Below, one piece after another: positions 1-64,000 of a stretch of 64,000 nucleotides of DNA. The DNA is from Haloarcula vallismortis ATCC 29715 (GTDB lineage: Archaea; Halobacteriota; Halobacteria; Halobacteriales; Haloarculaceae). The notes beneath the pieces were generated by a model that saw only the letters and a list, made by a program, of their open reading frames with translations, did no database searches and was not told the DNA's origin. How positions within the stretch are numbered: the first letter of the stretch is position 1; each line of letters begins with the position of its first letter. The stretch is taken from the NCBI RefSeq assembly GCF_000337775.1, contig NZ_AOLQ01000042.1, positions 186,001 to 250,000 of the forward strand, read 5' to 3'. The translations under genes and the position numbers were made by a program.

Positions 1-144
1 CTCTCGATGCCGATGACAGACGAACTACGGGACCGCGGCTGGCGAGTCTCGAAGACCGGTGCCGGTGAGATGCGCGTCGTGTGTATGCCGCATGTGACGC
101 GGTCGATGCTGCGGTCATTTGTCGCGGACCTCGATTGGTATTAA
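1..144 (+). CDS. mfnA: L-tyrosine decarboxylase MfnA, C-terminal end (partial)
   Basis: Only the last 47 codons lie in the window; the gene starts upstream. The visible tail (LRDRGWRVS...[14 protein letters not shown]) lines up with the C-terminus of the archaeal PLP-dependent tyrosine/aspartate decarboxylase MfnA, where the methanococcal protein has LRDRG...LRIVVMPHIKRE (from memory). In methanogens MfnA makes tyramine for methanofuran; haloarchaeal homologues are often thought to make beta-alanine for CoA, which cannot be decided from this fragment. The gene ends in TAA at 142-144. Its last 44 coding bases recur further downstream, so the 3' end has been copied. Confidence 0.8.
97..140. repeat. 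Direct repeat, copy 1 (mfnA 3' end)
   Basis: This 44-base segment, coding for [14 protein letters not shown] plus flanking bases, is identical to 408-451. It lies inside the real mfnA reading frame just before its stop codon. Confidence 0.9.
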
Positions 145-233
145 ATCGAGGGACAATTCTGTCGCCGCGAGCGGAGCGAGCGGCGTTCACCGACTGCGAG
201 GACTGTGTCCGAGCAGTCGGCCTTTTTCACCAC

Positions 234-378
234 CGAAAGACTCGCTTCGCTCGTCTTTCGAGCCTTGCTTCGTGGTTCGAGAGAGCTTCGCTCTCTCGTC
301 ATCACGAGGGGCTGCGCCCCTCGAACGACTCCGCTCAGCAAGACCACGTTTTTCGAGGAGTGGTCGCCGAAGGCGACC
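234..378. repeat. Cluster of short GC-clamped hairpins
   Basis: Four inverted repeats follow each other: 8-bp arms at 234-241/253-260; 9-bp arms at 278-286/290-298 with loop TTC; 8-bp arms at 305-312/316-323 with loop TGC; 7-bp arms at 362-368/372-378 with loop GAA. The shared design (arms of 7-9 bp, mostly trinucleotide loop) recurs at 25568-25681 and inside some genes of this window, so it is probably a dispersed palindromic repeat family. Confidence 0.75.
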
Positions 379-407
379 CGACGATGAAAAAGGTGGTGTC
401 GCAGGTC

Positions 408-451
408 ACGCGGTCGATGCTGCGGTCATTTGTCGCGGACCTCGATTGGTA
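408..451. repeat. Direct repeat, copy 2 (duplicated mfnA 3' end)
   Basis: Identical to 97-140. It is followed by TACTGA where copy 1 has TATTAA, so both copies would end Tyr-stop with different codons. The two bases that differ just upstream are third codon positions of the mfnA frame. The copy has no gene body in front of it, so it is a remnant. Confidence 0.85.
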
Positions 452-556
452 CTGAGCTGCTGTCTGAGGGTGTGACAGACTGGCGAACATACCGGTATTG
501 AGCGCTCCCGAGGGGACATACGAAGGTTTAGAAGTGCCTGTTTGTTACAGAGAGGC

Positions 557-1141
557 GTGGAACTGGTAGTACCGACCGCAGCGTTCATTGCCTTCATCGG
601 TGACTGTACGACCGCCGGCACTCCACTGTCGCCGCTCGAAGAGGCCGTCTGTACGGCCACCGGTCCGACCGGACTAGGTATCATCGCGGTGTACTCGTTC
701 CTGATCGCGTTCATTCTCCCGCTCCCAAGCGAAGTCGTGCTGGTTCCGGCCGAAACACTTCGGCTCGGACTTTCCACGAACGGGAATCTGGTGGCGATTA
801 TCATCATCAGCGGCCTCGGGAAGGCGTTCGGTAGTCTCGTCGCCTTCCATATCGGTCAGGAGGCAAAGGAGTACGGTCCGCTCGTTCGCCGAATCAAGCG
901 CTCCCGGTTCAACATCATCGAGTGGTCGGAAAAGAAGACGGTACAGCTAGCACAGAAGTACGGGTACGTCGGTCTGGCGCTTGCGCTCTGTGTGCCCTTC
1001 TTCCCCGACACCATCTCTATTTACGCGTTCACCGTCCTCGAACGCGACTACTATCGGTTCGGCGCAGCGACGTTCTTCGGCAGTGCCGGACGGCTCGTCG
1101 TGACACTCGGGCTCGCCAGCGGGACGCTCGTGCTCTTGTGA
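557..1141 (+). CDS. VTT/DedA-like (YqaA-type) integral membrane protein
   Basis: About 194 residues with four or five hydrophobic segments (near the N-terminus, then around residues 37-60, 75-97, 130-153 and 165-194). The PLPSEVVLVPAE stretch after the second segment and the overall layout fit the VTT (SNARE-associated, YqaA-like) family, proposed scramblases or envelope-homeostasis proteins; the substrate is unknown. GTG at 557 is chosen because it yields a sensible N-terminus and has TTTAGA about 27 bases upstream, fitting a leaderless transcript; TTG at 542 is an alternative. It stands alone before metG. Confidence 0.7.
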   Translation: MELVVPTAAFIAFIGDCTTAGTPLSPLEEAVCTATGPTGLGIIAVYSFLIAFILPLPSEVVLVPAETLRLGLSTNGNLVAIIIISGLGKAFGSLVAFHIGQEAKEYGPLVRRIKRSRFNIIEWSEKKTVQLAQKYGYVGLALALCVPFFPDTISIYAFTVLERDYYRFGAATFFGSAGRLVVTLGLASGTLVLL

Positions 1142-1215
1142 CCGGATGGACACCGAGTCCGGCCACCACGCCGAAACCAACCCCCTTTTGACCCGTCGGT
1201 GGCACACGAACAGGT

Positions 1216-3414
1216 ATGAGCAACGACGAGTTTCCGACGGACCAGCCGGCGGTCGTGACCTGTGGGTTGCCCTACGCGAACGGTGACTTGCACGTCGGCC
1301 ACCTCCGGACGTACGTCGACGGGGACGCGCTGTCGCGCTCCCTCCGGCGAATCGGCCAGCAGACGGCGTTTGTTTCGGGGTCGGACATGCACGGTACCCC
1401 GGTGGCAGTCAACGCCGCCGAAGAAGGCGTTGAGCCACGGGAGTTCGCGCTTGACTTTCACGAGACCTACGCCGAGACGTTCCCACAGTTCAACATCGAG
1501 TTCGACAACTACGGGCACACCGACGACGAGACCAACGTCGAACTCACGCAAGAATTCGTCCGCTCGTGGGTCGAAAACGACCACGTCCACGAGAAGGAGA
1601 TCGAAGTCGCCTGGGACACCGAGGAGGACCAACCGCTCCCGGACCGCTACGTCGAGGGGACCTGTCCCTACTGCGGCGAGCAGGCCCGCGGCGACGAGTG
1701 CGACGAGGGATGCCAGCGCCACCTCGAACCCGGCGAAATCGAGGACCCGGTGTCAACGCTGACGGGGAACCCCGCCGAGTACCGCACCCGCGAGCACAAG
1801 TTCCTCCGTCTCGCTGACTTCCAGGAGTACCTCCAGGGCTTCCTCGACCGGCTGGAAGGGACCGACAACGCCCAGAACCAGCCCCGCGAATGGGTCGAGG
1901 GCGAACTGCAGGACCTCTGTATCACGCGAGACATGGACTGGGGCGTCGATTATCCGGAGGACGTTGACGGCGGTAGCGTTGCTCCGGAGGAGCAACGAGA
2001 GGGAGGCGGTGAAACCGCCGACGACCTCGTCCTGTACGTCTGGGTCGACGCACCTATCGAGTACGTCGCCTCGACGAAGCAGTACTCCGAGCGCGTCGGC
2101 GACGACGAGTACGACTGGGAGGCGGTCTGGAAGGTCGACGGCGAGGAGCGCCACGGCACCGAGTGGAACGAGGAGTGGACCGACGGCAGCGGCGAAATCA
2201 TCCACGTCATCGGCCGGGACATCATCCAGCACCACGCGGTGTTCTGGCCCGCGATGCTCCGCGGCGCGGGCTACAACGAGCCCCGGTCAATTCTGGCGAC
2301 CGGCTTCGTCGGCATCGACGGCAAGGCGCTCTCGACCTCACGTAATCGCGCTGTCTGGGCCGACGAGTACCTCGACGCTGGCTTCCACCCCGACCTGTTC
2401 CGGTACTACATCGCCACCGGCGCACAGATCGACACCGACGTGGACTTCTCCTGGGACCGCTTCCAGGAGCGGGTCAACGGCGAACTCGTCGGCAACGTCG
2501 GCAACTTCATCTACCGCTCGCTGTTGTTCGCCGAGCGCAACTACGACGGGACGCCCGACGCCGCCGTCAGCGACGACGTGACGGAGCGAATCGAGTCGGC
2601 TATCGAGGACTTCGAAGGCGCTGTCCGGGAGTACGACATCCGCGAACTGGCCGAAATCGCTATCGAACTCTCGAACTACGGCAACGAGTACATCCAGCGC
2701 AACGAGCCATGGAACCTCGTCGACGACGACCCCGACCGCGCCGAACAGGTCATCCGTGACTGTGTTCAGTTGACTAAGGCCGTCGCGGTGCTCATGCAGC
2801 CCGTTCTCCCGGGCAAGGCCGAGCGCCTCTGGGGCCAGCTGGGCGAACAGGGGTCCGTCGCGGACGTGACCCTCGACAGCGCGCTCGAAGCGCCGCCGGC
2901 CGAGTTCGGTGAGCCCGCGGAGCTGTTCGAACAGGTCGAGGACGACCACATCGAGGCGCTGAACGAGGAGCTGCAGGAACGTGTCGAGAGCGAGGCTTCG
3001 ACAGAAGCCTCGAACGGAGGCGACGAAGCCGCCGGAGACGCGAGCGACGACGGCGACGATGACACGGACGCCGCCGACCTCCAGCCCCTCGTCGAGGACC
3101 GCATCAGCTTCGAGGAGTTTGAGGGCGTCGACATGCGCGTTGGCGAGATTCGTAGCGCCGAACCTGTCGAGGGCGCTGACAAGCTCCTGCGTCTGGAGGT
3201 CGACATCGGCCACGAGGTCCGCCAGGTCGTCGCCGGCCTCCGGCAACTGCACGACGCCGAAGAGCTGCCCGGTACGCGTGTCATCTTGCTGGCGAACATG
3301 GAGAAAGCCGAGCTGTTCGGCATCGAATCCAACGGGATGGTGCTGGCCGCCGGCGACGAGGCGGACCTGCTGACGACCCACGAGGACGCCCCACTGGGAA
3401 CCCGCATCAAGTAA
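1216..3414 (+). CDS. metG: Methionyl-tRNA synthetase with C-terminal tRNA-binding domain
   Basis: 732 residues. Charges tRNA-Met in the cytoplasm. Class I signatures: CGLPYANG, then HVGH (residues 26-29, HIGH motif), a zinc-knuckle region with paired cysteines near 150-165, and GKALSTS near 369-375, the haloarchaeal form of KMSKS. Residues about 635-732 form a Trbp111-like OB-fold (FEGVDMRVGEI...), joined by a very acidic low-complexity linker. Two short perfect palindromes lie inside the gene (1977-1997 and 2991-3012), one of them in the linker. CTTTTG about 28 bases before ATG fits a leaderless promoter. Length and domains are normal for archaeal MetRS. Confidence 0.97.
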   Translation: MSNDEFPTDQPAVVTCGLPYANGDLHVGHLRTYVDGDALSRSLRRIGQQTAFVSGSDMHGTPVAVNAAEEGVEPREFALDFHETYAETFPQFNIEFDNYGHTDDETNVELTQEFVRSWVENDHVHEKEIEVAWDTEEDQPLPDRYVEGTCPYCGEQARGDECDEGCQRHLEPGEIEDPVSTLTGNPAEYRTREHKFLRLADFQEYLQGFLDRLEGTDNAQNQPREWVEGELQDLCITRDMDWGVDYPEDVDGGSVAPEEQREGGGETADDLVLYVWVDAPIEYVASTKQYSERVGDDEYDWEAVWKVDGEERHGTEWNEEWTDGSGEIIHVIGRDIIQHHAVFWPAMLRGAGYNEPRSILATGFVGIDGKALSTSRNRAVWADEYLDAGFHPDLFRYYIATGAQIDTDVDFSWDRFQERVNGELVGNVGNFIYRSLLFAERNYDGTPDAAVSDDVTERIESAIEDFEGAVREYDIRELAEIAIELSNYGNEYIQRNEPWNLVDDDPDRAEQVIRDCVQLTKAVAVLMQPVLPGKAERLWGQLGEQGSVADVTLDSALEAPPAEFGEPAELFEQVEDDHIEALNEELQERVESEASTEASNGGDEAAGDASDDGDDDTDAADLQPLVEDRISFEEFEGVDMRVGEIRSAEPVEGADKLLRLEVDIGHEVRQVVAGLRQLHDAEELPGTRVILLANMEKAELFGIESNGMVLAAGDEADLLTTHEDAPLGTRIK
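1977..1997. repeat. Perfect 9-bp inverted repeat inside metG
   Basis: CGTTGCTCC / GGAGCAACG with a GGA loop. It encodes part of a local loop (GGSVAPEEQREGGG) between conserved blocks of MetRS. Same arm and loop size as the intergenic hairpins in this window. Confidence 0.7.
2991..3012. repeat. Perfect 9-bp inverted repeat in the metG linker
   Basis: CGAGGCTTC / GAAGCCTCG separated by GACA. It lies in the acidic linker between the synthetase core and the OB-fold tRNA-binding domain, encoding ESEASTEAS. Confidence 0.7.
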
Positions 3415-3459
3415 CCGCAGTCGCCAGCGCTTTTGTAGTCACGGCACGTATCGCGGACC

Positions 3460-3828
3460 ATGGATGACGACGGGGCCGCACGAGACGATGCGGCCGCTTC
3501 CAACGATACGTTCGCCGAGGAGTACGAACTGGCGACGGACGCCGACGTGATTCAGGGAGAGGGCGGCTCCGACGGTGACGCGGCTGATGACGAGGAGGGT
3601 GCGGTCGCCGGCTCGTTCGCTCCGGACCTGAATGTGACGCCCGACGCACCAAAGCCTGAGAATGTCGTCTTCGTCGCACTGGGGGTCTGTATCGCGATTC
3701 TCGCGCTCGGGCGGATGTTCCTCGGGGCGGAGATGTACACGCCGTCCGTGCTCGGCGGCGTGGTCCTGTCCGTCGCACTCGGAGCCGCAGTGCTGTACGG
3801 GTTCTTCGTCCGGACAAGCGACGCGTGA
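3460..3828 (+). CDS. Small haloarchaeal membrane protein of unknown function
   Basis: 122 residues. The first ~65 are acidic and low in hydrophobics (probably cytoplasmic), followed by two transmembrane segments (about 68-88 and 98-117) and a short tail. I recognise only a conserved haloarchaeal hypothetical. GCTTTTGTAG about 27 bases before ATG is a plausible promoter. It precedes the NfeD/stomatin pair on the same strand. Confidence 0.75.
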   Translation: MDDDGAARDDAAASNDTFAEEYELATDADVIQGEGGSDGDAADDEEGAVAGSFAPDLNVTPDAPKPENVVFVALGVCIAILALGRMFLGAEMYTPSVLGGVVLSVALGAAVLYGFFVRTSDA

Positions 3829-3900
3829 AGCCACGGTAGTGGCGGTGGCGTGTCACGCCCGACCCCGACACTTAATCCTGCTCCGACACTAAGTGAGGGC

Positions 3901-4503
3901 ATGGTGAACCCGCTGGCGGCGGTTGCCCTACTGCAGGCCGAACCACTGTTAGGTATGTCGCTCTCCATCCTGCTGTTTCTGGCCGGCGCGGGCCTCATCG
4001 TGGGCGAAGCGCTCGCTCCCGGGACCCACTTTTTCGTTCTCGGCGTGGCCCTGCTGACGGCGGGACTGGTCGGGCTGTTCATCCCAGCGAGCCTGGGTAT
4101 CCTCGCACCACTCATCCTTACCGTCGTCGTACTTGCAACGACAGCGGTCACGCTCTGGGGGTATCGAAAGCTCGATTTCGCTGCGCCGGGCCGCGGCCAG
4201 ACACTCAGCTCTGACTCGCTTACAGGCCAGTTCGGCACTGTGACCGAGCGCGTGACCCGGAGCGACGGCGAGGTCAAGCTGGAAGACGGCGGTTTCAATC
4301 CCTACTACCAGGCCCGGAGTACCGGCGACCCGATAGAGGAGGGGACGGAGGTCATCGTCATCGACCCCGGCGGCGGGAACGTCATAGAAGTCGAAGCGGT
4401 GGAGTCGGGGGCTGACGAGATCGACCGTGCGCTCGAACGCGACCGAAACCGGGGAGACGAGAGCGACGGCGCCGAACCGGAGCGAGAGTCCGAGCGGGCG
4501 TAG
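3901..4503 (+). CDS. NfeD-family membrane protein
   Basis: 200 residues: two or three membrane segments between residues 16 and 90, then a C-terminal OB-like domain (about 105-160, with GQFGTVTERV and GTEVIVID) and a charged tail. NfeD proteins are membrane partners of stomatin-type SPFH proteins, and the gene directly downstream encodes one, which supports the call. The start at 3901 is preferred over earlier GTGs because CTTAATCC lies about 27 bases before it. This is the short NfeD form without the ClpP-like protease domain. Confidence 0.85.
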   Translation: MVNPLAAVALLQAEPLLGMSLSILLFLAGAGLIVGEALAPGTHFFVLGVALLTAGLVGLFIPASLGILAPLILTVVVLATTAVTLWGYRKLDFAAPGRGQTLSSDSLTGQFGTVTERVTRSDGEVKLEDGGFNPYYQARSTGDPIEEGTEVIVIDPGGGNVIEVEAVESGADEIDRALERDRNRGDESDGAEPERESERA

Positions 4504-4574
4504 GTGTGTGATTCGGTAGTTTGTGACAGTGACACCGAAGCCTTTTCTTTGCGCGCTCCGGAGGTTTGACTGTC

Positions 4575-5765
4575 ATGTTCCCCGCGACAGCACCGCTGCA
4601 AGGTCTGGGAGGACTCGTCGGTTTCGTTACCGTCATTTTCCTCCTGTTGGCTATCGCGCTGGTGTACTCCAGCGTCGTGATCATCCGCCCGTACCAGAAA
4701 GGTGCCTACACGGTTCTGGGTACCTATCGCGGCGTCCTCGACCAGGGGATTCACTTCATCTATCCCTTCGTCTCTGACGTGACGCGGTTCGATATGCGTA
4801 CCCAGACGCTCGACGTGCCACGGCAGGAGGCTATCACCCGCGACAACTCGCCAGTGACGGCTGACGCCGTCGTCTACATCAAGGTGATGGACCCGAAGAA
4901 GGCCTTCCTTGAAGTCGACAACTACGAGCGTGCCGTCTCCAACCTCGCTCAGACGACCCTCCGTGCCGTGCTGGGTGACATGGAACTGGACGACACGCTG
5001 AACAAACGCGGCGAAATCAACGCCCGCATCCGGAAGGAACTGGACGAACCCACCGACGAGTGGGGTGTCCGCGTCGAGAGCGTGGAGGTCCGCGAGGTCA
5101 ACCCGTCCAAGGACGTCCAGCAGGCAATGGAGCAACAGACCTCCGCCGAGCGGAAACGCCGTGCGATGATTCTGGAAGCCCAGGGTGAACGGCGCTCCGC
5201 CATCGAGACGGCGGAAGGTGACAAGCAGTCCAACATCATCCGCGCACAGGGTGAGAAACAGAGCCAGATTCTGGAAGCCCAGGGTGACGCTATCTCGACT
5301 GTCCTCCGTGCGAAATCCGCCGAATCGATGGGCGAACGCGCCGTCATCGACAAGGGGATGGAGACGCTCGCGGAAATCGGCCAGGGCGAGTCGACGAAGT
5401 TCGTCCTCCCGCAGGAGCTTACCTCACTGGTGGGCCGCTACGGCAAGCATCTCCAGGGCTCGGACGTGAAAGAGAACGGTCACTCGCTTGAGGCGCTCGA
5501 CTTCGACGACGAGACCCGCGAGATGCTCGGCCTCGACGATATCGAGGAAATCCTCGGCCAGATCGACGAGGAAGCTGAAGTCGATGTCGAGGCGATGGAA
5601 GAAGAAGCACAGAAGATCAAGCAGGGTCAGGACTCCGGTCTCGACAGCGCCGACGAGATGATTCAGGAGATGGACGCCGAAATCGACGACGACTCGGGTA
5701 CGACGGACGTGGCCGGTGGCCCCGACGACACGACGCGAACGTCGGAAGTCGACAAGGACAACTAA
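4575..5765 (+). CDS. Stomatin/prohibitin (SPFH) family protein
   Basis: About 396 residues: one N-terminal membrane anchor (about 13-35), an SPFH domain (IRPYQKGAY... to about residue 200), a coiled-coil stretch rich in repeated EAQGERRSAIE/AQGEKQSQI units (about 200-260) and a long acidic tail. SPFH proteins form membrane-bound oligomeric rings that organise membrane domains and proteases. GGAGGT at 4560-4565 lies 9 bases before ATG 4575, a clear Shine-Dalgarno sequence; the TTG at 4566 is therefore rejected. Probably co-transcribed with the NfeD gene 71 bases upstream. Confidence 0.92.
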   Translation: MFPATAPLQGLGGLVGFVTVIFLLLAIALVYSSVVIIRPYQKGAYTVLGTYRGVLDQGIHFIYPFVSDVTRFDMRTQTLDVPRQEAITRDNSPVTADAVVYIKVMDPKKAFLEVDNYERAVSNLAQTTLRAVLGDMELDDTLNKRGEINARIRKELDEPTDEWGVRVESVEVREVNPSKDVQQAMEQQTSAERKRRAMILEAQGERRSAIETAEGDKQSNIIRAQGEKQSQILEAQGDAISTVLRAKSAESMGERAVIDKGMETLAEIGQGESTKFVLPQELTSLVGRYGKHLQGSDVKENGHSLEALDFDDETREMLGLDDIEEILGQIDEEAEVDVEAMEEEAQKIKQGQDSGLDSADEMIQEMDAEIDDDSGTTDVAGGPDDTTRTSEVDKDN

Positions 5766-5785
5766 CTGATAGTCAGGCGAAGACG

Positions 5786-5794
5786 TTTTATTAC
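5786..5794 (+). promoter_or_regulatory. TATA box for the downstream winged-helix regulator
   Basis: GTTTTATTA centred about 26 bases before the ATG at 5816, the usual position for a leaderless haloarchaeal transcript. Confidence 0.6.
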
Positions 5795-5815
5795 CGACCC
5801 ACCTTTTCAGTAGCA

Positions 5816-6421
5816 ATGACACGTGAGGGCGACGTGGACGAGGACAAGCGGGCGACGCTCCGCCGCTTTGCCGCCCTCGGTGCAGCCAGCCCGTTTGCTC
5901 GTTTTGGCGACAGCGGGAGCGAGAGTGACGCGCCCGACGCCATCGCGGGGTACGTCTCGGCACATCCCGGAACGCACTTCTCGAAGCTCCGTGACGACCT
6001 CAAACTCGGGACTGGTGAGGCCCAGCACCACCTCCACCGGCTGGAAAACGAGGCCGTCGTCACGTCACAGAAGGACGGCGACTACCGACGGTACTTCCCG
6101 GCCGGTCAGTTCTCCGAGTTCGAACAGGTGGCGCTTGGCTACCTGCGCCGGTCGACAGCCCGCGGGATGCTAGTCACCCTGCTTCGCCGCCCGGACGTGA
6201 CAGCCTCGGAACTTGCCAGCGAACTGGACGTCTCGCGACCGACAGTGAGCAACTACGCCGCGGATCTGGAGTCCGCCGGGCTCCTGTCCAGAGAAGACGG
6301 GTACGCAGTGACCGAGCCCGAAACCGTACTGACGCTTCTTATCCGATACGCTGACTCGTTCGGTGACGATGTCGCCGCACTGGCGGGTGAGGCCGATTCG
6401 CTGCTGCGGTACGACCCCTGA
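5816..6421 (+). CDS. Transcriptional regulator with two winged-helix domains
   Basis: 201 residues. A first winged-helix region (about 38-90, HPGTHFSKLRDDLKLGTGEAQ) is followed by a second (about 115-165, TASELASELDVSRPTVSNYA). Haloarchaeal proteins of this layout are ArsR/MarR-like DNA-binding regulators; the ligand and target genes are unknown. The gene is convergent with the histidine kinase downstream and follows the stomatin gene, but has its own promoter. Confidence 0.85.
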   Translation: MTREGDVDEDKRATLRRFAALGAASPFARFGDSGSESDAPDAIAGYVSAHPGTHFSKLRDDLKLGTGEAQHHLHRLENEAVVTSQKDGDYRRYFPAGQFSEFEQVALGYLRRSTARGMLVTLLRRPDVTASELASELDVSRPTVSNYAADLESAGLLSREDGYAVTEPETVLTLLIRYADSFGDDVAALAGEADSLLRYDP

Positions 6422-6440
6422 ACTGCGTTCTTCTGCCGAG

Positions 6441-8309
6441 TCACGTCTCCCGGCCAACACCGGTAATCTCGAATCTGGCCCCGCCCAACTCGCTGTCGGT
6501 CACGCTCACGTCCCACCCGTGGACAGCGGCGATTTCGGCGACGATTGCGAGGCCGAAGCCAGTGCCGTTGGACGCGGTCGAGTACCCTGCCTCGAACACC
6601 GCGTCCCGCTCGTCTTTGGGGACGCCCGGGCCGTCGTCGGCGACGTAGAACCCGCTGGCGTCTTCGATGTCGCCGACCGTGACCGTCACGCCGTCGCCGT
6701 GCTCGACGACAGCGTCTGAGTGGGACGGCGTGGAGCCCTGTTCGACCCCACTGTCCTGTCCCTGCGTGGAGAGCGACCCGTGTGTGACGCTGTTTCGAAA
6801 TAGGTTCTCCAGCAGGCGACGCAGCCGCCGGGGGTCGGCGACAACGACGCTGTCGGTGTCGGGTACCAGGGTCGCGTTCTTCGTCTCGATGGTCTGCCAG
6901 CAGGCGGTCGCGGCGGTGTGTAAGTCAACTGGCTCGGTGGTCGTCGCCTCACGGCCGTCGCGTGCGAGCGTCAGGATGTCATCGATGAGGGTCTGCATTC
7001 GCTGGAGGGCGCTGTCGATACTGTCGAGGCGGTCGTTGCCTTCGTCCTGCTGTGCTAGCTTTAGCTGGCCCTGTGCGACCGTCAATGGTCCCCGAAGGTC
7101 GTGGCTGACGACGCTGGCAAACTCCTCCAGTCGCTCGTTCTGCATGCGGAGCCTGCGTTCGCGCTCCTTCTGTTCGGTGATGTCCTGAAAGAAGCCCCGA
7201 ACGGTTCGCTTTTCGGTGCCTTCGACCCGCTTGCCGTGAGTCCGGACCCACCGACAGTCGCCCGTCGCGGTGATGAGTCTGGCCTCGATATCGTACGGCT
7301 CCCCGTCTTCGAGGGCCGCGTCGACGGCATCCGCAACGGTCTCTCTGTCGTCGGGATGGTAGAAGGACAGCCCCTCCTCGACCGTCGGTTCGAAGTCGTC
7401 GTCGACCCCGTGGATGCGGCGGGTGCCCGCTGTCCAGGTCAACATCCCAGTTTCGTCGAACTCCCAGGCACCGAGATCACCCAGTTCCTCTGCCTCGGCG
7501 AAGAAGTCTCGCATCTGCGCGAGGTTTTGTTCGTGTTCAATGCGCTCTGTGACGTCCTGACAGTGTGAGAAGATGGTGACGACGTCGCCCGACTCGTCGG
7601 TGACGAGGCGGTTGTGCCACTCGACCATGATGCGCTCGCCGTCCTTCCGGACGTTTTCGTCGACGCTGTGGTAGCCGCCGCTGGCCTCGCTGAGGGCGGA
7701 GGTGACCGCGTCGACATCGCCGTAGCTCTCCGAACTCACAAACACCTCCCACGTCTCCCCGAGCAGTTCCGCCTCGGTGTAGCCGAATATCTCTGTGAGC
7801 GTGTCGTTGACCCGGACGATTTCGAAGTTCGGGTCGTACTCGACAAAGCCCAGCGGCGACTGGTCGATAAACAGCGAGAGCCGGTCCGTACTCTCTTCGA
7901 GAGCGCGCTGTGACCGATACTGCTGGACGGCGTTGGCGATGCGGTTCGCCAGCAGTGCGTAGTGGCTGGTATCGGCTGTCTTCTGCAGATAGTCAGTGAC
8001 GCCAGCGGAGATGGCGTCGCCGGCGACGGCTTCGCTGCCCCGGCCAGTGTACAGGATGAAAGGGAGGTCTGAGTGCTGCTCGCGGACGGATTCGAGGAAC
8101 TCGATGCCGTTCTCCCCGGGCATTTCGTAGTCCGAGACGACGCAGTCGAACACCCCCGATTCGAGCCGGGCCAGCCCTTCCGATGCGCTCGTCGCGGTCT
8201 CGATGTCGAACGCGGCCCGCTCTCGTTCGAGAAACGCCGCCGTCGTCTCCGCGTACTGCAGGTCGTCGTCGACGTGGAGGACCTGAATCGGGGAACCAGC
8301 CTCTCCCAT
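6441..8309 (-). CDS. Hybrid sensor histidine kinase (REC-PAS-PAS-HisKA-HATPase)
   Basis: 622 residues, soluble, no membrane segments. Receiver domain at about 8-125 with acidic pocket DDD (14-16) and phospho-acceptor Asp60 (VVSDYEMPGENG); PAS domains at about 145-260 and 270-380; HisKA with VSHDLRGPL, His near residue 402; HATPase with an N box (LFRNSVTHG), DDGPGVP and GTGFGLAIV. The HATPase carries a short low-complexity insert after the N box. The REC-first layout is common in haloarchaea, where such kinases act as cytoplasmic phosphorelay nodes. No partner response regulator is adjacent, so the signal and output are unknown. Confidence 0.92.
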   Translation of the reverse strand: MGEAGSPIQVLHVDDDLQYAETTAAFLERERAAFDIETATSASEGLARLESGVFDCVVSDYEMPGENGIEFLESVREQHSDLPFILYTGRGSEAVAGDAISAGVTDYLQKTADTSHYALLANRIANAVQQYRSQRALEESTDRLSLFIDQSPLGFVEYDPNFEIVRVNDTLTEIFGYTEAELLGETWEVFVSSESYGDVDAVTSALSEASGGYHSVDENVRKDGERIMVEWHNRLVTDESGDVVTIFSHCQDVTERIEHEQNLAQMRDFFAEAEELGDLGAWEFDETGMLTWTAGTRRIHGVDDDFEPTVEEGLSFYHPDDRETVADAVDAALEDGEPYDIEARLITATGDCRWVRTHGKRVEGTEKRTVRGFFQDITEQKERERRLRMQNERLEEFASVVSHDLRGPLTVAQGQLKLAQQDEGNDRLDSIDSALQRMQTLIDDILTLARDGREATTTEPVDLHTAATACWQTIETKNATLVPDTDSVVVADPRRLRRLLENLFRNSVTHGSLSTQGQDSGVEQGSTPSHSDAVVEHGDGVTVTVGDIEDASGFYVADDGPGVPKDERDAVFEAGYSTASNGTGFGLAIVAEIAAVHGWDVSVTDSELGGARFEITGVGRET

Positions 8310-8492
8310 TACTGAGTCTGACTATGGCCCCAACTGTTATCAATGTGAACATTATTGATAGAGAATACGACCGTGTATATCAGGGGGAGCGGAGCTGCTG
8401 CAGGAAGTGAGCGACGACACCGAATCCGAGCTACGCGAAGCGACAGGAGCGCCCCGGTCGGCAGTGCGGGTTAGACCCCGCCATGTCCCGGG

Positions 8493-8735
8493 TCAGGCTT
8501 CGACCATCCATGTGGTCGAGGAGGAGTATCCCCACTTCTCGACGGCCACGTCGTGGTCGCCGTTGGCGATGGCCGTCATGTTCGTCCCGACTTCCTTGGC
8601 CGAGAGATCGAGTTCGTCGCCGATGAGTCGCGATTTGAAGTACGTCTGGTCGTCGGCGTTGGAACGGAGATACTCAAGAATACGTCGCTGCTTGTCCGAA
8701 AGCGGACTGTCGGTGGGTTGTGCGGTGGCGCTCAT
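8493..8735 (-). CDS. Small haloarchaeal winged-helix-like protein (DUF7123-like)
   Basis: 80 residues from the ATG at 8733-8735. The sequence (LSDKQRRILEYLRSNA..., YFKSRLIGDELDLSAKEVG) looks like a small DNA-binding helix-turn-helix domain with a C-terminal strand region. I associate it with the haloarchaeal DUF7123 family, from memory. A longer in-frame extension to 8885 is rejected because it lacks haloarchaeal composition and a promoter (CCATAAGG) lies just upstream of 8735. Confidence 0.8.
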   Translation of the reverse strand: MSATAQPTDSPLSDKQRRILEYLRSNADDQTYFKSRLIGDELDLSAKEVGTNMTAIANGDHDVAVEKWGYSSSTTWMVEA

Positions 8736-8974
8736 TAGTACAGTTACATACAGTACCGAGACACCCTTATGGGATTTGGTACAGACGGTTAACGGCTCGC
8801 TGTCTTGCGGTTTTCGGTCGGCCGAAGCGGGGATACTGCCGCGAGTTGGGCCACGCGACAGCCGGTTGGTACAGGCGGGAAACACCGTGTGCTCGTCATC
8901 CTCCGGTCACAGTCGTTCGCTCCGGCAGTTCTTTAGTAATGGGCCGTTTTGTGGCCGAACGGAGGTCTATCACA

Positions 8975-9373
8975 TTGGAAATTTCGGATCAACTGCTGTG
9001 TCTGTTCAGTGCCGATATCCGCGACGAGGGGGACCGGTACGTCGTGGAGGTCCCGCGCCGAGAGATAGAGACGGGCGCAGTCGACTCGGGCAGTACCTAC
9101 CGCGTTGCGCTCATCTCCGCAGACGAGGCGACAGAAGCGAACGAGGAGACAGTCTCAGACACGCCACCGGATCAGCCACAGCCGCCGGTCGAGCCGGGTG
9201 AGACGCGTTACGTCGAAATCGAAGACATCGGCAAGCAAGGCGACGGCATCGCCCGCGTCGAGCGCGGTTACGTCATCATTGTTCCGGGGGCCGAAATCGA
9301 CGAACGCGTCAAGATCGAAGTTACCGAGGTCAAATCGAACTTCGCGGTCGGCGAAATCATCGACGACGTGTGA
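8975..9373 (+). CDS. TRAM-domain protein
   Basis: 132 residues. An N-terminal half of unknown fold precedes a C-terminal TRAM domain (about 68-132, YVEIEDIGKQGDGIARVERG...), a small beta-barrel that binds RNA. Archaeal TRAM proteins include RNA chaperones and translation-linked factors. The start is the TTG at 8975: GGAGGT at 8961-8966 sits 8 bases before it, and the family begins at this Met (MEISDQL). Longer frames starting at 8720 are upstream non-coding read-through. No ATG is available in a sensible position. Confidence 0.85.
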   Translation: MEISDQLLCLFSADIRDEGDRYVVEVPRREIETGAVDSGSTYRVALISADEATEANEETVSDTPPDQPQPPVEPGETRYVEIEDIGKQGDGIARVERGYVIIVPGAEIDERVKIEVTEVKSNFAVGEIIDDV

Positions 9374-9375
9374 CG

Positions 9376-10125
9376 CTACTCGTAGGGGCTGCCGTCGGGG
9401 CGCTTTGCCCCTTCGGAGTCGTGGACGACGACCTGTCCGGCTGACCGGTCGACGGGTCGGTAGTTGTCGCGGACGCCGATGGCTTCCGTCAGTTCTCGAA
9501 TAGCGCGTTCCTTGAGCGCTGCAGCCAATTCTTCGGCGTCGGCTCTGGAGATATCTCGACCGAGGCCCTCACACTCGTGGGCCCGGACCATCCCTTCCCC
9601 GTCGACGGCTTCGCCCATCGGCTGGCTCGTCCCGCCGAGCGCGACGCTGAACGGGTAGGTCCGGCAGATGAGCGGGCGGTCGCCGTGGACCGTACAAGCC
9701 CCCGTGCCGTCGTCGTCCTCGGCGTAGAACGTACAGTCGCCGCAGTCGTCAGTCTGGAGCGCCCACTCGAAGGTCTCGCCCTCGGGGCCGTCCGGGCCGT
9801 CGGCCAGTCCGTACGGCATCGGTCGGGCCACGTCGCGGAAGTCGTACTCCCCGGCCGCCTGTAGCTGCCGGATCTCGTCCGGAAACACCGTCGCCGTGTG
9901 GGGTTCGGCGTCGGTTTCTGTGGAGCCGTCGTTCTCACTCTCACTGGCACTACCGGCGACTCCGTCCGTCTCGTCGCCGCTCTCTCCACCCTCGCCACAC
10001 GCTGACTCAGCCTTGCAGCAGGCCCCACAGCGGGTACATTCGAACCCGATAGTCTCGATTGCGTCGGCCAGTTCCGACTCGTCGAGGGCGCGGGCCCGCT
10101 CAAGTTCGGTTTCCAGGGAGTCCAC
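9376..10125 (-). CDS. YkgJ-family cysteine-cluster protein (putative zinc/iron-sulfur oxidoreductase)
   Basis: 249 residues. N-terminal cluster CTRCGACC at residues 30-37 plus Cys43, and a second group (CGDC...GACTVHGDRPLICRTYP) near 125-155 match the YkgJ/CxxCxxCC family, thought to bind an iron-sulfur cluster or zinc. The family is linked in part to Fe-S protein maturation and flagellar modification, but the substrate here is unknown. An acidic Gly/Ser-rich insert (about 44-75) separates the cysteine blocks, a typical haloarchaeal expansion. It is convergent with the TRAM gene, 2 bases apart. Confidence 0.88.
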   Translation of the reverse strand: MDSLETELERARALDESELADAIETIGFECTRCGACCKAESACGEGGESGDETDGVAGSASESENDGSTETDAEPHTATVFPDEIRQLQAAGEYDFRDVARPMPYGLADGPDGPEGETFEWALQTDDCGDCTFYAEDDDGTGACTVHGDRPLICRTYPFSVALGGTSQPMGEAVDGEGMVRAHECEGLGRDISRADAEELAAALKERAIRELTEAIGVRDNYRPVDRSAGQVVVHDSEGAKRPDGSPYE

Positions 10126-10158
10126 AGCATTGATAGCGGGCCGACGGGCAAAAAGGCG

Positions 10159-10944
10159 TCAGTCCGCCGGATTCGGTGTGGCTCGCTCGCCATCCCAGAT
10201 AATAGTGCCCTCGGCAGCGAGCTTCTCAACGTGGGCCAACACTGTCGCACGGGCCAGGTCGCGCACGCCGGTGAGGTCCTTCTCGTAGGCGGCATCGAGG
10301 ATGTCCGCCAGAGTGGTCGCGCCGTGGTTAATAGCCGTTCGAACGCACCGTTCGCGCTCCAGTCGGTGGCTGATGAGGCGTGCACACGTTTCCCGCGGCG
10401 TCTCGATACGCGGACCGTGACCCGGTAATAGCACGTCGGGGTTCATAGCGTGGAGTCGCCGCAGCGACGCGAGATAGGCCCGAACGTCGCCCTCGGGTGC
10501 GCCGACGACGACGCTGCCCTCGGCGACGGCGAGGTCGCCGGAGACGACACCCTCGTCGGTTGCGAAGGCGACGTGCTCCGGCGCGTGACCCGGCGTATCG
10601 AGGACAGTCACCGGGCCGGCATCGGTCGGAATCGTCGTCCCCTCGCTGAACAGTCTGTCGGGGCTAACGCCGGTCGCGGCCTCGAACGCGTCAGCCCGAC
10701 CGTGACGGGCCCAGACTGTCGCGTTCGTCTCTCTGGCGTAGTGTGCGACCGCACCGGCGTGGTCAGGGTGGTAGTGTGTGAGCGCAATGTGGGCGAGAGT
10801 GCGGTCACTGAGAAGCGAATCGAGCGCATCGTCGGTATCCGCGGGGTCTACGAGAAGAGCCGCTTCGTCGCCGCAAACGTACGCTGCCGTGGTGCCGGTC
10901 GGTGCCCGCGTCGGGACGGACACGTCGGCCCGCTGCCAGTCCAT
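10159..10944 (-). CDS. MBL-fold metallo-hydrolase
   Basis: 261 residues. The metal-binding motif HYHPDH lies at residues 57-62 (LTHYHPDHAG), followed by later His/Asp ligands (GHAPEH, SGDLAV, PGHGPR). The C-terminal 80 residues form a winged-helix-like domain as in LACTB2-type hydrolases, which often cleave RNA or thioesters. Ends 33 bases before the cysteine-cluster gene and starts 9 bases after the small winged-helix gene, all on the minus strand, so the three are probably one operon. Confidence 0.9.
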   Translation of the reverse strand: MDWQRADVSVPTRAPTGTTAAYVCGDEAALLVDPADTDDALDSLLSDRTLAHIALTHYHPDHAGAVAHYARETNATVWARHGRADAFEAATGVSPDRLFSEGTTIPTDAGPVTVLDTPGHAPEHVAFATDEGVVSGDLAVAEGSVVVGAPEGDVRAYLASLRRLHAMNPDVLLPGHGPRIETPRETCARLISHRLERERCVRTAINHGATTLADILDAAYEKDLTGVRDLARATVLAHVEKLAAEGTIIWDGERATPNPAD

Positions 10945-10953
10945 GCCGTCCGG

Positions 10954-11223
10954 TCAGACCGTGAGGAAATAAACCTGTTTGCGTGCGTCGGTGAAACTGT
11001 ACCGCGAGTCTACCAGCTCGGACTCCTCCAGCCGGTTCAGGGCATACCTGACAGTGCGGTCCGGGAGTAGCGAGTTCTCGGCCAGGTCACCCTGTGACAG
11101 CGGAGCATCGTCTTCCAGCACCTTCGCGACGAGCTTCGCGCTCGGCGGGAGTTCACGCAGCGTGTCGCGGAACTCCTCGTCGGTGAACGGTGCCGGTGCA
11201 GCGTTTTCAGTTAATGCGCTCAT
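10954..11223 (-). CDS. Small winged-helix (MarR-like) transcriptional regulator
   Basis: 89 residues, essentially one winged helix: SQGDLAENSLLPDRTVRYALNRLEES is a recognition-helix region and the wing follows (SYSFTDARKQVYFL pattern). Such proteins in haloarchaea are single-domain MarR/TrmB-like regulators. TTTTAC about 28 bases upstream on the minus strand (11249-11256) gives a leaderless promoter. It heads the likely operon with the MBL hydrolase and may control it. Confidence 0.82.
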   Translation of the reverse strand: MSALTENAAPAPFTDEEFRDTLRELPPSAKLVAKVLEDDAPLSQGDLAENSLLPDRTVRYALNRLEESELVDSRYSFTDARKQVYFLTV

Positions 11224-11440
11224 AGTGGCTGATATTCCAGACTTACTGGTAAAACTTGGCTATATGCATGACCAAACAATACAGATTCTATGAAGTGTTT
11301 AATGTGTCCTTATACAGAGCCGTCATCCTGCGGTTCCGGTCGCTACCCGCAAACCATGCCCAGAGCTATCAGGGACAAGAGTATGACTGGACCTTGCCTG
11401 ACTGGAAAACAGCCCGGTCGGTGAAAGGGGATTCCAGTAT

Positions 11441-11450
11441 CGTTTTATCC
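11441..11450 (+). promoter_or_regulatory. TATA box for the methyltransferase gene
   Basis: CGTTTTATCC centred 27 bases before the GTG start at 11473. Confidence 0.55.
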
Positions 11451-11472
11451 CCCGCGGGGTGAGCAATACACC

Positions 11473-12177
11473 GTGAAAGGGCAGGAGTGGTATCAGGCCG
11501 ACACCGTGGCCGAAGAGTACGAGGCCAAGCGGTTCTCCCGCGGTGGTCGGCTGATCGACCGACGCGAGAAGCAGGCCGTCCTCGACGCAATCGGCCCCGT
11601 GGCTGATAAGGACGTATTAGAGGTCGCTTGCGGGACCGGCCGGTTCACTGTGATGCTGGCCGAGCGCGGCGCGAACATCACCGGGCTGGACATCTCGGGA
11701 CCGATGCTCCAGCAGGGCCGTGAGAAAGCACAGGCGACCGGTGTCGACGACCACGTGGAGTTCATGCGGGGCGACGCCGCCCGACTCCCGTTCCCGGACG
11801 ACCATTTCGACACCGTGTTTGCGATGCGCTTTTTCCATCTGGCGGACACGCCCGCCGCGTTTCTCGCAGAGATGCGCCGCGTCTCGAAAGAACAGGTCTT
11901 TTTCGACACGTTCAATCGGTTTTCCACCCGGTCGATATACAACTGGGCGCTCCCGATGGGCTCGCGGCTCTACTCCCGCTGGGAGATTGACCGGCTATTA
12001 GACGGGGCCGGACTGGAACTGACCGACGCGAACCACGACTGGCTCCTTCCGTACGGGTTCTACCGGAAGATTCCGAACGAGCTGGCCGCCTCGTTCCGCT
12101 CGCTCGATACGGCGCTTGGCGGCACGCCACTCGGCGAAAAGCTGGCCTCGGTGTCGTACTGGAACACCCACGTATAG
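11473..12177 (+). CDS. Class I SAM-dependent methyltransferase
   Basis: 234 residues, GTG start supported by a TATA box 27 bases upstream. Motif I VLEVACGTGRFT (about 48-59), acidic GLDISGPML, and post-motif PFPDDHFDTVFAM identify a UbiE/Methyltransf_11 fold. The methyl acceptor cannot be told. Monocistronic by context: a T6 tract follows 24 bases after the stop. Confidence 0.88.
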   Translation: MKGQEWYQADTVAEEYEAKRFSRGGRLIDRREKQAVLDAIGPVADKDVLEVACGTGRFTVMLAERGANITGLDISGPMLQQGREKAQATGVDDHVEFMRGDAARLPFPDDHFDTVFAMRFFHLADTPAAFLAEMRRVSKEQVFFDTFNRFSTRSIYNWALPMGSRLYSRWEIDRLLDGAGLELTDANHDWLLPYGFYRKIPNELAASFRSLDTALGGTPLGEKLASVSYWNTHV

Positions 12178-12200
12178 CGCATCGCCGCTCAAACGCCTCG

Positions 12201-12206
12201 TTTTTT
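12201..12206 (+). terminator. Oligo-T terminator after the methyltransferase gene
   Basis: TTTTTT starting 24 bases after the stop codon; T runs are the usual archaeal termination signal. Confidence 0.45.
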
Positions 12207-12270
12207 CTACCGGGAAGTCCGCGTCCGCCTCCCGCGACTTTTAAGCGCCTTCGCCGTCCTACCCAGAGGT

Positions 12271-13176
12271 ATGGATATCTCGGTAGTGGTCCCGACGCTG
12301 AACGGCCGGGAAGAGCTGGCCGGCTGTCTGGACGCACTCACCGAGCAGATTCCGGATGCGGAAGTAATCGTCGTCAACGGCCCGTCGGCCGACGGCACGA
12401 CCGGCATGATCCGCGACCGGGACGACGTCTCTCTTCTCGTCGAAATCGCCGACCGCTCGGTTACGGTCGCCCGCAACGCTGGGATCGACCGAGCGACGGG
12501 GGACGTTATCGCGCTCGTCCATCAATCGCTCTCGGTCGAGTCCGGCTGGGCTGACGCCGTGAGAGACGGTCTCTCGGGGGCGGCCCGGGCCATCACCGGA
12601 CCGACACACCAGCAGCTGTGGGCCGGAATGACGACCGAAACGGAGGAAACACGGACGATAGCTGGCCGCGACGTGACGTATTTCAACCCCGGCAACGTCG
12701 CGTTCGATGCCGAGGTACTAGAGGCACTCGACGGGTTCGACGAGTACCTGAACGTCGGCAGCGCCCGAGACTTCGCACACCGGATGGCCGCCAGTGAGTA
12801 CGGCGTCGACTGGAGTACGGAAATGTGTGTCAGCCGTGAGTTCGAAGCCGACGGCGGCATCGCCGAAACCGACTGGAACTGGAAGTACCGCTCGCTCGCG
12901 TACCGGCTGGTGAAGAACTACAACGTCCGACCGACCGTCCTGCGGCGACTGCTCAGTCACGCGGTCGGTGACGCGACGGACGCGCTGGTCGATGTCGTGC
13001 GCGGAGAGACGACGCCGTCCCAGTGGCTCGGCAACGGGCAGGACGTGTTCGGCGGCGTCGGGTCCGGAATCGTCGACGGGATCAGGGCACGCGTGACCGA
13101 CCGGACACCCCGCCGGAATCCGAACGGTCGTTCCGTGCGTGCGGACCGCGCCGTAACTGTGTACGACTGGCGGTAG
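12271..13176 (+). CDS. Family 2 glycosyltransferase
   Basis: 301 residues. GT2 (GT-A fold) signature DISVVVPTLNGREEL at the N-terminus and VARNAGIDRATGDVIALVHQSL with the acidic sugar-nucleotide site region replaced by HQS rather than DxD. No transmembrane segment is obvious. Likely transfers a sugar to a lipid or surface glycan; donor and acceptor are unknown. CTTTTAAGC about 29 bases before ATG suggests a leaderless transcript. Confidence 0.82.
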   Translation: MDISVVVPTLNGREELAGCLDALTEQIPDAEVIVVNGPSADGTTGMIRDRDDVSLLVEIADRSVTVARNAGIDRATGDVIALVHQSLSVESGWADAVRDGLSGAARAITGPTHQQLWAGMTTETEETRTIAGRDVTYFNPGNVAFDAEVLEALDGFDEYLNVGSARDFAHRMAASEYGVDWSTEMCVSREFEADGGIAETDWNWKYRSLAYRLVKNYNVRPTVLRRLLSHAVGDATDALVDVVRGETTPSQWLGNGQDVFGGVGSGIVDGIRARVTDRTPRRNPNGRSVRADRAVTVYDWR

Positions 13177-13223
13177 TCACAGGCCGGGCCGCGACCGTCC
13201 GGTTGGGGTGGTGGCGTCTGCGA

Positions 13224-14033
13224 TCAGGGTGCCAGCGCCTCGATGACGCGGCTTGGATTGTTCGAGAACACCTTTCGCATCGCGTCTTCTGGGACATCCA
13301 GTGTCAGTATCTCCATCACGGCCACGTTCGGGTGGACGCCCGGAACGCCGCTCCCGAAGAGAACGCGGTCGGGGTGTTCTAGAACCGCCCGTTCCATCGG
13401 CCCCCGGTAGCGGACCGCGCTGGTGTCGAGATACAGATTGTCGTGGACCTCCAGCAGGTCGATGGCTTGTTCCATCAGGTCCTGCCGAAGCGGGTGCGCG
13501 CCGAAGTGCGAGAGAATGACCGGGAAGTCGTACGCTAACAGCGATTCGGCGACAGTTTCGGGCGGGAACCCGTCGCCGCCGTGGACGATAACGGGCAGCG
13601 ATACGGACTCCAGTTCTGCGAGAACTTCTTCATCGGGTAGTCCGTCGGTCGGCGGATGGAGCTTGAAGCCGTAGAACCGGTCGTCGTAGGCGTACTGTTC
13701 GATGTCCGCCGGCGAGGTGTGGTCGTCTGTGCGACTACTTGCGAGGTTACGAAGCGTCGACCCGGGGCCAGACCCCGGGTCCCGAGCGCCGTTGACTCTG
13801 GCGAAGGCGACCATCGGTCGCTCGACGGTCATCCGGGCGACGGCGTTGTTCGCTTTCAGATACGACCCGTCCCGTTCGTCGGGAAAGACGACGGAACGGA
13901 CGACGCCGGCCTGGTGCATCTCCCGTTCCAGTTGCTCAGGGTCACCCATGCCGTCACGGGGTCGGCGCTGCTCGTCGGGTTCCAGCCGTGCGTGTACGTC
14001 GACGACCCGAAACCCGTGCTCCAGCTCCAGCAT
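13224..14033 (-). CDS. Amidohydrolase-family protein
   Basis: 269 residues. TIM-barrel amidohydrolase_2-like pattern: VVDVHARLEP (strand 1), VIVHGGDG, VILSHFGAHP, NLYLDTSAV, VLFGSGVP...ILTLDVPEDA and FSNNPSRVI at the C-terminus. The usual HxH metal pair is HxR here, so metal binding may differ from the canonical enzymes or the family may use fewer ligands. An internal palindrome encodes an Arg-Asp-Pro-Gly-Ser loop (13759-13781). Minus-strand TTTTAATAT at 14058-14066 supports the start. Divergent from the thermosome gene. The substrate is unknown. Confidence 0.82.
   Translation of the reverse strand: MLELEHGFRVVDVHARLEPDEQRRPRDGMGDPEQLEREMHQAGVVRSVVFPDERDGSYLKANNAVARMTVERPMVAFARVNGARDPGSGPGSTLRNLASSRTDDHTSPADIEQYAYDDRFYGFKLHPPTDGLPDEEVLAELESVSLPVIVHGGDGFPPETVAESLLAYDFPVILSHFGAHPLRQDLMEQAIDLLEVHDNLYLDTSAVRYRGPMERAVLEHPDRVLFGSGVPGVHPNVAVMEILTLDVPEDAMRKVFSNNPSRVIEALAP
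13759..13781. repeat. Perfect 9-bp inverted repeat inside the amidohydrolase gene
   Basis: GACCCGGGG / CCCCGGGTC with a 5-base loop CCAGA. It encodes DPGSGPGS, a segment that looks like an insertion between two conserved barrel regions. Confidence 0.75.
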
Positions 14034-14045
14034 CTACTATACGGT

Positions 14046-14055
14046 GTGTATACAC
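14046..14055. promoter_or_regulatory. Palindrome GTGTATACAC in the amidohydrolase promoter
   Basis: A perfect 10-bp palindrome between the TATA box (14058-14066, minus strand) and the start codon at 14033; well placed for a repressor site. The protein that binds is unknown. Confidence 0.4.
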
Positions 14056-14057
14056 CC

Positions 14058-14066
14058 ATATTAAAA
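14058..14066 (-). promoter_or_regulatory. TATA box for the amidohydrolase gene
   Basis: Minus-strand TTTTAATAT centred about 29 bases before the ATG at 14033. Confidence 0.6.
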
Positions 14067-14134
14067 GATGTGCAGGTCCCGCGGGGATTACGGGGACAGC
14101 ACCGCGCTGTCACCCAACGAGCGGTCCGCGGTGT

Positions 14135-14150
14135 TAGAAAGTTTTATATA
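14135..14150 (+). promoter_or_regulatory. Promoter of the thermosome gene (BRE plus TATA)
   Basis: AGAAAG followed by TTTTATATA ends 37 bases before ATG, leaving room for a leader of about 12-15 bases that contains GAGGT (14174-14178). A strong, well-formed TATA box is expected for a chaperonin gene. Confidence 0.7.
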
Positions 14151-14187
14151 GAACCGCTTGCCTTGTCTTAAGTGAGGTTCAACACAT

Positions 14188-15768
14188 ATGTCATCTGGCC
14201 AGCGACGCATGGGCGGCCAGCCTCTTTTCATCCTTGATGAGGACGCCCAGCGCACACACGGGAAGGACGCACAGTCATCGAACATCTCCGCCGGAAAGGC
14301 CGTAAGCGAGTCCGTACGGACCACGCTCGGTCCCCGCGGCATGGACAAGATGCTCGTCTCCGACGACGGTGATGTGGTTATCACCAACGACGGGGCGACC
14401 ATCCTCTCCGAGATGGATATCGAACACCCCGCGGCCCAGATGATCGTCGAAGTTGCCCAGACCCAGGAGGACGAAGTGGGCGACGGCACGACGACCGCGT
14501 CCGTGCTGGCCGGGGAACTGCTGACGAAAGGCGAGGACCTGCTCGACGACGACGTCCACCCGACGACAATCGTCGAGGGGTACTCCGCCGCCGCCGAACT
14601 CGCACAGGACGCTATCAACGAGATTGTCCTCGACGCCGACCTCGACGACGAGACGCTCGTCGAAGTCGCTGAATCCTCGATGACCGGCAAGGGCACCGGT
14701 GACGTCGAGGCCGGCAAACTCGCAGAGGTCGTCGTCGACGCCGTCCGCCACGCCAAGAGCGACAACGGCGTCCGTCGGGACAACATCGAAGTCCACTCAC
14801 AGTCGGGTGCGGCTTCCTCCGCGACCAAGCTCGTCGAGGGCGTCATCGTCGACGAGACGGCCGTCCACGACAACATGCCGACCTCGGTCGAGGACGCGTC
14901 CATCGCGGTCATCGACACCGAGCTCGACGTTCGTGAGAGCAACATCGACGCCGAGTACAACGTCTCCAGCGTCGACCAGCTCAACGCCGCGCTCGACGCC
15001 GAAGAGAGCGAACTGCAGGGCTACGCTGAGGAAGTCGTCGAAAGCGGCGCTGACGTCGCCTTCGTCACCGAGGACGTCGCCGACCGCGTCGCCTCCCAGC
15101 TCGCCAAGGAAGGCGTCTTCGTCGCCGACGGCATCAGCTCCTCGACTGCCAAGGACATCGTCGAGGCCACCGGCGCAAAGCGCGTCGGCTCCCTCGAAGC
15201 CCTCGACGAGGACGCGCTCGGTCACGCCGACAGCGTCAACGTCGAGAAGCAGGGCGACGACGACGTGACGTTCATCACCGGCGGCGCGACCGCCGAGTCC
15301 GTCACGGTCATCGCTCGCGGCTCCACCGAACACGTCGTCGACGAGCTCGAACGCGCGCTCAACGACGCGCTCGACACCGTTATCGCCGCGCTCGACGCCG
15401 GCGGTGTGGTCCCCGGCGCAGGTGCGACGGAGATCGCCATCGCCGACCACATCCGCTCCGAAGCGGCGTCCATCGAGGGCCGCAAGCAGCTCGCCGTCGA
15501 AGCGTTCGCGGACGCCGTCGACGTGCTGCCCCGCACGCTCGCGGAGAACACGGGTCTCGACGCCATCGACGCGCTCGTCGACCTCCGCGCCGAACACGAG
15601 AGCGAGGGCATCGCTGGCGTCATCAGCGAAGGCCAGACCGGCGTCGTCGGTGACCCCGTCGACTACGGCATCCTCGACCCCGCCGCTGTCAAGCGCGAGG
15701 CGGTCGACTCCGCCACCGAGGCGGCGACGATGATCGTCCGCATCGACGACGTCATCTCGTCGTCGTAA
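14188..15768 (+). CDS. Thermosome (group II chaperonin) subunit without GGM tail
   Basis: 526 residues. Group II chaperonin signatures: [40 protein letters not shown] (ATP site), and [14 protein letters not shown]. Assembles into a double ring that folds proteins with ATP. The protein ends soon after the equatorial domain (RIDDVISSS), lacking the Gly-Met-rich tail found in the major haloarchaeal subunits, and is shorter than the usual ~560. This resembles the third (Cct3-like) paralogue class in size. GAGGT 9 bases before ATG is a possible ribosome site. Confidence 0.95.
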
Positions 15769-15778
15769 GCTGTTTACA

Positions 15779-15793
15779 ACCTGTTTTCTTTCG
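15779..15793 (+). terminator. T-rich terminator after the thermosome gene
   Basis: Pyrimidine-rich CTGTTTTCTTTC lies 10-25 bases after the stop codon. Confidence 0.35.
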
Positions 15794-15866
15794 ACTGCCC
15801 CGGAGAGCGGCGCAAAAGCGAATGCAACGACCGCAGACGTAGCACCCGCAAACGCAGAAGGTCGCC

Positions 15867-16298
15867 TTACTCGCTACTCGGTTCGACAGCAAGCGTCAGC
15901 GTCGCATCGTGTCCGGTCGCGAGCGCGTCGACGAGGTCTCGGTCGACGTCAGCGGCCGCCGCGTCAGCGTTCACCATCACGGTCCGGTCGTCGACGTAGT
16001 CGCTCGTCCGCAGGACGTGGCTCCGGTCGTTCTCGAACGACAGGTCGGGGTGGCCGGTCCCAGTCACAGTGACAGCGTGGTCGCCAGCCTCGATAGTTGC
16101 CGTAATCGTCGCGTCGGCGTCCTGGCAGGCCGTCACGAACTCGTCGTCGAAGTCGGCGGGGACGCGGTCGGCTTCGATAGCTAGAATGCAGTCACCGGCC
16201 GGTGTCAGGAAGTCGTCGCTCGTCACTTCCAGCGTGCTCGCGTGCTCGCCGGAGACGTTCTCGTGGCCCTGTGCATGGACCACTTCCTCGAGTGTCAT
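15867..16298 (-). CDS. DUF371-family protein
   Basis: 143 residues. The block VHAQGHENVSGEHASTLEVTSDDFLTP followed by GDCILAI matches the archaeal DUF371 family, a small conserved beta-rich protein of unknown function. It starts 26 bases after the small zinc-finger gene on the same strand, so the two probably share a transcript. It is convergent with the thermosome gene. Confidence 0.88.
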   Translation of the reverse strand: MTLEEVVHAQGHENVSGEHASTLEVTSDDFLTPAGDCILAIEADRVPADFDDEFVTACQDADATITATIEAGDHAVTVTGTGHPDLSFENDRSHVLRTSDYVDDRTVMVNADAAAADVDRDLVDALATGHDATLTLAVEPSSE

Positions 16299-16324
16299 AC
16301 CTCCCGGTCACCGCCGGGCGTACT

Positions 16325-16498
16325 TCAGCGGGACGACTCCGACCGGACGACGGTAACCGTCACCGCACCGCAGGCACACTCGTGGGCCTCGCGGCGGCCG
16401 GCGTCGGTTTCGAACACCAGGGCTGGCTCGCCGAGCGGGCGCTCGCAGTGCTGGGCCTCGCAGGTCGGTGTCGCCGCCTCGTGCAGTTCGGTGAGCAT
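16325..16498 (-). CDS. 57-residue zinc-finger-like protein
   Basis: The reading frame encodes MLTELHEAATPTCEAQHCER... and ends ...ESSR. Four cysteines (13, 18, 41, 43) plus His residues could hold one zinc ion: CEAQHC and ECAC. Haloarchaea carry many such tiny CPxCG-like zinc-finger proteins with regulatory roles. Minus-strand GACATAGG about 28 bases upstream of ATG supports a leaderless start, and the distance to DUF371 suggests an operon. Function not known. Confidence 0.7.
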   Translation of the reverse strand: MLTELHEAATPTCEAQHCERPLGEPALVFETDAGRREAHECACGAVTVTVVRSESSR

Positions 16499-16545
16499 AG
16501 CTGGAGAGTAGGCGGCTACCTATGTCAAAGCGAGCCATCCCCGGA

Positions 16546-16563
16546 GTGAAAGTGAAAGTGAAG
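16546..16563. repeat. Three tandem GTGAAA-type hexamers between divergent promoters
   Basis: GTGAAA GTGAAA GTGAAG lies between the TATA-like elements of the minus-strand zinc-finger gene and the plus-strand GH2-like gene; possible shared regulator site, but short enough to be chance. Confidence 0.35.
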
Positions 16564-16606
16564 CCGTGGGGCAAAGGATATGCCCCAGCGGAACGGGCCA
16601 CATGGT

Positions 16607-18451
16607 ATGTCGCTGGAGTGGCGCGGCGCGGCGGTTGCGCCGGACGACGAGATGCCGTCCCCGGAAGCGTGGGACCCGGTGTCGGTGCCCGGCCGGCCCG
16701 AGCAGTTCGCCGGGGCCGAGGCCGTGGCCTACGAAACGACGTTCTCGGACCCACGGGACGAGAGCGACGCACACACGTTGCTGGTTCTATATGGAACGTA
16801 TGCACACACGCGCGTGTGGTGCAACGGCGATTTGCTCACCAGCCACGACGCCTACTTCGAACCGCTCCGCGTTCGCCTCCCAGAGAGCGAGGAGTACCGG
16901 GTCGTCGTGGAGTGTCGCACGCCCGAGGACCGCTTTGGCGGTCTGCATGCGACCGACCAGCTCCCGCCGGAGCGCTGTGTCCCGGGCATCTGGTGGGACG
17001 CGAGCCTCGAAACCCGGCCCGATCCCTGTGTGAGCGAGCTTTCGGTCCAGCCGCAGATGGCGGGCGACGACCCGGAAGACGCCGCCGTCGAAGTGTCCGC
17101 GACCGTTCTGACCGAAGACTCCCTCGACGACCGGATTACGCTCTCACTGCGGCCGGAGGGGGACGTTCGCGGCGGGGGAATGATGGACCGAGCCCGCGTC
17201 TCGACCGACGAGGAGACGGCGACAGTGACATATACGATGGACGTGCGCGACCCCTCGCTGTGGTGGCCCCACGACCGCGGCGAACAGTCCCGCTACGTTC
17301 TCAGGGCGAAGCTCGGTGACGACGAGCACTCGGTGACGACGGGACTGCGTACCGTCTCCTACGACGATGGCCTGCGGGTCAACGGCGAGGCCGTGCCCGT
17401 TCGCGGCGTGACGCTGCTCGATCCGACCGTCGAGGATGTCGCACGGGCTGTCGACGCCAATGCAAATCTGGTCCGTGTCCGAGCACAGGGAGCGCCGCCC
17501 GAAGTGGCCCGCGCCTGTGACGACCACGGCGTTTTACTCTGGCAAGACCTCCCACTGTCGGGCCCCGGTTCATTCGACAGCGAACGAGGAATTGCCCTCG
17601 CAACGCGACTCAATACGACCTACGCACAACATCCCAGTTTCGCGGCCGTGGGCGTTCACGACGAACCGGTGTCGTCGTACGCCGACGGACTCGGGTCCGG
17701 CTTCCTCGACCGCCTCCGCTTCCGATGGCGTGCTTGGCGGGCCAGCTACGACGACGCGGACGCCGAGTCGGTGGCAGCGACCGTCAACGAGGTTCCGACG
17801 TTTCCCGTTGTCGGCCCGCCCGGCATCGATCCCGACGCGGCCACGCTGTACCCGGGGTGGCGATACGGCGACACGGCCGACCTCCCGTGGCTCTGTTCGC
17901 AGTTCGATGTGGGCGACGTCGTCGCCGGCTTCGGCGCTGGTTCGCTTGGGACGCCGACCCCGGACGACAGCTCCGGGTTCGATAGCGCCTGCCACGACCG
18001 CCACGTCGACGGCGGCCTCGATGCGTCACAGGCGTATCAGGCTAGCGTCGTCCGCGAGGTCGCCGAGACGCTCCGGCAACGCGCCGCGCCGCTCATGATT
18101 GTAGACAGCCTTCGAGATGTTGGTGACGCGGGTATGGGCGTTCTCGCCGCTGATGGGACCGAAAAAACGGCATTCGGTGTCCTCACCGACAGCTACGAGC
18201 CCACACAGGTCGTCCTCTCGGACCCGTCACCCGGTGAGCGGGATATCGTTGTCATCCACGACCGTCCAGAAAAGGCGGATCTCACGGTGGAATGGGATTG
18301 CAACGGGAATCGCGAACAGGCCGAACACACTGTCGGTCCGTTTGCCCGCGTTACCGTCGACACACTCGTTCTGTCGGCCGGTGACGACGTGACGCTCGCC
18401 GCCACTGACGGTCAGACGGTGGTCAAGAACGAGTACTGTATTAATCAGTAA
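16607..18451 (+). CDS. Glycoside-hydrolase-family-2-like protein, catalytic motif degenerate
   Basis: 614 residues from ATG 16607 (an in-frame ATG at 16580 also exists). Beta-sandwich regions typical of GH2 are visible: an N-terminal galactose-binding-like domain (PVSVPGRPEQF, THTRVWCNGDLL), WWDASLE, LWWPHDRGEQSRY, and DDGLRVNGEAVPVRGV leading into a TIM-barrel part. The usual WNGNNE/NE acid-base motif is not seen; the equivalent stretch reads VGVHDEPVSS. It may be an inactive carbohydrate-binding relative or use other residues. No signal peptide, so cytoplasmic. AGGATATG about 27 bases before 16607 fits a promoter. Confidence 0.72.
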   Translation: MSLEWRGAAVAPDDEMPSPEAWDPVSVPGRPEQFAGAEAVAYETTFSDPRDESDAHTLLVLYGTYAHTRVWCNGDLLTSHDAYFEPLRVRLPESEEYRVVVECRTPEDRFGGLHATDQLPPERCVPGIWWDASLETRPDPCVSELSVQPQMAGDDPEDAAVEVSATVLTEDSLDDRITLSLRPEGDVRGGGMMDRARVSTDEETATVTYTMDVRDPSLWWPHDRGEQSRYVLRAKLGDDEHSVTTGLRTVSYDDGLRVNGEAVPVRGVTLLDPTVEDVARAVDANANLVRVRAQGAPPEVARACDDHGVLLWQDLPLSGPGSFDSERGIALATRLNTTYAQHPSFAAVGVHDEPVSSYADGLGSGFLDRLRFRWRAWRASYDDADAESVAATVNEVPTFPVVGPPGIDPDAATLYPGWRYGDTADLPWLCSQFDVGDVVAGFGAGSLGTPTPDDSSGFDSACHDRHVDGGLDASQAYQASVVREVAETLRQRAAPLMIVDSLRDVGDAGMGVLAADGTEKTAFGVLTDSYEPTQVVLSDPSPGERDIVVIHDRPEKADLTVEWDCNGNREQAEHTVGPFARVTVDTLVLSAGDDVTLAATDGQTVVKNEYCINQ

Positions 18452-18717
18452 TATATTCCCGTGATATACAAGGGAACCACCGTGCGACGTTGACCGTCTC
18501 GCCCCCGAAATGTGGCGTGTGAGACGTTGACGCGGTATTCGATGCACCGGAATGTTTAAACAATATCCACCTCTATTTGTAGACACCAGAACGCTTCCGC
18601 GTTCAGGCAGTATCGCTTTCAGCCCAACATGAGAGGGAACCCTTGTTATTGGTGTCAGCCCCTCAGTAGTGGGCCGACTGTCTGTGCTGAAGCGGTGATG
18701 GCATAGAGGATTCAACA

Positions 18718-19608
18718 ATGGCAGACTCGATAGACGAATCAAAGAACGTTACAGTAACCGAAGAGGATCTCGAAAACAAATCGAAAGGCGAGCTCATCAA
18801 ACTCGCCGGCCAGCTCCGCGACCGACGGAACGAGCTGAACCAGATGGCGTCCGAGCGGGCCTCCGCCCGCGACGACCTGAACGCGAAAACTCGTGAGAAG
18901 GTCGACGAAGCTCAGGAACACCGCGAGAAGCGCGACGAGCTCAACGAGCAGGTTCAGGAACACAAGGACCAGCGCAACGAGCTCAATGCGGAAGCAAACG
19001 AGTTGTTCGACAAGGTCGACAACGTGAAAAACGACCTCGAACTCGACGAGGGCACGTCGGTCGAACAACTCAAAGAGGAGATCGAGGACCTCGAATTCAA
19101 GCAACAGACAGAAGTGCTCTCCTCTGAGGACGAGAAAGAGCTCATCGAGAAAATCGAGACCAAACGCGAGAAGCTCCAAGAGAAACAGGAGAAGCTCGAT
19201 CAGGGCGGCGACCTCGAAGAGCTCAAAGAGGAAGCAGAAGAGGTCCGCTCGGAAGCCTCAAAGCACCACCAGAAGGTCACGGAACTGGCCGACGAGGCTC
19301 AGAAGCACCACAACGAGATGATCGAGGCCTACCGCGAGGCCGACGAGATCCGTGACGAGGCCGACGAGAAGCACGAGGAGTTCGTCGAAGCCCAGGAAGC
19401 GGCCGACCAGCACCACGAGGACTTCGTCCGCGTCCAGAAGCGCCTCCGCGAACTCGACAAGAAGGAAGAAGAGCAGGAGCGCTCCCAGCGCGAGGAGAAG
19501 CAGGAAGCCGCTCGCGAGGAAGCCGAGGAGATTTATCAGAAGTTCAAGGAAGGCGAGACCCTCGACACCGAGGACCTAATGAAGCTCCAGAAGGCCGGCA
19601 AGCTGTAA
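18718..19608 (+). CDS. Archaeal coiled-coil protein
   Basis: 296 residues, nearly all predicted helix with heptad patterns and very high Glu/Lys/Gln/Arg content from residue 20 to 280, ending in a compact tail (YQKFKEGETLDTEDLMKLQ). This is a conserved archaeal coiled-coil family; some database entries call it phosphoserine phosphatase, which the sequence does not support because no HAD motif is present. Possibly a ribosome- or RNA-linked protein, but this is speculative. It stands alone after a 266-base gap with no clear gene. Confidence 0.75.
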   Translation: MADSIDESKNVTVTEEDLENKSKGELIKLAGQLRDRRNELNQMASERASARDDLNAKTREKVDEAQEHREKRDELNEQVQEHKDQRNELNAEANELFDKVDNVKNDLELDEGTSVEQLKEEIEDLEFKQQTEVLSSEDEKELIEKIETKREKLQEKQEKLDQGGDLEELKEEAEEVRSEASKHHQKVTELADEAQKHHNEMIEAYREADEIRDEADEKHEEFVEAQEAADQHHEDFVRVQKRLRELDKKEEEQERSQREEKQEAAREEAEEIYQKFKEGETLDTEDLMKLQKAGKL

Positions 19609-19645
19609 GTCTGCGGGATTTTCTCTCTGTTTTCACAGACTATAG

Positions 19646-20344
19646 ATGCATCACTCACTCGGCCTGCTACAGCTCGGTGCGCTCTCTCTCGTCCCGACAG
19701 CTCTCGGTGGGGTCCTGTTCGGCCTTGCGCTCGCCGCGCCGCCGGGTCCGATGAACGCCGTTATCGCCGAGGAGAGCGCGCTCCGTGGCTGGCGGGCCGG
19801 CTTCTTCGCCGGCCTCGGCGCGATGACTGCTGACGCCTGTTTCCTCGTGCTCGCCGTGCTCGGCGCCGCGACAGTCATCACCGAGACGCCGGGACTGCGA
19901 CGAGTGATGGTCGGTGCCGGCGGGCTGTTGATGCTCTGGTTCGCCTACGGTGCAGTTCAGGAAGCCAATACAGTAGTTACCGAAGGCGACTCGTCAGTCA
20001 CGTCGGGGGACAGCCGGGGCTTTCGCAAGGCGCTCGTGCTGGCACTGACAAACCCCTATCAGGTCGCCTTCTGGCTCACCGTTGGCGTGGGTCTCCTCGA
20101 ACCGGGCGTTGTCGACGTGGCGTCGTACGTGCCCGCAGTCAGGACTGACGCGCTGACCGTACAAACTGGCCACCCGGTGCTACTGGGTGGGTTTTTCGGG
20201 GGAATCGGACTCTGGATTACCGGGTTTCCGGCGGCGATTGTCGCCGCGAGAACGCGCATCGAACGGCTTGCACCACTAATTGCGTGGGTTAGCGCCGCTG
20301 TTCTCGCCGGGACCGGCGTTCTGTTTCTGCTGCGGGCGCTATGA
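19646..20344 (+). CDS. LysE-family exporter
   Basis: 232 residues with six hydrophobic segments. GLALAAPPGPMNAVIAEES near the N-terminus is the LysE/RhtB signature (PGP), and a second conserved block is ALTNPYQVAFWLTVG. Family members export amino acids or related metabolites; the substrate is unknown. Its last codons overlap the convergent HD-domain gene by 6 bases. Confidence 0.88.
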   Translation: MHHSLGLLQLGALSLVPTALGGVLFGLALAAPPGPMNAVIAEESALRGWRAGFFAGLGAMTADACFLVLAVLGAATVITETPGLRRVMVGAGGLLMLWFAYGAVQEANTVVTEGDSSVTSGDSRGFRKALVLALTNPYQVAFWLTVGVGLLEPGVVDVASYVPAVRTDALTVQTGHPVLLGGFFGGIGLWITGFPAAIVAARTRIERLAPLIAWVSAAVLAGTGVLFLLRAL

Positions 20345-21055
20345 ATCGCCCATCCCAGTCGCCACGTCGTCGAGGTCGTCTTCGACGGCCATGTCGGCGA
20401 CTTCCATCGTTAGCCACTCCTGGAACCAACGGGTCCGCTTGAGCCGCTGGTGGACGATAGACTCGGCGGTATCGCTCTGCACACGCTCGCGTGCGTCCTC
20501 GCCGCGCTCGATGACACGGTCGACCATCTCGGCCGCGTCCATGTGTGTCCGGGACTCATAGCCCATGCGCAACAGCATCAGGGCGGTCCCGTTCGCGCCG
20601 ACCTTATCGAGGATGTCCGCTTCGATGAGACACTGGACTTCTAGCGGCAGGTCATCCAGTGGCCCCTGATACGAGTGGGCCTCGACGGCGGCACAGACCT
20701 GTTCGATAAACGACTCGGGGTAGTCACCGTGTGCTCGCAGATACTCGCGTGCGATCCGAGCGCCGGCTTCCGCGTGGAGGTCCTGCTCGGCTTCCAGTTT
20801 TGCGATGTCGTGAAACAACGCTGCGACGCGAGTCACGTCCACGTTCGCCCCTTCTTTGCGGGCGATTTTTGTCGCGATGTCGACGACGTTGAGGATGTGG
20901 TTGAAGCGGTACTCCGCGGAGTGCCACGGATACCAGCGCATACGGCCGCCCTCTTCTTCGTTTTCGACGCTCGCCGCGAGGTAGTCGTGGACGAACTCCT
21001 TCATTTCCTCGAACGCGTCGGCTGAGACAGGTGACTCCCTAATCTCGACGCCCAC
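20339..21055 (-). CDS. HD-domain metal-dependent phosphohydrolase
   Basis: 238 residues. His53, the HD pair at 82-83 (LFHDIAKLE) and a later Asp (EADILDKVG) form the metal site of the HD superfamily. Probably hydrolyses a nucleotide or phosphoester; substrate unknown. The start is GTG at 21055 (MGVEIRES), supported by GGAGGT 5-6 bases before it on the minus strand. Confidence 0.87.
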   Translation of the reverse strand: MGVEIRESPVSADAFEEMKEFVHDYLAASVENEEEGGRMRWYPWHSAEYRFNHILNVVDIATKIARKEGANVDVTRVAALFHDIAKLEAEQDLHAEAGARIAREYLRAHGDYPESFIEQVCAAVEAHSYQGPLDDLPLEVQCLIEADILDKVGANGTALMLLRMGYESRTHMDAAEMVDRVIERGEDARERVQSDTAESIVHQRLKRTRWFQEWLTMEVADMAVEDDLDDVATGMGDS

Positions 21056-21333
21056 AGCACCACCTCCGCAAACAGATTTCGATAGTCATCTTACACATAT
21101 AGACGTACGTTCGACTCTTTAGCGTTACGACAGGGAGAACGGCTGCCACACCCGGCAATTTCCGACGCGGACGCCGGCCCAGAGCGGCCATCGGCGCAGT
21201 CTCTTGAATCTACTCGTCGCTGTCTCTGCCTCTGCGTCAGGTGGGGTCAGTACTTTGGGACAGCCGGCGACTGGTTCTCAGCGGCTGGGAACATCAGTCC
21301 GGATTTTTACACCTAATAGATAAATCAGCATAT

Positions 21334-21531
21334 ATGCCACTCCAGCCACTCCATCTGCCCGTCGGCGATGTGTCGATTGTGACCCACGCAGCGAACGAAC
21401 ACGTGGCGACTGACGTGGTCGTCGGCGTCGGTATCGCCCTGTGCCTGTTCGGCCTGTACTACAAGCTGGTACTGCTCCCGGCGAACCGACAGGACTCGTC
21501 ACAGCGCACGGGAGACCAGTCGCCGCCCTAA
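21334..21531 (+). CDS. 65-residue membrane protein
   Basis: The ORF from ATG 21334 contains one transmembrane segment (VVVGVGIALCLFGLYYKLVLL) with a His/Asp-containing N-terminal stretch and a polar tail. An upstream AT-rich stretch (TACACCTAATAGATAAATCA) supports transcription; a longer frame to 21241 is not needed. It is convergent with the GNAT gene. Function unknown. Confidence 0.6.
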   Translation: MPLQPLHLPVGDVSIVTHAANEHVATDVVVGVGIALCLFGLYYKLVLLPANRQDSSQRTGDQSPP

Positions 21532-22260
21532 TTACAGGTAGGCGGCGTCCCATCGCATCGGCTTGCGGACGTTCCCACAGCTGTTACATTCGATACGGCC
21601 CATCGAATCCATCGCGTTCGCCAGCGTCTCACAGTTACTACAGAAGTAGCCATAGCGGTCGCTTCCCTCCTCGGTGACGTGGACCACGTGGAACGGCGCT
21701 ATCGACCCGGACTCGTGGTTGTTGTGGTCGACGTAGACCGTCCGACCGTCGTCGCTTATCGGCTCACGCCCGAGCTCTTCGGCGTCGGTGTAGAGGTTCT
21801 CGACGTAGGTCCGCCCAGCGATGTCGACTTCGCCCGTGCCAGCGCGTTCGAAGCCACGCTCCTCGTAGAAGCTATTTCCTTCGACGTTGTCGGCCAACAC
21901 GCGCCCGTGGAGCGTCTCGGCTCCGCGTTCATGGAGCTCTCCGTGGGTCTCGTCAAACAATGCTGACCCAATCCCCTCGCCACGGTACGCTGGGTCGACG
22001 TGTAGCCAGAGTATCGTTCCGATGCTATCCCCCGAGAGGGTGCTCTCGGAGAGACCGACCACCTGCCCATCTCGCTCGGCGACGAGAAGCAACCGGTTAC
22101 TCTCTTCTGTGAGTATTTCGTTGATACGCTCTTCGTCGTACCACTCCTCGATAGCGCTTGTAATCGCCTTCGGCCCCAGCGAATACGACGCCGCTAACGA
22201 GCGGCGCGCCACGTCACGGATAGCCGGCCGGTCCGACGACACTGCCTCCCTGATTTGCAT
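21532..22260 (-). CDS. GNAT N-acetyltransferase with C-terminal zinc ribbon
   Basis: 242 residues. GNAT fold at about 1-150 with LHVDPAYRGEGIGSALF (acetyl-CoA loop, Arg/Gln-x-x-Gly-x-Gly) and NSFYEERGFERA. The C-terminal part carries CSNC...CNSC, a four-cysteine zinc ribbon that I associate with the haloarchaeal DUF5816 extension. The substrate (protein, amino sugar or small molecule) cannot be told. It converges with the small membrane-protein gene, with no gap. Confidence 0.88.
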   Translation of the reverse strand: MQIREAVSSDRPAIRDVARRSLAASYSLGPKAITSAIEEWYDEERINEILTEESNRLLLVAERDGQVVGLSESTLSGDSIGTILWLHVDPAYRGEGIGSALFDETHGELHERGAETLHGRVLADNVEGNSFYEERGFERAGTGEVDIAGRTYVENLYTDAEELGREPISDDGRTVYVDHNNHESGSIAPFHVVHVTEEGSDRYGYFCSNCETLANAMDSMGRIECNSCGNVRKPMRWDAAYL

Positions 22261-22520
22261 ATGCCACTAGTTGGCACGGAACATCATAAATCTACAGTTC
22301 GATGTCAGAATTTGGGACACTCGTTGGGCTATTCATGCGAACGCGACGATTTGTGGTCACGACTCGAACGTGTTGGCCTGCTAGCGCTGCTATCGTTGCC
22401 ACGCCACAGAAATGTGGCCGCCGTTTGTGCTCGGATATCGAATCCCTCGGTCAAATTCTCTTGTCCTCTGTGCTCGAATCGCCGAGGCTGGCTGCTGTTT
22501 ACGAGTTTGTTCGACAAAAG

Positions 22521-22593
22521 TAGTCCCGGGCGGATTCGAACCGCCGTCAAGGGCTCCAAAGGCCCTTATGATTGGCCACTACACCACGGGACT
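22521..22593 (-). tRNA. tRNA-Gln (anticodon TTG)
   Basis: Reverse complement reads AGTCCCGTGGTGTAGTGG... with acceptor stem AGTCCCG/CGGGACT, discriminator A at 22521, anticodon stem AAGGGC/GCCCTT around loop CTTTGGA (anticodon TTG), and T-loop GGTTCGAATCC. No intron and no encoded CCA. Its 5' end is duplicated 69 bases upstream. Confidence 0.93.
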
Positions 22594-22605
22594 TCACTCA
22601 CTACG
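22582..22605. repeat. Direct repeat, copy 1 (tRNA-Gln 5' end and leader)
   Basis: CACCACGGGACTTCACTCAC... contains the first 12 bases of tRNA-Gln plus 12 upstream bases; 22 of 24 bases match 22651-22674. Confidence 0.8.
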
Positions 22606-22650
22606 TTCGCTCGTCCCGTGTACCTCGCAGAACCGTCCAGTTCTGCTCAC

Positions 22651-22674
22651 CACCACGGGACTCCACTCACTATG
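22651..22674. repeat. Direct repeat, copy 2 (partial tRNA-Gln 5' end)
   Basis: Second copy of the tRNA start, 69 bases further upstream on the tRNA strand. Between the copies lies an inverted repeat (22627-22633/22640-22646, GCAGAAC/GTTCTGC). Upstream of this copy is a TATA-like GATTATCC (minus strand, 22688-22695), placed for transcription starting at the copy rather than at the complete tRNA. Confidence 0.75.
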
Positions 22675-22732
22675 AGTTATCCGTATTCAGGATAATCGAC
22701 GGAACGCACTTGAACGCTTCGAGAGCAGTCGG

Positions 22733-23167
22733 TCAGTCGCTGGTGATTTCGGCCTCGACTTCGAGCAGGCCACAGACATCGCCCTCGGGGTCGAAACAGT
22801 CGGGGCACTGCGGCTTACGGTCGATAATCGTATCGAGACGGTCAGCGACCGTTTCGTCGATGACGCCCTCCAGTTGCTTTGCTTCGGCCCGGAACTCCTC
22901 GACCTCTAGGACCTCGATAAGGAACCGCTCGATGATACAGTAGTTCTGAAGCGCCTCGCGAGCCTGTGCGATGCCGTCGTCGGTGAGGTCGACGCCTTTG
23001 TACTTCTCGTGGTTCAGCAGCCCTCGGTTCTCCAGTTTGCCGATCATCTCGTTTGCGCTCGCCGGGCTGACATCAAGCATATCGGCCACGTCGCCGGTAG
23101 ATGCTGGACCGTCTTCCTGCTGTTGGGTGAGATAGATTGCTTTCAGATACTGGGCCTGCGTGTTCAT
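22733..23167 (-). CDS. DtxR/MntR-family metal-dependent transcriptional regulator
   Basis: 144 residues. N-terminal winged helix (about 8-60, TGDVADMLDVSPASANEMIGKLENRG) followed by the helical metal-binding/dimerisation domain with Cys-rich RKPQCPDCF and a Cys near the end. DtxR-family regulators sense Fe(II) or Mn(II) and control metal uptake and storage. It overlaps the upstream ferritin-like gene by 4 bases (ATGA), so the two are co-expressed and the neighbour is a natural target. Confidence 0.9.
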   Translation of the reverse strand: MNTQAQYLKAIYLTQQQEDGPASTGDVADMLDVSPASANEMIGKLENRGLLNHEKYKGVDLTDDGIAQAREALQNYCIIERFLIEVLEVEEFRAEAKQLEGVIDETVADRLDTIIDRKPQCPDCFDPEGDVCGLLEVEAEITSD

Positions 23168-23685
23168 TGATAATCCTCCATCAGGTCGGTCACGTCTTCG
23201 ACACCGTCTGCCTCGTCCTCACGGATATCCGACAGCACAGCAAGCAGCCGCTCGCGGTCGATCGTGAACGTCACGTCGGACGCCTCGATTGCTTCGATGA
23301 GGTCGTCGTAGAACTTGTACGCCGTCTCCTCGTTACAGAGCTGGTCGTACAACACGCCGTCGAAGTCCTTGTCGGCCTCGTACTGGGCCTCGACTAGCAT
23401 CTCGATTTCCTCGAACGGGACGGTATCCGCTTCGAGGTCGTCGATGAGTGCCTCCAGTTGCCGGCGGTGCTCGGCTGACTCCGTCTCGGCGTGTGCGAGG
23501 AGGTCAAGAACCGCCTGCTCGTGCGCTCCACTCGTTTCCTCAGCGTGCTTGGCCGACCGTGCCTCGACGACCTCTTCGAGGACGATGCCGATCTGTAGCA
23601 GCCGGGCCAGCTGATGATCGGACGCCACCGGCTGTGTAAGACTCACGGCAACACCCCCACTTGGCGTTGTACTGCAGTCATACAC
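23164..23685 (-). CDS. Ferritin-like (rubrerythrin-type) four-helix-bundle protein
   Basis: 173 residues. Long amphipathic helices with spaced Glu/His residues (EVVEARSAKHAEE, AHEQAVLDLLAHAETESAEHRRQLEAL, EAQYEADKDFDGVL, EETAYKFYDDLIEAIEAS) fit a ferritin-like diiron fold for iron storage or oxidative defence, not classical ferritin. The start could also be a GTG or later Met (MSLTQPV-like) about 14 codons in. Overlap with the DtxR gene suggests a metal-response operon. Confidence 0.8.
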   Translation of the reverse strand: MYDCSTTPSGGVAVSLTQPVASDHQLARLLQIGIVLEEVVEARSAKHAEETSGAHEQAVLDLLAHAETESAEHRRQLEALIDDLEADTVPFEEIEMLVEAQYEADKDFDGVLYDQLCNEETAYKFYDDLIEAIEASDVTFTIDRERLLAVLSDIREDEADGVEDVTDLMEDYQ

Positions 23686-23877
23686 GTAGTTCGGGGAGGG
23701 CCGGACTTAAGCGGTTCCCTGTCGTCAAGCTGCAACCGGTCAGGTCTGCTTTTGATGAGCCCCGTAGTCGATAGCTGTCTGGGGCCGAAACTGCCGGACG
23801 CGTCCACAGCTTTCAGGCTCGGTTCTCAGATGGACCCGAAACTACCAGAGGCTGGGACTCGATAGCACACACAAGCG

Positions 23878-25509
23878 ATGGTAGAACACGGCTGGCACGA
23901 GGACGCGGTCATCTACACACTGGATGTAAAGACGTTCAACGACAGCGACGGCGACGGCTGGGGTGATTTCCAGGGCCTCATCGAGAAGCTCGATTACATC
24001 GACGACCTCGGCGCGACCTGTCTTTGGCTCCGCCCGTTCTATCCGAGCCCGCTCCGGGACAACGGTTACGACGTCGCCGACTACTACAGCGTCCACGACC
24101 GGATGGGGACGCTGGCGGACTTCCGGGAACTCACCGACCGCGCCCACGACCGCGGTATCCGCATCCTCACCGACCTCGTGTTCAACCATACCTCGACCGA
24201 CCACGAGTGGTTCCAGCGTGCCCGAGAGGACCCCGACTCGAAGTACCACGACTACTATCTGTGGACCAGCCATCTCGATGACGCGTACAAGACCAGCAAT
24301 ATCTTCCCCGACCGCGAGGACGGCGTCTGGAGCTACGACGAGGCCGCCGGGAAGCACTACTTCCATCAGTTCTACCACCATCAGCCGGACCTCAACGTCG
24401 CCAACCCGACTGTCCGCGACGAAATCCACGACGTGATGCGCTTCTGGCTGGACCAGGGGGCCGACGGCTTCCGCATCGACGCTGCCCACCCGATGCTCCT
24501 TCCCAAGGGCCACAACGGAACGACCGAGGACATTGAGTTGTTCAAAGAGCTGAAACGCGTCGTCACGGCGGCGAAAGACCACGCCGTGCTAATCGCCGAG
24601 GCCGACGACCAGCCCGAGCATCTCGACTACTACTTCGGTGACGGCGAGGCGTTCGATCTCATGTTCAACTTTGTCTTGAACGCCCACATGGTGTACGGCG
24701 TCGGCGTCAGAGACACCTGGCCGCTCCACCGCGCGAACGAGGTCTTGCCGGACATCTCCGGGGTCGGCCAGTGGGCGAACTTCCTCCGGAACCACGACGA
24801 GTGGAACCTCCTGAAACTCCCCCACGAAGCGCTGGAGCACGCCCGTGAGTACTTCGGGCCCGACGACGGCTCCTCCTGGATTTTCGGTCGGGGTCACCGA
24901 CTCCGACTCGCGGATCTCTTCGGTCATGACCACGACCGCATCGCGATGGCTCACAGCCTCCTCTTCGCGTATCCGGGGACGCCGGTGGTCCTCTCCGGTG
25001 ACGAAATCGGCATGGGCTCGGACCTCTGGCTCGACGAGCGGGAATCGGTTCGCACGCCGATGCAGTGGGACGACAGCGAGAACGGCGGCTTCTCGACGGC
25101 CGACCGCGAGGACTGCTACAACCCACCCATCGTTGGAACCGAGTACAGCTTCGACAAAATCAACGTCGCCGACCAGCGCGACGACTCCGACTCGCTGCTA
25201 TCACGCGTTAGCGACATCGTCGACGCCCGGACACGCAACACCGAACTAAGCGATGGCGACCTCCATCTGGCCGAATCGGGCCACAAAGATGTGCTCGTCC
25301 ACCGCGTCGACACCGACGACACCGCGTTCATGTTCGCCCACAACTTCGCCGACGAGTACCGCGAATCCGTCCTCCAGTGGGAAGTCCCCGACGCCGACAC
25401 CTCGCGGGAGCTCGGTGACGGCGGCTATCACATCGCGGACGGCGGCGTCACCTTCCTGCTGGACCCGTGTGACTACGTCTGGCTTCGCGGCGATAAGAGC
25501 GACTGGTAG
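23878..25509 (+). CDS. GH13 family glucosidase/trehalose-synthase-like enzyme
   Basis: 543 residues. Alpha-amylase family conserved regions: DLVFNHTS (region I), GFRIDAAHP (nucleophile Asp), IAEADDQPE (acid-base Glu) and FLRNHDEW (third Asp). The sequence order and the N-terminal ...YTLDVKTFNDSDGDGWGDF...LWLRPFYPSPLRD...YDVADYY closely follow trehalose synthase/maltose glucosyltransferase (TreS, GH13_16), though some haloarchaeal members are annotated as alpha-glucosidase. No signal peptide, so acts in the cytoplasm, possibly on compatible-solute or maltose metabolism. No clear TATA box in the 192 bases before it. Confidence 0.82.
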   Translation: MVEHGWHEDAVIYTLDVKTFNDSDGDGWGDFQGLIEKLDYIDDLGATCLWLRPFYPSPLRDNGYDVADYYSVHDRMGTLADFRELTDRAHDRGIRILTDLVFNHTSTDHEWFQRAREDPDSKYHDYYLWTSHLDDAYKTSNIFPDREDGVWSYDEAAGKHYFHQFYHHQPDLNVANPTVRDEIHDVMRFWLDQGADGFRIDAAHPMLLPKGHNGTTEDIELFKELKRVVTAAKDHAVLIAEADDQPEHLDYYFGDGEAFDLMFNFVLNAHMVYGVGVRDTWPLHRANEVLPDISGVGQWANFLRNHDEWNLLKLPHEALEHAREYFGPDDGSSWIFGRGHRLRLADLFGHDHDRIAMAHSLLFAYPGTPVVLSGDEIGMGSDLWLDERESVRTPMQWDDSENGGFSTADREDCYNPPIVGTEYSFDKINVADQRDDSDSLLSRVSDIVDARTRNTELSDGDLHLAESGHKDVLVHRVDTDDTAFMFAHNFADEYRESVLQWEVPDADTSRELGDGGYHIADGGVTFLLDPCDYVWLRGDKSDW

Positions 25510-25567
25510 GCGTCCCAAGGAAACTGCAAAATAGAACGCTTGCTCGCGGGGTCCGCCTGTTCGTTTC

Positions 25568-25681
25568 CGAGACGGCAACGCCGTCTCGCTGCTCGCGGGT
25601 CACTGCGTTCCCCGCTCGCTAAACCGAGGTCGCTCAGCGACCTCGCCACTCGCGCAGACACCGAGAGAGCAAGCTCTCTCG
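25568..25681. repeat. Array of three perfect short hairpins
   Basis: Between the GH13 gene and sufD: 9-bp arms at 25568-25576/25580-25588 (loop AAC), 9-bp arms at 25625-25633/25637-25645 (loop TCA), and 9-bp arms at 25662-25670/25673-25681 (2-base spacer). The last unit shares arm CGAGAGAGC with the hairpin at 278-298 near mfnA, so this is the same dispersed repeat type. Not a good terminator: no T run. Confidence 0.75.
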
Positions 25682-25704
25682 AGCCTTCGTTCGTAGCCTA
25701 CCGG

Positions 25705-26916
25705 CTACTCACGAAGACGCTCGTAGATCAGCTGGTCGAGGTCCTCGCGGAGTTCGTCGACCTGCACTTCTTCGAGCACCGGGACGTAGAACCCTTCGAC
25801 GAGCATGTTCTTCGCTCGCTCCGGGTCGACACCGCGGGAGGTCATGTAGAACATGTCCTCTTCGTCGACCTGCCCAACCGTCGCGGAGTGGGAGGCCTCG
25901 GTGTCGTGGTTGTTGATGATGAGCTTCGGCGACGCGTCGGCTTCGGAGTCATCGGAGAGCATGAGCGTGTTCTCACGCTGGTAGGATGACGTGTCCCATG
26001 CCTCGCGACCGACGTCCTGCACGCCCTCGTACACCGAGCGGGCGTCATCGTCGAGAACGCCGCGTGTGACGAGATCGGCGATGGTGTGTTCGGCCTCGTG
26101 CCAGACGCGGCTGGCGATGTCGAAGTGCTGGTCCTCGTGGCCGAAGAACGCACCCAGAATCTGGGATTCGGAAGAGTCGCCCAGCAGTCGGGTCTCGACG
26201 TTGGACTTGGTCAGGCGGGAGCCGATGTTGCCGTCGATCCAGTTGACCGTGGCGTAGGTGTCGGCGTGGCCGCGCTTGACCTGGAAGTTGTAGGTCTCCT
26301 CCGAGAGGTTCTGGAGCGCGCCGTACTGGACGTAGGCGTTCTCCTCGGCGACGACCTCGACGATACCGGAGTAGTACTGGTCGGCGTCGGTCGTCTCGCC
26401 CGTCTGCTGGCGCTCCAGAATCGTGACCGAGGAGGACTCCTCGGCGAGGACGAGCGTGTAGTTGAACAGCGACTGGCTGTTCATCGTCGTCCGAATCTTC
26501 ACGTCCTCGGCGTCGACGCCCTCGGGGACGTAGACGACCGTTCCGGCCGAGAACAGGGCCGTCGACAGCGCAGTGAGGTAGTCCCGCTGCGGGTCGACGG
26601 TACTGCCGAAGTGCTCCTTGACGAGGTCCTCGTGGTCCGCAAGCGCCTCGCTCCAGGACAGCACCTCGACGCCCGCTGCGTCGACGCGGTCCTTGTCCTG
26701 TGCGTAGTCGAGCGGATCGACCAGCGACTCGTATTCGAGCGCGTCGAGGTTGGTCCAGGTTCGACCCGGCGTCCGGATGACGTCCGGCATGTCCAGCTCT
26801 TCGAGCGCTGCGAGTGCGTCCTTGCGTGTCTCCAGCAGCCACTCGGGCTCGCCGAGATCGTCTGAAATCTGTTCTACCTGGGCCTCTGTGAGATTGGCGT
26901 GTACCTGCGTACTCAT
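25705..26916 (-). CDS. sufD: Fe-S cluster assembly protein SufD
   Basis: 403 residues. SufBD scaffold fold: repeated beta-helix with EDVKIRTTMNSQSLFNYT, YSGIVEVVAEENAYVQYGALQNLSEETYNFQVKR, and the C-terminal block NNHDTEASHSATVGQVDEEDMFYMTSRG. Forms a complex with SufB and the SufC ATPase that builds Fe-S clusters. It is the last gene of the sufCBD operon, 2 bases after sufB. Confidence 0.95.
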   Translation of the reverse strand: MSTQVHANLTEAQVEQISDDLGEPEWLLETRKDALAALEELDMPDVIRTPGRTWTNLDALEYESLVDPLDYAQDKDRVDAAGVEVLSWSEALADHEDLVKEHFGSTVDPQRDYLTALSTALFSAGTVVYVPEGVDAEDVKIRTTMNSQSLFNYTLVLAEESSSVTILERQQTGETTDADQYYSGIVEVVAEENAYVQYGALQNLSEETYNFQVKRGHADTYATVNWIDGNIGSRLTKSNVETRLLGDSSESQILGAFFGHEDQHFDIASRVWHEAEHTIADLVTRGVLDDDARSVYEGVQDVGREAWDTSSYQRENTLMLSDDSEADASPKLIINNHDTEASHSATVGQVDEEDMFYMTSRGVDPERAKNMLVEGFYVPVLEEVQVDELREDLDQLIYERLRE

Positions 26917-26918
26917 GG

Positions 26919-28349
26919 TTATCCGAGCGACCCCTCCATCTCAAGCTCAATGAGGCGGTTCAGCTCAACGGCGTACTCAATCGGCAGTTCTTCCGTGATC
27001 GGCTCGATGAAGCCGGCGACGATCATCTGCTTTGCGTCGTCGTCGTCCAGTCCGCGGGACTGGAGGTAGAAGACGTCCTCGTCGCCGATCTTGCCGACGG
27101 TCGCCTCGTGGGCGACATCGACTTTGGACTCCTGAATCTCCATGTACGGCATCGTGTCCGACGTGGACTCGTTGTCGAACATCAGCGCGTCACATTCAAC
27201 GGAGGTCGAGGAGTCTTCAGCACCGTCGGCAATGTGGACGAGGCCGCGGTAGTTCGTGCGGCCGCCGTCCTTGCTGATGGACTTGGACTCGATGGTGGAC
27301 TTCGTCTCGGGGGCGTTGTGGTAGACCTTCGCGCCCGTGTCGATGTCCTGGCCCTCGCCGGCGAAGGCGATGGTGATGTGGTTGTCCGTCGCGCCGGGGC
27401 CCTTGAGAACGGTGGAGGGGTACAGCATCGTGGCCTTCGAGCCCATGCTGCCGGAGACCCACTCCATCGTGCCGTCGGCCTCGCAGATGGCGCGCTTGGT
27501 GTTGAGGTTGTACGTGTTCTTCGACCAGTTCTGGACGGTCGAGTACTGAACGTGTGCGTTCTCCTTGACGAACACTTCGACGCCGCCGGAGTGGAGATTG
27601 AACTCGGAGTACTTCGGGGCGGAACAGCCCTCGATGTAGTGAACCTCGGAGTTCTCCTCGGCGATGATGAGCGTGTGCTCGAACTGGCCCATGCCGTCGG
27701 AGTTCATGCGGAAGTACGCCTGGACCGGCATGTCGACCGTGGTGTCCTCGGGGACGTAGACGAACGACCCGCCGGACCAGATAGCGCCGTGCAGCGCTGC
27801 GAACTTGTTGTCGCTCGGCGGCACGGCCTTGGTCATGAAGTACTCTTTGAGGATATCTTCGTGTTCCTGGACGGCCTTGTCCATGTCACAGAAGATGACA
27901 CCCTTCTCCTCCCAGCGTTCCTGCATGTTCTGGTAGACAATCTCGGACTCGTACTGCGCGCCGACGCCCGAGAGGGCGTTCTTCTCGGCTTCCGGGATGC
28001 CCAGTTTGTCGAAGGTGTCCTGAATCTCTTCGGGGAGGTCGTTCCAGTCGTCGACCCCGCCGCGTGTCTCGATGTCGGGACGGATGTACGGGACGATCTC
28101 GTCGACATCGACTTCGGAGAGGTCGGGCGCGCCTGGCCAGCCGTCCGGCATCGGCATTTCCTTGTACTGCTCGAGCGCGCGCAGGCGGCGTTCGAGCATC
28201 CATTCGGGCTCGTCCTTGTCTTCGGAGATGACCCGGATGGTCTCCTCCGTGAGGCCCTTTTCGGCTTCGAAGGCGGACTTTTCCTCCTTCTTGAACTCGA
28301 AGCGCTTCTCGGTGTCGGTCTCTTTGAGGTGGTCTTGATCTGAACTCAT
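26919..28349 (-). CDS. sufB: Fe-S cluster assembly protein SufB
   Basis: 476 residues. SufB signatures: VPPSDNKFAALHGAIWSGGSF, AYFRMNSDGMGQFEHTLIIAEENS, VHYIEGCSAPKYSEFNLHSG (scaffold cysteine) and HEATVGKIGDEDVFYLQSRG. Scaffold subunit of the SUF machine. It sits between sufC and sufD with tight spacing on the minus strand. Confidence 0.97.
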   Translation of the reverse strand: MSSDQDHLKETDTEKRFEFKKEEKSAFEAEKGLTEETIRVISEDKDEPEWMLERRLRALEQYKEMPMPDGWPGAPDLSEVDVDEIVPYIRPDIETRGGVDDWNDLPEEIQDTFDKLGIPEAEKNALSGVGAQYESEIVYQNMQERWEEKGVIFCDMDKAVQEHEDILKEYFMTKAVPPSDNKFAALHGAIWSGGSFVYVPEDTTVDMPVQAYFRMNSDGMGQFEHTLIIAEENSEVHYIEGCSAPKYSEFNLHSGGVEVFVKENAHVQYSTVQNWSKNTYNLNTKRAICEADGTMEWVSGSMGSKATMLYPSTVLKGPGATDNHITIAFAGEGQDIDTGAKVYHNAPETKSTIESKSISKDGGRTNYRGLVHIADGAEDSSTSVECDALMFDNESTSDTMPYMEIQESKVDVAHEATVGKIGDEDVFYLQSRGLDDDDAKQMIVAGFIEPITEELPIEYAVELNRLIELEMEGSLG

Positions 28350-28385
28350 AGTGTGTGTAGTGTTATCGCTGTGTACGGAAGGGCG

Positions 28386-29318
28386 TTACGCGGCCTCGTA
28401 GGCTTCCTCTCGGACCCAGTCGTACCCCTCGTCTTCGAGCTTTTCGGCGAGTTCGGCACCGCCGGAGGTGGCGATCTGGCCGTCGAGCATCACGTGGACG
28501 TGGTCGGGTTCGACGTAGTCGAGGATACGCTGGTAGTGAGTGATCTGGAGGATGCCCGCGCCCTGCTCGTCACGGAGCGCGTTGATACCGTTGGAGACAT
28601 CCTGCAGTCGGTCGATGTCCAGCCCGGAGTCAATCTCGTCGAGCACGGCGACCGAGGGCTCGAGGATCGCGGCCTGGAGGACTTCGTTTTGCTTCTTCTC
28701 GCCGCCCGAGAAGCCGGCGTTGAGATACCGGGACGCGAACTTCTCGTCCATATCTAGCTGCTCCATCTTCTCCTGGAGGATTTCCTGGAACTCGGCGACG
28801 CCGATTTCGCCTTCTTCGACGTCACCCTCCATCGGGGAGGTGTCGTAGCCGGCGGCGTCCTCGTTGGTGTCGCCACCTTCGGATTCGGCTTCTTCTTCGT
28901 CGTCGTCTTCGAACAGCTCTTCGCGCTCTTCGAGCTTGGCGTTGAGGGCCGTGCGGAGGAAGTTCACCATCGTGACGCCCTCAATCTCGGCCGGGTACTG
29001 GAAGCCGAGGAAGATGCCGAGCGCGGCGCGCTCGTTTGGTTCGAGGTCGAGCAGGTTCCAGGTGCGGAGGTCTTCCGGAATCTCCTCGTCCTCGCCGAAT
29101 TCATCTTCTTCGAGGTGGATGAGTACTTCGCCGTCGGTTACCTCGTAGGCGGGATGGCCGGCGATGATCTTCGCCGTCGTCGACTTCCCCGAGCCGTTGG
29201 GACCCATCAGCGCGTGGATCTCGCCGGACTCGACTTCGAGGTCGACACCGCGAAGAATCGTCTCACCGTCCTCTTCTGCGACTTCTGCGTGGAGATTGTT
29301 GATTTCGAGTTTAGCCAT
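28386..29318 (-). CDS. sufC: SUF ATPase SufC with acidic insertion
   Basis: 310 residues. ABC-type ATPase: Walker A GPNGSGKST (39-47), signature FSGGEKK (203-209), Walker B VAVLDEIDSGLD (223-234). Energises SufBD cluster assembly in the cytosol. Longer than the usual ~250 residues because of an Asp/Glu-rich stretch at about 135-172 inserted in the helical subdomain, a haloarchaeal adaptation. First gene of the operon; TATA-like element at 29394-29401 gives a leader of about 50 bases. Confidence 0.97.
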   Translation of the reverse strand: MAKLEINNLHAEVAEEDGETILRGVDLEVESGEIHALMGPNGSGKSTTAKIIAGHPAYEVTDGEVLIHLEEDEFGEDEEIPEDLRTWNLLDLEPNERAALGIFLGFQYPAEIEGVTMVNFLRTALNAKLEEREELFEDDDEEEAESEGGDTNEDAAGYDTSPMEGDVEEGEIGVAEFQEILQEKMEQLDMDEKFASRYLNAGFSGGEKKQNEVLQAAILEPSVAVLDEIDSGLDIDRLQDVSNGINALRDEQGAGILQITHYQRILDYVEPDHVHVMLDGQIATSGGAELAEKLEDEGYDWVREEAYEAA

Positions 29319-29393
29319 AGGTATCTCTTAGGTCAACCGAAAGAAGGTACGTTTCACCCATGAAGCTTTCGCATTGCCGTGAACTCAACTTCA

Positions 29394-29401
29394 GTATATA
29401 G
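29394..29401 (-). promoter_or_regulatory. Promoter of the sufCBD operon
   Basis: Minus-strand CTATATAC, a good TATA box with an upstream purine-rich BRE-like stretch. The predicted 5' leader is about 50 bases, longer than the leaderless norm in this window. Confidence 0.6.
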
Positions 29402-29443
29402 AAACAATATTTCCCACAGCAGCAAGCGCCCGCCGTCGGTGAG

Positions 29444-32251
29444 TTACATGAAGCTCCCGAGTCCCGTCTGTTCCTGCCCGGACTTGACCTCCTCCCAGGA
29501 GATGTCCATCGCCTCCAGAATCCGGGCAATCGGGCCTTTCAGCGTCTTATCGAGCATCTTGTCCCAGTCGATTTCGAACTCCTCGGGAATCTGGTCTGCG
29601 TACTCGAAGCAGATTACGTCTGGGTCCCGGCGGAACTCGCCGTACAGCGGGTCACGCTGGGGGTCCAGCCCTTCCTCTTCCTCAATGCGCTGGAAGAAGT
29701 CGGAGTGAACTCGGTCGAGGTACAGCCGCTTTGGCTTGGACCCGCTCTGGAAATTCGTTCCCAGCAGGAGGTTGGCGTACTTCGCGCCACGCACCTGTGC
29801 GGTGTCGGTATCGTAGTTGTCCAGCTTCTTCCCGATACCGCCGGGGATACCCACGTCGTCGTAGTTGACGTTGCCGTCCTGATAATCCTCGATGACATCG
29901 CTGACGTACTGCTTGATGGACTCGGCGTCCTCCCCGCGAACGATGCGGTCGATGACTTCCTTCTGGACCCGCTTCGTGATGGGGGCGATGTCCGAGCGCT
30001 GGTACTCGAAGCCCGTGATATCGATGTCGTCGACGTGTTTCCCCTCCTTCCAGACGATGTTGCCCGCGTAGCGCTTCTTTTTCCCCGCCTGGAAGAATCG
30101 ACGGTAGAGCTTCTCGAACTCGATCTGGAAACGATGCTCGCTCGCGTTGAGCTCCTCCATCGCGAACTCGTCGTAAGAGGCGTTGATGGTCTCTTCCAGT
30201 TCGAACCCTTTCTGGATGGTCGTGGCGATAAGTTCGAGTTCGTCGTCGCCCATCTCGGGATGCTTCTCGCGCATCTCGTCGGTGATTTCAACATCGCCCT
30301 CAACGTCGTCGGGTCCGACATCACCGAGTTGGAGCATGACGGAGTCGGTGTCGCCGTAGACGACCTCGTACCCCTCGTTCGCGACGACCTCGTCAGTGTA
30401 GTCGATGACCTCCCGCCCGGTGGCGGTAACGGCGGCTCCCATCTCCTTGTCGTAGAGGCGGAAGCGGTCCCATCCCAAAACGCCGTATAAACTGTTCATT
30501 ATCACCTTAACCGCCGCTTGCTGGCGGTCTAAGCGCCCATACTCTGGGTTTTCGGGATCGAATTCATTCCGCTGTTCCTTCTTTTCCTCTCGCTCGGTCA
30601 GCAGTTCGTCGACCATCTCCCGGATGACGCCGTCCGGTTCTTTCCGGAAGTGGGTGCCGTTGGGCGCGCGGTAGGTGTCGCCGTCGTACTGCTCGGGGTC
30701 GACTTTGGTCTCCGGGCTGGCGTTGGTCGTCACCATGCACATCGGATACAGCGACTTCAGGTCCAGCACGGTGACGTTCTCGCGGACGCCGGTGATGGGG
30801 TCGAAGACGGCCCCGCCCTCGTAGTCCTCGCTCTCCTGTTGGCCCTTCGACGGCAGTGCGAACTCGCCGTGGAGCTTGTGGAGGACGTACATGTCGACGG
30901 CGTCGCCCGGCGTCGTCGCGTCTTCCAGCTTGCAACCGACGAAGGTGCGGACTTCGTCCCAGAAGTCGATGATGTCCTGCTCGCGGTCGAGTTCGACACA
31001 CAGCTCCACGTCCCGGAGGTTGTACTCCAGTAGCTGCTCGGGGTCCTGTTCCCAGAGATCGCCGATGTCACCGGTGTAGCGCTCCTTGCCGACGCCGAGT
31101 TCCTGCTCGCCGACGGCGTCGAGCCGGTAGGATTCGAGTTCGGTGAACTGGGTGCGCTTGTAGGCATAGAGGAGGTCGAAGACGACACGGCCCTTGATGT
31201 CCGGGCCGCCCCAGCCCGAGCGCCAGACCTCGTCGACCCGCGAGAGGCGGTCTATCTCGAGGTCGAAGTCGTGGTTGTAGCTCTGGAGTTCCTCCAGCCG
31301 GTCGAGGAAGTACGGCGCGTCGAAGTCGTCGAAGTTCCAGCCCGTCAGCACGTCCGGGTCGGTGTCGACGATGTAGTCGACGAAGGCCTCCAGCATGGCC
31401 TCCTCCTCGTCGAAGACACGCACGTCCGCCTCGAAATCCTCCCGAATCGGATCGTAGCCGGCCAGCGCTTCGGGGCCGTCGATGCCGTCGGGGGACTCGT
31501 ACAGCCAGACGACGTACTCGTCGCGGTAGGAGTCGTGGGAGGTGAGACAGATGATCGGCTCCTCGCCGTCCTCGGGGAACCCCTGTCTGTCATCGACCTC
31601 GATGTCGAAAGTGTTGACCCGCGGCTCGGCGTGAGCCTCGACCGGCTGAACCTCCTCGTGGTGGACCTTCAGGCTGCCGTCGTCGAGTTCGCGGGCGGGG
31701 ATGCGTACGCCACTCGTGATGTCTTTGTCGATGAGCAGGCGGTTGGGGAAGAGAATATCGGCCTCGTAGTGGTCGAAGTCATCACGAATCTGGCCCACGT
31801 CACGGGGTGTCTGGCCGAATATCTTCGTCAGGCGCTCGCCCCGAATGGACTCGTAGGGCTCGCCGTCCTCGTCGGCTTCTTTCCACCCGGTAATACTGTC
31901 GTACTGGCGAAGCGCGTCCTCGGTGACGCTGTCGGTCGGCGCATAAAAGTAGGGTTTGAACTCGAAGACCCGCGCGTGAACCGGCTCGTTGTCGTCAGTG
32001 CGCCCGAAGACGTGGACGACCGGGAACTCGTCGTCGCCCTGCCCCTCGATGGTGTAGTCGACCTGCGTGACGACGAACTCGACGGTCTCCTCGACCGGCG
32101 GGAACTGGCGCTTGTCGAGGTCAACGACGCTCGTCCCGCCGGTATCGCTCCCGCCGTTGCCCGCGATGGCTGCCGCTTCGTCGGCGACCGGGCGGTCCTC
32201 CTCCGCATCTTGCTCAAAGTCCCCCAGCGTGCCCTGGGTCCCGTCACTCAT
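29444..32251 (-). CDS. polB: Family B replicative DNA polymerase PolB, intein-free
   Basis: 935 residues from the ATG at 32249-32251; the frame extends upstream to 32278 but a leaderless promoter favours the later start. Exonuclease: NTFDIEVDD near 216. Polymerase motifs: LDLKSLYP near 502 (A), NSLYG near 588 (B), YGDTDS near 632 (C). None is interrupted, so the usual intein sites are empty. The C-terminus ends QTGLGSFM, a PIP box for the PCNA clamp. It ends 126 bases before sufC. Confidence 0.97.
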   Translation of the reverse strand: MSDGTQGTLGDFEQDAEEDRPVADEAAAIAGNGGSDTGGTSVVDLDKRQFPPVEETVEFVVTQVDYTIEGQGDDEFPVVHVFGRTDDNEPVHARVFEFKPYFYAPTDSVTEDALRQYDSITGWKEADEDGEPYESIRGERLTKIFGQTPRDVGQIRDDFDHYEADILFPNRLLIDKDITSGVRIPARELDDGSLKVHHEEVQPVEAHAEPRVNTFDIEVDDRQGFPEDGEEPIICLTSHDSYRDEYVVWLYESPDGIDGPEALAGYDPIREDFEADVRVFDEEEAMLEAFVDYIVDTDPDVLTGWNFDDFDAPYFLDRLEELQSYNHDFDLEIDRLSRVDEVWRSGWGGPDIKGRVVFDLLYAYKRTQFTELESYRLDAVGEQELGVGKERYTGDIGDLWEQDPEQLLEYNLRDVELCVELDREQDIIDFWDEVRTFVGCKLEDATTPGDAVDMYVLHKLHGEFALPSKGQQESEDYEGGAVFDPITGVRENVTVLDLKSLYPMCMVTTNASPETKVDPEQYDGDTYRAPNGTHFRKEPDGVIREMVDELLTEREEKKEQRNEFDPENPEYGRLDRQQAAVKVIMNSLYGVLGWDRFRLYDKEMGAAVTATGREVIDYTDEVVANEGYEVVYGDTDSVMLQLGDVGPDDVEGDVEITDEMREKHPEMGDDELELIATTIQKGFELEETINASYDEFAMEELNASEHRFQIEFEKLYRRFFQAGKKKRYAGNIVWKEGKHVDDIDITGFEYQRSDIAPITKRVQKEVIDRIVRGEDAESIKQYVSDVIEDYQDGNVNYDDVGIPGGIGKKLDNYDTDTAQVRGAKYANLLLGTNFQSGSKPKRLYLDRVHSDFFQRIEEEEGLDPQRDPLYGEFRRDPDVICFEYADQIPEEFEIDWDKMLDKTLKGPIARILEAMDISWEEVKSGQEQTGLGSFM

Positions 32252-32274
32252 TCTTGGCCTTGTTTCGAGATGCC

Positions 32275-32285
32275 GCATAAAAACA
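32275..32285 (-). promoter_or_regulatory. Promoter of polB
   Basis: Minus-strand TGTTTTTATGC, centred 29 bases before the ATG at 32251, fits a leaderless transcript and supports the shorter start. Confidence 0.55.
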
Positions 32286-32358
32286 CCGGCGGTCGACGGG
32301 GTATTGCCACAGGCAGAAAGTATATGCCATCAAGTAACATACCCAAGTTTGACGGCCA

Positions 32359-32550
32359 ATGTCGCACCACGCATCCCCCCACGGCGAGGCGGATAGGTCC
32401 GAAGAACTGCGGTCGGAGCCGGCGCTCCCGGACGCCATCCAGACGACCGAGACCTACGAGACCGAGGAGGGAACAGTGTTTTACGATGCAGAGAACCCGC
32501 TCGCGTGGCTACAGACTGATACGGCGCTGACCCTACAGGAGATCGCCTGA
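32359..32550 (+). CDS. 63-residue haloarchaeal protein (small conserved acidic protein)
   Basis: MSHHASPHGEADRSEE... followed by TETYETEEGTVFYDAENPLAWLQTDTALTLQE. It has no Cys or membrane segment; I recognise it as one of the many small haloarchaeal conserved hypotheticals (DUF7331-like, from memory). TATATG at 32321-32326 lies about 35 bases before ATG. Divergent from polB. Confidence 0.7.
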   Translation: MSHHASPHGEADRSEELRSEPALPDAIQTTETYETEEGTVFYDAENPLAWLQTDTALTLQEIA

Positions 32551-32590
32551 CAGGAAGTACTTTTAGTGTCCACGCGTCGTAGCTAGTGTG

Positions 32591-32995
32591 ATGGACATCC
32601 CCGGCGAGGACGACCCGAACGAGAGCAGCAGCGTCCTCTCGGAAAAGAGCAAGTACGAGCCAGATGAGTTCGACCCGGAGAGCCTCGGCCCGGACGTTCC
32701 GTCACCATCGGACGGCGGTTACAGCGGCGATGCCACGGGGCTGTTCGTCAGGCTCGTCATCGTGTTCAACGTCGCACTGCTCGCGCTCTCGCTCGGGCCG
32801 ATGCTGGCCTACTTCGAGGGGCAGGTCGACCTCGGGGTCAGGATATTCCTCGTCGGCGTCATCGCCTTCGGCTACGGGACGTTTCGGTACATCCAGTTCG
32901 AACGGGAGCGAAAATCAGACGACGGCGGGACCGAGGCGGCCGAAACAGCGGCGAATCAGCCCGACGCCACGGAGTCGAACGACCACAACGGCTAA
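32591..32995 (+). CDS. Small membrane protein of unknown function
   Basis: About 134 residues: acidic N-terminus, two hydrophobic segments (about residues 48-68 and 76-96), then a basic RYIQFERERK edge and an acidic tail. Haloarchaeal conserved hypothetical. It is probably co-directional with the small gene just before it. Confidence 0.68.
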   Translation: MDIPGEDDPNESSSVLSEKSKYEPDEFDPESLGPDVPSPSDGGYSGDATGLFVRLVIVFNVALLALSLGPMLAYFEGQVDLGVRIFLVGVIAFGYGTFRYIQFERERKSDDGGTEAAETAANQPDATESNDHNG

Positions 32996-33022
32996 CCGGC
33001 CCGGTCTGCTACAAACGGCCAT

Positions 33023-33445
33023 ATGCGTACTGTGCGGGATGACGACGGCACGCGGTACTTACTGCTGAAGGAGTCTACCGAATCGAGTCTGGTCCGGGAC
33101 CCCGAAACCGGCGAGCAGCGCCACGTCCCGAAGGCCGACCTCGAACCAATCGACGGCGAGTCACCGCTGACCACCGCTGCCGGAGCCGTTCCCGACGCCG
33201 CCCGTCAAGTCGTTACTGCGGCCCACGATGACCGTGCGCTGGGCTTGCTCGTGGAACTCGACAAGCGCGGGCCGCTCTCCGTGGCGGAACTGCTCTCTGC
33301 GTACGACCTCTGTGAGAGCGACCTGCACGGCCTGCTGGCCGAGTTCCGCGCCGCCGGCCTGCTTACCGAGGCCACAGTCCACGGCCAGCGGGGCTACGAC
33401 ACGACCGAAACGGCCAGCGATGGGCTGGCGCATCTGTACCGCTGA
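33023..33445 (+). CDS. Winged-helix-like protein of unknown function
   Basis: 140 residues. An N-terminal beta-rich part (LLLKESTESSLVRDPETGEQRHV) precedes a helical C-terminal region (ALGLLVELDKRGPLSVAELLSAYDLCESDLHGLLAEFRAAGLL) that reads like a winged helix. Likely a DNA-binding haloarchaeal regulator; no target evident. Convergent with rad50, whose stop lies 26 bases away. Confidence 0.7.
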   Translation: MRTVRDDDGTRYLLLKESTESSLVRDPETGEQRHVPKADLEPIDGESPLTTAAGAVPDAARQVVTAAHDDRALGLLVELDKRGPLSVAELLSAYDLCESDLHGLLAEFRAAGLLTEATVHGQRGYDTTETASDGLAHLYR

Positions 33446-33470
33446 GGTCTGTCCACCGTCGTTACTGCGG

Positions 33471-36146
33471 TCAGGCCAGTTCCGCGACCGTCGCTTCGAC
33501 CTGCTCGACCCGCGAGCGGTTTGTCGTAGCGTCCTTTTCCACACGGACGAGGTCGTCGGCCGCGCCGACCAGTTCCTCGTCGTGGCTGACAACGAGAATC
33601 TGCTCGACGCCGACCTCGTCGCGCATATACTCCACGAGATCCAGCAGTTGGGTGACGTGACCTGAGTCGAGGAACACCGTCGGTTCGTCGAGGATGAGCG
33701 GCGGCATCGGTGCGGCACCCTCGATGCCCTCCGCGAGCAGGCGATAGATGGCACACCGCAGACTGAGGTTGAACAGCGCGCGCTCGCCGCCGGAGAGCTG
33801 TTCGGGCTCCAGCGGTTCGCCGTCCTTCTGGTACACCGTCAGCTGGTACTGGCCATCTAATTCGATGTGGGAGTACGAGTCGTTCTGGTACACCAGGTCG
33901 AACGTCTGATTGAGCATCCGTTCGAGCGTCTCGACGTTGCGCTGTCGTAGCTCCGCCCGAAGCGTCCCGTACATCTCCTGTAGCTCTTCGGTCTCGTCGT
34001 ACAGCGTTTCGAGCTTTTCGAGGGTCGCTTCGAGATCTTCACGCCGGTCCCGCAGCGATTCCAGCTCCTCGATTTCGTTCGTGACGCCGCCGATGGCGTT
34101 TTGCAGTTCATCGCGCTGTTCGCGTTTCTCCGCCAGCGCCTCCTCGGCCTGCTCGATGTACTTTTTCGCGCGCTGCTTCTCGTTGCGGGCCTCTTCGATT
34201 CGTTTCTCGTCGAACGACTCCGCGAGGTCCTGCTTGCGTTCGCGCTTCTCTGCGAGCTGGTCGCGGCGCTGGTCGTTCAGTTCGGCCTGTTGCGTACGCT
34301 TCTCGCGCAGGCGTTCGATGTCGTCGTCGCAGTCGTCGATATCACCCAGTAGGTCCTCGACTCGCTCCAGCTGCTTGATCGATTGTTTGACCTGCTGGCG
34401 CTCCTGATTACACTCGGCGACGACCGACCGACAGTTCTCGGCCTGCTCACGGGCTTCGGCTGCTTTCTCGCGTTTCGTCTCTGCTTCGGACTCGTGTTCT
34501 GCTGCTTCCTCGCAGAGCGTCTCGATGCGCTCCTGGTCCGCGTCCAGTCCGTCTTCCTTCTCCTCGACCAGTTGAACGATGTTCGAGCGGTTGTTCTCGA
34601 GCGTCGATAGCTCGTCCGCTGTCTCGACCAGCTCCGCCGCCGTCTCGTGTTTCGATTCAAAGTCTGAAACGTTCTCACGGGCGTCCGCGAGCGTCCCCTC
34701 GAGCTCCGAAATCCGCTCGCGGTCGGCCTCGATGGAGTCGACGTGCGGTGACTCGGCCACGTCCTGCCCGCATTCGGGGCACTTGCCGGCTTCCAGCAGC
34801 GCCTCGGCCTCCGCGAGCGAGTCGCGCTCGTTCTCCAGTTTCGTCTCCAGTTCGGTCGCCCGCTGTCGGGCCTCTTCGAGGTCGCTGGCGACGGACTCTT
34901 TGTACGACCGTGCCCCCTCGCGGTCGGTCGGTGCGTTCTCGAACTCGGCTTCGAGCGCGGCGATCTGTTCGTCGATGTCGCTAATCTGCTCCCGGCGCTG
35001 GGCGATGGTCTCCCGCGCGGATTCGAGGTCAGATTCGAGTTCGTCGGCTTCCTCGCGCTTCTCTTCGGCTCGAGATTCGAGGTCCGCGGCGCTCTCGGCC
35101 AGCGCGTCGGCCGTGCTGCTGTGCTCCTTCGCGTCGACGCGCTGGTCCTCGATTCGGCTCTGCAGTTCGTCGTCGCGAGACTGGAGGTCCGCGAGTCGCA
35201 TCTCGACGGTTTCGGGGGTTGGCTCCGAACTTTCGAGATCCGTTTCCGCGAGCGTTTCTGAAAGGTCCTCCCGCAGCGACTCCTGCCGATCCTGTAGATC
35301 ACTGATCTGCTCTTTGAGCTTGGTTCGCTCCGTCTCCGTCTCTGTGATGGTCGCCTCCAGCTCTTCGATATCGTCTTCCAGCGCCGACAGCTCCTCGCGT
35401 TTCTCCTCGTACTCCTCGAGGACGGACTCAGCACGGGTGAGCGTCTCCTCGGCGGTGCCCTTCTGTTCCTCGATGTGCTCGATCTCGTCTTGCAGTTCAG
35501 ATTCCTTCGTTTCGAGGCTATTTAGCCGCTCGTGGAGGTCTTTCTGTTCTTTCTCCTGAATCTGCTCGTCGAGCTGTGAGAGCGCACCTTGTTTGTCATC
35601 ACGGACGCGTCCGACGCCGACGCGGGCGTCGCTGGCTCGCTCACGATACTCCTCCAGTTTCCCCAGTTGCAGGAGGTCATCAAGCATGTCCTGCCGGGCG
35701 CTGGGGGAAGCGTTGATGAGCTTGTTCACCTCGCCCTGACGGACGTAAGCACAGTTGACGAACGCCTCGCTGTCCATCCGCAGGAGCTCCGTAATTCGTC
35801 GGCGCACATCGCGCGCCCCTTCGTAGTTCCCGTCGGGTGTCTCCAAGACGCACTTCGCGGTCGTCGGCTGGGAGCCCGTCGCTCGAACCCGACGCGTGAG
35901 GTGGTAGTCGCCGCCGGCGTGGGAAAACCACAGTTCGACAGTGCAGTCGTCGGCCCCGATGGTGACCACGTCACCGAGATTCTCATCCAGCGCTTTCGAG
36001 CCGTACAGCGCGAAGAAACAGGCCTCAAGCAGGGAAGACTTCCCACTCCCGTTGAGTCCGTGGATGATTGTCACGCCGTTGTCCAGCCGCAGGTCGGCAT
36101 CATCGTAGCACTTGAAATTGGATAGCTTGACGCGTTGGAATCTCAT
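33471..36146 (-). CDS. rad50: DNA double-strand break repair ATPase Rad50
   Basis: 891 residues (an extension to 36206 lacks support; MRFQRVKLSNF is the typical start). Walker A GLNGSGKSS at 30-38, long coiled coil, zinc hook CPEC near residue 451-454, then the second coiled coil, signature LSGGERALFNLSLRCA near 785 and Walker B PLILDEPTVFLD near 817. Tethers DNA ends with Mre11. The gene starts 13 bases after mre11 ends, so the two form an operon. Confidence 0.97.
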   Translation of the reverse strand: MRFQRVKLSNFKCYDDADLRLDNGVTIIHGLNGSGKSSLLEACFFALYGSKALDENLGDVVTIGADDCTVELWFSHAGGDYHLTRRVRATGSQPTTAKCVLETPDGNYEGARDVRRRITELLRMDSEAFVNCAYVRQGEVNKLINASPSARQDMLDDLLQLGKLEEYRERASDARVGVGRVRDDKQGALSQLDEQIQEKEQKDLHERLNSLETKESELQDEIEHIEEQKGTAEETLTRAESVLEEYEEKREELSALEDDIEELEATITETETERTKLKEQISDLQDRQESLREDLSETLAETDLESSEPTPETVEMRLADLQSRDDELQSRIEDQRVDAKEHSSTADALAESAADLESRAEEKREEADELESDLESARETIAQRREQISDIDEQIAALEAEFENAPTDREGARSYKESVASDLEEARQRATELETKLENERDSLAEAEALLEAGKCPECGQDVAESPHVDSIEADRERISELEGTLADARENVSDFESKHETAAELVETADELSTLENNRSNIVQLVEEKEDGLDADQERIETLCEEAAEHESEAETKREKAAEAREQAENCRSVVAECNQERQQVKQSIKQLERVEDLLGDIDDCDDDIERLREKRTQQAELNDQRRDQLAEKRERKQDLAESFDEKRIEEARNEKQRAKKYIEQAEEALAEKREQRDELQNAIGGVTNEIEELESLRDRREDLEATLEKLETLYDETEELQEMYGTLRAELRQRNVETLERMLNQTFDLVYQNDSYSHIELDGQYQLTVYQKDGEPLEPEQLSGGERALFNLSLRCAIYRLLAEGIEGAAPMPPLILDEPTVFLDSGHVTQLLDLVEYMRDEVGVEQILVVSHDEELVGAADDLVRVEKDATTNRSRVEQVEATVAELA

Positions 36147-36159
36147 TGTGTGGCCTCCA

Positions 36160-37413
36160 TTAGAGGAACTCCTCGACGCTCGCCTGGCTCTCGCTGTCGG
36201 TACCATCTGCTTCGTTCACTGGTGCTCCGTCGGTGTCATCCCCGCTTGCGCTCGCGGTGGCGTCGGTGTCAGATGCGCTATCGCTCGCAGCCGCTTCTGC
36301 GTCGGCTGCAAGGGCAGCAGAGTCATCCGAAAGCAGTTCACGCACGTGCCGTTCGACCTCGTCTTTGACGTTCGCGTCGGCGACTTTCGAGGCGCGAATC
36401 GTCTCGTCGATGTCGTGGGCAGCCTCGCTCAGTCCGAGGTCGCGGACGCGCTCGGTGACGGCGTCGTCGGGGTCGGCGAAGCTGATCTCCGTTTCTCGCT
36501 CCTCGGCCGTGATTTCCCGGTGGTCGGTGACCCGGGCCACGAGCGCGCCCTGGTCCAGCGCGAACGATTCAACGCTGGCCGGCGTAACTGGGTCGCCGTC
36601 GCCGCTGATAGAGACGATGACAACGGCCTCCTCCAGATCGTGCTGGCCGACGCGACTCCGAACCCGTTCGACGCCCTCCTCGGGCCCGAGGTCCACGTCG
36701 ACGAAGACGAACTCGCGAGTGTCGAGACCGCGACGGGTGATACGGACCTCGTCGTCGAAGGTGACGATGTTGTAGCCGCGGTCCTCGCGCTCGCTCGCGC
36801 TCGCGCGCTCGGTCGACCCGCAGTAGGTGACCCAGGCGTCCTCGACCTGCTGTTTGCCGGGGTCGTGGTTGTCGCCGAGCAACAGCGCGTCGAAGGTCAC
36901 CGACGACTCAGTGAGTATCTCCGCAGCGTCCCAGTCGCCGTAATCGAAGGGCTGGAACAGGCCGTGGGTGACAAGCGCGGCGCTGTCCGCGTCGTGGGGA
37001 GCAAAGTCGTAGTCGAGGTCGTCGCGCTGGGAGCGCGGGACGAAATCGAGGCCGTAGAAGGCGGTGTCGCCGATGACTGTCGGCTCGTCGCCGAGGCGCG
37101 TCGCCAGGCCAAGCGATTCGTACAGGTCGAGCCACTGTGCGTCCCGCTTTGCCTCGTGGTTGCCCACGACGGCAAGAAACGGAATATCAGCTTCGGAGAG
37201 TTCTTCCAGAACGCTCAACGTGCCCATGATGTCCGCAAGCGCCGGGCGGCGGTCGTGAAAGAGGTCACCCGCGTGGACGACGGCGTCAGCGTCGTCCGCG
37301 ATGGCGTCTCGGACCACCTGCCGGAACGCACCGAGGAAGTCGTCCCGTCGGTCGGGGACGTTGTACTGCTGATACCCGACGTGGGTATCGCCGGTGTGTA
37401 TCACCCGTGTCAT
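36160..37413 (-). CDS. mre11: DNA repair nuclease Mre11
   Basis: 417 residues. Calcineurin-like phosphoesterase motifs: D9-x-H11 (GDTHVG), GDLFHD (Asp50), GNHEAK (Asn85-His86), LVTHGLF and LLGDNHDP near 180 (the family usually has GHxH here). The core is ~330 residues followed by a long acidic Ala/Ser/Asp tail ending VEEFL, possibly a partner-binding tail. Nuclease partner of Rad50. Confidence 0.96.
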   Translation of the reverse strand: MTRVIHTGDTHVGYQQYNVPDRRDDFLGAFRQVVRDAIADDADAVVHAGDLFHDRRPALADIMGTLSVLEELSEADIPFLAVVGNHEAKRDAQWLDLYESLGLATRLGDEPTVIGDTAFYGLDFVPRSQRDDLDYDFAPHDADSAALVTHGLFQPFDYGDWDAAEILTESSVTFDALLLGDNHDPGKQQVEDAWVTYCGSTERASASEREDRGYNIVTFDDEVRITRRGLDTREFVFVDVDLGPEEGVERVRSRVGQHDLEEAVVIVSISGDGDPVTPASVESFALDQGALVARVTDHREITAEERETEISFADPDDAVTERVRDLGLSEAAHDIDETIRASKVADANVKDEVERHVRELLSDDSAALAADAEAAASDSASDTDATASASGDDTDGAPVNEADGTDSESQASVEEFL

Positions 37414-37497
37414 TTGCCCACCTGTAAGCCAGCGCTACCTAAAGGGGTATCGTGAGCGGAGTGAAAGTGGTCGACAGGACTATGATCGACCCAGTGG

Positions 37498-37866
37498 CTA
37501 CGACCCATTGCCTGGCTCTGCCGCGGCGTCCCGGTACCGCCGGAACACTCGCAAAGCCGCCCGACCCTCGTCCGCCAGCCCACTCACTTCGTGTTCGGCC
37601 TGTTCGACCGCCGCTTCGAGCCGCCCGACGCCGAACGTCTCGACGAAAGCAACCGCTTCGTCTAAATCGTCGGTCGCTTGGGTCGCTCGCTCGATGACCG
37701 TCCGGTAGCCAGCGTCGCCGCCCGTATCGTGGGCCTTCATCCGGCCCGAACTACTGCCGTCTTGCCGGACAGCTACTCGGGCCGTCTCTCCTCTGTCGTC
37801 GCTGTTTTGTCCCTCTCCGTCAGCGAGGGCCGCGAGTGCTGCTTTCACCTGATCGCTATCGGCCAT
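37498..37866 (-). CDS. Small helical haloarchaeal protein of unknown function
   Basis: 122 residues starting at MADSDQVKAALAALADG; a helical C-terminal half (TVIERATQATDDLDEAVAFVETFGVGRLEAAVEQAEHEVSGLADEGRAALRVFRR). No catalytic motif. An in-frame extension to 37947 lacks a promoter. It is on the minus strand, downstream of nothing recognisable, just before the pilus-like operon on the other strand. Confidence 0.65.
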   Translation of the reverse strand: MADSDQVKAALAALADGEGQNSDDRGETARVAVRQDGSSSGRMKAHDTGGDAGYRTVIERATQATDDLDEAVAFVETFGVGRLEAAVEQAEHEVSGLADEGRAALRVFRRYRDAAAEPGNGS

Positions 37867-38050
37867 AGAACGGCGTGGCCGCGGCATCCGGTATAATTGT
37901 TCGCTGGCTCCGGGGCAGGTACTGACACCTTGGAGGCAGTCACTCAATCGAGCTGATCGAAGATGCGTACCTGTTATGGTGGTGGTTGGTTCGATAAAAC
38001 TAACCGCCCGGCGACGGTGCTAGCCGACAAAGAGGCGCTATACCGTCACT

Positions 38051-38176
38051 ATGATGCCGCTGTGCGAACTCCGCTCCGACGACACGGCACTCTCGGCAGT
38101 CACAGTCGTCGCGCTGCTGATTCTGGCAACCCTACTCATCGCCGTCATCCTCGCGCTGTTCATCCTCGGCGGGTGA
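38051..38176 (+). CDS. 41-residue pilin-like protein (type IV pilin N-terminal domain only)
   Basis: The reading frame starts MMPLCELRSDDTALSAVTVV and continues through about 25 hydrophobic residues to ...FILGG. It resembles the conserved N-terminal segment of haloarchaeal type IV pilins (charged -DD-A-S- start, then a hydrophobic helix), but stops right after the helix with no extracellular domain. It lies 90 bases before the pilus-like operon. It could be a mini-pilin, an assembly-linked small protein or a decayed pilin gene. No clear Shine-Dalgarno; TATA-like ATAAAACTAA lies about 50 bases upstream. Confidence 0.55.
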   Translation: MMPLCELRSDDTALSAVTVVALLILATLLIAVILALFILGG

Positions 38177-38235
38177 GGCAGGCGAGTACTTTCTGGTAGC
38201 AACCGATACGCTTCCCGAAACACCCCGTCCGAGCG

Positions 38236-38245
38236 TTCAAATACC
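38236..38245 (+). promoter_or_regulatory. Promoter of the pilus-like operon
   Basis: TTCAAATACC centred 27 bases before the ATG at 38267; leaderless geometry. Confidence 0.6.
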
Positions 38246-38266
38246 AGCACGGGACCAGCGCCGAGC

Positions 38267-38767
38267 ATGACAGATATCGAGACGCTGGCCGAGCGGCTCC
38301 GTACGGTCGAACGCGCGGTCACGGACGGAACGACAGAGTTCCCGGATGTGACGGAACTCGCTGAGCTGGAGAACCGCGTGGACACCGTCGAGCAGCGTGT
38401 CGACGACATTGACGAGCGGACGACAGAGCTCGAAGCCGCTACACAGGCTCTCCGCGGGTACGTGGGGAACGTCCGTACGGTCAACGAAGATATCGAGCAA
38501 CGCGCCGACGCGGCGCTGGCGGCAACTGACCGGCTGGAAGATCGGCTCGACGCAACACTGTCGTCGCCATCGGTATCTGGCCCACAGGCGGCGGGGAGTG
38601 ATCAGCATCGAACTGGGCGAGCACAGGCCGCTCCACGTTCGCCGGACACCGTCCACGCAGACTCCAGCTCCGCGACCGATTTCTCAGCCATCACTGAGGG
38701 CAGCGACCACGACAACGACGAGACACCAGACCTAGGCGTTGTCGGGCGTATCCGCGCGTTGCTGTGA
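38267..38767 (+). CDS. Coiled-coil protein of the pilus-like operon (DUF7310-like)
   Basis: 166 residues. Residues 1-90 form a strong coiled coil with repeated DVTELAELENRVDTVEQRVDDIDERTTELEAATQ-type heptads (only part listed), followed by a low-complexity Ser/Asp/Gln linker. First gene of the operon; overlaps the next by 4 bases (GTGA). I associate the family with DUF7310, from memory. Probably a soluble or peripheral component of the machine. Confidence 0.75.
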   Translation: MTDIETLAERLRTVERAVTDGTTEFPDVTELAELENRVDTVEQRVDDIDERTTELEAATQALRGYVGNVRTVNEDIEQRADAALAATDRLEDRLDATLSSPSVSGPQAAGSDQHRTGRAQAAPRSPDTVHADSSSATDFSAITEGSDHDNDETPDLGVVGRIRALL

Positions 38768-39237
38768 TATACCGGCTGGTCCTCGCTGTCGCGGTCATGA
38801 CCGCACTCGTCGGTGCAACAGCGCCAGCGCTGTCGACAGCCCGAGCAGACGCGGCCAACGGCACGATGGAGCGTCAGGTGGACGCGCTGCGGACCGAGCT
38901 GACGAGGTTGGTCGAGGCCGATGCGGCGACGGCGAACGGCGACGCACAGCGAGTAGTGACGATACGAATCCCCGGACAGACCTACACGAGCGCTGGCGTC
39001 GGCCGGCTACAGTTCGCGGCGCGGGCCGGTGTTGGCGTCGCAACTTGGACAGTCGAGTCCCGGAAACAGACCGAGCGGCTGGTCGGCATCCCGATCCGAA
39101 CGACGGCGTCGACCGACCGGCTCGACGAACCCGGCACACATCGACTCGCGTTCGTACTGACGCGGTCGGACGGCCAGCGGATGCTGCGAGTCCATCGGTT
39201 TAAGTCCGAAGCCGGAGCGAGGGAGAGCCATGCGTGA
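38764..39237 (+). CDS. Exported protein of the pilus-like operon (DUF7311-like)
   Basis: 157 residues from GTG 38764. Residues 1-26 form a signal-peptide-like segment (YRLVLAVAVMTALVGATAPALSTARA), then a soluble domain with beta-type patterns (QRVVTIRIPGQTYTSAGVGRLQF, GTHRLAFVLTRSDG). Probably extracellular or membrane-attached. Overlaps the ATPase gene by 8 bases. Confidence 0.75.
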   Translation: MIYRLVLAVAVMTALVGATAPALSTARADAANGTMERQVDALRTELTRLVEADAATANGDAQRVVTIRIPGQTYTSAGVGRLQFAARAGVGVATWTVESRKQTERLVGIPIRTTASTDRLDEPGTHRLAFVLTRSDGQRMLRVHRFKSEAGARESHA

Positions 39238-41095
39238 GTGGCTCTTCGGGTCATCGACATCGTCTGGCTGTTGCTGTGACACGGCCATCGAGGGTGGGCG
39301 GCTGGTGGTGCTGGCGGATGAGTGTCCCGGCGGCGGCGACCTCGCCGCGTCGGCTGACTGCCGGGCGACAGTCGTCGATTCGCTCTCATCGACCGGTGTC
39401 GATACCGTCGTCACGGAGCAAGCGGGACAGGAGCGGGTGTACGCCGAGCGAGCGGCGGCAGTGCTCACTGCAGCTGGCCGGTTCGCCACCAGAGTCACAT
39501 CGCTGGACGACCGCCTCGCAGACCGTGCCCGCCGTGACCCTGTTGCTGCCGCGGAGGAGGCAATCGGCCGATCAGGACCTATCGCTGATCTTGCGGCGGA
39601 AACCGGGTTGGCTGTCGCCACCGAAGGCTTTGACACCAGCGAACAGGCGCTTCCTGCCTACACCGGACCAACGATTAGCGACGCCCGTGTCGGAGCAGCG
39701 CCGCCGGCGGATGCGGCTCTCCGGGACCAGCAAGCGCTCTCGACAGAAGCCGTCGTTCGGCGATACGACACGCGCGGCGACCACCTCCCGATGTACCATA
39801 TCGAGCCCCGCGAACAACGGTTCGACGCGGACACGATGGAGACGCTTGCCGAAGCGTACAGGCGAGTCGCGACCGCCGCCGCCGCCGACGGCGGCTGTCA
39901 CCCGTACGACGCAGCCACCACGGTGGCCGGTGACAGTACGACGGCAACCGCTGTCGGTGCCGTACTGGAGAAACATACGGGCGGGCTCGGAATCTTGGAG
40001 GATATCTTTGCCGATCAACGGGTGTCCGACGTGTTCGCCACAGCCCCGGTGAGTGACACCCGGCTCCGACTGCGTTGTGACGGTGAAACCATGCGAACGA
40101 ACGTCCGCCTGACGCCGGCGGGCGCGAACACGCTGGCATCGACGTTCAGGCGGGCGAGTGGTCGGGCATTCTCGCGAGCGAGCCCAACGCTCGATGCAAC
40201 GGCGACGGTGGCTGACCGGCAGATTCGCGTTGCAGGTGTGAGTGAACCGGTCAGTGACGGCCTTGCCTTCGCCTTTCGCGCCCATGATAGCGACGTCTGG
40301 CGGCTGGCCGACTTCGTCGACAACGGGACGATGCCGGCCGCCGTCGCCGGACTGCTCTCCATCGCCGCGGAGCGCGGCGGGGCCTGCCTCGTCGCCGGCC
40401 CTCGCGGCGCTGGCAAGACGACGACACTCGGGGCGTTGCTCTGGGAACTCCCGCACGAGGTCCGGACGATACTCATCGAGGACACGCCCGAACTTCCGGC
40501 GTCCTCGTTGCGGTCCGACGGACGAGACGTGCAGGCGCTTCGGACCGCCAGCGGGGACGGGCCATCAGTCGATGCGACAGCGGCGCTGCGGACTGCACTC
40601 CGGCTCGGCGAGGGCGCACTCGTCGTTGGAGAGGTCCGCGGCGAGGAGGCCGGTGTGCTCTACGAGGCGATGCGTGTCGGTGGCGGCGATGGGGCCGTTC
40701 TCGGGACGATTCACGGCAACGGTCCCGAAGCAGTTCGGGAACGGCTGGTGTCGGACCTCGGCGTCCCGGTGCAGTCATTCGCCGCGACGGACCTCGTGGT
40801 AACGCTGGCTCCGCCCGCGTCGGCGCACGGCCGTGGTATCGCATCTGTCGCGGAAATCGTCTCTCACGGCGAGGAAATCTCTTTCGAGATGCTCTACAAG
40901 CGCGACGGGTCGACAGCGACGGCTACCGGTCGCCTGAAGCGGGGCAGTAGCCGTCTGGTGGAGTCCCTCGCCGCGCCGGGCGAGTCCTACACAGAGCTAC
41001 TTGACGCTATCGAGGCGCGAACCGAGCGATTTGAGGAGTCAGTGGCTGTCGAGGCGCGTGGGAACGAACCGGACACAGACGAGGGCCAGCCGTGA
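39230..41095 (+). CDS. TadA/PilB-type secretion ATPase
   Basis: 621 residues. A Cys-rich N-terminal region (SGCCCD...DECPGGGD...SADC) may bind zinc. The C-terminal half is a type II/IV secretion ATPase: Walker A GPRGAGKTTT near 391-400, Asp box IEDTPELP, Walker B region LVVGEVRGEEA near 462 and His box (TIHGNG). Powers assembly or retraction of a type IV pilus-like fibre at the cytoplasmic face. N-terminal ~200 residues are divergent, as in other haloarchaeal members of this class. Confidence 0.93.
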   Translation: MREWLFGSSTSSGCCCDTAIEGGRLVVLADECPGGGDLAASADCRATVVDSLSSTGVDTVVTEQAGQERVYAERAAAVLTAAGRFATRVTSLDDRLADRARRDPVAAAEEAIGRSGPIADLAAETGLAVATEGFDTSEQALPAYTGPTISDARVGAAPPADAALRDQQALSTEAVVRRYDTRGDHLPMYHIEPREQRFDADTMETLAEAYRRVATAAAADGGCHPYDAATTVAGDSTTATAVGAVLEKHTGGLGILEDIFADQRVSDVFATAPVSDTRLRLRCDGETMRTNVRLTPAGANTLASTFRRASGRAFSRASPTLDATATVADRQIRVAGVSEPVSDGLAFAFRAHDSDVWRLADFVDNGTMPAAVAGLLSIAAERGGACLVAGPRGAGKTTTLGALLWELPHEVRTILIEDTPELPASSLRSDGRDVQALRTASGDGPSVDATAALRTALRLGEGALVVGEVRGEEAGVLYEAMRVGGGDGAVLGTIHGNGPEAVRERLVSDLGVPVQSFAATDLVVTLAPPASAHGRGIASVAEIVSHGEEISFEMLYKRDGSTATATGRLKRGSSRLVESLAAPGESYTELLDAIEARTERFEESVAVEARGNEPDTDEGQP

Positions 41096-42837
41096 GCCAC
41101 GTCCGCAGTTCAGACGACTGCTGTGACGACGCGAACACGGAATCAGCTGCCCCGCTCACAGCCGCGCTCGTTGGGTCCTGCCCAATCACTGTCGAGGTAC
41201 CGGCCGACTACCAGCGAGCGTGTCGGCTGCTCTCGGTTTCGGCTCCACCTGCGACACTGCTGACAGCGAGCTACGCCGTTGCGGTGTGTGGCTCCCTGCT
41301 TGCACTGCTCGTTGCTGTGCTAGTGACCGGCCCGATGGTGACGACTGTCAGCCTCGGATTCCTTGCCCTGTCTTTGGGTGTCGCGGCGCTGGGGCGGTAC
41401 GGCGTCCCCTTCGCGGCGGAAGCAAAGCGTATCCGAACGCTGGGGGCCGCGCCCTCGCTTGTCACGACGCTGGTGCTCGGCGCGACGCTATGGCCAAGCG
41501 CTGAGCGGGCGGCGGCGTTCGCCGGACGGACCGGAAACGGCCTCCTCGCGACACGGCTGGAACACCATCGGCAGCGAGCCGCAGGCACGCCGCGAAGCGG
41601 TCTGGCGACGTTCGCGACAGCCTGGCGTGACCGGTTCCCGGCGCTCGAACGCGCAGTCGGGCTGGTCGAAAACGCGACAGCGGCCCCAGTCGAGGAGCGG
41701 TCCGAGATCCTCGAACGCGCACGGCGATGCATCCTCGACGGGACGCGCGACGAGATGGCAGCCTTCGCGGCCTCGATTCGCGGTCCGGCGACCGCGCTGT
41801 ACGCGTTCGGTGTCCTCCTGCCGCTGGCGATGGCGTCGCTGTTGCCCGCCGCCGCTGCCGCGGGTGTGCCAGTGACTGCCCCTGCGCTGGTCGGGACATA
41901 CGGCATCGTCATGCCCGGCGCACTGGTCGTCGCCTGTTGCTGGCTCCTGGGCCGGCGACCGGTCGCGTTCCCGCCGGCGACAATCCCGCGAAGCCACCCG
42001 GACGTGCCGGCGTCGCCACTCCCGTCAGCTGTGGTCGGCATCGCCGCCGGAATCGGTGGGTGGCTCCTTGCCGGCGCGCTCGTAGCTTCGTGGGCGTCCC
42101 CCATCGGCGCACTCGGGGCCGGCGTCGGGAGTGCGCTCGTCAGCTACTACCGACCTATCGCCGGAGTCCGCGACCACGTCACCGACATCGAGTCGGGCCT
42201 CCCCGACGTGCTGTCGGCCGTCGGTCGACGGCTGGACCGCGGTCAGTCGGTCGAAGCGGCGCTTATCGAGGCTGTCGACGAGACTCCCGAACCGACAAGC
42301 ACCGTCATCGAAGCCGCTGCCGCGCGTCAGGAACGCCTTGGGACCAGCATCAAGGGAGCGTTTCTGGGCCCCGGCGGGGCGCTCGCTGCCGTTCCGAGCC
42401 ACCGTACTCGACGGGCTGCGATACTGCTGGACACGGCCGCGACAATCGGACCGCCAGCGGGGGAGTCCGTGACGACGATGGGTGAGCATCTGGAATCGCT
42501 CCGGGCCATCGAGCGCGAGACGCGTCGTGACCTCTCGCAGATAACCGAGACGCTGTCGAACACCGCTGCGCTGTTCGGTCCGCTTATCGGCGGTGCGACT
42601 GTCGCGTTGGCCGGCTCGATGGGCGGCGGCGAGCAGTTCGCCACCGTTCCGAGTGCACTGCTGGGACCGGTCATCGGCTGGTACGTTCTCGTTCTGGCTG
42701 TGTTGCTGACGACGGTATCGACAGGCCTGCATCGGGGCCTCGACCGCGCACTTGTCGGCTACCGAACCGGCCTGACACTCCTGTCGGCTTCGGCCACCTT
42801 CCTCGTCGCCGTCGTCGCTACCGGGCTGCTGGTCTAA
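41092..42837 (+). CDS. TadC-type integral membrane platform protein
   Basis: 581 residues, GTG start overlapping the ATPase stop (GTGA). Two copies of the type II secretion F/TadC domain: cytoplasmic helical regions (about 130-210 and 350-470, with ESGLPDVLSAVGRRLDRGQSVEAAL) alternating with about seven to nine hydrophobic segments. The F-domain protein is the inner-membrane partner of the ATPase. Its N-terminus repeats a Cys-Cys pair (DDCCDD). Length is normal for haloarchaeal double-domain members. Confidence 0.9.
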   Translation: MSHVRSSDDCCDDANTESAAPLTAALVGSCPITVEVPADYQRACRLLSVSAPPATLLTASYAVAVCGSLLALLVAVLVTGPMVTTVSLGFLALSLGVAALGRYGVPFAAEAKRIRTLGAAPSLVTTLVLGATLWPSAERAAAFAGRTGNGLLATRLEHHRQRAAGTPRSGLATFATAWRDRFPALERAVGLVENATAAPVEERSEILERARRCILDGTRDEMAAFAASIRGPATALYAFGVLLPLAMASLLPAAAAAGVPVTAPALVGTYGIVMPGALVVACCWLLGRRPVAFPPATIPRSHPDVPASPLPSAVVGIAAGIGGWLLAGALVASWASPIGALGAGVGSALVSYYRPIAGVRDHVTDIESGLPDVLSAVGRRLDRGQSVEAALIEAVDETPEPTSTVIEAAAARQERLGTSIKGAFLGPGGALAAVPSHRTRRAAILLDTAATIGPPAGESVTTMGEHLESLRAIERETRRDLSQITETLSNTAALFGPLIGGATVALAGSMGGGEQFATVPSALLGPVIGWYVLVLAVLLTTVSTGLHRGLDRALVGYRTGLTLLSASATFLVAVVATGLLV

Positions 42838-42840
42838 GTG

Positions 42841-42848
42841 TTTAAATT
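42841..42848 (+). promoter_or_regulatory. Internal promoter before the surface-subunit genes
   Basis: TTTAAATT lies centred 27 bases before the ATG at 42872, in the only real gap (34 bases) of the operon. It would let the downstream subunits be transcribed separately from the ATPase and platform. Confidence 0.6.
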
Positions 42849-42871
42849 GGAGAACGCGGCCAGGCCGATCC

Positions 42872-43333
42872 ATGTTCGAAACCCACGTCGATACGCTGTA
42901 TCTCTGGATCGGGCTGGGAACAGTGAGCGTGGCCGTCCTTGGCGTCGCCATCGGCCTCCCGACGACCGCACCGCCGGACGCGACAGCGGCGGCCGCGACT
43001 ATCGACGAGGTCACGACCAGCCCGCCCGGGTCCGTCGCACATCGACGACTCGTCGCCGAAGAGTGGGCATTCGATGGCCGCGAAATCCGTCTCCGCAACG
43101 GCGGCGGGACGGCCGCCGCACGACTGATTCGAACGGCTGTCCCGGCGCGGACCGACCGACTACAGACTGTCGTGGACGGTGAGCGGCCGAAGGCCGTGTA
43201 CGAATCGCCGGGCGCGTTCCGTCTAGATACCCGTCAGGCCCGGACCGCTAACGACAGGTGGCGACCGGCTCCGGACCGGATGACTGTCAGGCACGTCGCT
43301 TGGGGAGGGACCGATGTCACCATCGTCGGATAG
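42872..43333 (+). CDS. Single-span surface protein of the pilus-like operon (DUF7283-like)
   Basis: 153 residues. One N-terminal hydrophobic segment (LYLWIGLGTVSVAVLGVAIGL) and then a soluble domain rich in beta-type segments, which is the layout of a minor pilin or membrane-anchored subunit. No canonical class III prepilin cleavage site is obvious. The leaderless start is supported by the promoter at 42841-42848. Function inferred only from position. Confidence 0.72.
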   Translation: MFETHVDTLYLWIGLGTVSVAVLGVAIGLPTTAPPDATAAAATIDEVTTSPPGSVAHRRLVAEEWAFDGREIRLRNGGGTAAARLIRTAVPARTDRLQTVVDGERPKAVYESPGAFRLDTRQARTANDRWRPAPDRMTVRHVAWGGTDVTIVG

Positions 43334-43709
43334 GGCGACGACGGAACCGCTCGCCGCCCTCGTCGCTGTCTTCGCCATCACGCTTGGCGTGTCGCTGTAT
43401 GCCGGCGTAGTAGACGAAGCGTTCGGCACACTTGACGATGCTCGCAACATCGCCACGCCGACCGCCGATACCGTGGAACAGCGGCTTTCGTCGGCCGGCG
43501 TTGTTCGGCCCGAGCGAGTCGACAACGCGCTCGATGCGGTTCCGGCAAACTACCACGGGAACGTGACCATCACCGCGACGACCGGCGAACGATGGGGCGG
43601 TGGCCGGGAACCACCGAGCAATGCCGACACCGAAACCAGAACGGTGAGCGTGCGAGTCGGGCCGGGGGCAGTCCGTCGCGGGACGCTCACTGTGCGAGTG
43701 TGGCGATGA
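43314..43709 (+). CDS. Minor-pilin-like protein (DUF7285-like)
   Basis: 131 residues. Charged start (SSDRATTEPLAALVAVF) leads directly into a hydrophobic helix, very like the TadE/pseudopilin N-terminus with Glu at the +5-like position (TTEPLAAL). The rest is a soluble domain. Overlaps the previous gene by 20 bases and the next by 4 (ATGA). Confidence 0.75.
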   Translation: MSPSSDRATTEPLAALVAVFAITLGVSLYAGVVDEAFGTLDDARNIATPTADTVEQRLSSAGVVRPERVDNALDAVPANYHGNVTITATTGERWGGGREPPSNADTETRTVSVRVGPGAVRRGTLTVRVWR

Positions 43710-44575
43710 CCCGAGCGATGAGTGCCGTCGCCGATGTGACGGTGTTTCTCCTACTCGTCGGTGTGGCTGCAGGGACGCTTGCAAGTGGCGTCGGAGTCGA
43801 GAAGCCGGCGACGACAAACCCTGCGGCCGAGCAAGCGTCGACGCTAGCGACGGAAACCGCAAGCGTCGAGTACGATCTGGTCGTCCCAGCGTCAGATCGC
43901 CGCAAGCCACCGGGCCATACTACGCGGCGACAACGAACGAGTCACGGGACCGTCGCGGAACTACTCGGTGAGGCAGCGATGAGTGGCGTCGCTGTGGACG
44001 GGAAGCGGGTGTCGCGCGCCGGCACTGACTTCGAGTCACAAACCGCTGCGGCGACGCGTGACAGACTCCACAGCCCTGGGCATCGAACGTCTGTCCGCGT
44101 TACCTGGGAACCTTATCCCAGTGCGCCGGTCAGCGGCGAGTACCGCATCGGCGACCGGCCGCCGGATACTGTTGACGTTCGAGCGGCAACAGTGACCGTC
44201 CCAAGTGGGATGGCAAACGTCTCCGAGCCAGCCCGTGAAGCAGCGAAGACAAGCGGGTACGACGGTGTGGCAACGGTCGTGGCTCGGAGTGTCGTCGACG
44301 GGCTGTTCCCGCCGACACGGTCGCAGTACGCGCTCCGTGGCGACTACCCATCGGATGTACTGATGGCCGTGCGATACGAGCAAATGGCCGATCTGACAGG
44401 GACGAGCGTTGTCATTGAACGACAGTCGACAGTCGAGATGAACCGTGACCTGACCGCAGCGCTTGCCGCCCGGCTTCGGTCTGATCTTCGGTCCCGGTAC
44501 GATTCGCCGGCGGACGCCGCCCGCGCCGTTCGGGTGAGCCGCGTCCGCGTAACTGTCAGGACGTGGTCACCGTGA
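43706..44575 (+). CDS. Pseudopilin-like protein (DUF7284-like)
   Basis: 289 residues from ATG 43706. N-terminal MTRAMSAVADVTVFLLLVGV is followed by a soluble domain with segments such as VRVTWEPYPSAPVSGEYRIGD. A frame extending to 43592 is disfavoured because ATGA coupling fixes the start. It resembles pseudopilins (R-x-M-S-x-V then a helix) without a clear cleavage site. Likely extracellular subunit. Confidence 0.75.
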   Translation: MTRAMSAVADVTVFLLLVGVAAGTLASGVGVEKPATTNPAAEQASTLATETASVEYDLVVPASDRRKPPGHTTRRQRTSHGTVAELLGEAAMSGVAVDGKRVSRAGTDFESQTAAATRDRLHSPGHRTSVRVTWEPYPSAPVSGEYRIGDRPPDTVDVRAATVTVPSGMANVSEPAREAAKTSGYDGVATVVARSVVDGLFPPTRSQYALRGDYPSDVLMAVRYEQMADLTGTSVVIERQSTVEMNRDLTAALAARLRSDLRSRYDSPADAARAVRVSRVRVTVRTWSP

Positions 44576-47565
44576 AAGACGACACCCGCGGCCGGGTCCC
44601 GTTCGCGTTGCTCGGCGTTCTCCTGCTGGTGAGCAGCCTCACGCTGGCCCCGACGTTCGTTACCGAGCCAGCCCCGAGTGAGACGGCCGTCGAACGGGCG
44701 CTGGATCAGGCCACGGCGGAAACCCAGGTGGCTGTTCGGGACGGCGTCTCGACGGCCGGTCCGCAGGCAGCGGCAAACCCGGTCGTCACGCCGGCCGACA
44801 CACCCACCGGCCGGGTCCTGAACAACTCGACGGCGTTCCGGGATTCGCTCAGAATCCGCGCCTATCTCCGGGTCGCGGACCGACTGGAGCGCGTCTCCGG
44901 CCGAAGCGGTGACGTGACCGTGACCGCAAAGCTACCAGCGGTCACGAACGCGAGCGATCTCCGAGCAGCGAAACACCGCGTTTCGGTCGAACGCGCCGGA
45001 CCGAACAAGACCGCGATGCGGGCGACGGTCGAGAATATCGTTCTGACGGTCCGACGAAACGGCGAGGTCGTCTCGACGCGGCGTGTTTCGCCGACCGTCG
45101 TCGTCCCGACGCAGGCGCTCATGCTCCACGAGCAGGTGTCGACATACCAGACGCGGCTGAACAACGGTCTGGACAAGCCAGGGCTGAGCCAGCGAATGAC
45201 AGCCCGGCTGTACCCGATGGCGTGGGCGAGAGGCTACGCACAATACGGCGGCGCAGGCATCGAAAATGTCGTTGCGAACCGACACGTCTCGCTGGCGACA
45301 AACGGTGCATTGCTCGGCGTCCAGCGGTCGACCTTCGGGCGGAGCGACCCAGCTGGCCGCCGTGCCCTGACAGAGGCGACAGCGATGACGGGAATCGAGG
45401 ACGTGATTCGGGGTAGCCAGGGGACGGCGCTCTCGACTGAAGTACTCAAACAGGCCGAGTACAGGCCGGTCAGCGAAACGCCGCCGCGCCCGAAGTCCAC
45501 GGCCAGTCCGAGCCCCGCGGATTCGATGACCGTCGGCGTCAACGAGACGGCCGACACCGCGTTCCGATCCGTCACCGAGCCGTCAGCGCTCAACGAGACG
45601 CTCGAAGACGCATACACCGTCGAGGTAGCGCTGGAAGTCGACAAGCGCCGACTGGGTGGAGGGCCGCCGGAGACGCCGCCGTCGCCGGGCACCGAGTGGA
45701 CACTGGTCGCCGACCGGACGACCACCGATACAGAGTCCGTTGGGACCGCCAGCGGCAGTGTTGCGACACCGGACGGCTGGCACACCCTCGAAACGTTCGG
45801 CCGGACTGTCGAGCGCCAGTACACGCGGACCGCCGTCTGGCAGAACGGGTCAGTACGTCAGCGCACGACGACCTCAAGCACCGCGCGCTATCGCGTGGCC
45901 GTCGCTGTCGTCGGCCGCCATCACGGCCGTTCACCGGCACCGAACCGCTCGATTCGGACCGCACACGACGCCAGCGCAAGTCCGCTGACCGGGTCGAATC
46001 TCGCCGACGTGGAACCGAAAGCGATGGACACGCTCGTCGGCCACACCGGGGGTCGGGACGAAGTGGCGGAGCGAGTCGTCGACGGTAGCCTGAGTCGGAC
46101 GGCGGCGACGGTGACGGCCGACCGACCGCCAGAACTGCACGACTGGGTGTATCAAGACCTGATGGACCTGCGGGCGTCAGTCCGCAACACGACCGTCACC
46201 GTCGAACGCGGACGCGTCGGGACCTTCGAGACGAATCCCCCGCAGGAACTCCGGGCACGGGTCGCACAACGCCGTGACACTCTAGCAGCCGTGCCGGGCA
46301 CCTACGACAGCGCGGCCCAGAAGGCACGGGTCGCGGCCCGGCTGACCTATCTGAATGCGGTGTCGGCGGAGTTGGACAGGCAGGCCACAGCGCGGGACAG
46401 TAACCGGAAGCGAGTCGACGCACAGCTATCGGAACGCACCGACGGGTCGCTGCGTGCCCTCCGGAAAGGATTAACCGCGCGTGAGACGCCCGTTCCACGG
46501 TCACGCCCGATGCCAGTCGGTCCGGCCGGCCCCGTCAGAACACGGGTCGATACGCAGACGCCATATCTGACGCTGGCCGAACTGGACGAGAGCCGGTATC
46601 GCGCGCTGGAGGGGAGCGAGCATCCGCTAGTGGCGCGGAACGCGAACGTGTTCACAGTCCCCTACGGCGACGCTGCCGATGCCGTCGTTGGCGGTGCGTT
46701 CGAGAGCGGTGACAGGGTACGCCTCGCAACGGCAGCGAGCGCACTCGCGGCCGCGAACGAAACCCTCGAAGACGAGTCGAACGCTACGCTCGCTTCGGAA
46801 CGCGACGCACTCCAGCAGGAGGTTGCGGCGGCTAACAGGGAACTGACGACCACGCTCTGGCTGGCAGTCTCCCAGCACACTGCGGCTGACCAGGACGAGA
46901 GCAAGGCCATTGTCACTGAAGCGCTGTCGCCATGGGACACATCGGCGGCCCGGGCACTGGCACTGACCAACGGCTCAGCGCAGGAACGGGTCGCCCGCGT
47001 CGCTGGTGCCCGACTGAACCTCACGCGGGTCGAACGCGACCGACTCCGACTGCGGCTGCTTTCGGTCGACACGCCAGCGACCAGACCGACGCTGGGGTCG
47101 ACGAACGGGACGGCCTCGGCGGTGCGGTCCGTCGCGAAAGACGAACTGAGCAGCGCCCTGGCGAACGCCGGCGAACAAAAGGCCCAGCAGCTCGCCAAAA
47201 AACGGCTCGGGACAGACAGGCTCCCGGCGGGCCTCCCGCTGGCACCGCCAGTCACCACCTGGTACGCGACGGCGAACATCTGGTGGGTGACTGTCGAGGG
47301 CGAGTACGCCAGATTTGCCGTCTCTGCGAGCCACGGCTCGCCGAGCGAGCCAGGCGCACGGACCACCTATGCGCGTGACGGACACAACGTCACGCTCGAT
47401 GTTGACGACGACGGAGCGGCCGAGCGATTGGGTACTGCTGACCGTGTCTCGTTCCGAGCCGATACAGGTGTTGTCGTCGTCGTGCCACCCAAACCTCGCG
47501 GAGTCGGTGACAAGGACGGAACGGCTGTGGAGGAATCGAGCGGCTGGCCCGACGCGGGCAGCTGA
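44572..47565 (+). CDS. Large surface protein of the pilus-like operon (DUF7286-like)
   Basis: 997 residues; GTG 44572 overlaps the preceding stop (GTGA), so earlier GTG 44563 is rejected. One N-terminal membrane segment (VPFALLGVLLLVSSLTL) and about 960 residues outside. There are no cysteines and at least 13 N-x-S/T sequons (for example NST, NET, NGS, NAT, NVT), consistent with an N-glycosylated extracellular protein. Two coiled-coil/helical stretches (about 600-660 and 705-790). Probably the adhesin or tip/anchor subunit of the fibre; the function is unproved. Confidence 0.75.
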   Translation: MKDDTRGRVPFALLGVLLLVSSLTLAPTFVTEPAPSETAVERALDQATAETQVAVRDGVSTAGPQAAANPVVTPADTPTGRVLNNSTAFRDSLRIRAYLRVADRLERVSGRSGDVTVTAKLPAVTNASDLRAAKHRVSVERAGPNKTAMRATVENIVLTVRRNGEVVSTRRVSPTVVVPTQALMLHEQVSTYQTRLNNGLDKPGLSQRMTARLYPMAWARGYAQYGGAGIENVVANRHVSLATNGALLGVQRSTFGRSDPAGRRALTEATAMTGIEDVIRGSQGTALSTEVLKQAEYRPVSETPPRPKSTASPSPADSMTVGVNETADTAFRSVTEPSALNETLEDAYTVEVALEVDKRRLGGGPPETPPSPGTEWTLVADRTTTDTESVGTASGSVATPDGWHTLETFGRTVERQYTRTAVWQNGSVRQRTTTSSTARYRVAVAVVGRHHGRSPAPNRSIRTAHDASASPLTGSNLADVEPKAMDTLVGHTGGRDEVAERVVDGSLSRTAATVTADRPPELHDWVYQDLMDLRASVRNTTVTVERGRVGTFETNPPQELRARVAQRRDTLAAVPGTYDSAAQKARVAARLTYLNAVSAELDRQATARDSNRKRVDAQLSERTDGSLRALRKGLTARETPVPRSRPMPVGPAGPVRTRVDTQTPYLTLAELDESRYRALEGSEHPLVARNANVFTVPYGDAADAVVGGAFESGDRVRLATAASALAAANETLEDESNATLASERDALQQEVAAANRELTTTLWLAVSQHTAADQDESKAIVTEALSPWDTSAARALALTNGSAQERVARVAGARLNLTRVERDRLRLRLLSVDTPATRPTLGSTNGTASAVRSVAKDELSSALANAGEQKAQQLAKKRLGTDRLPAGLPLAPPVTTWYATANIWWVTVEGEYARFAVSASHGSPSEPGARTTYARDGHNVTLDVDDDGAAERLGTADRVSFRADTGVVVVVPPKPRGVGDKDGTAVEESSGWPDAGS

Positions 47566-47615
47566 CGCCGGGACACATAACCGAAATAAAATACCCCGGG
47601 ACCGTACCGATGCCC

Positions 47616-48044
47616 ATGCTTCGAGGCGAGTTTCCGGACGCGGGCGAGCAGTCCCACGAGGAGTTACTGGCGGCCTACGGCACCGTGCTGGCCGAGACAG
47701 TCGAGACAGTCGGCGTCGAGGGCGTCGTCGACGCAACGGGGCTCGACCGGGCGACGGTAACAGCGTTCGCCGACGCTGATATCGCCGACCGGACGCTCGA
47801 CGAGGCGGTGGCCGTACTGGCGACCGGACCGAACCGGCCGGACGCCGACGCACTGCAGGCCGAAGCGCAGGACATCCTCCTGATGGGGATGACGACGGCT
47901 GTGATGGACGTAGAGTCGCTGGCCTCAGGTATCGACGACGAACTGGAACCCAAAGAGATTCAACAGAAAATCGAAGGCCGCTACCCCGTGACACTGGCCG
48001 AGTACGCCCTCCTGCACAGCTACATCGAGGGTGAAAAGCGGTGA
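47616..48044 (+). CDS. Small haloarchaeal protein (DUF5791-like)
   Basis: 142 residues from ATG 47616. An AT-rich promoter (AAATAAAATAC, 47584-47594) is centred 27 bases before it, so the ATG at 47610 is less likely. All-helical acidic protein (EELLAAYGTVLAETVETVG...TLAEYALLHSYIEGEKR). It overlaps the epimerase gene by 4 bases (GTGA), so the two are translationally coupled. Confidence 0.75.
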   Translation: MLRGEFPDAGEQSHEELLAAYGTVLAETVETVGVEGVVDATGLDRATVTAFADADIADRTLDEAVAVLATGPNRPDADALQAEAQDILLMGMTTAVMDVESLASGIDDELEPKEIQQKIEGRYPVTLAEYALLHSYIEGEKR

Positions 48045-48931
48045 CGGAACGCGTCGCCATCCTCGGCTGTGGCTACGTCGGCCTCGAACTCGGGCGACAA
48101 CTGCGGGACGACCACGAGGTCGTGGGCGTTCGCCGGTCCGACGACGGTATCGAAGCCATCGAGGACGCCGGTTTCGAGGCGGTTCAGGCCGACGTGACCG
48201 ACGCCGAATCGCTGTCTGCGGTGCCGGACGCCGACTGGCTCGTCTTCGCCGCGAGTTCTGGCGGCAGAGGGGCCGAGGCTGCCCGCGAGGTGTACGTCGA
48301 GGGGCTCCGGACGGCTATCGACCACTTCTGGTCGCGGGCCGACCCGCCCGAGCGACTGGTGTACACCTCCAGTACCGGCGTATACGGCGACCACGATGGC
48401 GCGTGGGTCGACGAGGAGACGCCGCTTGACCCACAGACCGAAAAGACCGAAGTGCTGGCCGAGGCAGAGCGGATTGCCCGCGAGCGTCCCGTAGAGCACG
48501 GCGGCCACGGTGCAGTTGCTCGCTTCGCGGGCCTGTACGGCCCGGACCGCTACCGACTGGAGCGGTATCTGGAAGGGCCGGTGACGGCCGGCTATCTGAA
48601 CATGGTCCATCGGGCCGACGCGGCCGGCGCTGTGTACCACCTGCTGACGGAGAACCACCGCGACGAGGTGGTGCTGGTCGTCGACAACGAACCCGTCGAG
48701 AAGTGGGCGTTTGCCGACTGGCTGGCCGAACAATGTGACGTTCCGTTCCCGCCGAAACAGACGACAGAGGAACGACTCGCCGACGACAGCCTCTCGGAGA
48801 CGGCGAAGCGACGTATCCAGACCAGCAAGCGATGCTCAAATGACCGCCTCCGGAACCTGGGGTACGAGTTCGAGTACCCGACCTTCCGGGAGGGGTATCG
48901 CGACGCCGTCCGAGAATACCGGCAAAATTAG
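48041..48931 (+). CDS. SDR-type NAD(P)-dependent epimerase/dehydratase
   Basis: 296 residues from GTG 48041. Rossmann Gly motif GCGYVGLELG near the N-terminus and a TSSTGVYG (SxxYG-like) active region identify a YeeZ-type sugar-nucleotide epimerase relative. The substrate is unknown. The start overlaps the DUF5791-like gene, and the DHH gene follows after 49 bases with its own promoter. Confidence 0.85.
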   Translation: MTERVAILGCGYVGLELGRQLRDDHEVVGVRRSDDGIEAIEDAGFEAVQADVTDAESLSAVPDADWLVFAASSGGRGAEAAREVYVEGLRTAIDHFWSRADPPERLVYTSSTGVYGDHDGAWVDEETPLDPQTEKTEVLAEAERIARERPVEHGGHGAVARFAGLYGPDRYRLERYLEGPVTAGYLNMVHRADAAGAVYHLLTENHRDEVVLVVDNEPVEKWAFADWLAEQCDVPFPPKQTTEERLADDSLSETAKRRIQTSKRCSNDRLRNLGYEFEYPTFREGYRDAVREYRQN

Positions 48932-48947
48932 CTGTAACGGGGGCGAA

Positions 48948-48956
48948 CTTTATTAC
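48948..48956 (+). promoter_or_regulatory. Promoter of the DHH phosphoesterase gene
   Basis: CTTTATTAC centred 28 bases before ATG 48981. Confidence 0.55.
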
Positions 48957-48980
48957 TGATAGGCTGGCGAACAGCGTGAT

Positions 48981-50159
48981 ATGACACGCGTTGCCGCTGG
49001 CGGACTGCAGGTCGACGCCGCCGCGGCGTTTGCTAGCGAGAACCCACTGCTGGTCGCTGGTGTCGTTGTGGCCCTTCTCGCCCTCCTCGGTGCCGGCGTC
49101 TGGTTGCGTCGGTATCTCAGCCGAACGCCCGGCGAACGACTGCATCGGATGCTGACCGACTACGACCGGATTGCGGTGTTGATGCACCCGAACCCGGACC
49201 CGGACGCGATGGCCTCTGCCCTGGCCGTCAACCAACTCGTCGCCGGCACTGATACGTCCGCGTCGTTGCTGTACCCCGGGGAGATACGTCGCCCAGAGAA
49301 CCGGGCCTTCCAGACGGTGCTTGACCTGGACTTTGATCACATTGAAACGGTCAACGACATCAACGGGGAGGCGGTCGTCCTCGTCGACCACAACACGGCA
49401 CGCGGCTTCCCCGGTGCCGAGGAGGTCGAGCCCGTCGCCGTTATCGACCATCATCCCGGCAACGGAAGCGGGACCGAGTTCACCGACATCCGGTCCGACT
49501 ATGGGGCCTGTGCGACCATCTTCGCGAGTTACTTCAATCAGTTAGAGTTCGAGTTCAGCGACACCGGAGAGAGTATCGATATCGACGCAGCACCGGCAGA
49601 AACCATCCCCTGTGCGCTGGCAACGGGGCTGATGTACGGTATCCAGTCAGATACGCGGTCGCTGACAAACGGGTGCGAGTCCGAGGACTTCGCGGCCGCT
49701 GCGTTCCTCTACGATGGGATGGACAGCGACCTGCTCAACCGTATTGCGAACCCGCAGGTCGACGCGGAAGTACTCGACGTGAAGTCTCGAGCTATCGGGG
49801 AACGAGAGGTGCGAGCGCCCTACGCGTTCAGCGACGTGGGCGAGGTGTCGAACACGGACGCGATTCCACAGGCCGCGGACGAACTGGAGACGCTGGAAGG
49901 CGTCTCGGCCGTCGTCGTCGTCGGCGAAAAGAAAGGAACCATGCGTATCGCCGGGCGCTCCCGGGACGACCGCGTCCACATCGGCCGAGCGATAGAGGCC
50001 GTCGTCGACGATATTCCGATGGCCGAGGGCGGCGGCCACGCTCGGATGGGCGGCGGCAAGGTCCCGGTCGAGCACATGGCCGGCCTCGGCCCCAGTAACG
50101 GCGTTTCCCGGGAAGACTTCCGCGAGCGGGTGTTCGACGCGATGAGTGGCGAACTGTAG
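48981..50159 (+). CDS. Membrane-anchored DHH/DHHA1 phosphoesterase
   Basis: 392 residues. One N-terminal hydrophobic segment (LLVAGVVVALLALLGAGVWL), then DHH-family motifs: HPNPDPDAMASALA, VDHNTA, DHHPG and the DHHA1 motif GGGHARMGGG near 355. Family members degrade oligoribonucleotides or cyclic dinucleotides (RecJ/NrnA/GdpP relatives). The membrane anchor is a noteworthy extra. The exact substrate is open. Confidence 0.88.
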   Translation: MTRVAAGGLQVDAAAAFASENPLLVAGVVVALLALLGAGVWLRRYLSRTPGERLHRMLTDYDRIAVLMHPNPDPDAMASALAVNQLVAGTDTSASLLYPGEIRRPENRAFQTVLDLDFDHIETVNDINGEAVVLVDHNTARGFPGAEEVEPVAVIDHHPGNGSGTEFTDIRSDYGACATIFASYFNQLEFEFSDTGESIDIDAAPAETIPCALATGLMYGIQSDTRSLTNGCESEDFAAAAFLYDGMDSDLLNRIANPQVDAEVLDVKSRAIGEREVRAPYAFSDVGEVSNTDAIPQAADELETLEGVSAVVVVGEKKGTMRIAGRSRDDRVHIGRAIEAVVDDIPMAEGGGHARMGGGKVPVEHMAGLGPSNGVSREDFRERVFDAMSGEL

Positions 50160-50224
50160 GAGGCGTCGTCCCGTGGAACACAGTGAATCTCTGTCCTTTT
50201 GTCACTGCCCGACCAACAGACGGT

Positions 50225-51310
50225 ATGGCTACACGGGAGGCGACCTGGGCGTACCGGGACGACCACGACGAGTTCGCGCGCACGTTCTACCGGCGGTTCG
50301 GCGACGGCGTCGTCTCCAGCATCGGCATCGGCACGTATCTGGGCGACCCGACCGACGAGCGGGACGCGAGCTACCACGACGCGATCGTCACGGCGCTGGA
50401 ATCCGGCATCAACGTCGTCGACACAGCGATAAACTACCGCCACCAGCGCTCCGAGCGGGTCGTCGGTGACGCCGTCGCAGACGCTGAGGTAGACAGAGAG
50501 GCAATCGCTGTTGCGACGAAAGGCGGCTTCGTCCCGTTCGACGGGGAGCGCCCGGCTGACCCCGGCGCGTTCGTCCGGTCGGAATACCTCGACACCGGCA
50601 TCGTCGACCGCGACGACCTCGTCGCGGGCCAGCACTGCATCGCGCCCGACTACATCGACGACCAGCTCGACCGCTCGCTGGCGAATCTGGGGCTGGACAC
50701 CATCGACCTCTACTACGTCCACAATCCGGAGACGCAGCTGCAATCCAACTCCCGCGAGGCGGTGTACGACCAGCTTGAGGCGACCTTCGAAAAACTGGAG
50801 GAGCGCGCCGCAGCCGGCGACATCAAGCACTACGGCGTCGCGACGTGGGAGGCGTTCCGCGTGGCCGCCGACCACGACAGCTATCTCTCGCTGCCCGAAG
50901 TCGTCGAGCGCGCTCGCGCGGCGGCCGAGACGGTCGGCAACGCGGCGACACACCTCCGCGCGATTCAGCTGCCGTTCAACGTCTCGATGGCCGACGCGTT
51001 CACCGTCGCGGCCCACGACGGCGCGGAGGGGCCGCAGTCGGCGCTGTGGTTCGCCCACGAGGCCGGGCTGGACGTGTTCACCAGCGCCTCGATAATGCAG
51101 GGACAGTTAGCTGGGGAGGTTCCGGACGACGTAGCGGCGAAGCTCTCGGGGGAGACGAGCGCACAGCGCGCTATCAACTTCGCGCGTAGCGCGCCCGGCG
51201 TCACCTGCTCGCTGGTCGGGACGGGGTCGGTCGAACACGCCCGGGAGAACGTCGATGCGGGCCGATACGAACCGCTCGGCGCGGACGCGTTCGACGCGGT
51301 CTTCGAGTAG
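50225..51310 (+). CDS. Aldo/keto reductase
   Basis: 361 residues from ATG 50225. NADPH-dependent reductase fold: GIGTYLGDP (N-terminal loop), NVVDTAINYRHQRSE (catalytic Asp and Tyr), ATKGGF (Lys), and a phosphate-binding C-terminal SLVGTGSVEHARENV. The carbonyl substrate is unknown. It converges with the small zinc-ribbon gene, with no gap. Confidence 0.9.
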   Translation: MATREATWAYRDDHDEFARTFYRRFGDGVVSSIGIGTYLGDPTDERDASYHDAIVTALESGINVVDTAINYRHQRSERVVGDAVADAEVDREAIAVATKGGFVPFDGERPADPGAFVRSEYLDTGIVDRDDLVAGQHCIAPDYIDDQLDRSLANLGLDTIDLYYVHNPETQLQSNSREAVYDQLEATFEKLEERAAAGDIKHYGVATWEAFRVAADHDSYLSLPEVVERARAAAETVGNAATHLRAIQLPFNVSMADAFTVAAHDGAEGPQSALWFAHEAGLDVFTSASIMQGQLAGEVPDDVAAKLSGETSAQRAINFARSAPGVTCSLVGTGSVEHARENVDAGRYEPLGADAFDAVFE

Positions 51311-51481
51311 CTAGCTGAGCTCCTTCCACTTGCCGTCGCACTCTGGGCAGACGCGCACTTTCCCGACCTCGTCCGGGTCGTTCTCCGTCGCGAGCGGCTC
51401 GTCACAGCTGGTACAGGAGAGCCGTCCGTAGTTGTCTTTCTCGACATCGCCGGCCCGGAGGGCCTTCCTCACTGAGTCCAT
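51311..51481 (-). CDS. 56-residue zinc-ribbon protein (HVO_0758-like)
   Basis: Four cysteines form two pairs: CTSC at residues 23-26 and CPEC at 45-48, with DPDEVGKVRVCPECDG. The overall sequence (MDSVRKALRAGDVEKDNYGR...WKELS) matches the haloarchaeal HVO_0758-type zinc finger family as I remember it. Function unknown; probably a regulatory micro-protein. Convergent with the aldo/keto reductase gene. Confidence 0.8.
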   Translation of the reverse strand: MDSVRKALRAGDVEKDNYGRLSCTSCDEPLATENDPDEVGKVRVCPECDGKWKELS

Positions 51482-51564
51482 ACCTGCCAGTGTGCTACCC
51501 GCGTGTAAAAACCCCGTGGCGGCGTTCCGGAACGTTGTTCAGGTGCTCCGACGTACCGCCGGTC

Positions 51565-52737
51565 GTGTCTCGTCGCCGCGTCTTCGGCTCACTGTTAGGG
51601 ATGGTGTTCTGTATCAACCTCGCCAGAGTCGTCTTTGCCCCGCTTATCGAGCCGATCCGGGCGACGACAGGGGCGTCCGATGCGACACTCGGACTGCTCG
51701 CAACGATGGTCTGGGCCGGGAGCGCCCTCCCGCGGCTCCCCACCGGCGTCCTGCTGACCCGGATATCGCGGGCGAAGGTCATCTTCGGCTCCGGCGTCGT
51801 GTTGACCGTCGGAACGACGTTCACCGCCCTCGCGTTTGACCCGACACTGTTGCTCGTCGGGGCGTTCACGATGGGGCTTGCAAGCGGCGTCTACCTGACC
51901 GCGGCAAACACGCTGGTCAGTGAGCTGTTTCCGGAGCGACCCGGTCGCGCGCTCGGGCAACACGGCGTCGCCGCCCAGCTCGCTGCTGTCGGTGCGCCAG
52001 CCTTGATCTCGTTCGTGCTCATCGTCGGGACGTGGCGGACCGCGCTGCAGGGGATCGCCGTCGCCGCGGGGCTGGTAACTGTCGCTTTCACGCTCGTCGC
52101 GAGACGCTCCTCACTGCCCGACGCCGGAAGCGACGACCGCGACCTCCTCGGCGCGGCGCGTGCCCAGTGGCACATCATCGTCACCAGCGTCGCTACCATC
52201 GGCGTCGCAGGGCTGGTCTGGAACGGGCTGTTCAACTTCTACGTCACCTACGCCACGAGCGTCGGACTCACGCCCGGACGAGGACGGACGCTGCTGTTGC
52301 TCGCGTTCGGAGCCGGGGTGCCGGCCTTCTACGTCAGCGGTCGTCTGGCCGACCGGCTCCCGTCGATTCCGTACCTTCTGACGATGCTTGCGGCCTTTAC
52401 CGGCTGCGTGCTGGTGCTCCCGTCGCTGACCGGGTTCTGGTCGCTAGCCGTCTTCAGCGTCGTGGTCGGCTATGTCATCCACAGCATCTTCCCGGCGGTG
52501 GACGCGTACCTGCTCGGCTCGCTCCCTGACCGCCACCGCGCGAGTGCGTACGCCACCTACGGCGCGGGGATGATGCTGCTGCAGGCACCCGGAAGCGCGC
52601 TCGTCGGGAGGCTGCTCGACGCCGGCGTCACGTTTCCGACACTGCTTCGGGGCATGGGAATCGCGTTGCTCGTCGTCCTCGTGGCGATGGTGTCGCTGCA
52701 CCGCAACGGCCGACTGCCGAGCGCTGCCCGAGCCTAA
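51565..52737 (+). CDS. MFS transporter
   Basis: 390 residues from GTG 51565 (earlier GTG 51490 is possible). About 10-12 membrane segments in two halves; the first-half signature LPRLPTGVLLTRISRAKVIF (motif A-like) and GVYLTAANTLVSELFPERPGRALG fit the major facilitator superfamily. The substrate is unknown, and no pathway genes sit nearby. Confidence 0.85.
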   Translation: MSRRRVFGSLLGMVFCINLARVVFAPLIEPIRATTGASDATLGLLATMVWAGSALPRLPTGVLLTRISRAKVIFGSGVVLTVGTTFTALAFDPTLLLVGAFTMGLASGVYLTAANTLVSELFPERPGRALGQHGVAAQLAAVGAPALISFVLIVGTWRTALQGIAVAAGLVTVAFTLVARRSSLPDAGSDDRDLLGAARAQWHIIVTSVATIGVAGLVWNGLFNFYVTYATSVGLTPGRGRTLLLLAFGAGVPAFYVSGRLADRLPSIPYLLTMLAAFTGCVLVLPSLTGFWSLAVFSVVVGYVIHSIFPAVDAYLLGSLPDRHRASAYATYGAGMMLLQAPGSALVGRLLDAGVTFPTLLRGMGIALLVVLVAMVSLHRNGRLPSAARA

Positions 52738-52769
52738 AGGCTGAAGCCGCTCGGTGCCGCGTGGCCTGT

Positions 52770-53240
52770 ATGGACCTGCAACCGGACGAGCTGGCCGGCG
52801 TCGTCGACCTCTTTGGTTCGCTCACCAGCGCGGAGCTCGTCGACGCCTGCGGCGAACTCGCGTTCAAGCAGGGCGTCGACGCCGACCCGGACGCAGTAGC
52901 CGGGGCCATCGATAGCGCTGTCGACTCGTATCACCTCGTCGCCGTCGACGACCACGCCGTAGACACCGACGAGACGCTGCTCGTCGTCGGCCCGGTCGCG
53001 TTCCCGGCCCTGCCTGACGGCGCGGCCGACCTTCCCCATATCATGGACGTGCCGGCCCGCGACCTTGCGCGCGATGCGGTCATCGAGGCCGTCAAGTCGC
53101 GCTTCCGAGAGGACGCGGTGATGGCCGTCAAGAACGGCGACGAGGACCGCGTCGAGACACTGCTTGACGTGAGCTACGACATCGAAGCGTGGGAAAGCGT
53201 CGAGATGGACGGCCTCCGCGACCGCCTCGACGACGTGTGA
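52770..53240 (+). CDS. Small haloarchaeal protein, DUF7109-like
   Basis: 156 residues from ATG 52770. Mixed helices and strands (LVDLFGSLTSAELVDACGELAF...DTDETLLVVGPVAFPALPDGAADLPHIMD...). I recognise it only as a conserved haloarchaeal protein. It is preceded by CCTAAAGGC about 33 bases upstream. Confidence 0.72.
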   Translation: MDLQPDELAGVVDLFGSLTSAELVDACGELAFKQGVDADPDAVAGAIDSAVDSYHLVAVDDHAVDTDETLLVVGPVAFPALPDGAADLPHIMDVPARDLARDAVIEAVKSRFREDAVMAVKNGDEDRVETLLDVSYDIEAWESVEMDGLRDRLDDV

Positions 53241-53329
53241 GCCCGGCACCCCTATACCACACGATTAAATCAGATATTTCGATGGCGTGAGCCACCCGAA
53301 TTAAGACAGTCGGTCACCTACCACATGTT

Positions 53330-53950
53330 ATGCAGTTCGACCGGGTCGCGGCCCACGAGCCAGTCGTCGTGGACGATGAGCCACAGGAGGCGGCCGTCAT
53401 CGCCCCGGTTGTCACGCGACCCGAGGGCGAGGCGATACTGTTCACGAAGCGCGCTGACCACCTCTCGGACCACCCCGGCCAGATGTCGTTCCCCGGCGGC
53501 GGCCGCGAACCCGAAGACGAGGACCTGCTTCGGACGGCGCTCCGAGAGGCAAACGAGGAGATCGGGCTCGATCCGCTGGCGGTCAACGTCGTCGGTCGGC
53601 TGGATGACATCAGAACTATCACGCGCTACTCCGTGCGCCCGTTCGTTGGGCGAATCCCGGACCGCGACTACCTGCCCTCGGACGAAGAGGTCGCGGAGAT
53701 AGTCTCTCTGCCGGTGTCGGAACTGATCGACCTCGACAACTACGAGTCAGAGCACCGGGACCACCCCCACTACGGAGAGATTCGCCTCCATTTCTTCTAC
53801 GTCGACGGCTACACCGTCTGGGGCGCGACAGCGCGGATGCTCGTCCAGTTGCTCGAACTTGCGACCGACTGGCGGATGCCGCCCGAGCCGGACCGGTACA
53901 TGGAACCCGACGACGACTTGCCACCGAGCGTGCGCGACGAAGCTGAGTGA
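53330..53950 (+). CDS. NUDIX hydrolase, CoA pyrophosphatase type
   Basis: 206 residues. The NUDIX box GREPEDEDLLRTALREANEEIGL (about 58-80) follows the NudL/CoAse lead TKRADHLSDHPGQMSFPGGG, typical of coenzyme-A pyrophosphatases. Hydrolyses nucleoside diphosphate derivatives in the cytoplasm. GAATTAAGA about 29 bases upstream of ATG is its promoter. The next frames overlap its end, so the following gene may be co-transcribed. Confidence 0.88.
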   Translation: MQFDRVAAHEPVVVDDEPQEAAVIAPVVTRPEGEAILFTKRADHLSDHPGQMSFPGGGREPEDEDLLRTALREANEEIGLDPLAVNVVGRLDDIRTITRYSVRPFVGRIPDRDYLPSDEEVAEIVSLPVSELIDLDNYESEHRDHPHYGEIRLHFFYVDGYTVWGATARMLVQLLELATDWRMPPEPDRYMEPDDDLPPSVRDEAE

Positions 53951-54020
53951 AGCAGGGCCCGCCGTGGCGGGGTTGAGAGCGACAGGATTTTGCAGCCCCG
54001 AGACGTTGACCGCGTACTGG

Positions 54021-54803
54021 ATGACCACGCTTACCGGTGCGACACTGGCGGCCGCCGGCATCGACGCGGTGGCGCTCAAGCCGACGGAAGTGGACGTGTC
54101 GCAGGCAACGGCCCTCGACGTTGAGACGCTTGCAATCGATTACGAGGGAGCGGCCCACGTCCCGGAGACGGACACTATCGAGCGACTGCTGTCGACCGCC
54201 GACGTGCGCGTCACCACGCCAGTCCGAGCTGACGGCTTCGACCCGCTGGGCGACGACAGCGGGTTCGACGCGCTGCCGGCGGGTACAGGACGTGTTCTGG
54301 TTGCCGGCCACAGCGCATATCTCTCAACGGATGAGGCTGAGCGGGCCGTCGCACCGCGGCTTCGGGCGGCCGTCGACGACGCCAGCGATCCATGGGTCGG
54401 CACCGAGGGCATCGAGCGCCTCGCACTGGCGGTCGGCGGAACGCAGTACGAACTCCTCTCACGGACGACGGCGCGCGACGTTCGGACACTCCGGACAGCC
54501 GGCTTCGACGGTTCGATTGCCGTTTACGCCCCGCTGGTGCTCTCGAACAGCGAGGACGCGATGCTCGACGCTGTCGGCGACTACGCGGCCCGGCGCGGCC
54601 CGGTTCGGAACGCACTGCCCGAGGGCGCGCCGACGGACAGCCGAGCCACGGGGCGAGCCAGGGACGTACTCACACAGGCTATCCGCGACTACGCGCTCGT
54701 CGGCTCCGTCGAGACGGTCGCCGAGCGAACCGAGCGGCTCCGCGACATCGGCGTCGACACGATTGTCGGCTATCCGGCGCGTGGGCTCGACCCCTTCCTG
54801 TAG
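54021..54803 (+). CDS. Haloarchaeal protein with luciferase-like C-terminus (DUF7388-like)
   Basis: 260 residues from ATG 54021. Its C-terminal stretch (SVETVAERTERLRDIGVDTIVGYPARGLDPFL) resembles the C-terminal end of F420-dependent luciferase-like monooxygenases, but the N-terminal part does not show the full TIM-barrel pattern. It ends exactly where the FAD oxidoreductase begins. Probably a degenerate or specialised LLM relative; function unknown. Confidence 0.6.
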   Translation: MTTLTGATLAAAGIDAVALKPTEVDVSQATALDVETLAIDYEGAAHVPETDTIERLLSTADVRVTTPVRADGFDPLGDDSGFDALPAGTGRVLVAGHSAYLSTDEAERAVAPRLRAAVDDASDPWVGTEGIERLALAVGGTQYELLSRTTARDVRTLRTAGFDGSIAVYAPLVLSNSEDAMLDAVGDYAARRGPVRNALPEGAPTDSRATGRARDVLTQAIRDYALVGSVETVAERTERLRDIGVDTIVGYPARGLDPFL

Positions 54804-55907
54804 ATGAACGTCGCTGTCGTCGGCGGCGGGGCCGTCGGCCTCTCGACCGCGACAGCGCTGGCCCGCCGCGGCGCATCGGTGACGGTATTTGAGCGTGACA
54901 CTCTCGGGAGCGGCGCGAGCGGCCGGGCGGCCGGGCTCTGTTACGACGCCTTCGCCGACGACGTGGACGCCGCCGTCGCCACGCATGCCCTCGCTCGTTA
55001 CCGGGATATGGACCTGTTCGAGCCACAGCCCTACGTCTGGGTCGCACGCGACGAGAGCGACGCCACGGCCGTCCGCGAGCAGATTTCGGGGATGCAGCGA
55101 AACGGCGTCGCGGTCGAGGCGCTCACACCGGCGGCACTCGGCGACCGCTACCCCGCACTCTGTATCAGCAGCATCGAAGTGGCCGGCCTCGCCCGCGACG
55201 CCGGCGTGCTCGACCCGGACGAGGTGGTGGCGACGCTCGCCGAACAGGCCCGGGCGGACGGTGCGACCGTCGAGACGGAAACTCCGGTCTCGCTCGCGTC
55301 GCCAACGACCGTCGAAACGCCGAGTGAGGCGCGGGCGTTTGACGCGGTGGTCGTCGCGGCTGGCCCACAGACGAAGCCGCTCGTTGCCGACATCGGAGTC
55401 TCGCTTGCGCTGAAGGCCTACCGCGCACAGGCGCTCGTCACCGGACCGGTCGACGCCGAACTGCCGTCGTTCTACGATGCCACGCGGGAGTTCTACTGGC
55501 GACCGAAGGACGATGCGTTGCTGGTCGGCAACGGCGCACACGAGGTTGACCCGGCGGACTGGAACCCGGATGCTGACGCCGAATTCGTCACCCGGAGCCT
55601 CGACCGTGTCGAGCAAACATCGGCGCTGACGCCGGCCTGTGACAGAGCCTGGGCCGGCCTGTGTACGGCGACGCCCGACGGCGCGCCGCTTGCCGGACCG
55701 GTCGCCGACGGGCTCTGGGTCGCGACCGGCTGGCAGGGCCATGGGCTCATGCGCGCGCCGGCAATGGGTGACTATCTCGCGGCGGCAGTGCTTGACCGCC
55801 CGAATCCGCTCTCCGAGCATCTCCCCGACCGGGTCGACCCGACGCGGTTCGACGGCTCCGAGACGTTCGCCGCGCTAGAGGACCCGACGCGTGACTGGGT
55901 ACAGTAA
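54804..55907 (+). CDS. FAD-dependent oxidoreductase (DAO family)
   Basis: 367 residues. Starts directly at VVGGGAVGLSTATALARRG, the ADP-binding Rossmann motif, and has the ATG-type and GWQGHGLMRAPAMG C-terminal FAD site typical of the DAO/glycine oxidase family. Substrate unknown. Zero gap to the preceding gene suggests an operon with it. Confidence 0.88.
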   Translation: MNVAVVGGGAVGLSTATALARRGASVTVFERDTLGSGASGRAAGLCYDAFADDVDAAVATHALARYRDMDLFEPQPYVWVARDESDATAVREQISGMQRNGVAVEALTPAALGDRYPALCISSIEVAGLARDAGVLDPDEVVATLAEQARADGATVETETPVSLASPTTVETPSEARAFDAVVVAAGPQTKPLVADIGVSLALKAYRAQALVTGPVDAELPSFYDATREFYWRPKDDALLVGNGAHEVDPADWNPDADAEFVTRSLDRVEQTSALTPACDRAWAGLCTATPDGAPLAGPVADGLWVATGWQGHGLMRAPAMGDYLAAAVLDRPNPLSEHLPDRVDPTRFDGSETFAALEDPTRDWVQ

Positions 55908-55937
55908 ATGCGCTGTGAGAAAGTGTATACGCTCCGC

Positions 55938-56459
55938 TCAGGCGTCGTCTTCGCCTTCGTCAGCAGAGTCGGTCACGTCTTCGATATCGGCCGTTTCACT
56001 GTCCGAACTCGCTTCGTGTCCTTCGTCCGCCTCGCCGTCGTCTGTCTCGACGCCAACGTCAGTCACGTCGTCCTCGTCGTGGTCCGTGTCTGCCTTCGGG
56101 ACGCGGACGTGAAGCGTGCCGTTGCTCTTGAGCGTGGCCTGTGCCGTCTCCGGGTCGACAGCGGCATCGCTCGGAAGGGTGACACTCCCGTCGAGCGCGA
56201 GTCCGCGGCCGGGGTAGCGCATCTCGAAGCCCTCGTAGAAGTCACGGAAGCGGTCGATCCGAACCTCCACGCGGTCGTCGACGTACCGGACCTGAATGTC
56301 CGATGCGGTCGTGCCGGGCGCGTCGAAGACGACGAGGTAGGCGTCGTCCGACTCCAGCAGGTCCGAAGCCAGCGGCTTGTTCTCCTGCACCCGACCGGCA
56401 GCCCGACCGATGTTCTCGAATATCGCGTCGCTGATAGAGGAGCCGATGTCCCGCATCAT
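55938..56459 (-). CDS. Small heat-shock protein (Hsp20 family)
   Basis: 173 residues. Alpha-crystallin domain at about 38-125 (DDAYLVVFDAPGTTASDIQVR, GSVTLPSDAAVDPETAQATLKSNGTLHVRVPKA) followed by an Asp/Glu-rich tail. Binds unfolded proteins. Its start overlaps the stop of the small zinc-ribbon gene (ATGA), so it is translated from a shared transcript. Confidence 0.9.
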   Translation of the reverse strand: MMRDIGSSISDAIFENIGRAAGRVQENKPLASDLLESDDAYLVVFDAPGTTASDIQVRYVDDRVEVRIDRFRDFYEGFEMRYPGRGLALDGSVTLPSDAAVDPETAQATLKSNGTLHVRVPKADTDHDEDDVTDVGVETDDGEADEGHEASSDSETADIEDVTDSADEGEDDA

Positions 56460-56614
56460 AGTTCCACTTCGTCAAGGCAGTCTGTCCCGCCACAGTACGG
56501 GCAGGAGAACGCCGCGAGTTCGACATCGTCCGGCATATCGTACGTGTAGTGCATCTCGAACATGTCGAGTTCACAGCTGTCGTCCGTGCAGACGACCTCC
56601 ATAGTGGCTGGCAT
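56456..56614 (-). CDS. 52-residue zinc-finger protein co-transcribed with hsp20
   Basis: Starts MPATMEVVCTDDSCELDMFEM and ends FSCPYCGGTDCLDEVEL. Cysteines at 9, 14, 38 and 41 (CTDDSC, CPYC) plus C46 form a zinc ribbon; I associate this with the haloarchaeal DUF7559 family. A second Met four codons in is an alternative start. Its 4-base overlap with hsp20 suggests it is part of the heat-shock transcript. Confidence 0.78.
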   Translation of the reverse strand: MPATMEVVCTDDSCELDMFEMHYTYDMPDDVELAAFSCPYCGGTDCLDEVEL

Positions 56615-56718
56615 ACTATTTCGTTGGTCCGTCGGGGACAAACCCCTTACGGACGGGGCCGGGGTTACCACCTCCTGTCAGTCCCAACATTGATGCCGTC
56701 ACCGGCGTACTCGGGTGT

Positions 56719-57516
56719 ATGAGTGAACGCGTCCTCGGGGCGGATTTCAGCGGTGCAGCGGCCGCTGGCGACGCGCTCTGGGTCACCGAGGCGATACCGA
56801 CGGACGACGGGCTGAAAGTTCAGCGGTGCTACCGAGGGACGGACGAGTGGGGCCGCGACCGTGAAGCGGCCCACGCCGGCCTCGTCGACCGCATTACCGA
56901 CGACGGTGTCGGCACGGTCGGCCTGGATTTCCCGTTTAGCCTGCCCCAAGCCCTGCTGGACGCGCAATGTGGCGGCACCTGGTCGGGCTTCGTCGACTGG
57001 CTCGCGAGCGGGAGCGGCCCGACCGACCCGGGGTCGCTCTCCGAGGCGTGCCGACACACCGCGGAAATGGCGACTGGAAGCCGTGACCTTCGCCGGGAGA
57101 CGGACTTCCGCCGTGGAGCGCTGTGTCCCTACACGAACCGGACGCGCAGCATGACTTTCTACGGCGTCCGTGATGTACTCGGGGAGCTGCGAGCCGACGA
57201 CGGGACAGCCGTCGTGCCGATGCAGGGCTGGGACGCCGATACGCTGGTCGCAGAAGTGTACCCTGCCGCGACGTTCGGCTGGCTGGGCTGTTACCGTGAA
57301 GGATACAAGAACGTCGACGACCCCCGGCAGCGACGAGAGGCGAATATCGCGGCGGTCGAAGCCTGTAGCGTCACGGTCGGCGACCACCGCGACACGTACC
57401 TCGGGAACCACGACGCGCTGGACTCACTGGCCGCTGTCGTCTCGGCGGGTCGGCTGGCTGACAGTGCCAGACCGCCCGCAGCAGGCCCAGAGGGCGAAGG
57501 CTGTATCTACGTCTGA
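56719..57516 (+). CDS. DUF429-family protein
   Basis: 265 residues. VLGADFSGAA at the N-terminus and TVGLDFPFSLPQ, with RHTAEMA and TFYGVRD, fit DUF429, an RNase H-like fold family sometimes linked to nucleases. Function not established. ATTGATG about 28 bases upstream of ATG is a probable promoter. Confidence 0.82.
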   Translation: MSERVLGADFSGAAAAGDALWVTEAIPTDDGLKVQRCYRGTDEWGRDREAAHAGLVDRITDDGVGTVGLDFPFSLPQALLDAQCGGTWSGFVDWLASGSGPTDPGSLSEACRHTAEMATGSRDLRRETDFRRGALCPYTNRTRSMTFYGVRDVLGELRADDGTAVVPMQGWDADTLVAEVYPAATFGWLGCYREGYKNVDDPRQRREANIAAVEACSVTVGDHRDTYLGNHDALDSLAAVVSAGRLADSARPPAAGPEGEGCIYV

Positions 57517-57554
57517 GGACGCAGTGATGTCACTGTCTTCGGGCTGAAGCCCGG

Positions 57555-57562
57555 CATATATC
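57555..57562 (+). promoter_or_regulatory. Promoter of the ABC exporter
   Basis: CATATATC centred 28 bases before ATG 57586. Confidence 0.6.
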
Positions 57563-57585
57563 AGTTTCCGGACCAACTAGCGTCT

Positions 57586-59508
57586 ATGCCTGACGATCAG
57601 GGCGGCTTCGAGGGCGTCCGCGAGAACGTCGACGGCCACCCGATGGTCAATCTTATCGGCTACGCTACGTCCTACTGGTTGCGGCTGTTCGTCGGTATTC
57701 TGGCGGCGTTCTGTACCCGGTTCGCCCGCCTCGTGCCGCCGATAATCGTCGCTGCAGCCATTGACCGCGTCGTTCTCAGCAGTGGCGAGCCGGGACTGCT
57801 AACGGATGCCGGCCTGTTGCCGCCCGGCCAAATCACGGGCGAAGCCGCCCGTATCGCCTTCCTCCAGCGGCTGGTCGCTATCGCGGCTATCGCCTACCTT
57901 CTGCGGTCGGCGACGCGCTTTGCCTCCAGATATCTGCTCCAGTCGAGTGCCCAGAAGATACAGCGGGACCTCCGGAACGACACCTACGACCACTTGCAAC
58001 ACCTCTCGCTGTCCTTCTTTGCGAACCACCAGACCGGCGGGATGATGTCGATACTCAACAGCGACATCAACCGGTTGGAATCGTTCCTCAACACGGAGTT
58101 CCGCCAGATGATTCGGGTGGTGGCGACCGTCGGCGGAATCGCGATCATCCTCTACCGGTACTCTCCGAAGCTGGCGCTCATCGCGCTCGGCCCGGTGCCA
58201 CTCATCGGCATCGCCAGCGGCTTCTTCCTCACCTGGATTGAGCCGAGATACCGCTCCATCCGCCAGACAGTGTCCCGGCTCAACACCCGGTTAGAGAACA
58301 ACCTCAGCGGCGCGCCAGTCATCAAGGCGTTCGACCGCTACGACTTCGAGCGCAAGCGGGTGACCGACCAGAGCCAGGAGTATCACGACCAGAAGGTGGC
58401 CGCCCTGCGCATCCGGCGGGCCTTCTTCGCCGGCCTGCGACTGCTTACTGGTATTGCGTTTGTCCTGATTCTGTACGTCGCCGGGATGGACTTCATCACG
58501 AATCCAGAGAGCGAAGCGGCGCTGTCGACTGGGGCGTTTGCCCTGTTCTTCCTGTATATCCGCCGGCTGTACTCGCCGATGCGCCGAATCGGGCGGTCAG
58601 CGAACAAGTACCAGCTCGCCAAATCCAGCGCCGAGCGCGTGTTCGGGCTGCTGGGTCAGGACCCCGAAGTCACCGACCCCGAGGACCCGTACACACCCGA
58701 CAGCATCGACGGGTCGGTCGAGTTCGACGACGTGACCTTCGGTTACGGCGACGAGCCGCCGGTGGTCCGTAATGTCTCGCTTGATGTCCCTGACGGAGCG
58801 ACAATCGGCCTCGCCGGGGCGACGGGGGCCGGCAAATCGACCTTGCTGAAACTGGTGCCGCGATTCCACGACGTGGACGACGGCGCGGTCAGCGTCGACG
58901 GCGTTGACGTACGCGAGTACGGCCTCCAGAGTCTCAGAAGCGAAATCGCCATCGTGGAGCAGCAGCCGTACCTGTTTTCCGGGACGGTCGCCGAGAACAT
59001 CGCCTACGGGGACCGACAAGTCCTCGACGCCGAGCAGTCGGACGACGAGGTACAGGAGCGTGACTGGGAAACCGCACGTGACCGCGTCCGCAACGCGGCG
59101 GAAGCCGCACAGGCTCACGAATTCATTCAGGACCTGCCGGATGGGTACGACACGCAGATCGGCGAGCGCGGCATCAAGCTCTCCGGTGGCCAGCGCCAGC
59201 GGGTCGCCATCGCCCGCGCCCTGCTGAACGATCCCGAAATCATCATCTTCGACGAGGCGACCAGCGATGTGGACACAGAGACGGAGGACCGAATTCAGGA
59301 GAGCATCGAACAACTGGTCGCGGACCGCACCGCCTTCGTTATCGCCCACCGCCTCTCGACGATTCGGGACGCGGACCGCATCGTCGTGATGGACGAGGGT
59401 GAAATCGTCGAACGCGGTAGCCACACCGACCTGCTCGCGGCCGACGGCGATTACGCCGCTCTCTGGCACGCCCAGGCCGACGACCGAGCGGTCAGCGCCG
59501 ACGACTGA
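57586..59508 (+). CDS. ABC transporter, fused permease and ATPase (MsbA-like)
   Basis: 640 residues. Six-segment membrane domain (about 30-330) followed by the ATPase: Walker A GATGAGKST near 410, Q-loop, signature LSGGQRQRVAIARAL near 533, Walker B IIIFDEATSDVD near 553, His switch IAHRLSTI near 587. Exporter half-transporter that works as a homodimer for lipids, drugs or peptides. An acidic stretch (about 478-500, LDAEQSDDEVQERDWETARD) lengthens the ATPase. Confidence 0.95.
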   Translation: MPDDQGGFEGVRENVDGHPMVNLIGYATSYWLRLFVGILAAFCTRFARLVPPIIVAAAIDRVVLSSGEPGLLTDAGLLPPGQITGEAARIAFLQRLVAIAAIAYLLRSATRFASRYLLQSSAQKIQRDLRNDTYDHLQHLSLSFFANHQTGGMMSILNSDINRLESFLNTEFRQMIRVVATVGGIAIILYRYSPKLALIALGPVPLIGIASGFFLTWIEPRYRSIRQTVSRLNTRLENNLSGAPVIKAFDRYDFERKRVTDQSQEYHDQKVAALRIRRAFFAGLRLLTGIAFVLILYVAGMDFITNPESEAALSTGAFALFFLYIRRLYSPMRRIGRSANKYQLAKSSAERVFGLLGQDPEVTDPEDPYTPDSIDGSVEFDDVTFGYGDEPPVVRNVSLDVPDGATIGLAGATGAGKSTLLKLVPRFHDVDDGAVSVDGVDVREYGLQSLRSEIAIVEQQPYLFSGTVAENIAYGDRQVLDAEQSDDEVQERDWETARDRVRNAAEAAQAHEFIQDLPDGYDTQIGERGIKLSGGQRQRVAIARALLNDPEIIIFDEATSDVDTETEDRIQESIEQLVADRTAFVIAHRLSTIRDADRIVVMDEGEIVERGSHTDLLAADGDYAALWHAQADDRAVSADD

Positions 59509-59710
59509 GGCTGCTGCCATCTGCGTGGTTCTGAGAGGAAATTAATTCCAGTGGCACGACCAGCTACGCTGCCTCGAAGTAGTTGCTGCCGAGAGATATC
59601 TGAGTCCTACATTCGAGCCCGCTGATAGCAGCCAGCGTGTCCGCCAAGTGGGTGCACGCAGCACCGCTCTGTGTCTGTTGTATCGGTGTTTGGTAACGGT
59701 AGCCCTGAAA

Positions 59711-59723
59711 GTGACACTGTCAC
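59711..59723. promoter_or_regulatory. Inverted repeat GTGACA-c-TGTCAC upstream of the NhaC gene
   Basis: Perfect 6-bp arms around one base, about 28 bases upstream of the TATA box. Good operator geometry for a dimeric regulator. Confidence 0.45.
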
Positions 59724-59750
59724 ATATGCGCTACAGAGATATTATCGCTC

Positions 59751-59764
59751 TTTTTAATACATAT
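59751..59764 (+). promoter_or_regulatory. Promoter of the NhaC antiporter gene
   Basis: TTTTTAATACATAT, with TTAATAC centred about 30 bases before GTG 59787. Confidence 0.6.
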
Positions 59765-59786
59765 GAGTTATTAGGCAGGAGCAGAC

Positions 59787-61241
59787 GTGACATCACTCAC
59801 TCTCGAACCGCTGACGTACGAGGACATTCCGGCGAAGCGCCGGCCTGGCATACTCCAGGCGCTGGTCCCCGTACTCGGTGTCGTCCTGTTCCTCGGCATC
59901 GGATCTGGATATCTGAAGCTGGCCCCACACGGGCCCCTGCTCTGGAGCATCGTGCTGACTGGCGCAGTCGGGAAATACTGGCTCGGTTACTCGTGGAACG
60001 ACCTCTATGAGGGGCTCGCGGACAGTCTGCTAATGGGCTTACAGGCCATCCTTATTCTGTTCGTCATCTACGGCCTCATCGCGACGTGGGTGAGCGCGGG
60101 CACCATTCCCGGGCTGATGTACTACGGACTCTCGGTGCTGACGCCGGACGTGTTCCTGCCGGCGACAGCGCTGCTTGCGATGGTCGTCGCGTTCTCCATC
60201 GGGTCGTCGTGGACGACGGCCGGCACGCTCGGCGTGGCCTTCATCGGCATCGGCTCCGGTCTCGGTGTGCCGACACCGATGACTGCCGGTGCCATCCTCT
60301 CGGGTGCCTACGCGGGCGACAAACAGTCTCCCCTCTCGGACACGACGAACCTCGCGGCCGCCGTGACGAACACCGACCTCTACGACCACATCCGGGCGAT
60401 GCGCAACGGGACCGTGCTGGCGTTTGGCCTCTCGGTCCTGCTTTATACTGCGCTGGGACTGCGTGCTGTCGGTGAAATCCCGGCCGGGCGTGTCGCCGAG
60501 ATACAGGGCGCACTCGCCGGCAGCTACGACCTCTCGGTGCTGGTACTCATCCCGCTCGTTGTCACCTTCGGGCTGGCGCTGTACGGAATTCCGGCGCTCC
60601 CGACGTTAGTCGCCGGGGTCTTCGCTGGGACCTTCACGACCATCTTCGTCCAGGGCCGGTCGTTCACTGCTGCCTGGACCGTGTTTCTCGACGGAACATC
60701 TCCCGAGACGGGGACAGCGCTCGTGAACGACCTGCTGGCAAGCGGTGGCATCTCGGGGTCGGCCTGGACGATTGCCGTCGTCGTCGCGGCCCTCAGTCTC
60801 GGCGGCCTCCTCGAACGGACTGGGGTCCTCGCCGTGCTCGCACACCACCTCGCGACTGCTGTCCGTGGCCCACGTAGCCTCGTTGTCGGGACAGGCGTTT
60901 CCGCGATATTCGTCAACGCCTTCTCCGCCCAGCAGTACATGAGCATCGTCGTCCCCGGGCTCACCCTCCGAAATCTCTATGACGAGTACGGTCTGGCCAG
61001 CGACGACCTCTCACAGGCTATCGAATCCGCTGGCACCCCGACCGGTGCGCTCTTTCCATGGCACGCCGGGGCTGTCTACATGTCTGCAGTCTTCGGGGTC
61101 GGAACGCTTGCGTACGCCCCGTACTACTTCTTCGCGTTCCTCTCGCCGTTGATTCTGTTTGCGACAACGCTGTTCGGTGGACGGTTCGACGGGTCTGAGC
61201 AACCTGATTCGGCTGCGTCGTCCGCTGTCGCCGACGACTGA
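59787..61241 (+). CDS. Na+/H+ antiporter, NhaC family
   Basis: 484 residues from GTG 59787, with about 11 hydrophobic segments. NhaC-type blocks: TAGTLGVAFIGIGSGLGVPTPM, GAYAGDKQSPLSDTTNLAAA (NhaC signature region) and FVNAFSAQQYMSIVVPG. Exchanges sodium for protons, important in a salt-loving organism. The GTG is supported by the TATA box; the closest ATG frames run into a stop at once. Confidence 0.9.
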   Translation: MTSLTLEPLTYEDIPAKRRPGILQALVPVLGVVLFLGIGSGYLKLAPHGPLLWSIVLTGAVGKYWLGYSWNDLYEGLADSLLMGLQAILILFVIYGLIATWVSAGTIPGLMYYGLSVLTPDVFLPATALLAMVVAFSIGSSWTTAGTLGVAFIGIGSGLGVPTPMTAGAILSGAYAGDKQSPLSDTTNLAAAVTNTDLYDHIRAMRNGTVLAFGLSVLLYTALGLRAVGEIPAGRVAEIQGALAGSYDLSVLVLIPLVVTFGLALYGIPALPTLVAGVFAGTFTTIFVQGRSFTAAWTVFLDGTSPETGTALVNDLLASGGISGSAWTIAVVVAALSLGGLLERTGVLAVLAHHLATAVRGPRSLVVGTGVSAIFVNAFSAQQYMSIVVPGLTLRNLYDEYGLASDDLSQAIESAGTPTGALFPWHAGAVYMSAVFGVGTLAYAPYYFFAFLSPLILFATTLFGGRFDGSEQPDSAASSAVADD

Positions 61242-61307
61242 GTGCGATTCAGCGGCGACTTCGCACGCAGGCAGCACGCACATTAGGACCCCGGTCGTGT
61301 GTCAGCT

Positions 61308-61649
61308 ATGGACACGGAACCGGCGGCGCTGGGCCGCATTCGAACCGTCGCGCACATTCTTGACGAGAGCATCCGCATACCCGGCACCAGGTTTCGAGTC
61401 GGTCTCGACCCGATACTCGGCTTGCTCCCGATTGCGGGCGACATCGCGATGGCGCTGTGCTCGCTGTACATTGTCGCCGAGGCCGTGCGGCTCGGCGTCC
61501 CGAAACGAACCGTGGTCCGACTGCTCGCGAACATTGCGGTGGACGCAATGCTCGGGAGCGTTCCGGTGGTCGGTGACCTCTTCGACGCCTACTGGAAGGC
61601 CAACGTCAGGAATGCCGAACTGGTCGCCGCGGCGGTCGCGGACGGGTAG
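61308..61649 (+). CDS. DUF4112-family small membrane protein
   Basis: 113 residues. FRVGLDPILGLLPIAGDI, with two hydrophobic stretches and the repeated L-G-x-x-P-x-x-G-D pattern (GSVPVVGDLFDAYWKAN), is the DUF4112 signature. Function unknown. ATTAGGA about 25 bases before the ATG fits a leaderless start; GTG 61299 is an alternative. Confidence 0.8.
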   Translation: MDTEPAALGRIRTVAHILDESIRIPGTRFRVGLDPILGLLPIAGDIAMALCSLYIVAEAVRLGVPKRTVVRLLANIAVDAMLGSVPVVGDLFDAYWKANVRNAELVAAAVADG

Positions 61650-61835
61650 TCGATCACCGCGCCCGTACTCAGTTGGGGAGCATCTCAACTGGAATTAAGT
61701 CGCCACAGGACGGCGCTGGCGTATCGCCCTACCCCGGGCTCCGCTCCGGGCCGGTGGCCACCGTTTGCGTCGCCGGGACTGCGCGCAAGCCATCAGTTCA
61801 CTGGGATTTTTGTTGGTCGGAGCCTTTGTGAACCC

Positions 61836-63314
61836 ATGACAGACGTGCCTCGGCTGCTGAGTACGCAGCACCCGGACAACGCCACACTCCCGTTCTTTAC
61901 TGCGGGTGACGTCATCGAGGGCGAAGACGAAATTCAGGAGGCGTACTACGTCGCGTCACATCTCGGCTGTGACGAGCAGATGTGGGATTTCGAGGGCAAG
62001 GAGGGCGACGAATACGCCGTCAAGAAACTCCTCTCGCGGTACGACAACTTCTTCGCCGACACCCGGCTGGGAGCGGACTTCCGGCTGACCGTCCGCGGAC
62101 CGAATCCGGACGTCGAGGCGTCGGAGGCGAAGGTTTTGCTCGAAATACTCGAGAGCATCCCGCGGTCGTTCGACGCTGCCAGCGTTTTCGCCGAGGAACA
62201 CGGCATCGAGACGGTGCCACCGATTTACGAGGTCATCATCCCGATGGTGACAGACGCCGACCAGATCAACGCCGTCCACGAGTACTACACCACCCACGTC
62301 ACCGGCAAGGCGGACGAAGTCGTGTGGGGCGACCGGACGATCAGCGACTGGGTCGGCGACTTCCGGCCGGACAGCGTCAACGTTATTCCCCTCATCGAAC
62401 AGCGCGACGCCATGCTCCGGGCTGACGAGATCGTCCGCGAGTACGCAACCGCACAGGGGCTTGACAGCGTCCGGGTTTTTCTCGCTCGCTCGGACCCCGC
62501 GCTGAACTACGGGTCACTGGCTGCCGACCTCATCAATAAGATCGCCCTCCAGCGGTTATACCAGACTGCCGACGAGATTGACATCGACATCCATCCGATG
62601 CTTGGCAGCGGGTCGGCACCGTTTCGCGGAAACCTGACTCCCGACCGGGCGGGAGCAGTCGCGGAGGCGTACGCAGAGGTGGAGACGTTCACTATCCAGT
62701 CGGCCTTCAAATACGACTATCCGGTCGAGACGGTCCGCGACGGCCTGCGAACGCTGCAGGCAGCGGACCTCGGGTCGCCGCCCGCCACAATCGACGAGGA
62801 ACGTGCCCTGTCGATTATCGACCGGACCGCTGACGCATACACCGCGCAGGTCGACGCCATAGCGAAACCGGTCAATCGACTGGCTGCTGCGGTCCCGGAC
62901 CGTCGTGCGCGGAAGCTCCACGTTGGTCTGTTCGGCTACTCGCGAGAGGTCGGTGAGAACGCTCTCCCACGGGCGATTGGCTACACGGCGTCGCTGTACA
63001 GCGTCGGCTGTCCGCCAACGTTGCTCGGCGTCCACGCGCTGGATGCTGCTGACAAGACGTTCATCGAGGACGCCTTTCCCACCTTCTTCGACAACCTTCG
63101 CGACGCTGCACGCTACTACAACCCGCGGTGCACGGAGGTCCTCCCGCTGTCGGTGGACACGCTCGAAACCGCGACGGCGATGGTCGACATAGAGCCAAAT
63201 CAAGAGCACCGTGCCGCGACCGATGCGGCAATCGATGCGTTCAAGCGTGGTGACGAGGACGCGCTCAGGACAGCAGTCCGACGCGGGGCCCGCGAGCGGC
63301 AGTTCCTGGGCTAA
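61836..63314 (+). CDS. ppcA: Archaeal-type phosphoenolpyruvate carboxylase
   Basis: 492 residues. Starts RLLSTQHPDNA, a hallmark of the archaeal PEPC family (PEPcase_2), with further blocks LGCDEQMWDFEGKEGDEYAV, IEVIIPMV-like, FLARSDPALNYG and HPMLGSGSAPFRGNL. Carboxylates PEP to oxaloacetate for anaplerosis. Length fits the ~490-residue archaeal class, not the 900-residue bacterial type. T-rich ATTTTTG about 27 bases upstream is a promoter candidate. Confidence 0.97.
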   Translation: MTDVPRLLSTQHPDNATLPFFTAGDVIEGEDEIQEAYYVASHLGCDEQMWDFEGKEGDEYAVKKLLSRYDNFFADTRLGADFRLTVRGPNPDVEASEAKVLLEILESIPRSFDAASVFAEEHGIETVPPIYEVIIPMVTDADQINAVHEYYTTHVTGKADEVVWGDRTISDWVGDFRPDSVNVIPLIEQRDAMLRADEIVREYATAQGLDSVRVFLARSDPALNYGSLAADLINKIALQRLYQTADEIDIDIHPMLGSGSAPFRGNLTPDRAGAVAEAYAEVETFTIQSAFKYDYPVETVRDGLRTLQAADLGSPPATIDEERALSIIDRTADAYTAQVDAIAKPVNRLAAAVPDRRARKLHVGLFGYSREVGENALPRAIGYTASLYSVGCPPTLLGVHALDAADKTFIEDAFPTFFDNLRDAARYYNPRCTEVLPLSVDTLETATAMVDIEPNQEHRAATDAAIDAFKRGDEDALRTAVRRGARERQFLG

Positions 63315-63471
63315 CGCATCTCGGTCGGTAACCGCGCGAGAACCGGCGCGTGTTTCGAGTGTAGTGGGCCACCCCGTGTGTTCCGGTTGTCTGAATCGGC
63401 CGATGGGCGCTCGTGACTCGTATTTGTCAGGTTTGCGCATCTTTATTGCGCTTCCATGGCCATTCGGACAA

Positions 63472-63490
63472 CTGGTGAGTCTGTCACCAG
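63472..63490. promoter_or_regulatory. Inverted repeat CTGGTGA-n5-TCACCAG upstream of the RCK gene
   Basis: Perfect 7-bp arms separated by 5 bases, ending 2 bases before the TATA-like TAATACTTA at 63493-63501. Typical operator position next to the basal promoter. Confidence 0.5.
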
Positions 63491-63492
63491 GC

Positions 63493-63501
63493 TAATACTT
63501 A
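63493..63501 (+). promoter_or_regulatory. TATA-like element of the RCK gene
   Basis: TAATACTTA centred about 39 bases before the ATG at 63536, implying a short leader of about 12 bases. Confidence 0.5.
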
Positions 63502-63535
63502 AACCGTCTCATGCCATTAATTAGCACGTATACCG

Positions 63536-63943
63536 ATGACACGAAACATCGTTATTGTCGGCGCCGGTCGCGTTGGCAGGCACGTCGCGGAGCAACTCAC
63601 GGCGGAGCGAAACGTCGTCACCGTAATCGAGCAGGACCCCACGAACTGCGAACAGGTAGCTCCAGCGGTGAATCGTGTTATCGAGGGCGACGGGTCGGAC
63701 CCCGATGTCTTCGGTCAGGTCGACCTGTCTACGGTCGACGTTGTCGCGGCGCTCACCGATAACACCGACGTGAACCTCGACATCTGTGAAATGGCGTCGG
63801 AGAAAAGCGCTGGTAGCAAGACGATTCTCCGTATCGCACAGGACGGCGAGCAAGACCTCGCACATCGGCACTTCGTCGACAGCGTCGTATACCCCGCGGC
63901 GGCTGGGGCCGACGTTGCTCTGGACCGAATCACGTCAGCCTGA
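63536..63943 (+). CDS. TrkA-N (RCK-N) NAD-binding protein, single domain
   Basis: 135 residues. The GAGRVG Rossmann motif, followed by VVTVIEQD (NAD ribose Glu/Asp) and VINRVIEGDGSDP and later ADVALDRI, is a complete RCK N-domain as found in Trk potassium uptake regulators. The usual TrkA-C domain is missing and the stop is clean, so the gene is a natural short form rather than truncated by the window end. It may act with a separate K+ channel or transporter subunit not seen here. Confidence 0.82.
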   Translation: MTRNIVIVGAGRVGRHVAEQLTAERNVVTVIEQDPTNCEQVAPAVNRVIEGDGSDPDVFGQVDLSTVDVVAALTDNTDVNLDICEMASEKSAGSKTILRIAQDGEQDLAHRHFVDSVVYPAAAGADVALDRITSA

Positions 63944-64000
63944 TCGAATCAGGATGATGCGGGGGCGGGCGGTACAGAGCGTATCGAGACAGCGGCTCTA

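Follow-up and report, generated by a model that had tools for sequence, protein, structure and literature searches.

The eight plus-strand ORFs at positions 38267-47565 of the window (the whole 64,000-nucleotide stretch of Haloarcula vallismortis DNA that was analyzed), overlapping or closely packed, form a single operon, which probably codes for the minor subunits of a type IV filament of the archaeal subclade 4F and for the machine that assembles this filament, its shaft being made of a DUF7382 pilin encoded in trans and its priming tip bearing the giant DUF7286 protein. The tight spacing claimed in the original prediction was reproduced, with successive gaps of -4, -8, -4, +34, -20, -4 and -4 bases, and the Pfam models DUF7310, DUF7311, T2SSE, DUF7283, DUF7285, DUF7284 and DUF7286 all scored over cut-off. 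Chance was ruled out as the origin of the gene block because its synteny holds over dozens of genomes. Sequence comparison established the class of the machine, the leader motifs, co-conservation, synteny and the phyletic linkage of the trans-encoded pilin. New here are the pilin-like nature of the single-span proteins, the co-occurrence of TadC with DUF7286 and the candidate DUF7382 pilin in trans.

The motor is encoded by the third and fourth ORFs. The secretion ATPase of the TadA/VirB11 type (39230..41095, 621 aa, Cys-rich N-terminal region) was assigned to T2SSE/TadA by Pfam and NCBIfam (PF00437, E 1e-19), had 2oap as the closest PDB sequence match and retained intact Walker A, Walker B and His boxes in the alignment; its Cys-rich N-terminus, already pointed out in the original prediction, held up, with four Cys kept in most orthologs. 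The adjoining TadC/PilC-like membrane platform (41092..42837, 581 aa, 8 hydrophobic segments) gave no significant Pfam match on its own, and T2SSF was detected in 15 of its 19 orthologs (best E 2e-5), in line with the predicted pairing of both classes in one operon. Of the two F domains proposed for the platform only one was detectable, the second being unproven at the sequence level: an internal repeat scored the same as the reversed control, and the TadC profile found nothing significant among PDB sequences. The operon encodes both an extension ATPase and a PilC/TadC platform, as expected of the type IV filament superfamily.

In a tree calculated without Makarova's own 4F sequences as named references, the window ATPase clustered with Cys-rich methanogen ATPases from Methanocella-like and Methanosarcinaceae-like genomes (support 100/99), in a clade apart from all other ATPases of the same genome, and a TadC ortholog adjoined every fetched methanogen Cys-rich ATPase (E 1e-92 to 1e-109). 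Subclade 4F was described by Makarova et al. (2016; PMC4858521) as having a Cys-rich ATPase N-terminus, a haloarchaeal coiled-coil protein (arCOG07564) and a major pilin encoded on its own. Because the ATPase groups with the Cys-rich methanogen ATPases and a coiled-coil gene is present, the operon was placed in subclade 4F, an assignment of the machine class that is well supported by sequence. The shared features are the Cys-rich ATPase N-terminus, the haloarchaeal cytosolic coiled coil, TadC, the methanogen relatives and a major pilin mostly encoded alone; in contrast, the text of the published account (PMC4858521) is without the five pilin-like DUF families named here. The machine had initially been taken as an uncharacterized type IV pilus-like system: it is indeed pilus-like, and the literature search retrieved no subunit study, but the kind is not undescribed, having been catalogued in 2016. 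No match of the subunits to a characterized set emerged, since no experiment on subclade 4F was found in the literature search, and no study of the DUF families of the operon was found there either.

The coiled coil is the product of the first ORF, a cytosolic DUF7310 protein (38267..38767, 166 aa; PF23991, E 3e-31) with the conserved core LeAatQAvRGYvG.VraVNedVErRAdaALA in the consensus, found above cut-off in 109 of 145 Halobacteria and likely identical to arCOG07564. An ORF in a Methanocella-like locus (L198, 6085-6582) was considered as its counterpart and rejected as unsupported (hhalign 2.7%).

The single-span proteins of the operon, judged by their sequences, are pilin-like, and class III leaders were recognized in DUF7285, DUF7286 and usually DUF7284, using a rule with a background rate of 5.5%. 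DUF7285 (43314..43709, 131 aa; PF23956, E 3e-35) has the leader ...DRA|TTEPLAALVAV, present by this rule in 64/64 orthologs. DUF7284 (43706..44575, 289 aa, start refined to ATG 43706; PF23955, E 2e-88) begins with MTRA|MSAVADV; the leader was present in 35 of 53 orthologs, and in some relatives just a few residues of it are left. The giant single-span DUF7286 (44572..47565, 997 aa, start taken as GTG 44572; PF23957, 1082 bits) carries the leader TRG|RVPFALLGVLLLVSS, conserved in 54/56 orthologs. Leader cleavage is predicted for all three. The Arg at position +1 of DUF7286 is uncommon for class III sites, and a second possible GTG start lies at 44563.

The remaining two single-span proteins are poor in leaders. 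DUF7311 (38764..39237, 157 aa; PF23993, E 4e-29) spans the membrane once, through an N-terminal helix that begins near residue 5, and shows no class III leader in any of 67 orthologs; hhalign comparison with the methanogen pilin-like protein X1 (94.9%, E 5e-8) identifies it at the sequence level as the haloarchaeal counterpart of this gene. DUF7283 (42872..43333, 153 aa, one N-terminal span; PF23954, E 7e-45) is the probable counterpart of methanogen X2 (hhalign 51%, E 1.5e-4, off-diagonal <13%), and its leader is doubtful. Therefore, both may not be polymerized pilins. The gene order X1-X2-DUF7285-DUF7284-DUF7286 was kept in the Methanocella-like genomes.

The composition of DUF7286 predicts 5.5 N-glycosylation sequons, whereas 15 are present, and an excess over expectation was present in 55/57 orthologs; the length and sequon richness of the glycosylated 997-residue subunit proposed earlier were thus borne out, with glycosylation itself at the level of a prediction. 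AF2 models (pLDDT 92 for DUF7284 and 83.5 for DUF7286) gave no known-fold match above noise in the Foldseek/VIA-align fold check (best Z 6.7 and 5.8), so that neither a pilin fold nor TadG likeness was recognized in the globular parts of these two proteins. The DUF7286 profile retrieved nothing significant from PDB sequences, and Pfam and PDB sequence searches found no S-layer match for this large, sequon-rich protein.

The original prediction had also stated that no prepilin peptidase or named pilin is nearby; a prepilin peptidase and a PilA-type gene are indeed missing from the operon, but a PibD-type peptidase and nine Pilin_N pilins are encoded elsewhere in the genome. Away from the operon, the same genome carries a class III pilin with an Ig-like DUF7382 domain (G000:C7:87882-88316). 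Its gene directly follows the 4F TadC in Methanocella-like genomes, stands alone in most haloarchaea, lies within about 4.5 kb of machine genes in about 12 of them and was found in 105/105 TadC-positive genomes among the 145 Halobacteria. On these three grounds the major pilin missing from the operon is probably this DUF7382 pilin, likely arCOG02981, acting in trans.

The co-travelling of five single-span proteins with the motor, the predominance of one giant subunit and the lack of an ordinary major pilin in the operon would also fit a short pseudopilus (a T2SS-like endopilus) made only of these five pilin-like proteins and having a secretion or envelope role with no long filament; such a structure is unlikely given a dedicated pilin in every TadC-positive genome, placed after TadC or near the machine genes as described above. 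Alternatively, the motor might assemble the general PilA-type pilins, as in the Haloferax volcanii PilB3-PilC3 system, with the DUF proteins as accessory or S-layer-associated adhesins rather than tip pilins. Pilin_N pilins of the PilA type are indeed available in trans, pilin sets can be common to PilB paralogs (PMC6491452), and S-layer-like proteins are frequent in 4F loci (PMC4858521); however, DUF7285, DUF7284 and DUF7286 bear class III leaders and the DUF7382 pilin, the pilin that the linkage test covered, is the constant companion of TadC, which makes this arrangement quite improbable. The PilA1-6/PilB3-PilC3 adhesion pili resemble the present system in having class III pilins in trans to the motor and one PibD for processing, but the other haloarchaeal PilB-type ATPases fell into other clades of the tree and a coiled-coil or giant minor pilin partner was not described for PilB3-PilC3 in the literature searched. 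The archaellum (ArlI/ArlJ) has a related ATPase and platform, a coiled-coil accessory protein and single-span anchor proteins; in contrast to it, the window ATPase stands outside the clades of the genome's other ATPases, one of which is presumably ArlI, and none of the operon's products matched archaellin, ArlH, ArlF or ArlG in Pfam.

A precedent for the preferred reading, a DUF7382 shaft with a DUF7286-bearing tip, is the bacterial Tad (T4cP) pilus, in which TadE/F/G-like minor pilins, one of them giant, form a tip complex (PMC12075869). The two have in common a TadA-class ATPase, a TadC-class platform and three class III proteins in a row with the last one giant, a possible parallel to TadE/TadF/TadG, albeit DUF7284 and DUF7286 are without a known-fold match. 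The differences are the Ig-like domain of the candidate shaft pilin versus the small Flp without a globular domain, one platform gene versus separate TadB and TadC, and an operon without TadV, TadZ, secretin and RcpC. In the proposed mechanism, the class III leaders of DUF7285, DUF7284 and DUF7286 would be removed by PibD. The ATPase hexamer, possibly with DUF7310 as a cytosolic regulator or scaffold of the ATPase, would power the TadC-like platform, and the platform would raise pilins from the membrane. The priming tip complex would consist of DUF7285, DUF7284 and the probably glycosylated DUF7286, with DUF7311 and DUF7283 as additional pilin-like or anchoring parts; the DUF7382 Ig-fold pilin would build the shaft, and DUF7286, at the exposed end, would provide adhesion or make contact. 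In this scheme the tip position, the formation of a filament and the adhesive/contact function are inferred. More tentatively, the complex could perhaps correspond, in archaea, to the tip complex of Tad pili: five minor pilins, two or three without a class III leader (lost in haloarchaea), would use an N-glycosylated protein of about 1000 residues and of a new fold to cap the DUF7382 shaft. Naming a probable pilin and a tip set makes the system testable in Haloferax, a carrier of the locus (DUF7286 was matched in the H. volcanii genome), and may reveal how archaea use sequon-rich and leaderless pilin-like subunits.

The pilus system is present in about 70% of the sampled haloarchaeal genomes and also in methanogens. 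Occurrence of the ATPase without the subunits in most genomes, followed through its platform partner TadC, was not observed: 105/105 TadC-positive genomes among the 145 Halobacteria had DUF7286, split loci included. In all nine genomes whose ATPase-TadC loci had some or all subunit genes missing nearby, DUF7286 was found elsewhere, and in Halovenus and its relatives, where subunits had seemed to be absent, the locus proved to be split. There were five exceptions to the TadC/DUF7286 pairing, four of them with DUF7286 remnants only, and in two remnant loci (L060, L073) the machine parts were lost together. One genome (G045) had a full DUF7286 and the DUF7382 pilin with TadC absent, and another (G108) the DUF7382 pilin alone; the linkage between machine and pilin is therefore not absolute.

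Type IV filaments of archaea and bacteria also serve DNA uptake and exchange. The window copy of the operon is located near mre11-rad50, which might suggest a DNA- or cell-contact machine comparable to Ups or Com pili instead of an adhesion pilus. This is very improbable: no Com- or Ced-like DNA-channel gene was recognized in the operon by Pfam, and conservation of the mre11-rad50 neighborhood was rejected, as it was present in the window and in 1/80 other loci. The usual flank of the machine loci was DUF5791-SDR-DHH.

All eight genes of the plus-strand operon (window 38267-47565) claimed in the original prediction were present and spaced as described: DUF7310, DUF7311, the ATPase, the TadC-like platform, DUF7283, DUF7285, DUF7284 and the 997-residue DUF7286, with inter-gene distances of -4, -8, -4, +34, -20, -4 and -4 bases, respectively. 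Seven of the eight proteins were assigned to families by Pfam, the exception being the platform (41092-42837), 15 of 19 orthologs of which matched T2SSF. The top NCBIfam match of the ATPase (39230-41095) was a TadA-family model, at a score well under the model's cut-off, and its catalytic motifs were intact in the alignment; the claimed TadA/TadC class of the two proteins was sustained. The gene set was repeated in most of 40 regions around DUF7286 and ATPase matches and in most of a set of 80 named loci, where DUF5791, SDR and DHH-protein genes usually come next on the 3' side. The upstream rad50-mre11 neighbourhood on the opposite strand (33471-37413) was not conserved, mre11 adjoining one of 80 related loci (L151).

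In a tree of 51 ATPases the window enzyme clustered with its haloarchaeal orthologs (support 100/100), the sister group being methanogen ATPases likewise rich in N-terminal Cys. The N-termini of both share an alignable motif ending with C..GG..L....CR, and their combined clade (support 100/99) has a long stem, with the remaining ATPases of the window's genome placed outside. Exactly such a branch, prominent in methanomicrobia and with a variable, Cys-rich ATPase N-terminus, was described as archaeal type IV pilus subclade 4F, together with a coiled-coil protein confined to haloarchaea (arCOG07564) and a dedicated major pilin, arCOG02981, that is mostly encoded alone (Makarova et al., 2016; PMC4858521). 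The system, whose ATPase branch and coiled-coil protein fit this description, is therefore already catalogued and not the undescribed kind of machine first supposed. Among the papers searched there was no experimental work on subclade 4F and no mention of the operon's DUF names, arCOG07564 or arCOG02981 outside that paper. Of all stems in the tree, the longest (3.58 changes per column) led to another, highly divergent secretion ATPase of haloarchaea, ~800 aa in size (G000:C4:177059-177595 in the window's own genome; loci L004, L041; relatives L163, L172); Haloquadratum has retained it alongside the 4F enzyme, and a weak Pilin_N match (C4:179966) lies ~2.4 kb from it.

Among 145 Halobacteria, TadC orthologs were found in 105 genomes and DUF7286 in 110, including all 105 TadC-positive ones, so that the expected co-conservation held. 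This co-occurrence (Fisher p = 1e-28, kinship ignored) shows that the genes are functionally linked but does not locate their products within the filament. In 9/9 genomes whose ATPase-TadC locus lacks some or all nearby subunit genes DUF7286 was present elsewhere, and in the split loci examined the remaining subunits were grouped around it. Of the five genomes with DUF7286 and no TadC, four retain the gene in pieces or with its reading frame broken, and G045 has it complete; this single-contig genome (L068, L217) carries full-length DUF7286, DUF7284 and DUF7285 plus the DUF7382 pilin and no TadC ortholog. Absences are scattered over several families, making several independent losses likely. 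In loci L073 (G124) and L060 (G066), from different families, the operon is internally deleted and just its two ends, DUF7310 and the DUF7286 tail, are left, a pattern suggesting that the machine was lost as a whole.

The class III leader rule (charged residue, His, Asn or Ser plus Gly/Ala, then a charge-free hydrophobic stretch), passed by 5.5% of background ORFs, was satisfied by 64/64 DUF7285, 54/56 DUF7286, 35/53 DUF7284 and 0/67 DUF7311 orthologs, while 62/70 of DUF7283 passed loosely, at varying positions, so that its leader is doubtful. The operon subunits are thus pilin-like at the sequence level. In some relatives, including Haloferax, DUF7284 starts nearly at the would-be cleavage site, and leader loss is therefore visible within one family. 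The structure prediction suggested earlier yielded AF2 models for DUF7284 (confident, pLDDT 92.4) and DUF7286 (good, pLDDT 83.5, pTM 0.73), each with an N-terminal helix, a second long helix and a large mixed domain, but no match to a pilin-type or any other known fold, which proves neither a new fold nor unlikeness to pilins. DUF7286 contains 15 N-glycosylation sequons against 5.5 expected.

Methanocella-like genomes have a second locus, X1-X2-DUF7285-DUF7284-DUF7286, whose pilin-like X1 and X2 matched DUF7311 (94.9%, E 5e-8) and DUF7283 (51%, E 1.5e-4), respectively, in profile comparisons, versus <13% for the off-diagonal pairs. Both carry an acidic/Gly-Ala-rich stretch ahead of the membrane helix, by eye resembling a class III leader, and only some of the sequences pass the automatic rule. 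At L258:14094-15094, also in a Methanocella-like genome, a pilin gene of DUF7311-like type comes immediately after one for a prepilin peptidase (Peptidase_A24), with the 4F ATPase-TadC pair ~2 kb away. A small exported protein, in some members with a C-terminal hydrophobic segment, adjoins DUF7286 in methanogens (L198:12379-12984, L199:12530-13060, L204:6161-6757, L205:6135-6743); no such gene lies 3' of DUF7286 in the window.

The gene directly 3' of TadC in Methanocella-like genomes encodes a class III-type pilin of ~160 residues, and a search with this protein recovered one or two homologs from the window's genome as well as from each of the other genomes tried. In haloarchaea the pilin reads D.RAIEGLPIRLVIALVVGV, after which comes a DUF7382 domain that matches Ig-like models weakly. 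Strong matches occurred in 110/145 genomes, all 105 TadC-positive ones included; the other five comprised G012 and G055 (pilin truncated or broken, DUF7286 remnant), G124 (pilin alongside a machine remnant), G045 and G108. In about a dozen genomes no more than ~4.5 kb separates the pilin gene from DUF7310 or TadC, the usual orientation being divergent. This distribution and neighbourhood independently support the stand-alone major pilin inferred by Makarova et al. (PMC4858521).

Among systems with a worked-out mechanism, the nearest is the Tad pilus, where TadE/TadF/TadG-type minor pilins, one giant member serving as backbone, form a tip complex that initiates the pilus and shapes its function (PMC12075869). 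Tad proper is ruled out as the system's identity by the different pilin type and by the absence of TadV and of a second platform gene from the operon. The gene order has the same shape as in the Tad system, with ATPase and platform followed by small, medium and giant class III proteins, and on this analogy we propose a filament in which the DUF7382 pilin would form the shaft and DUF7285, DUF7284 and DUF7286 the tip; DUF7311 and DUF7283, with no leader or almost none, would be partners or anchors, and DUF7310 would serve as a cytosolic regulator. Extra DUF7283/7285/7284/7286 clusters, sometimes with DUF7311 and without a nearby ATPase-TadC pair, occur in f3 and f7 genomes (L054, L057, L061, L062, L072) and are possibly alternative tip sets.
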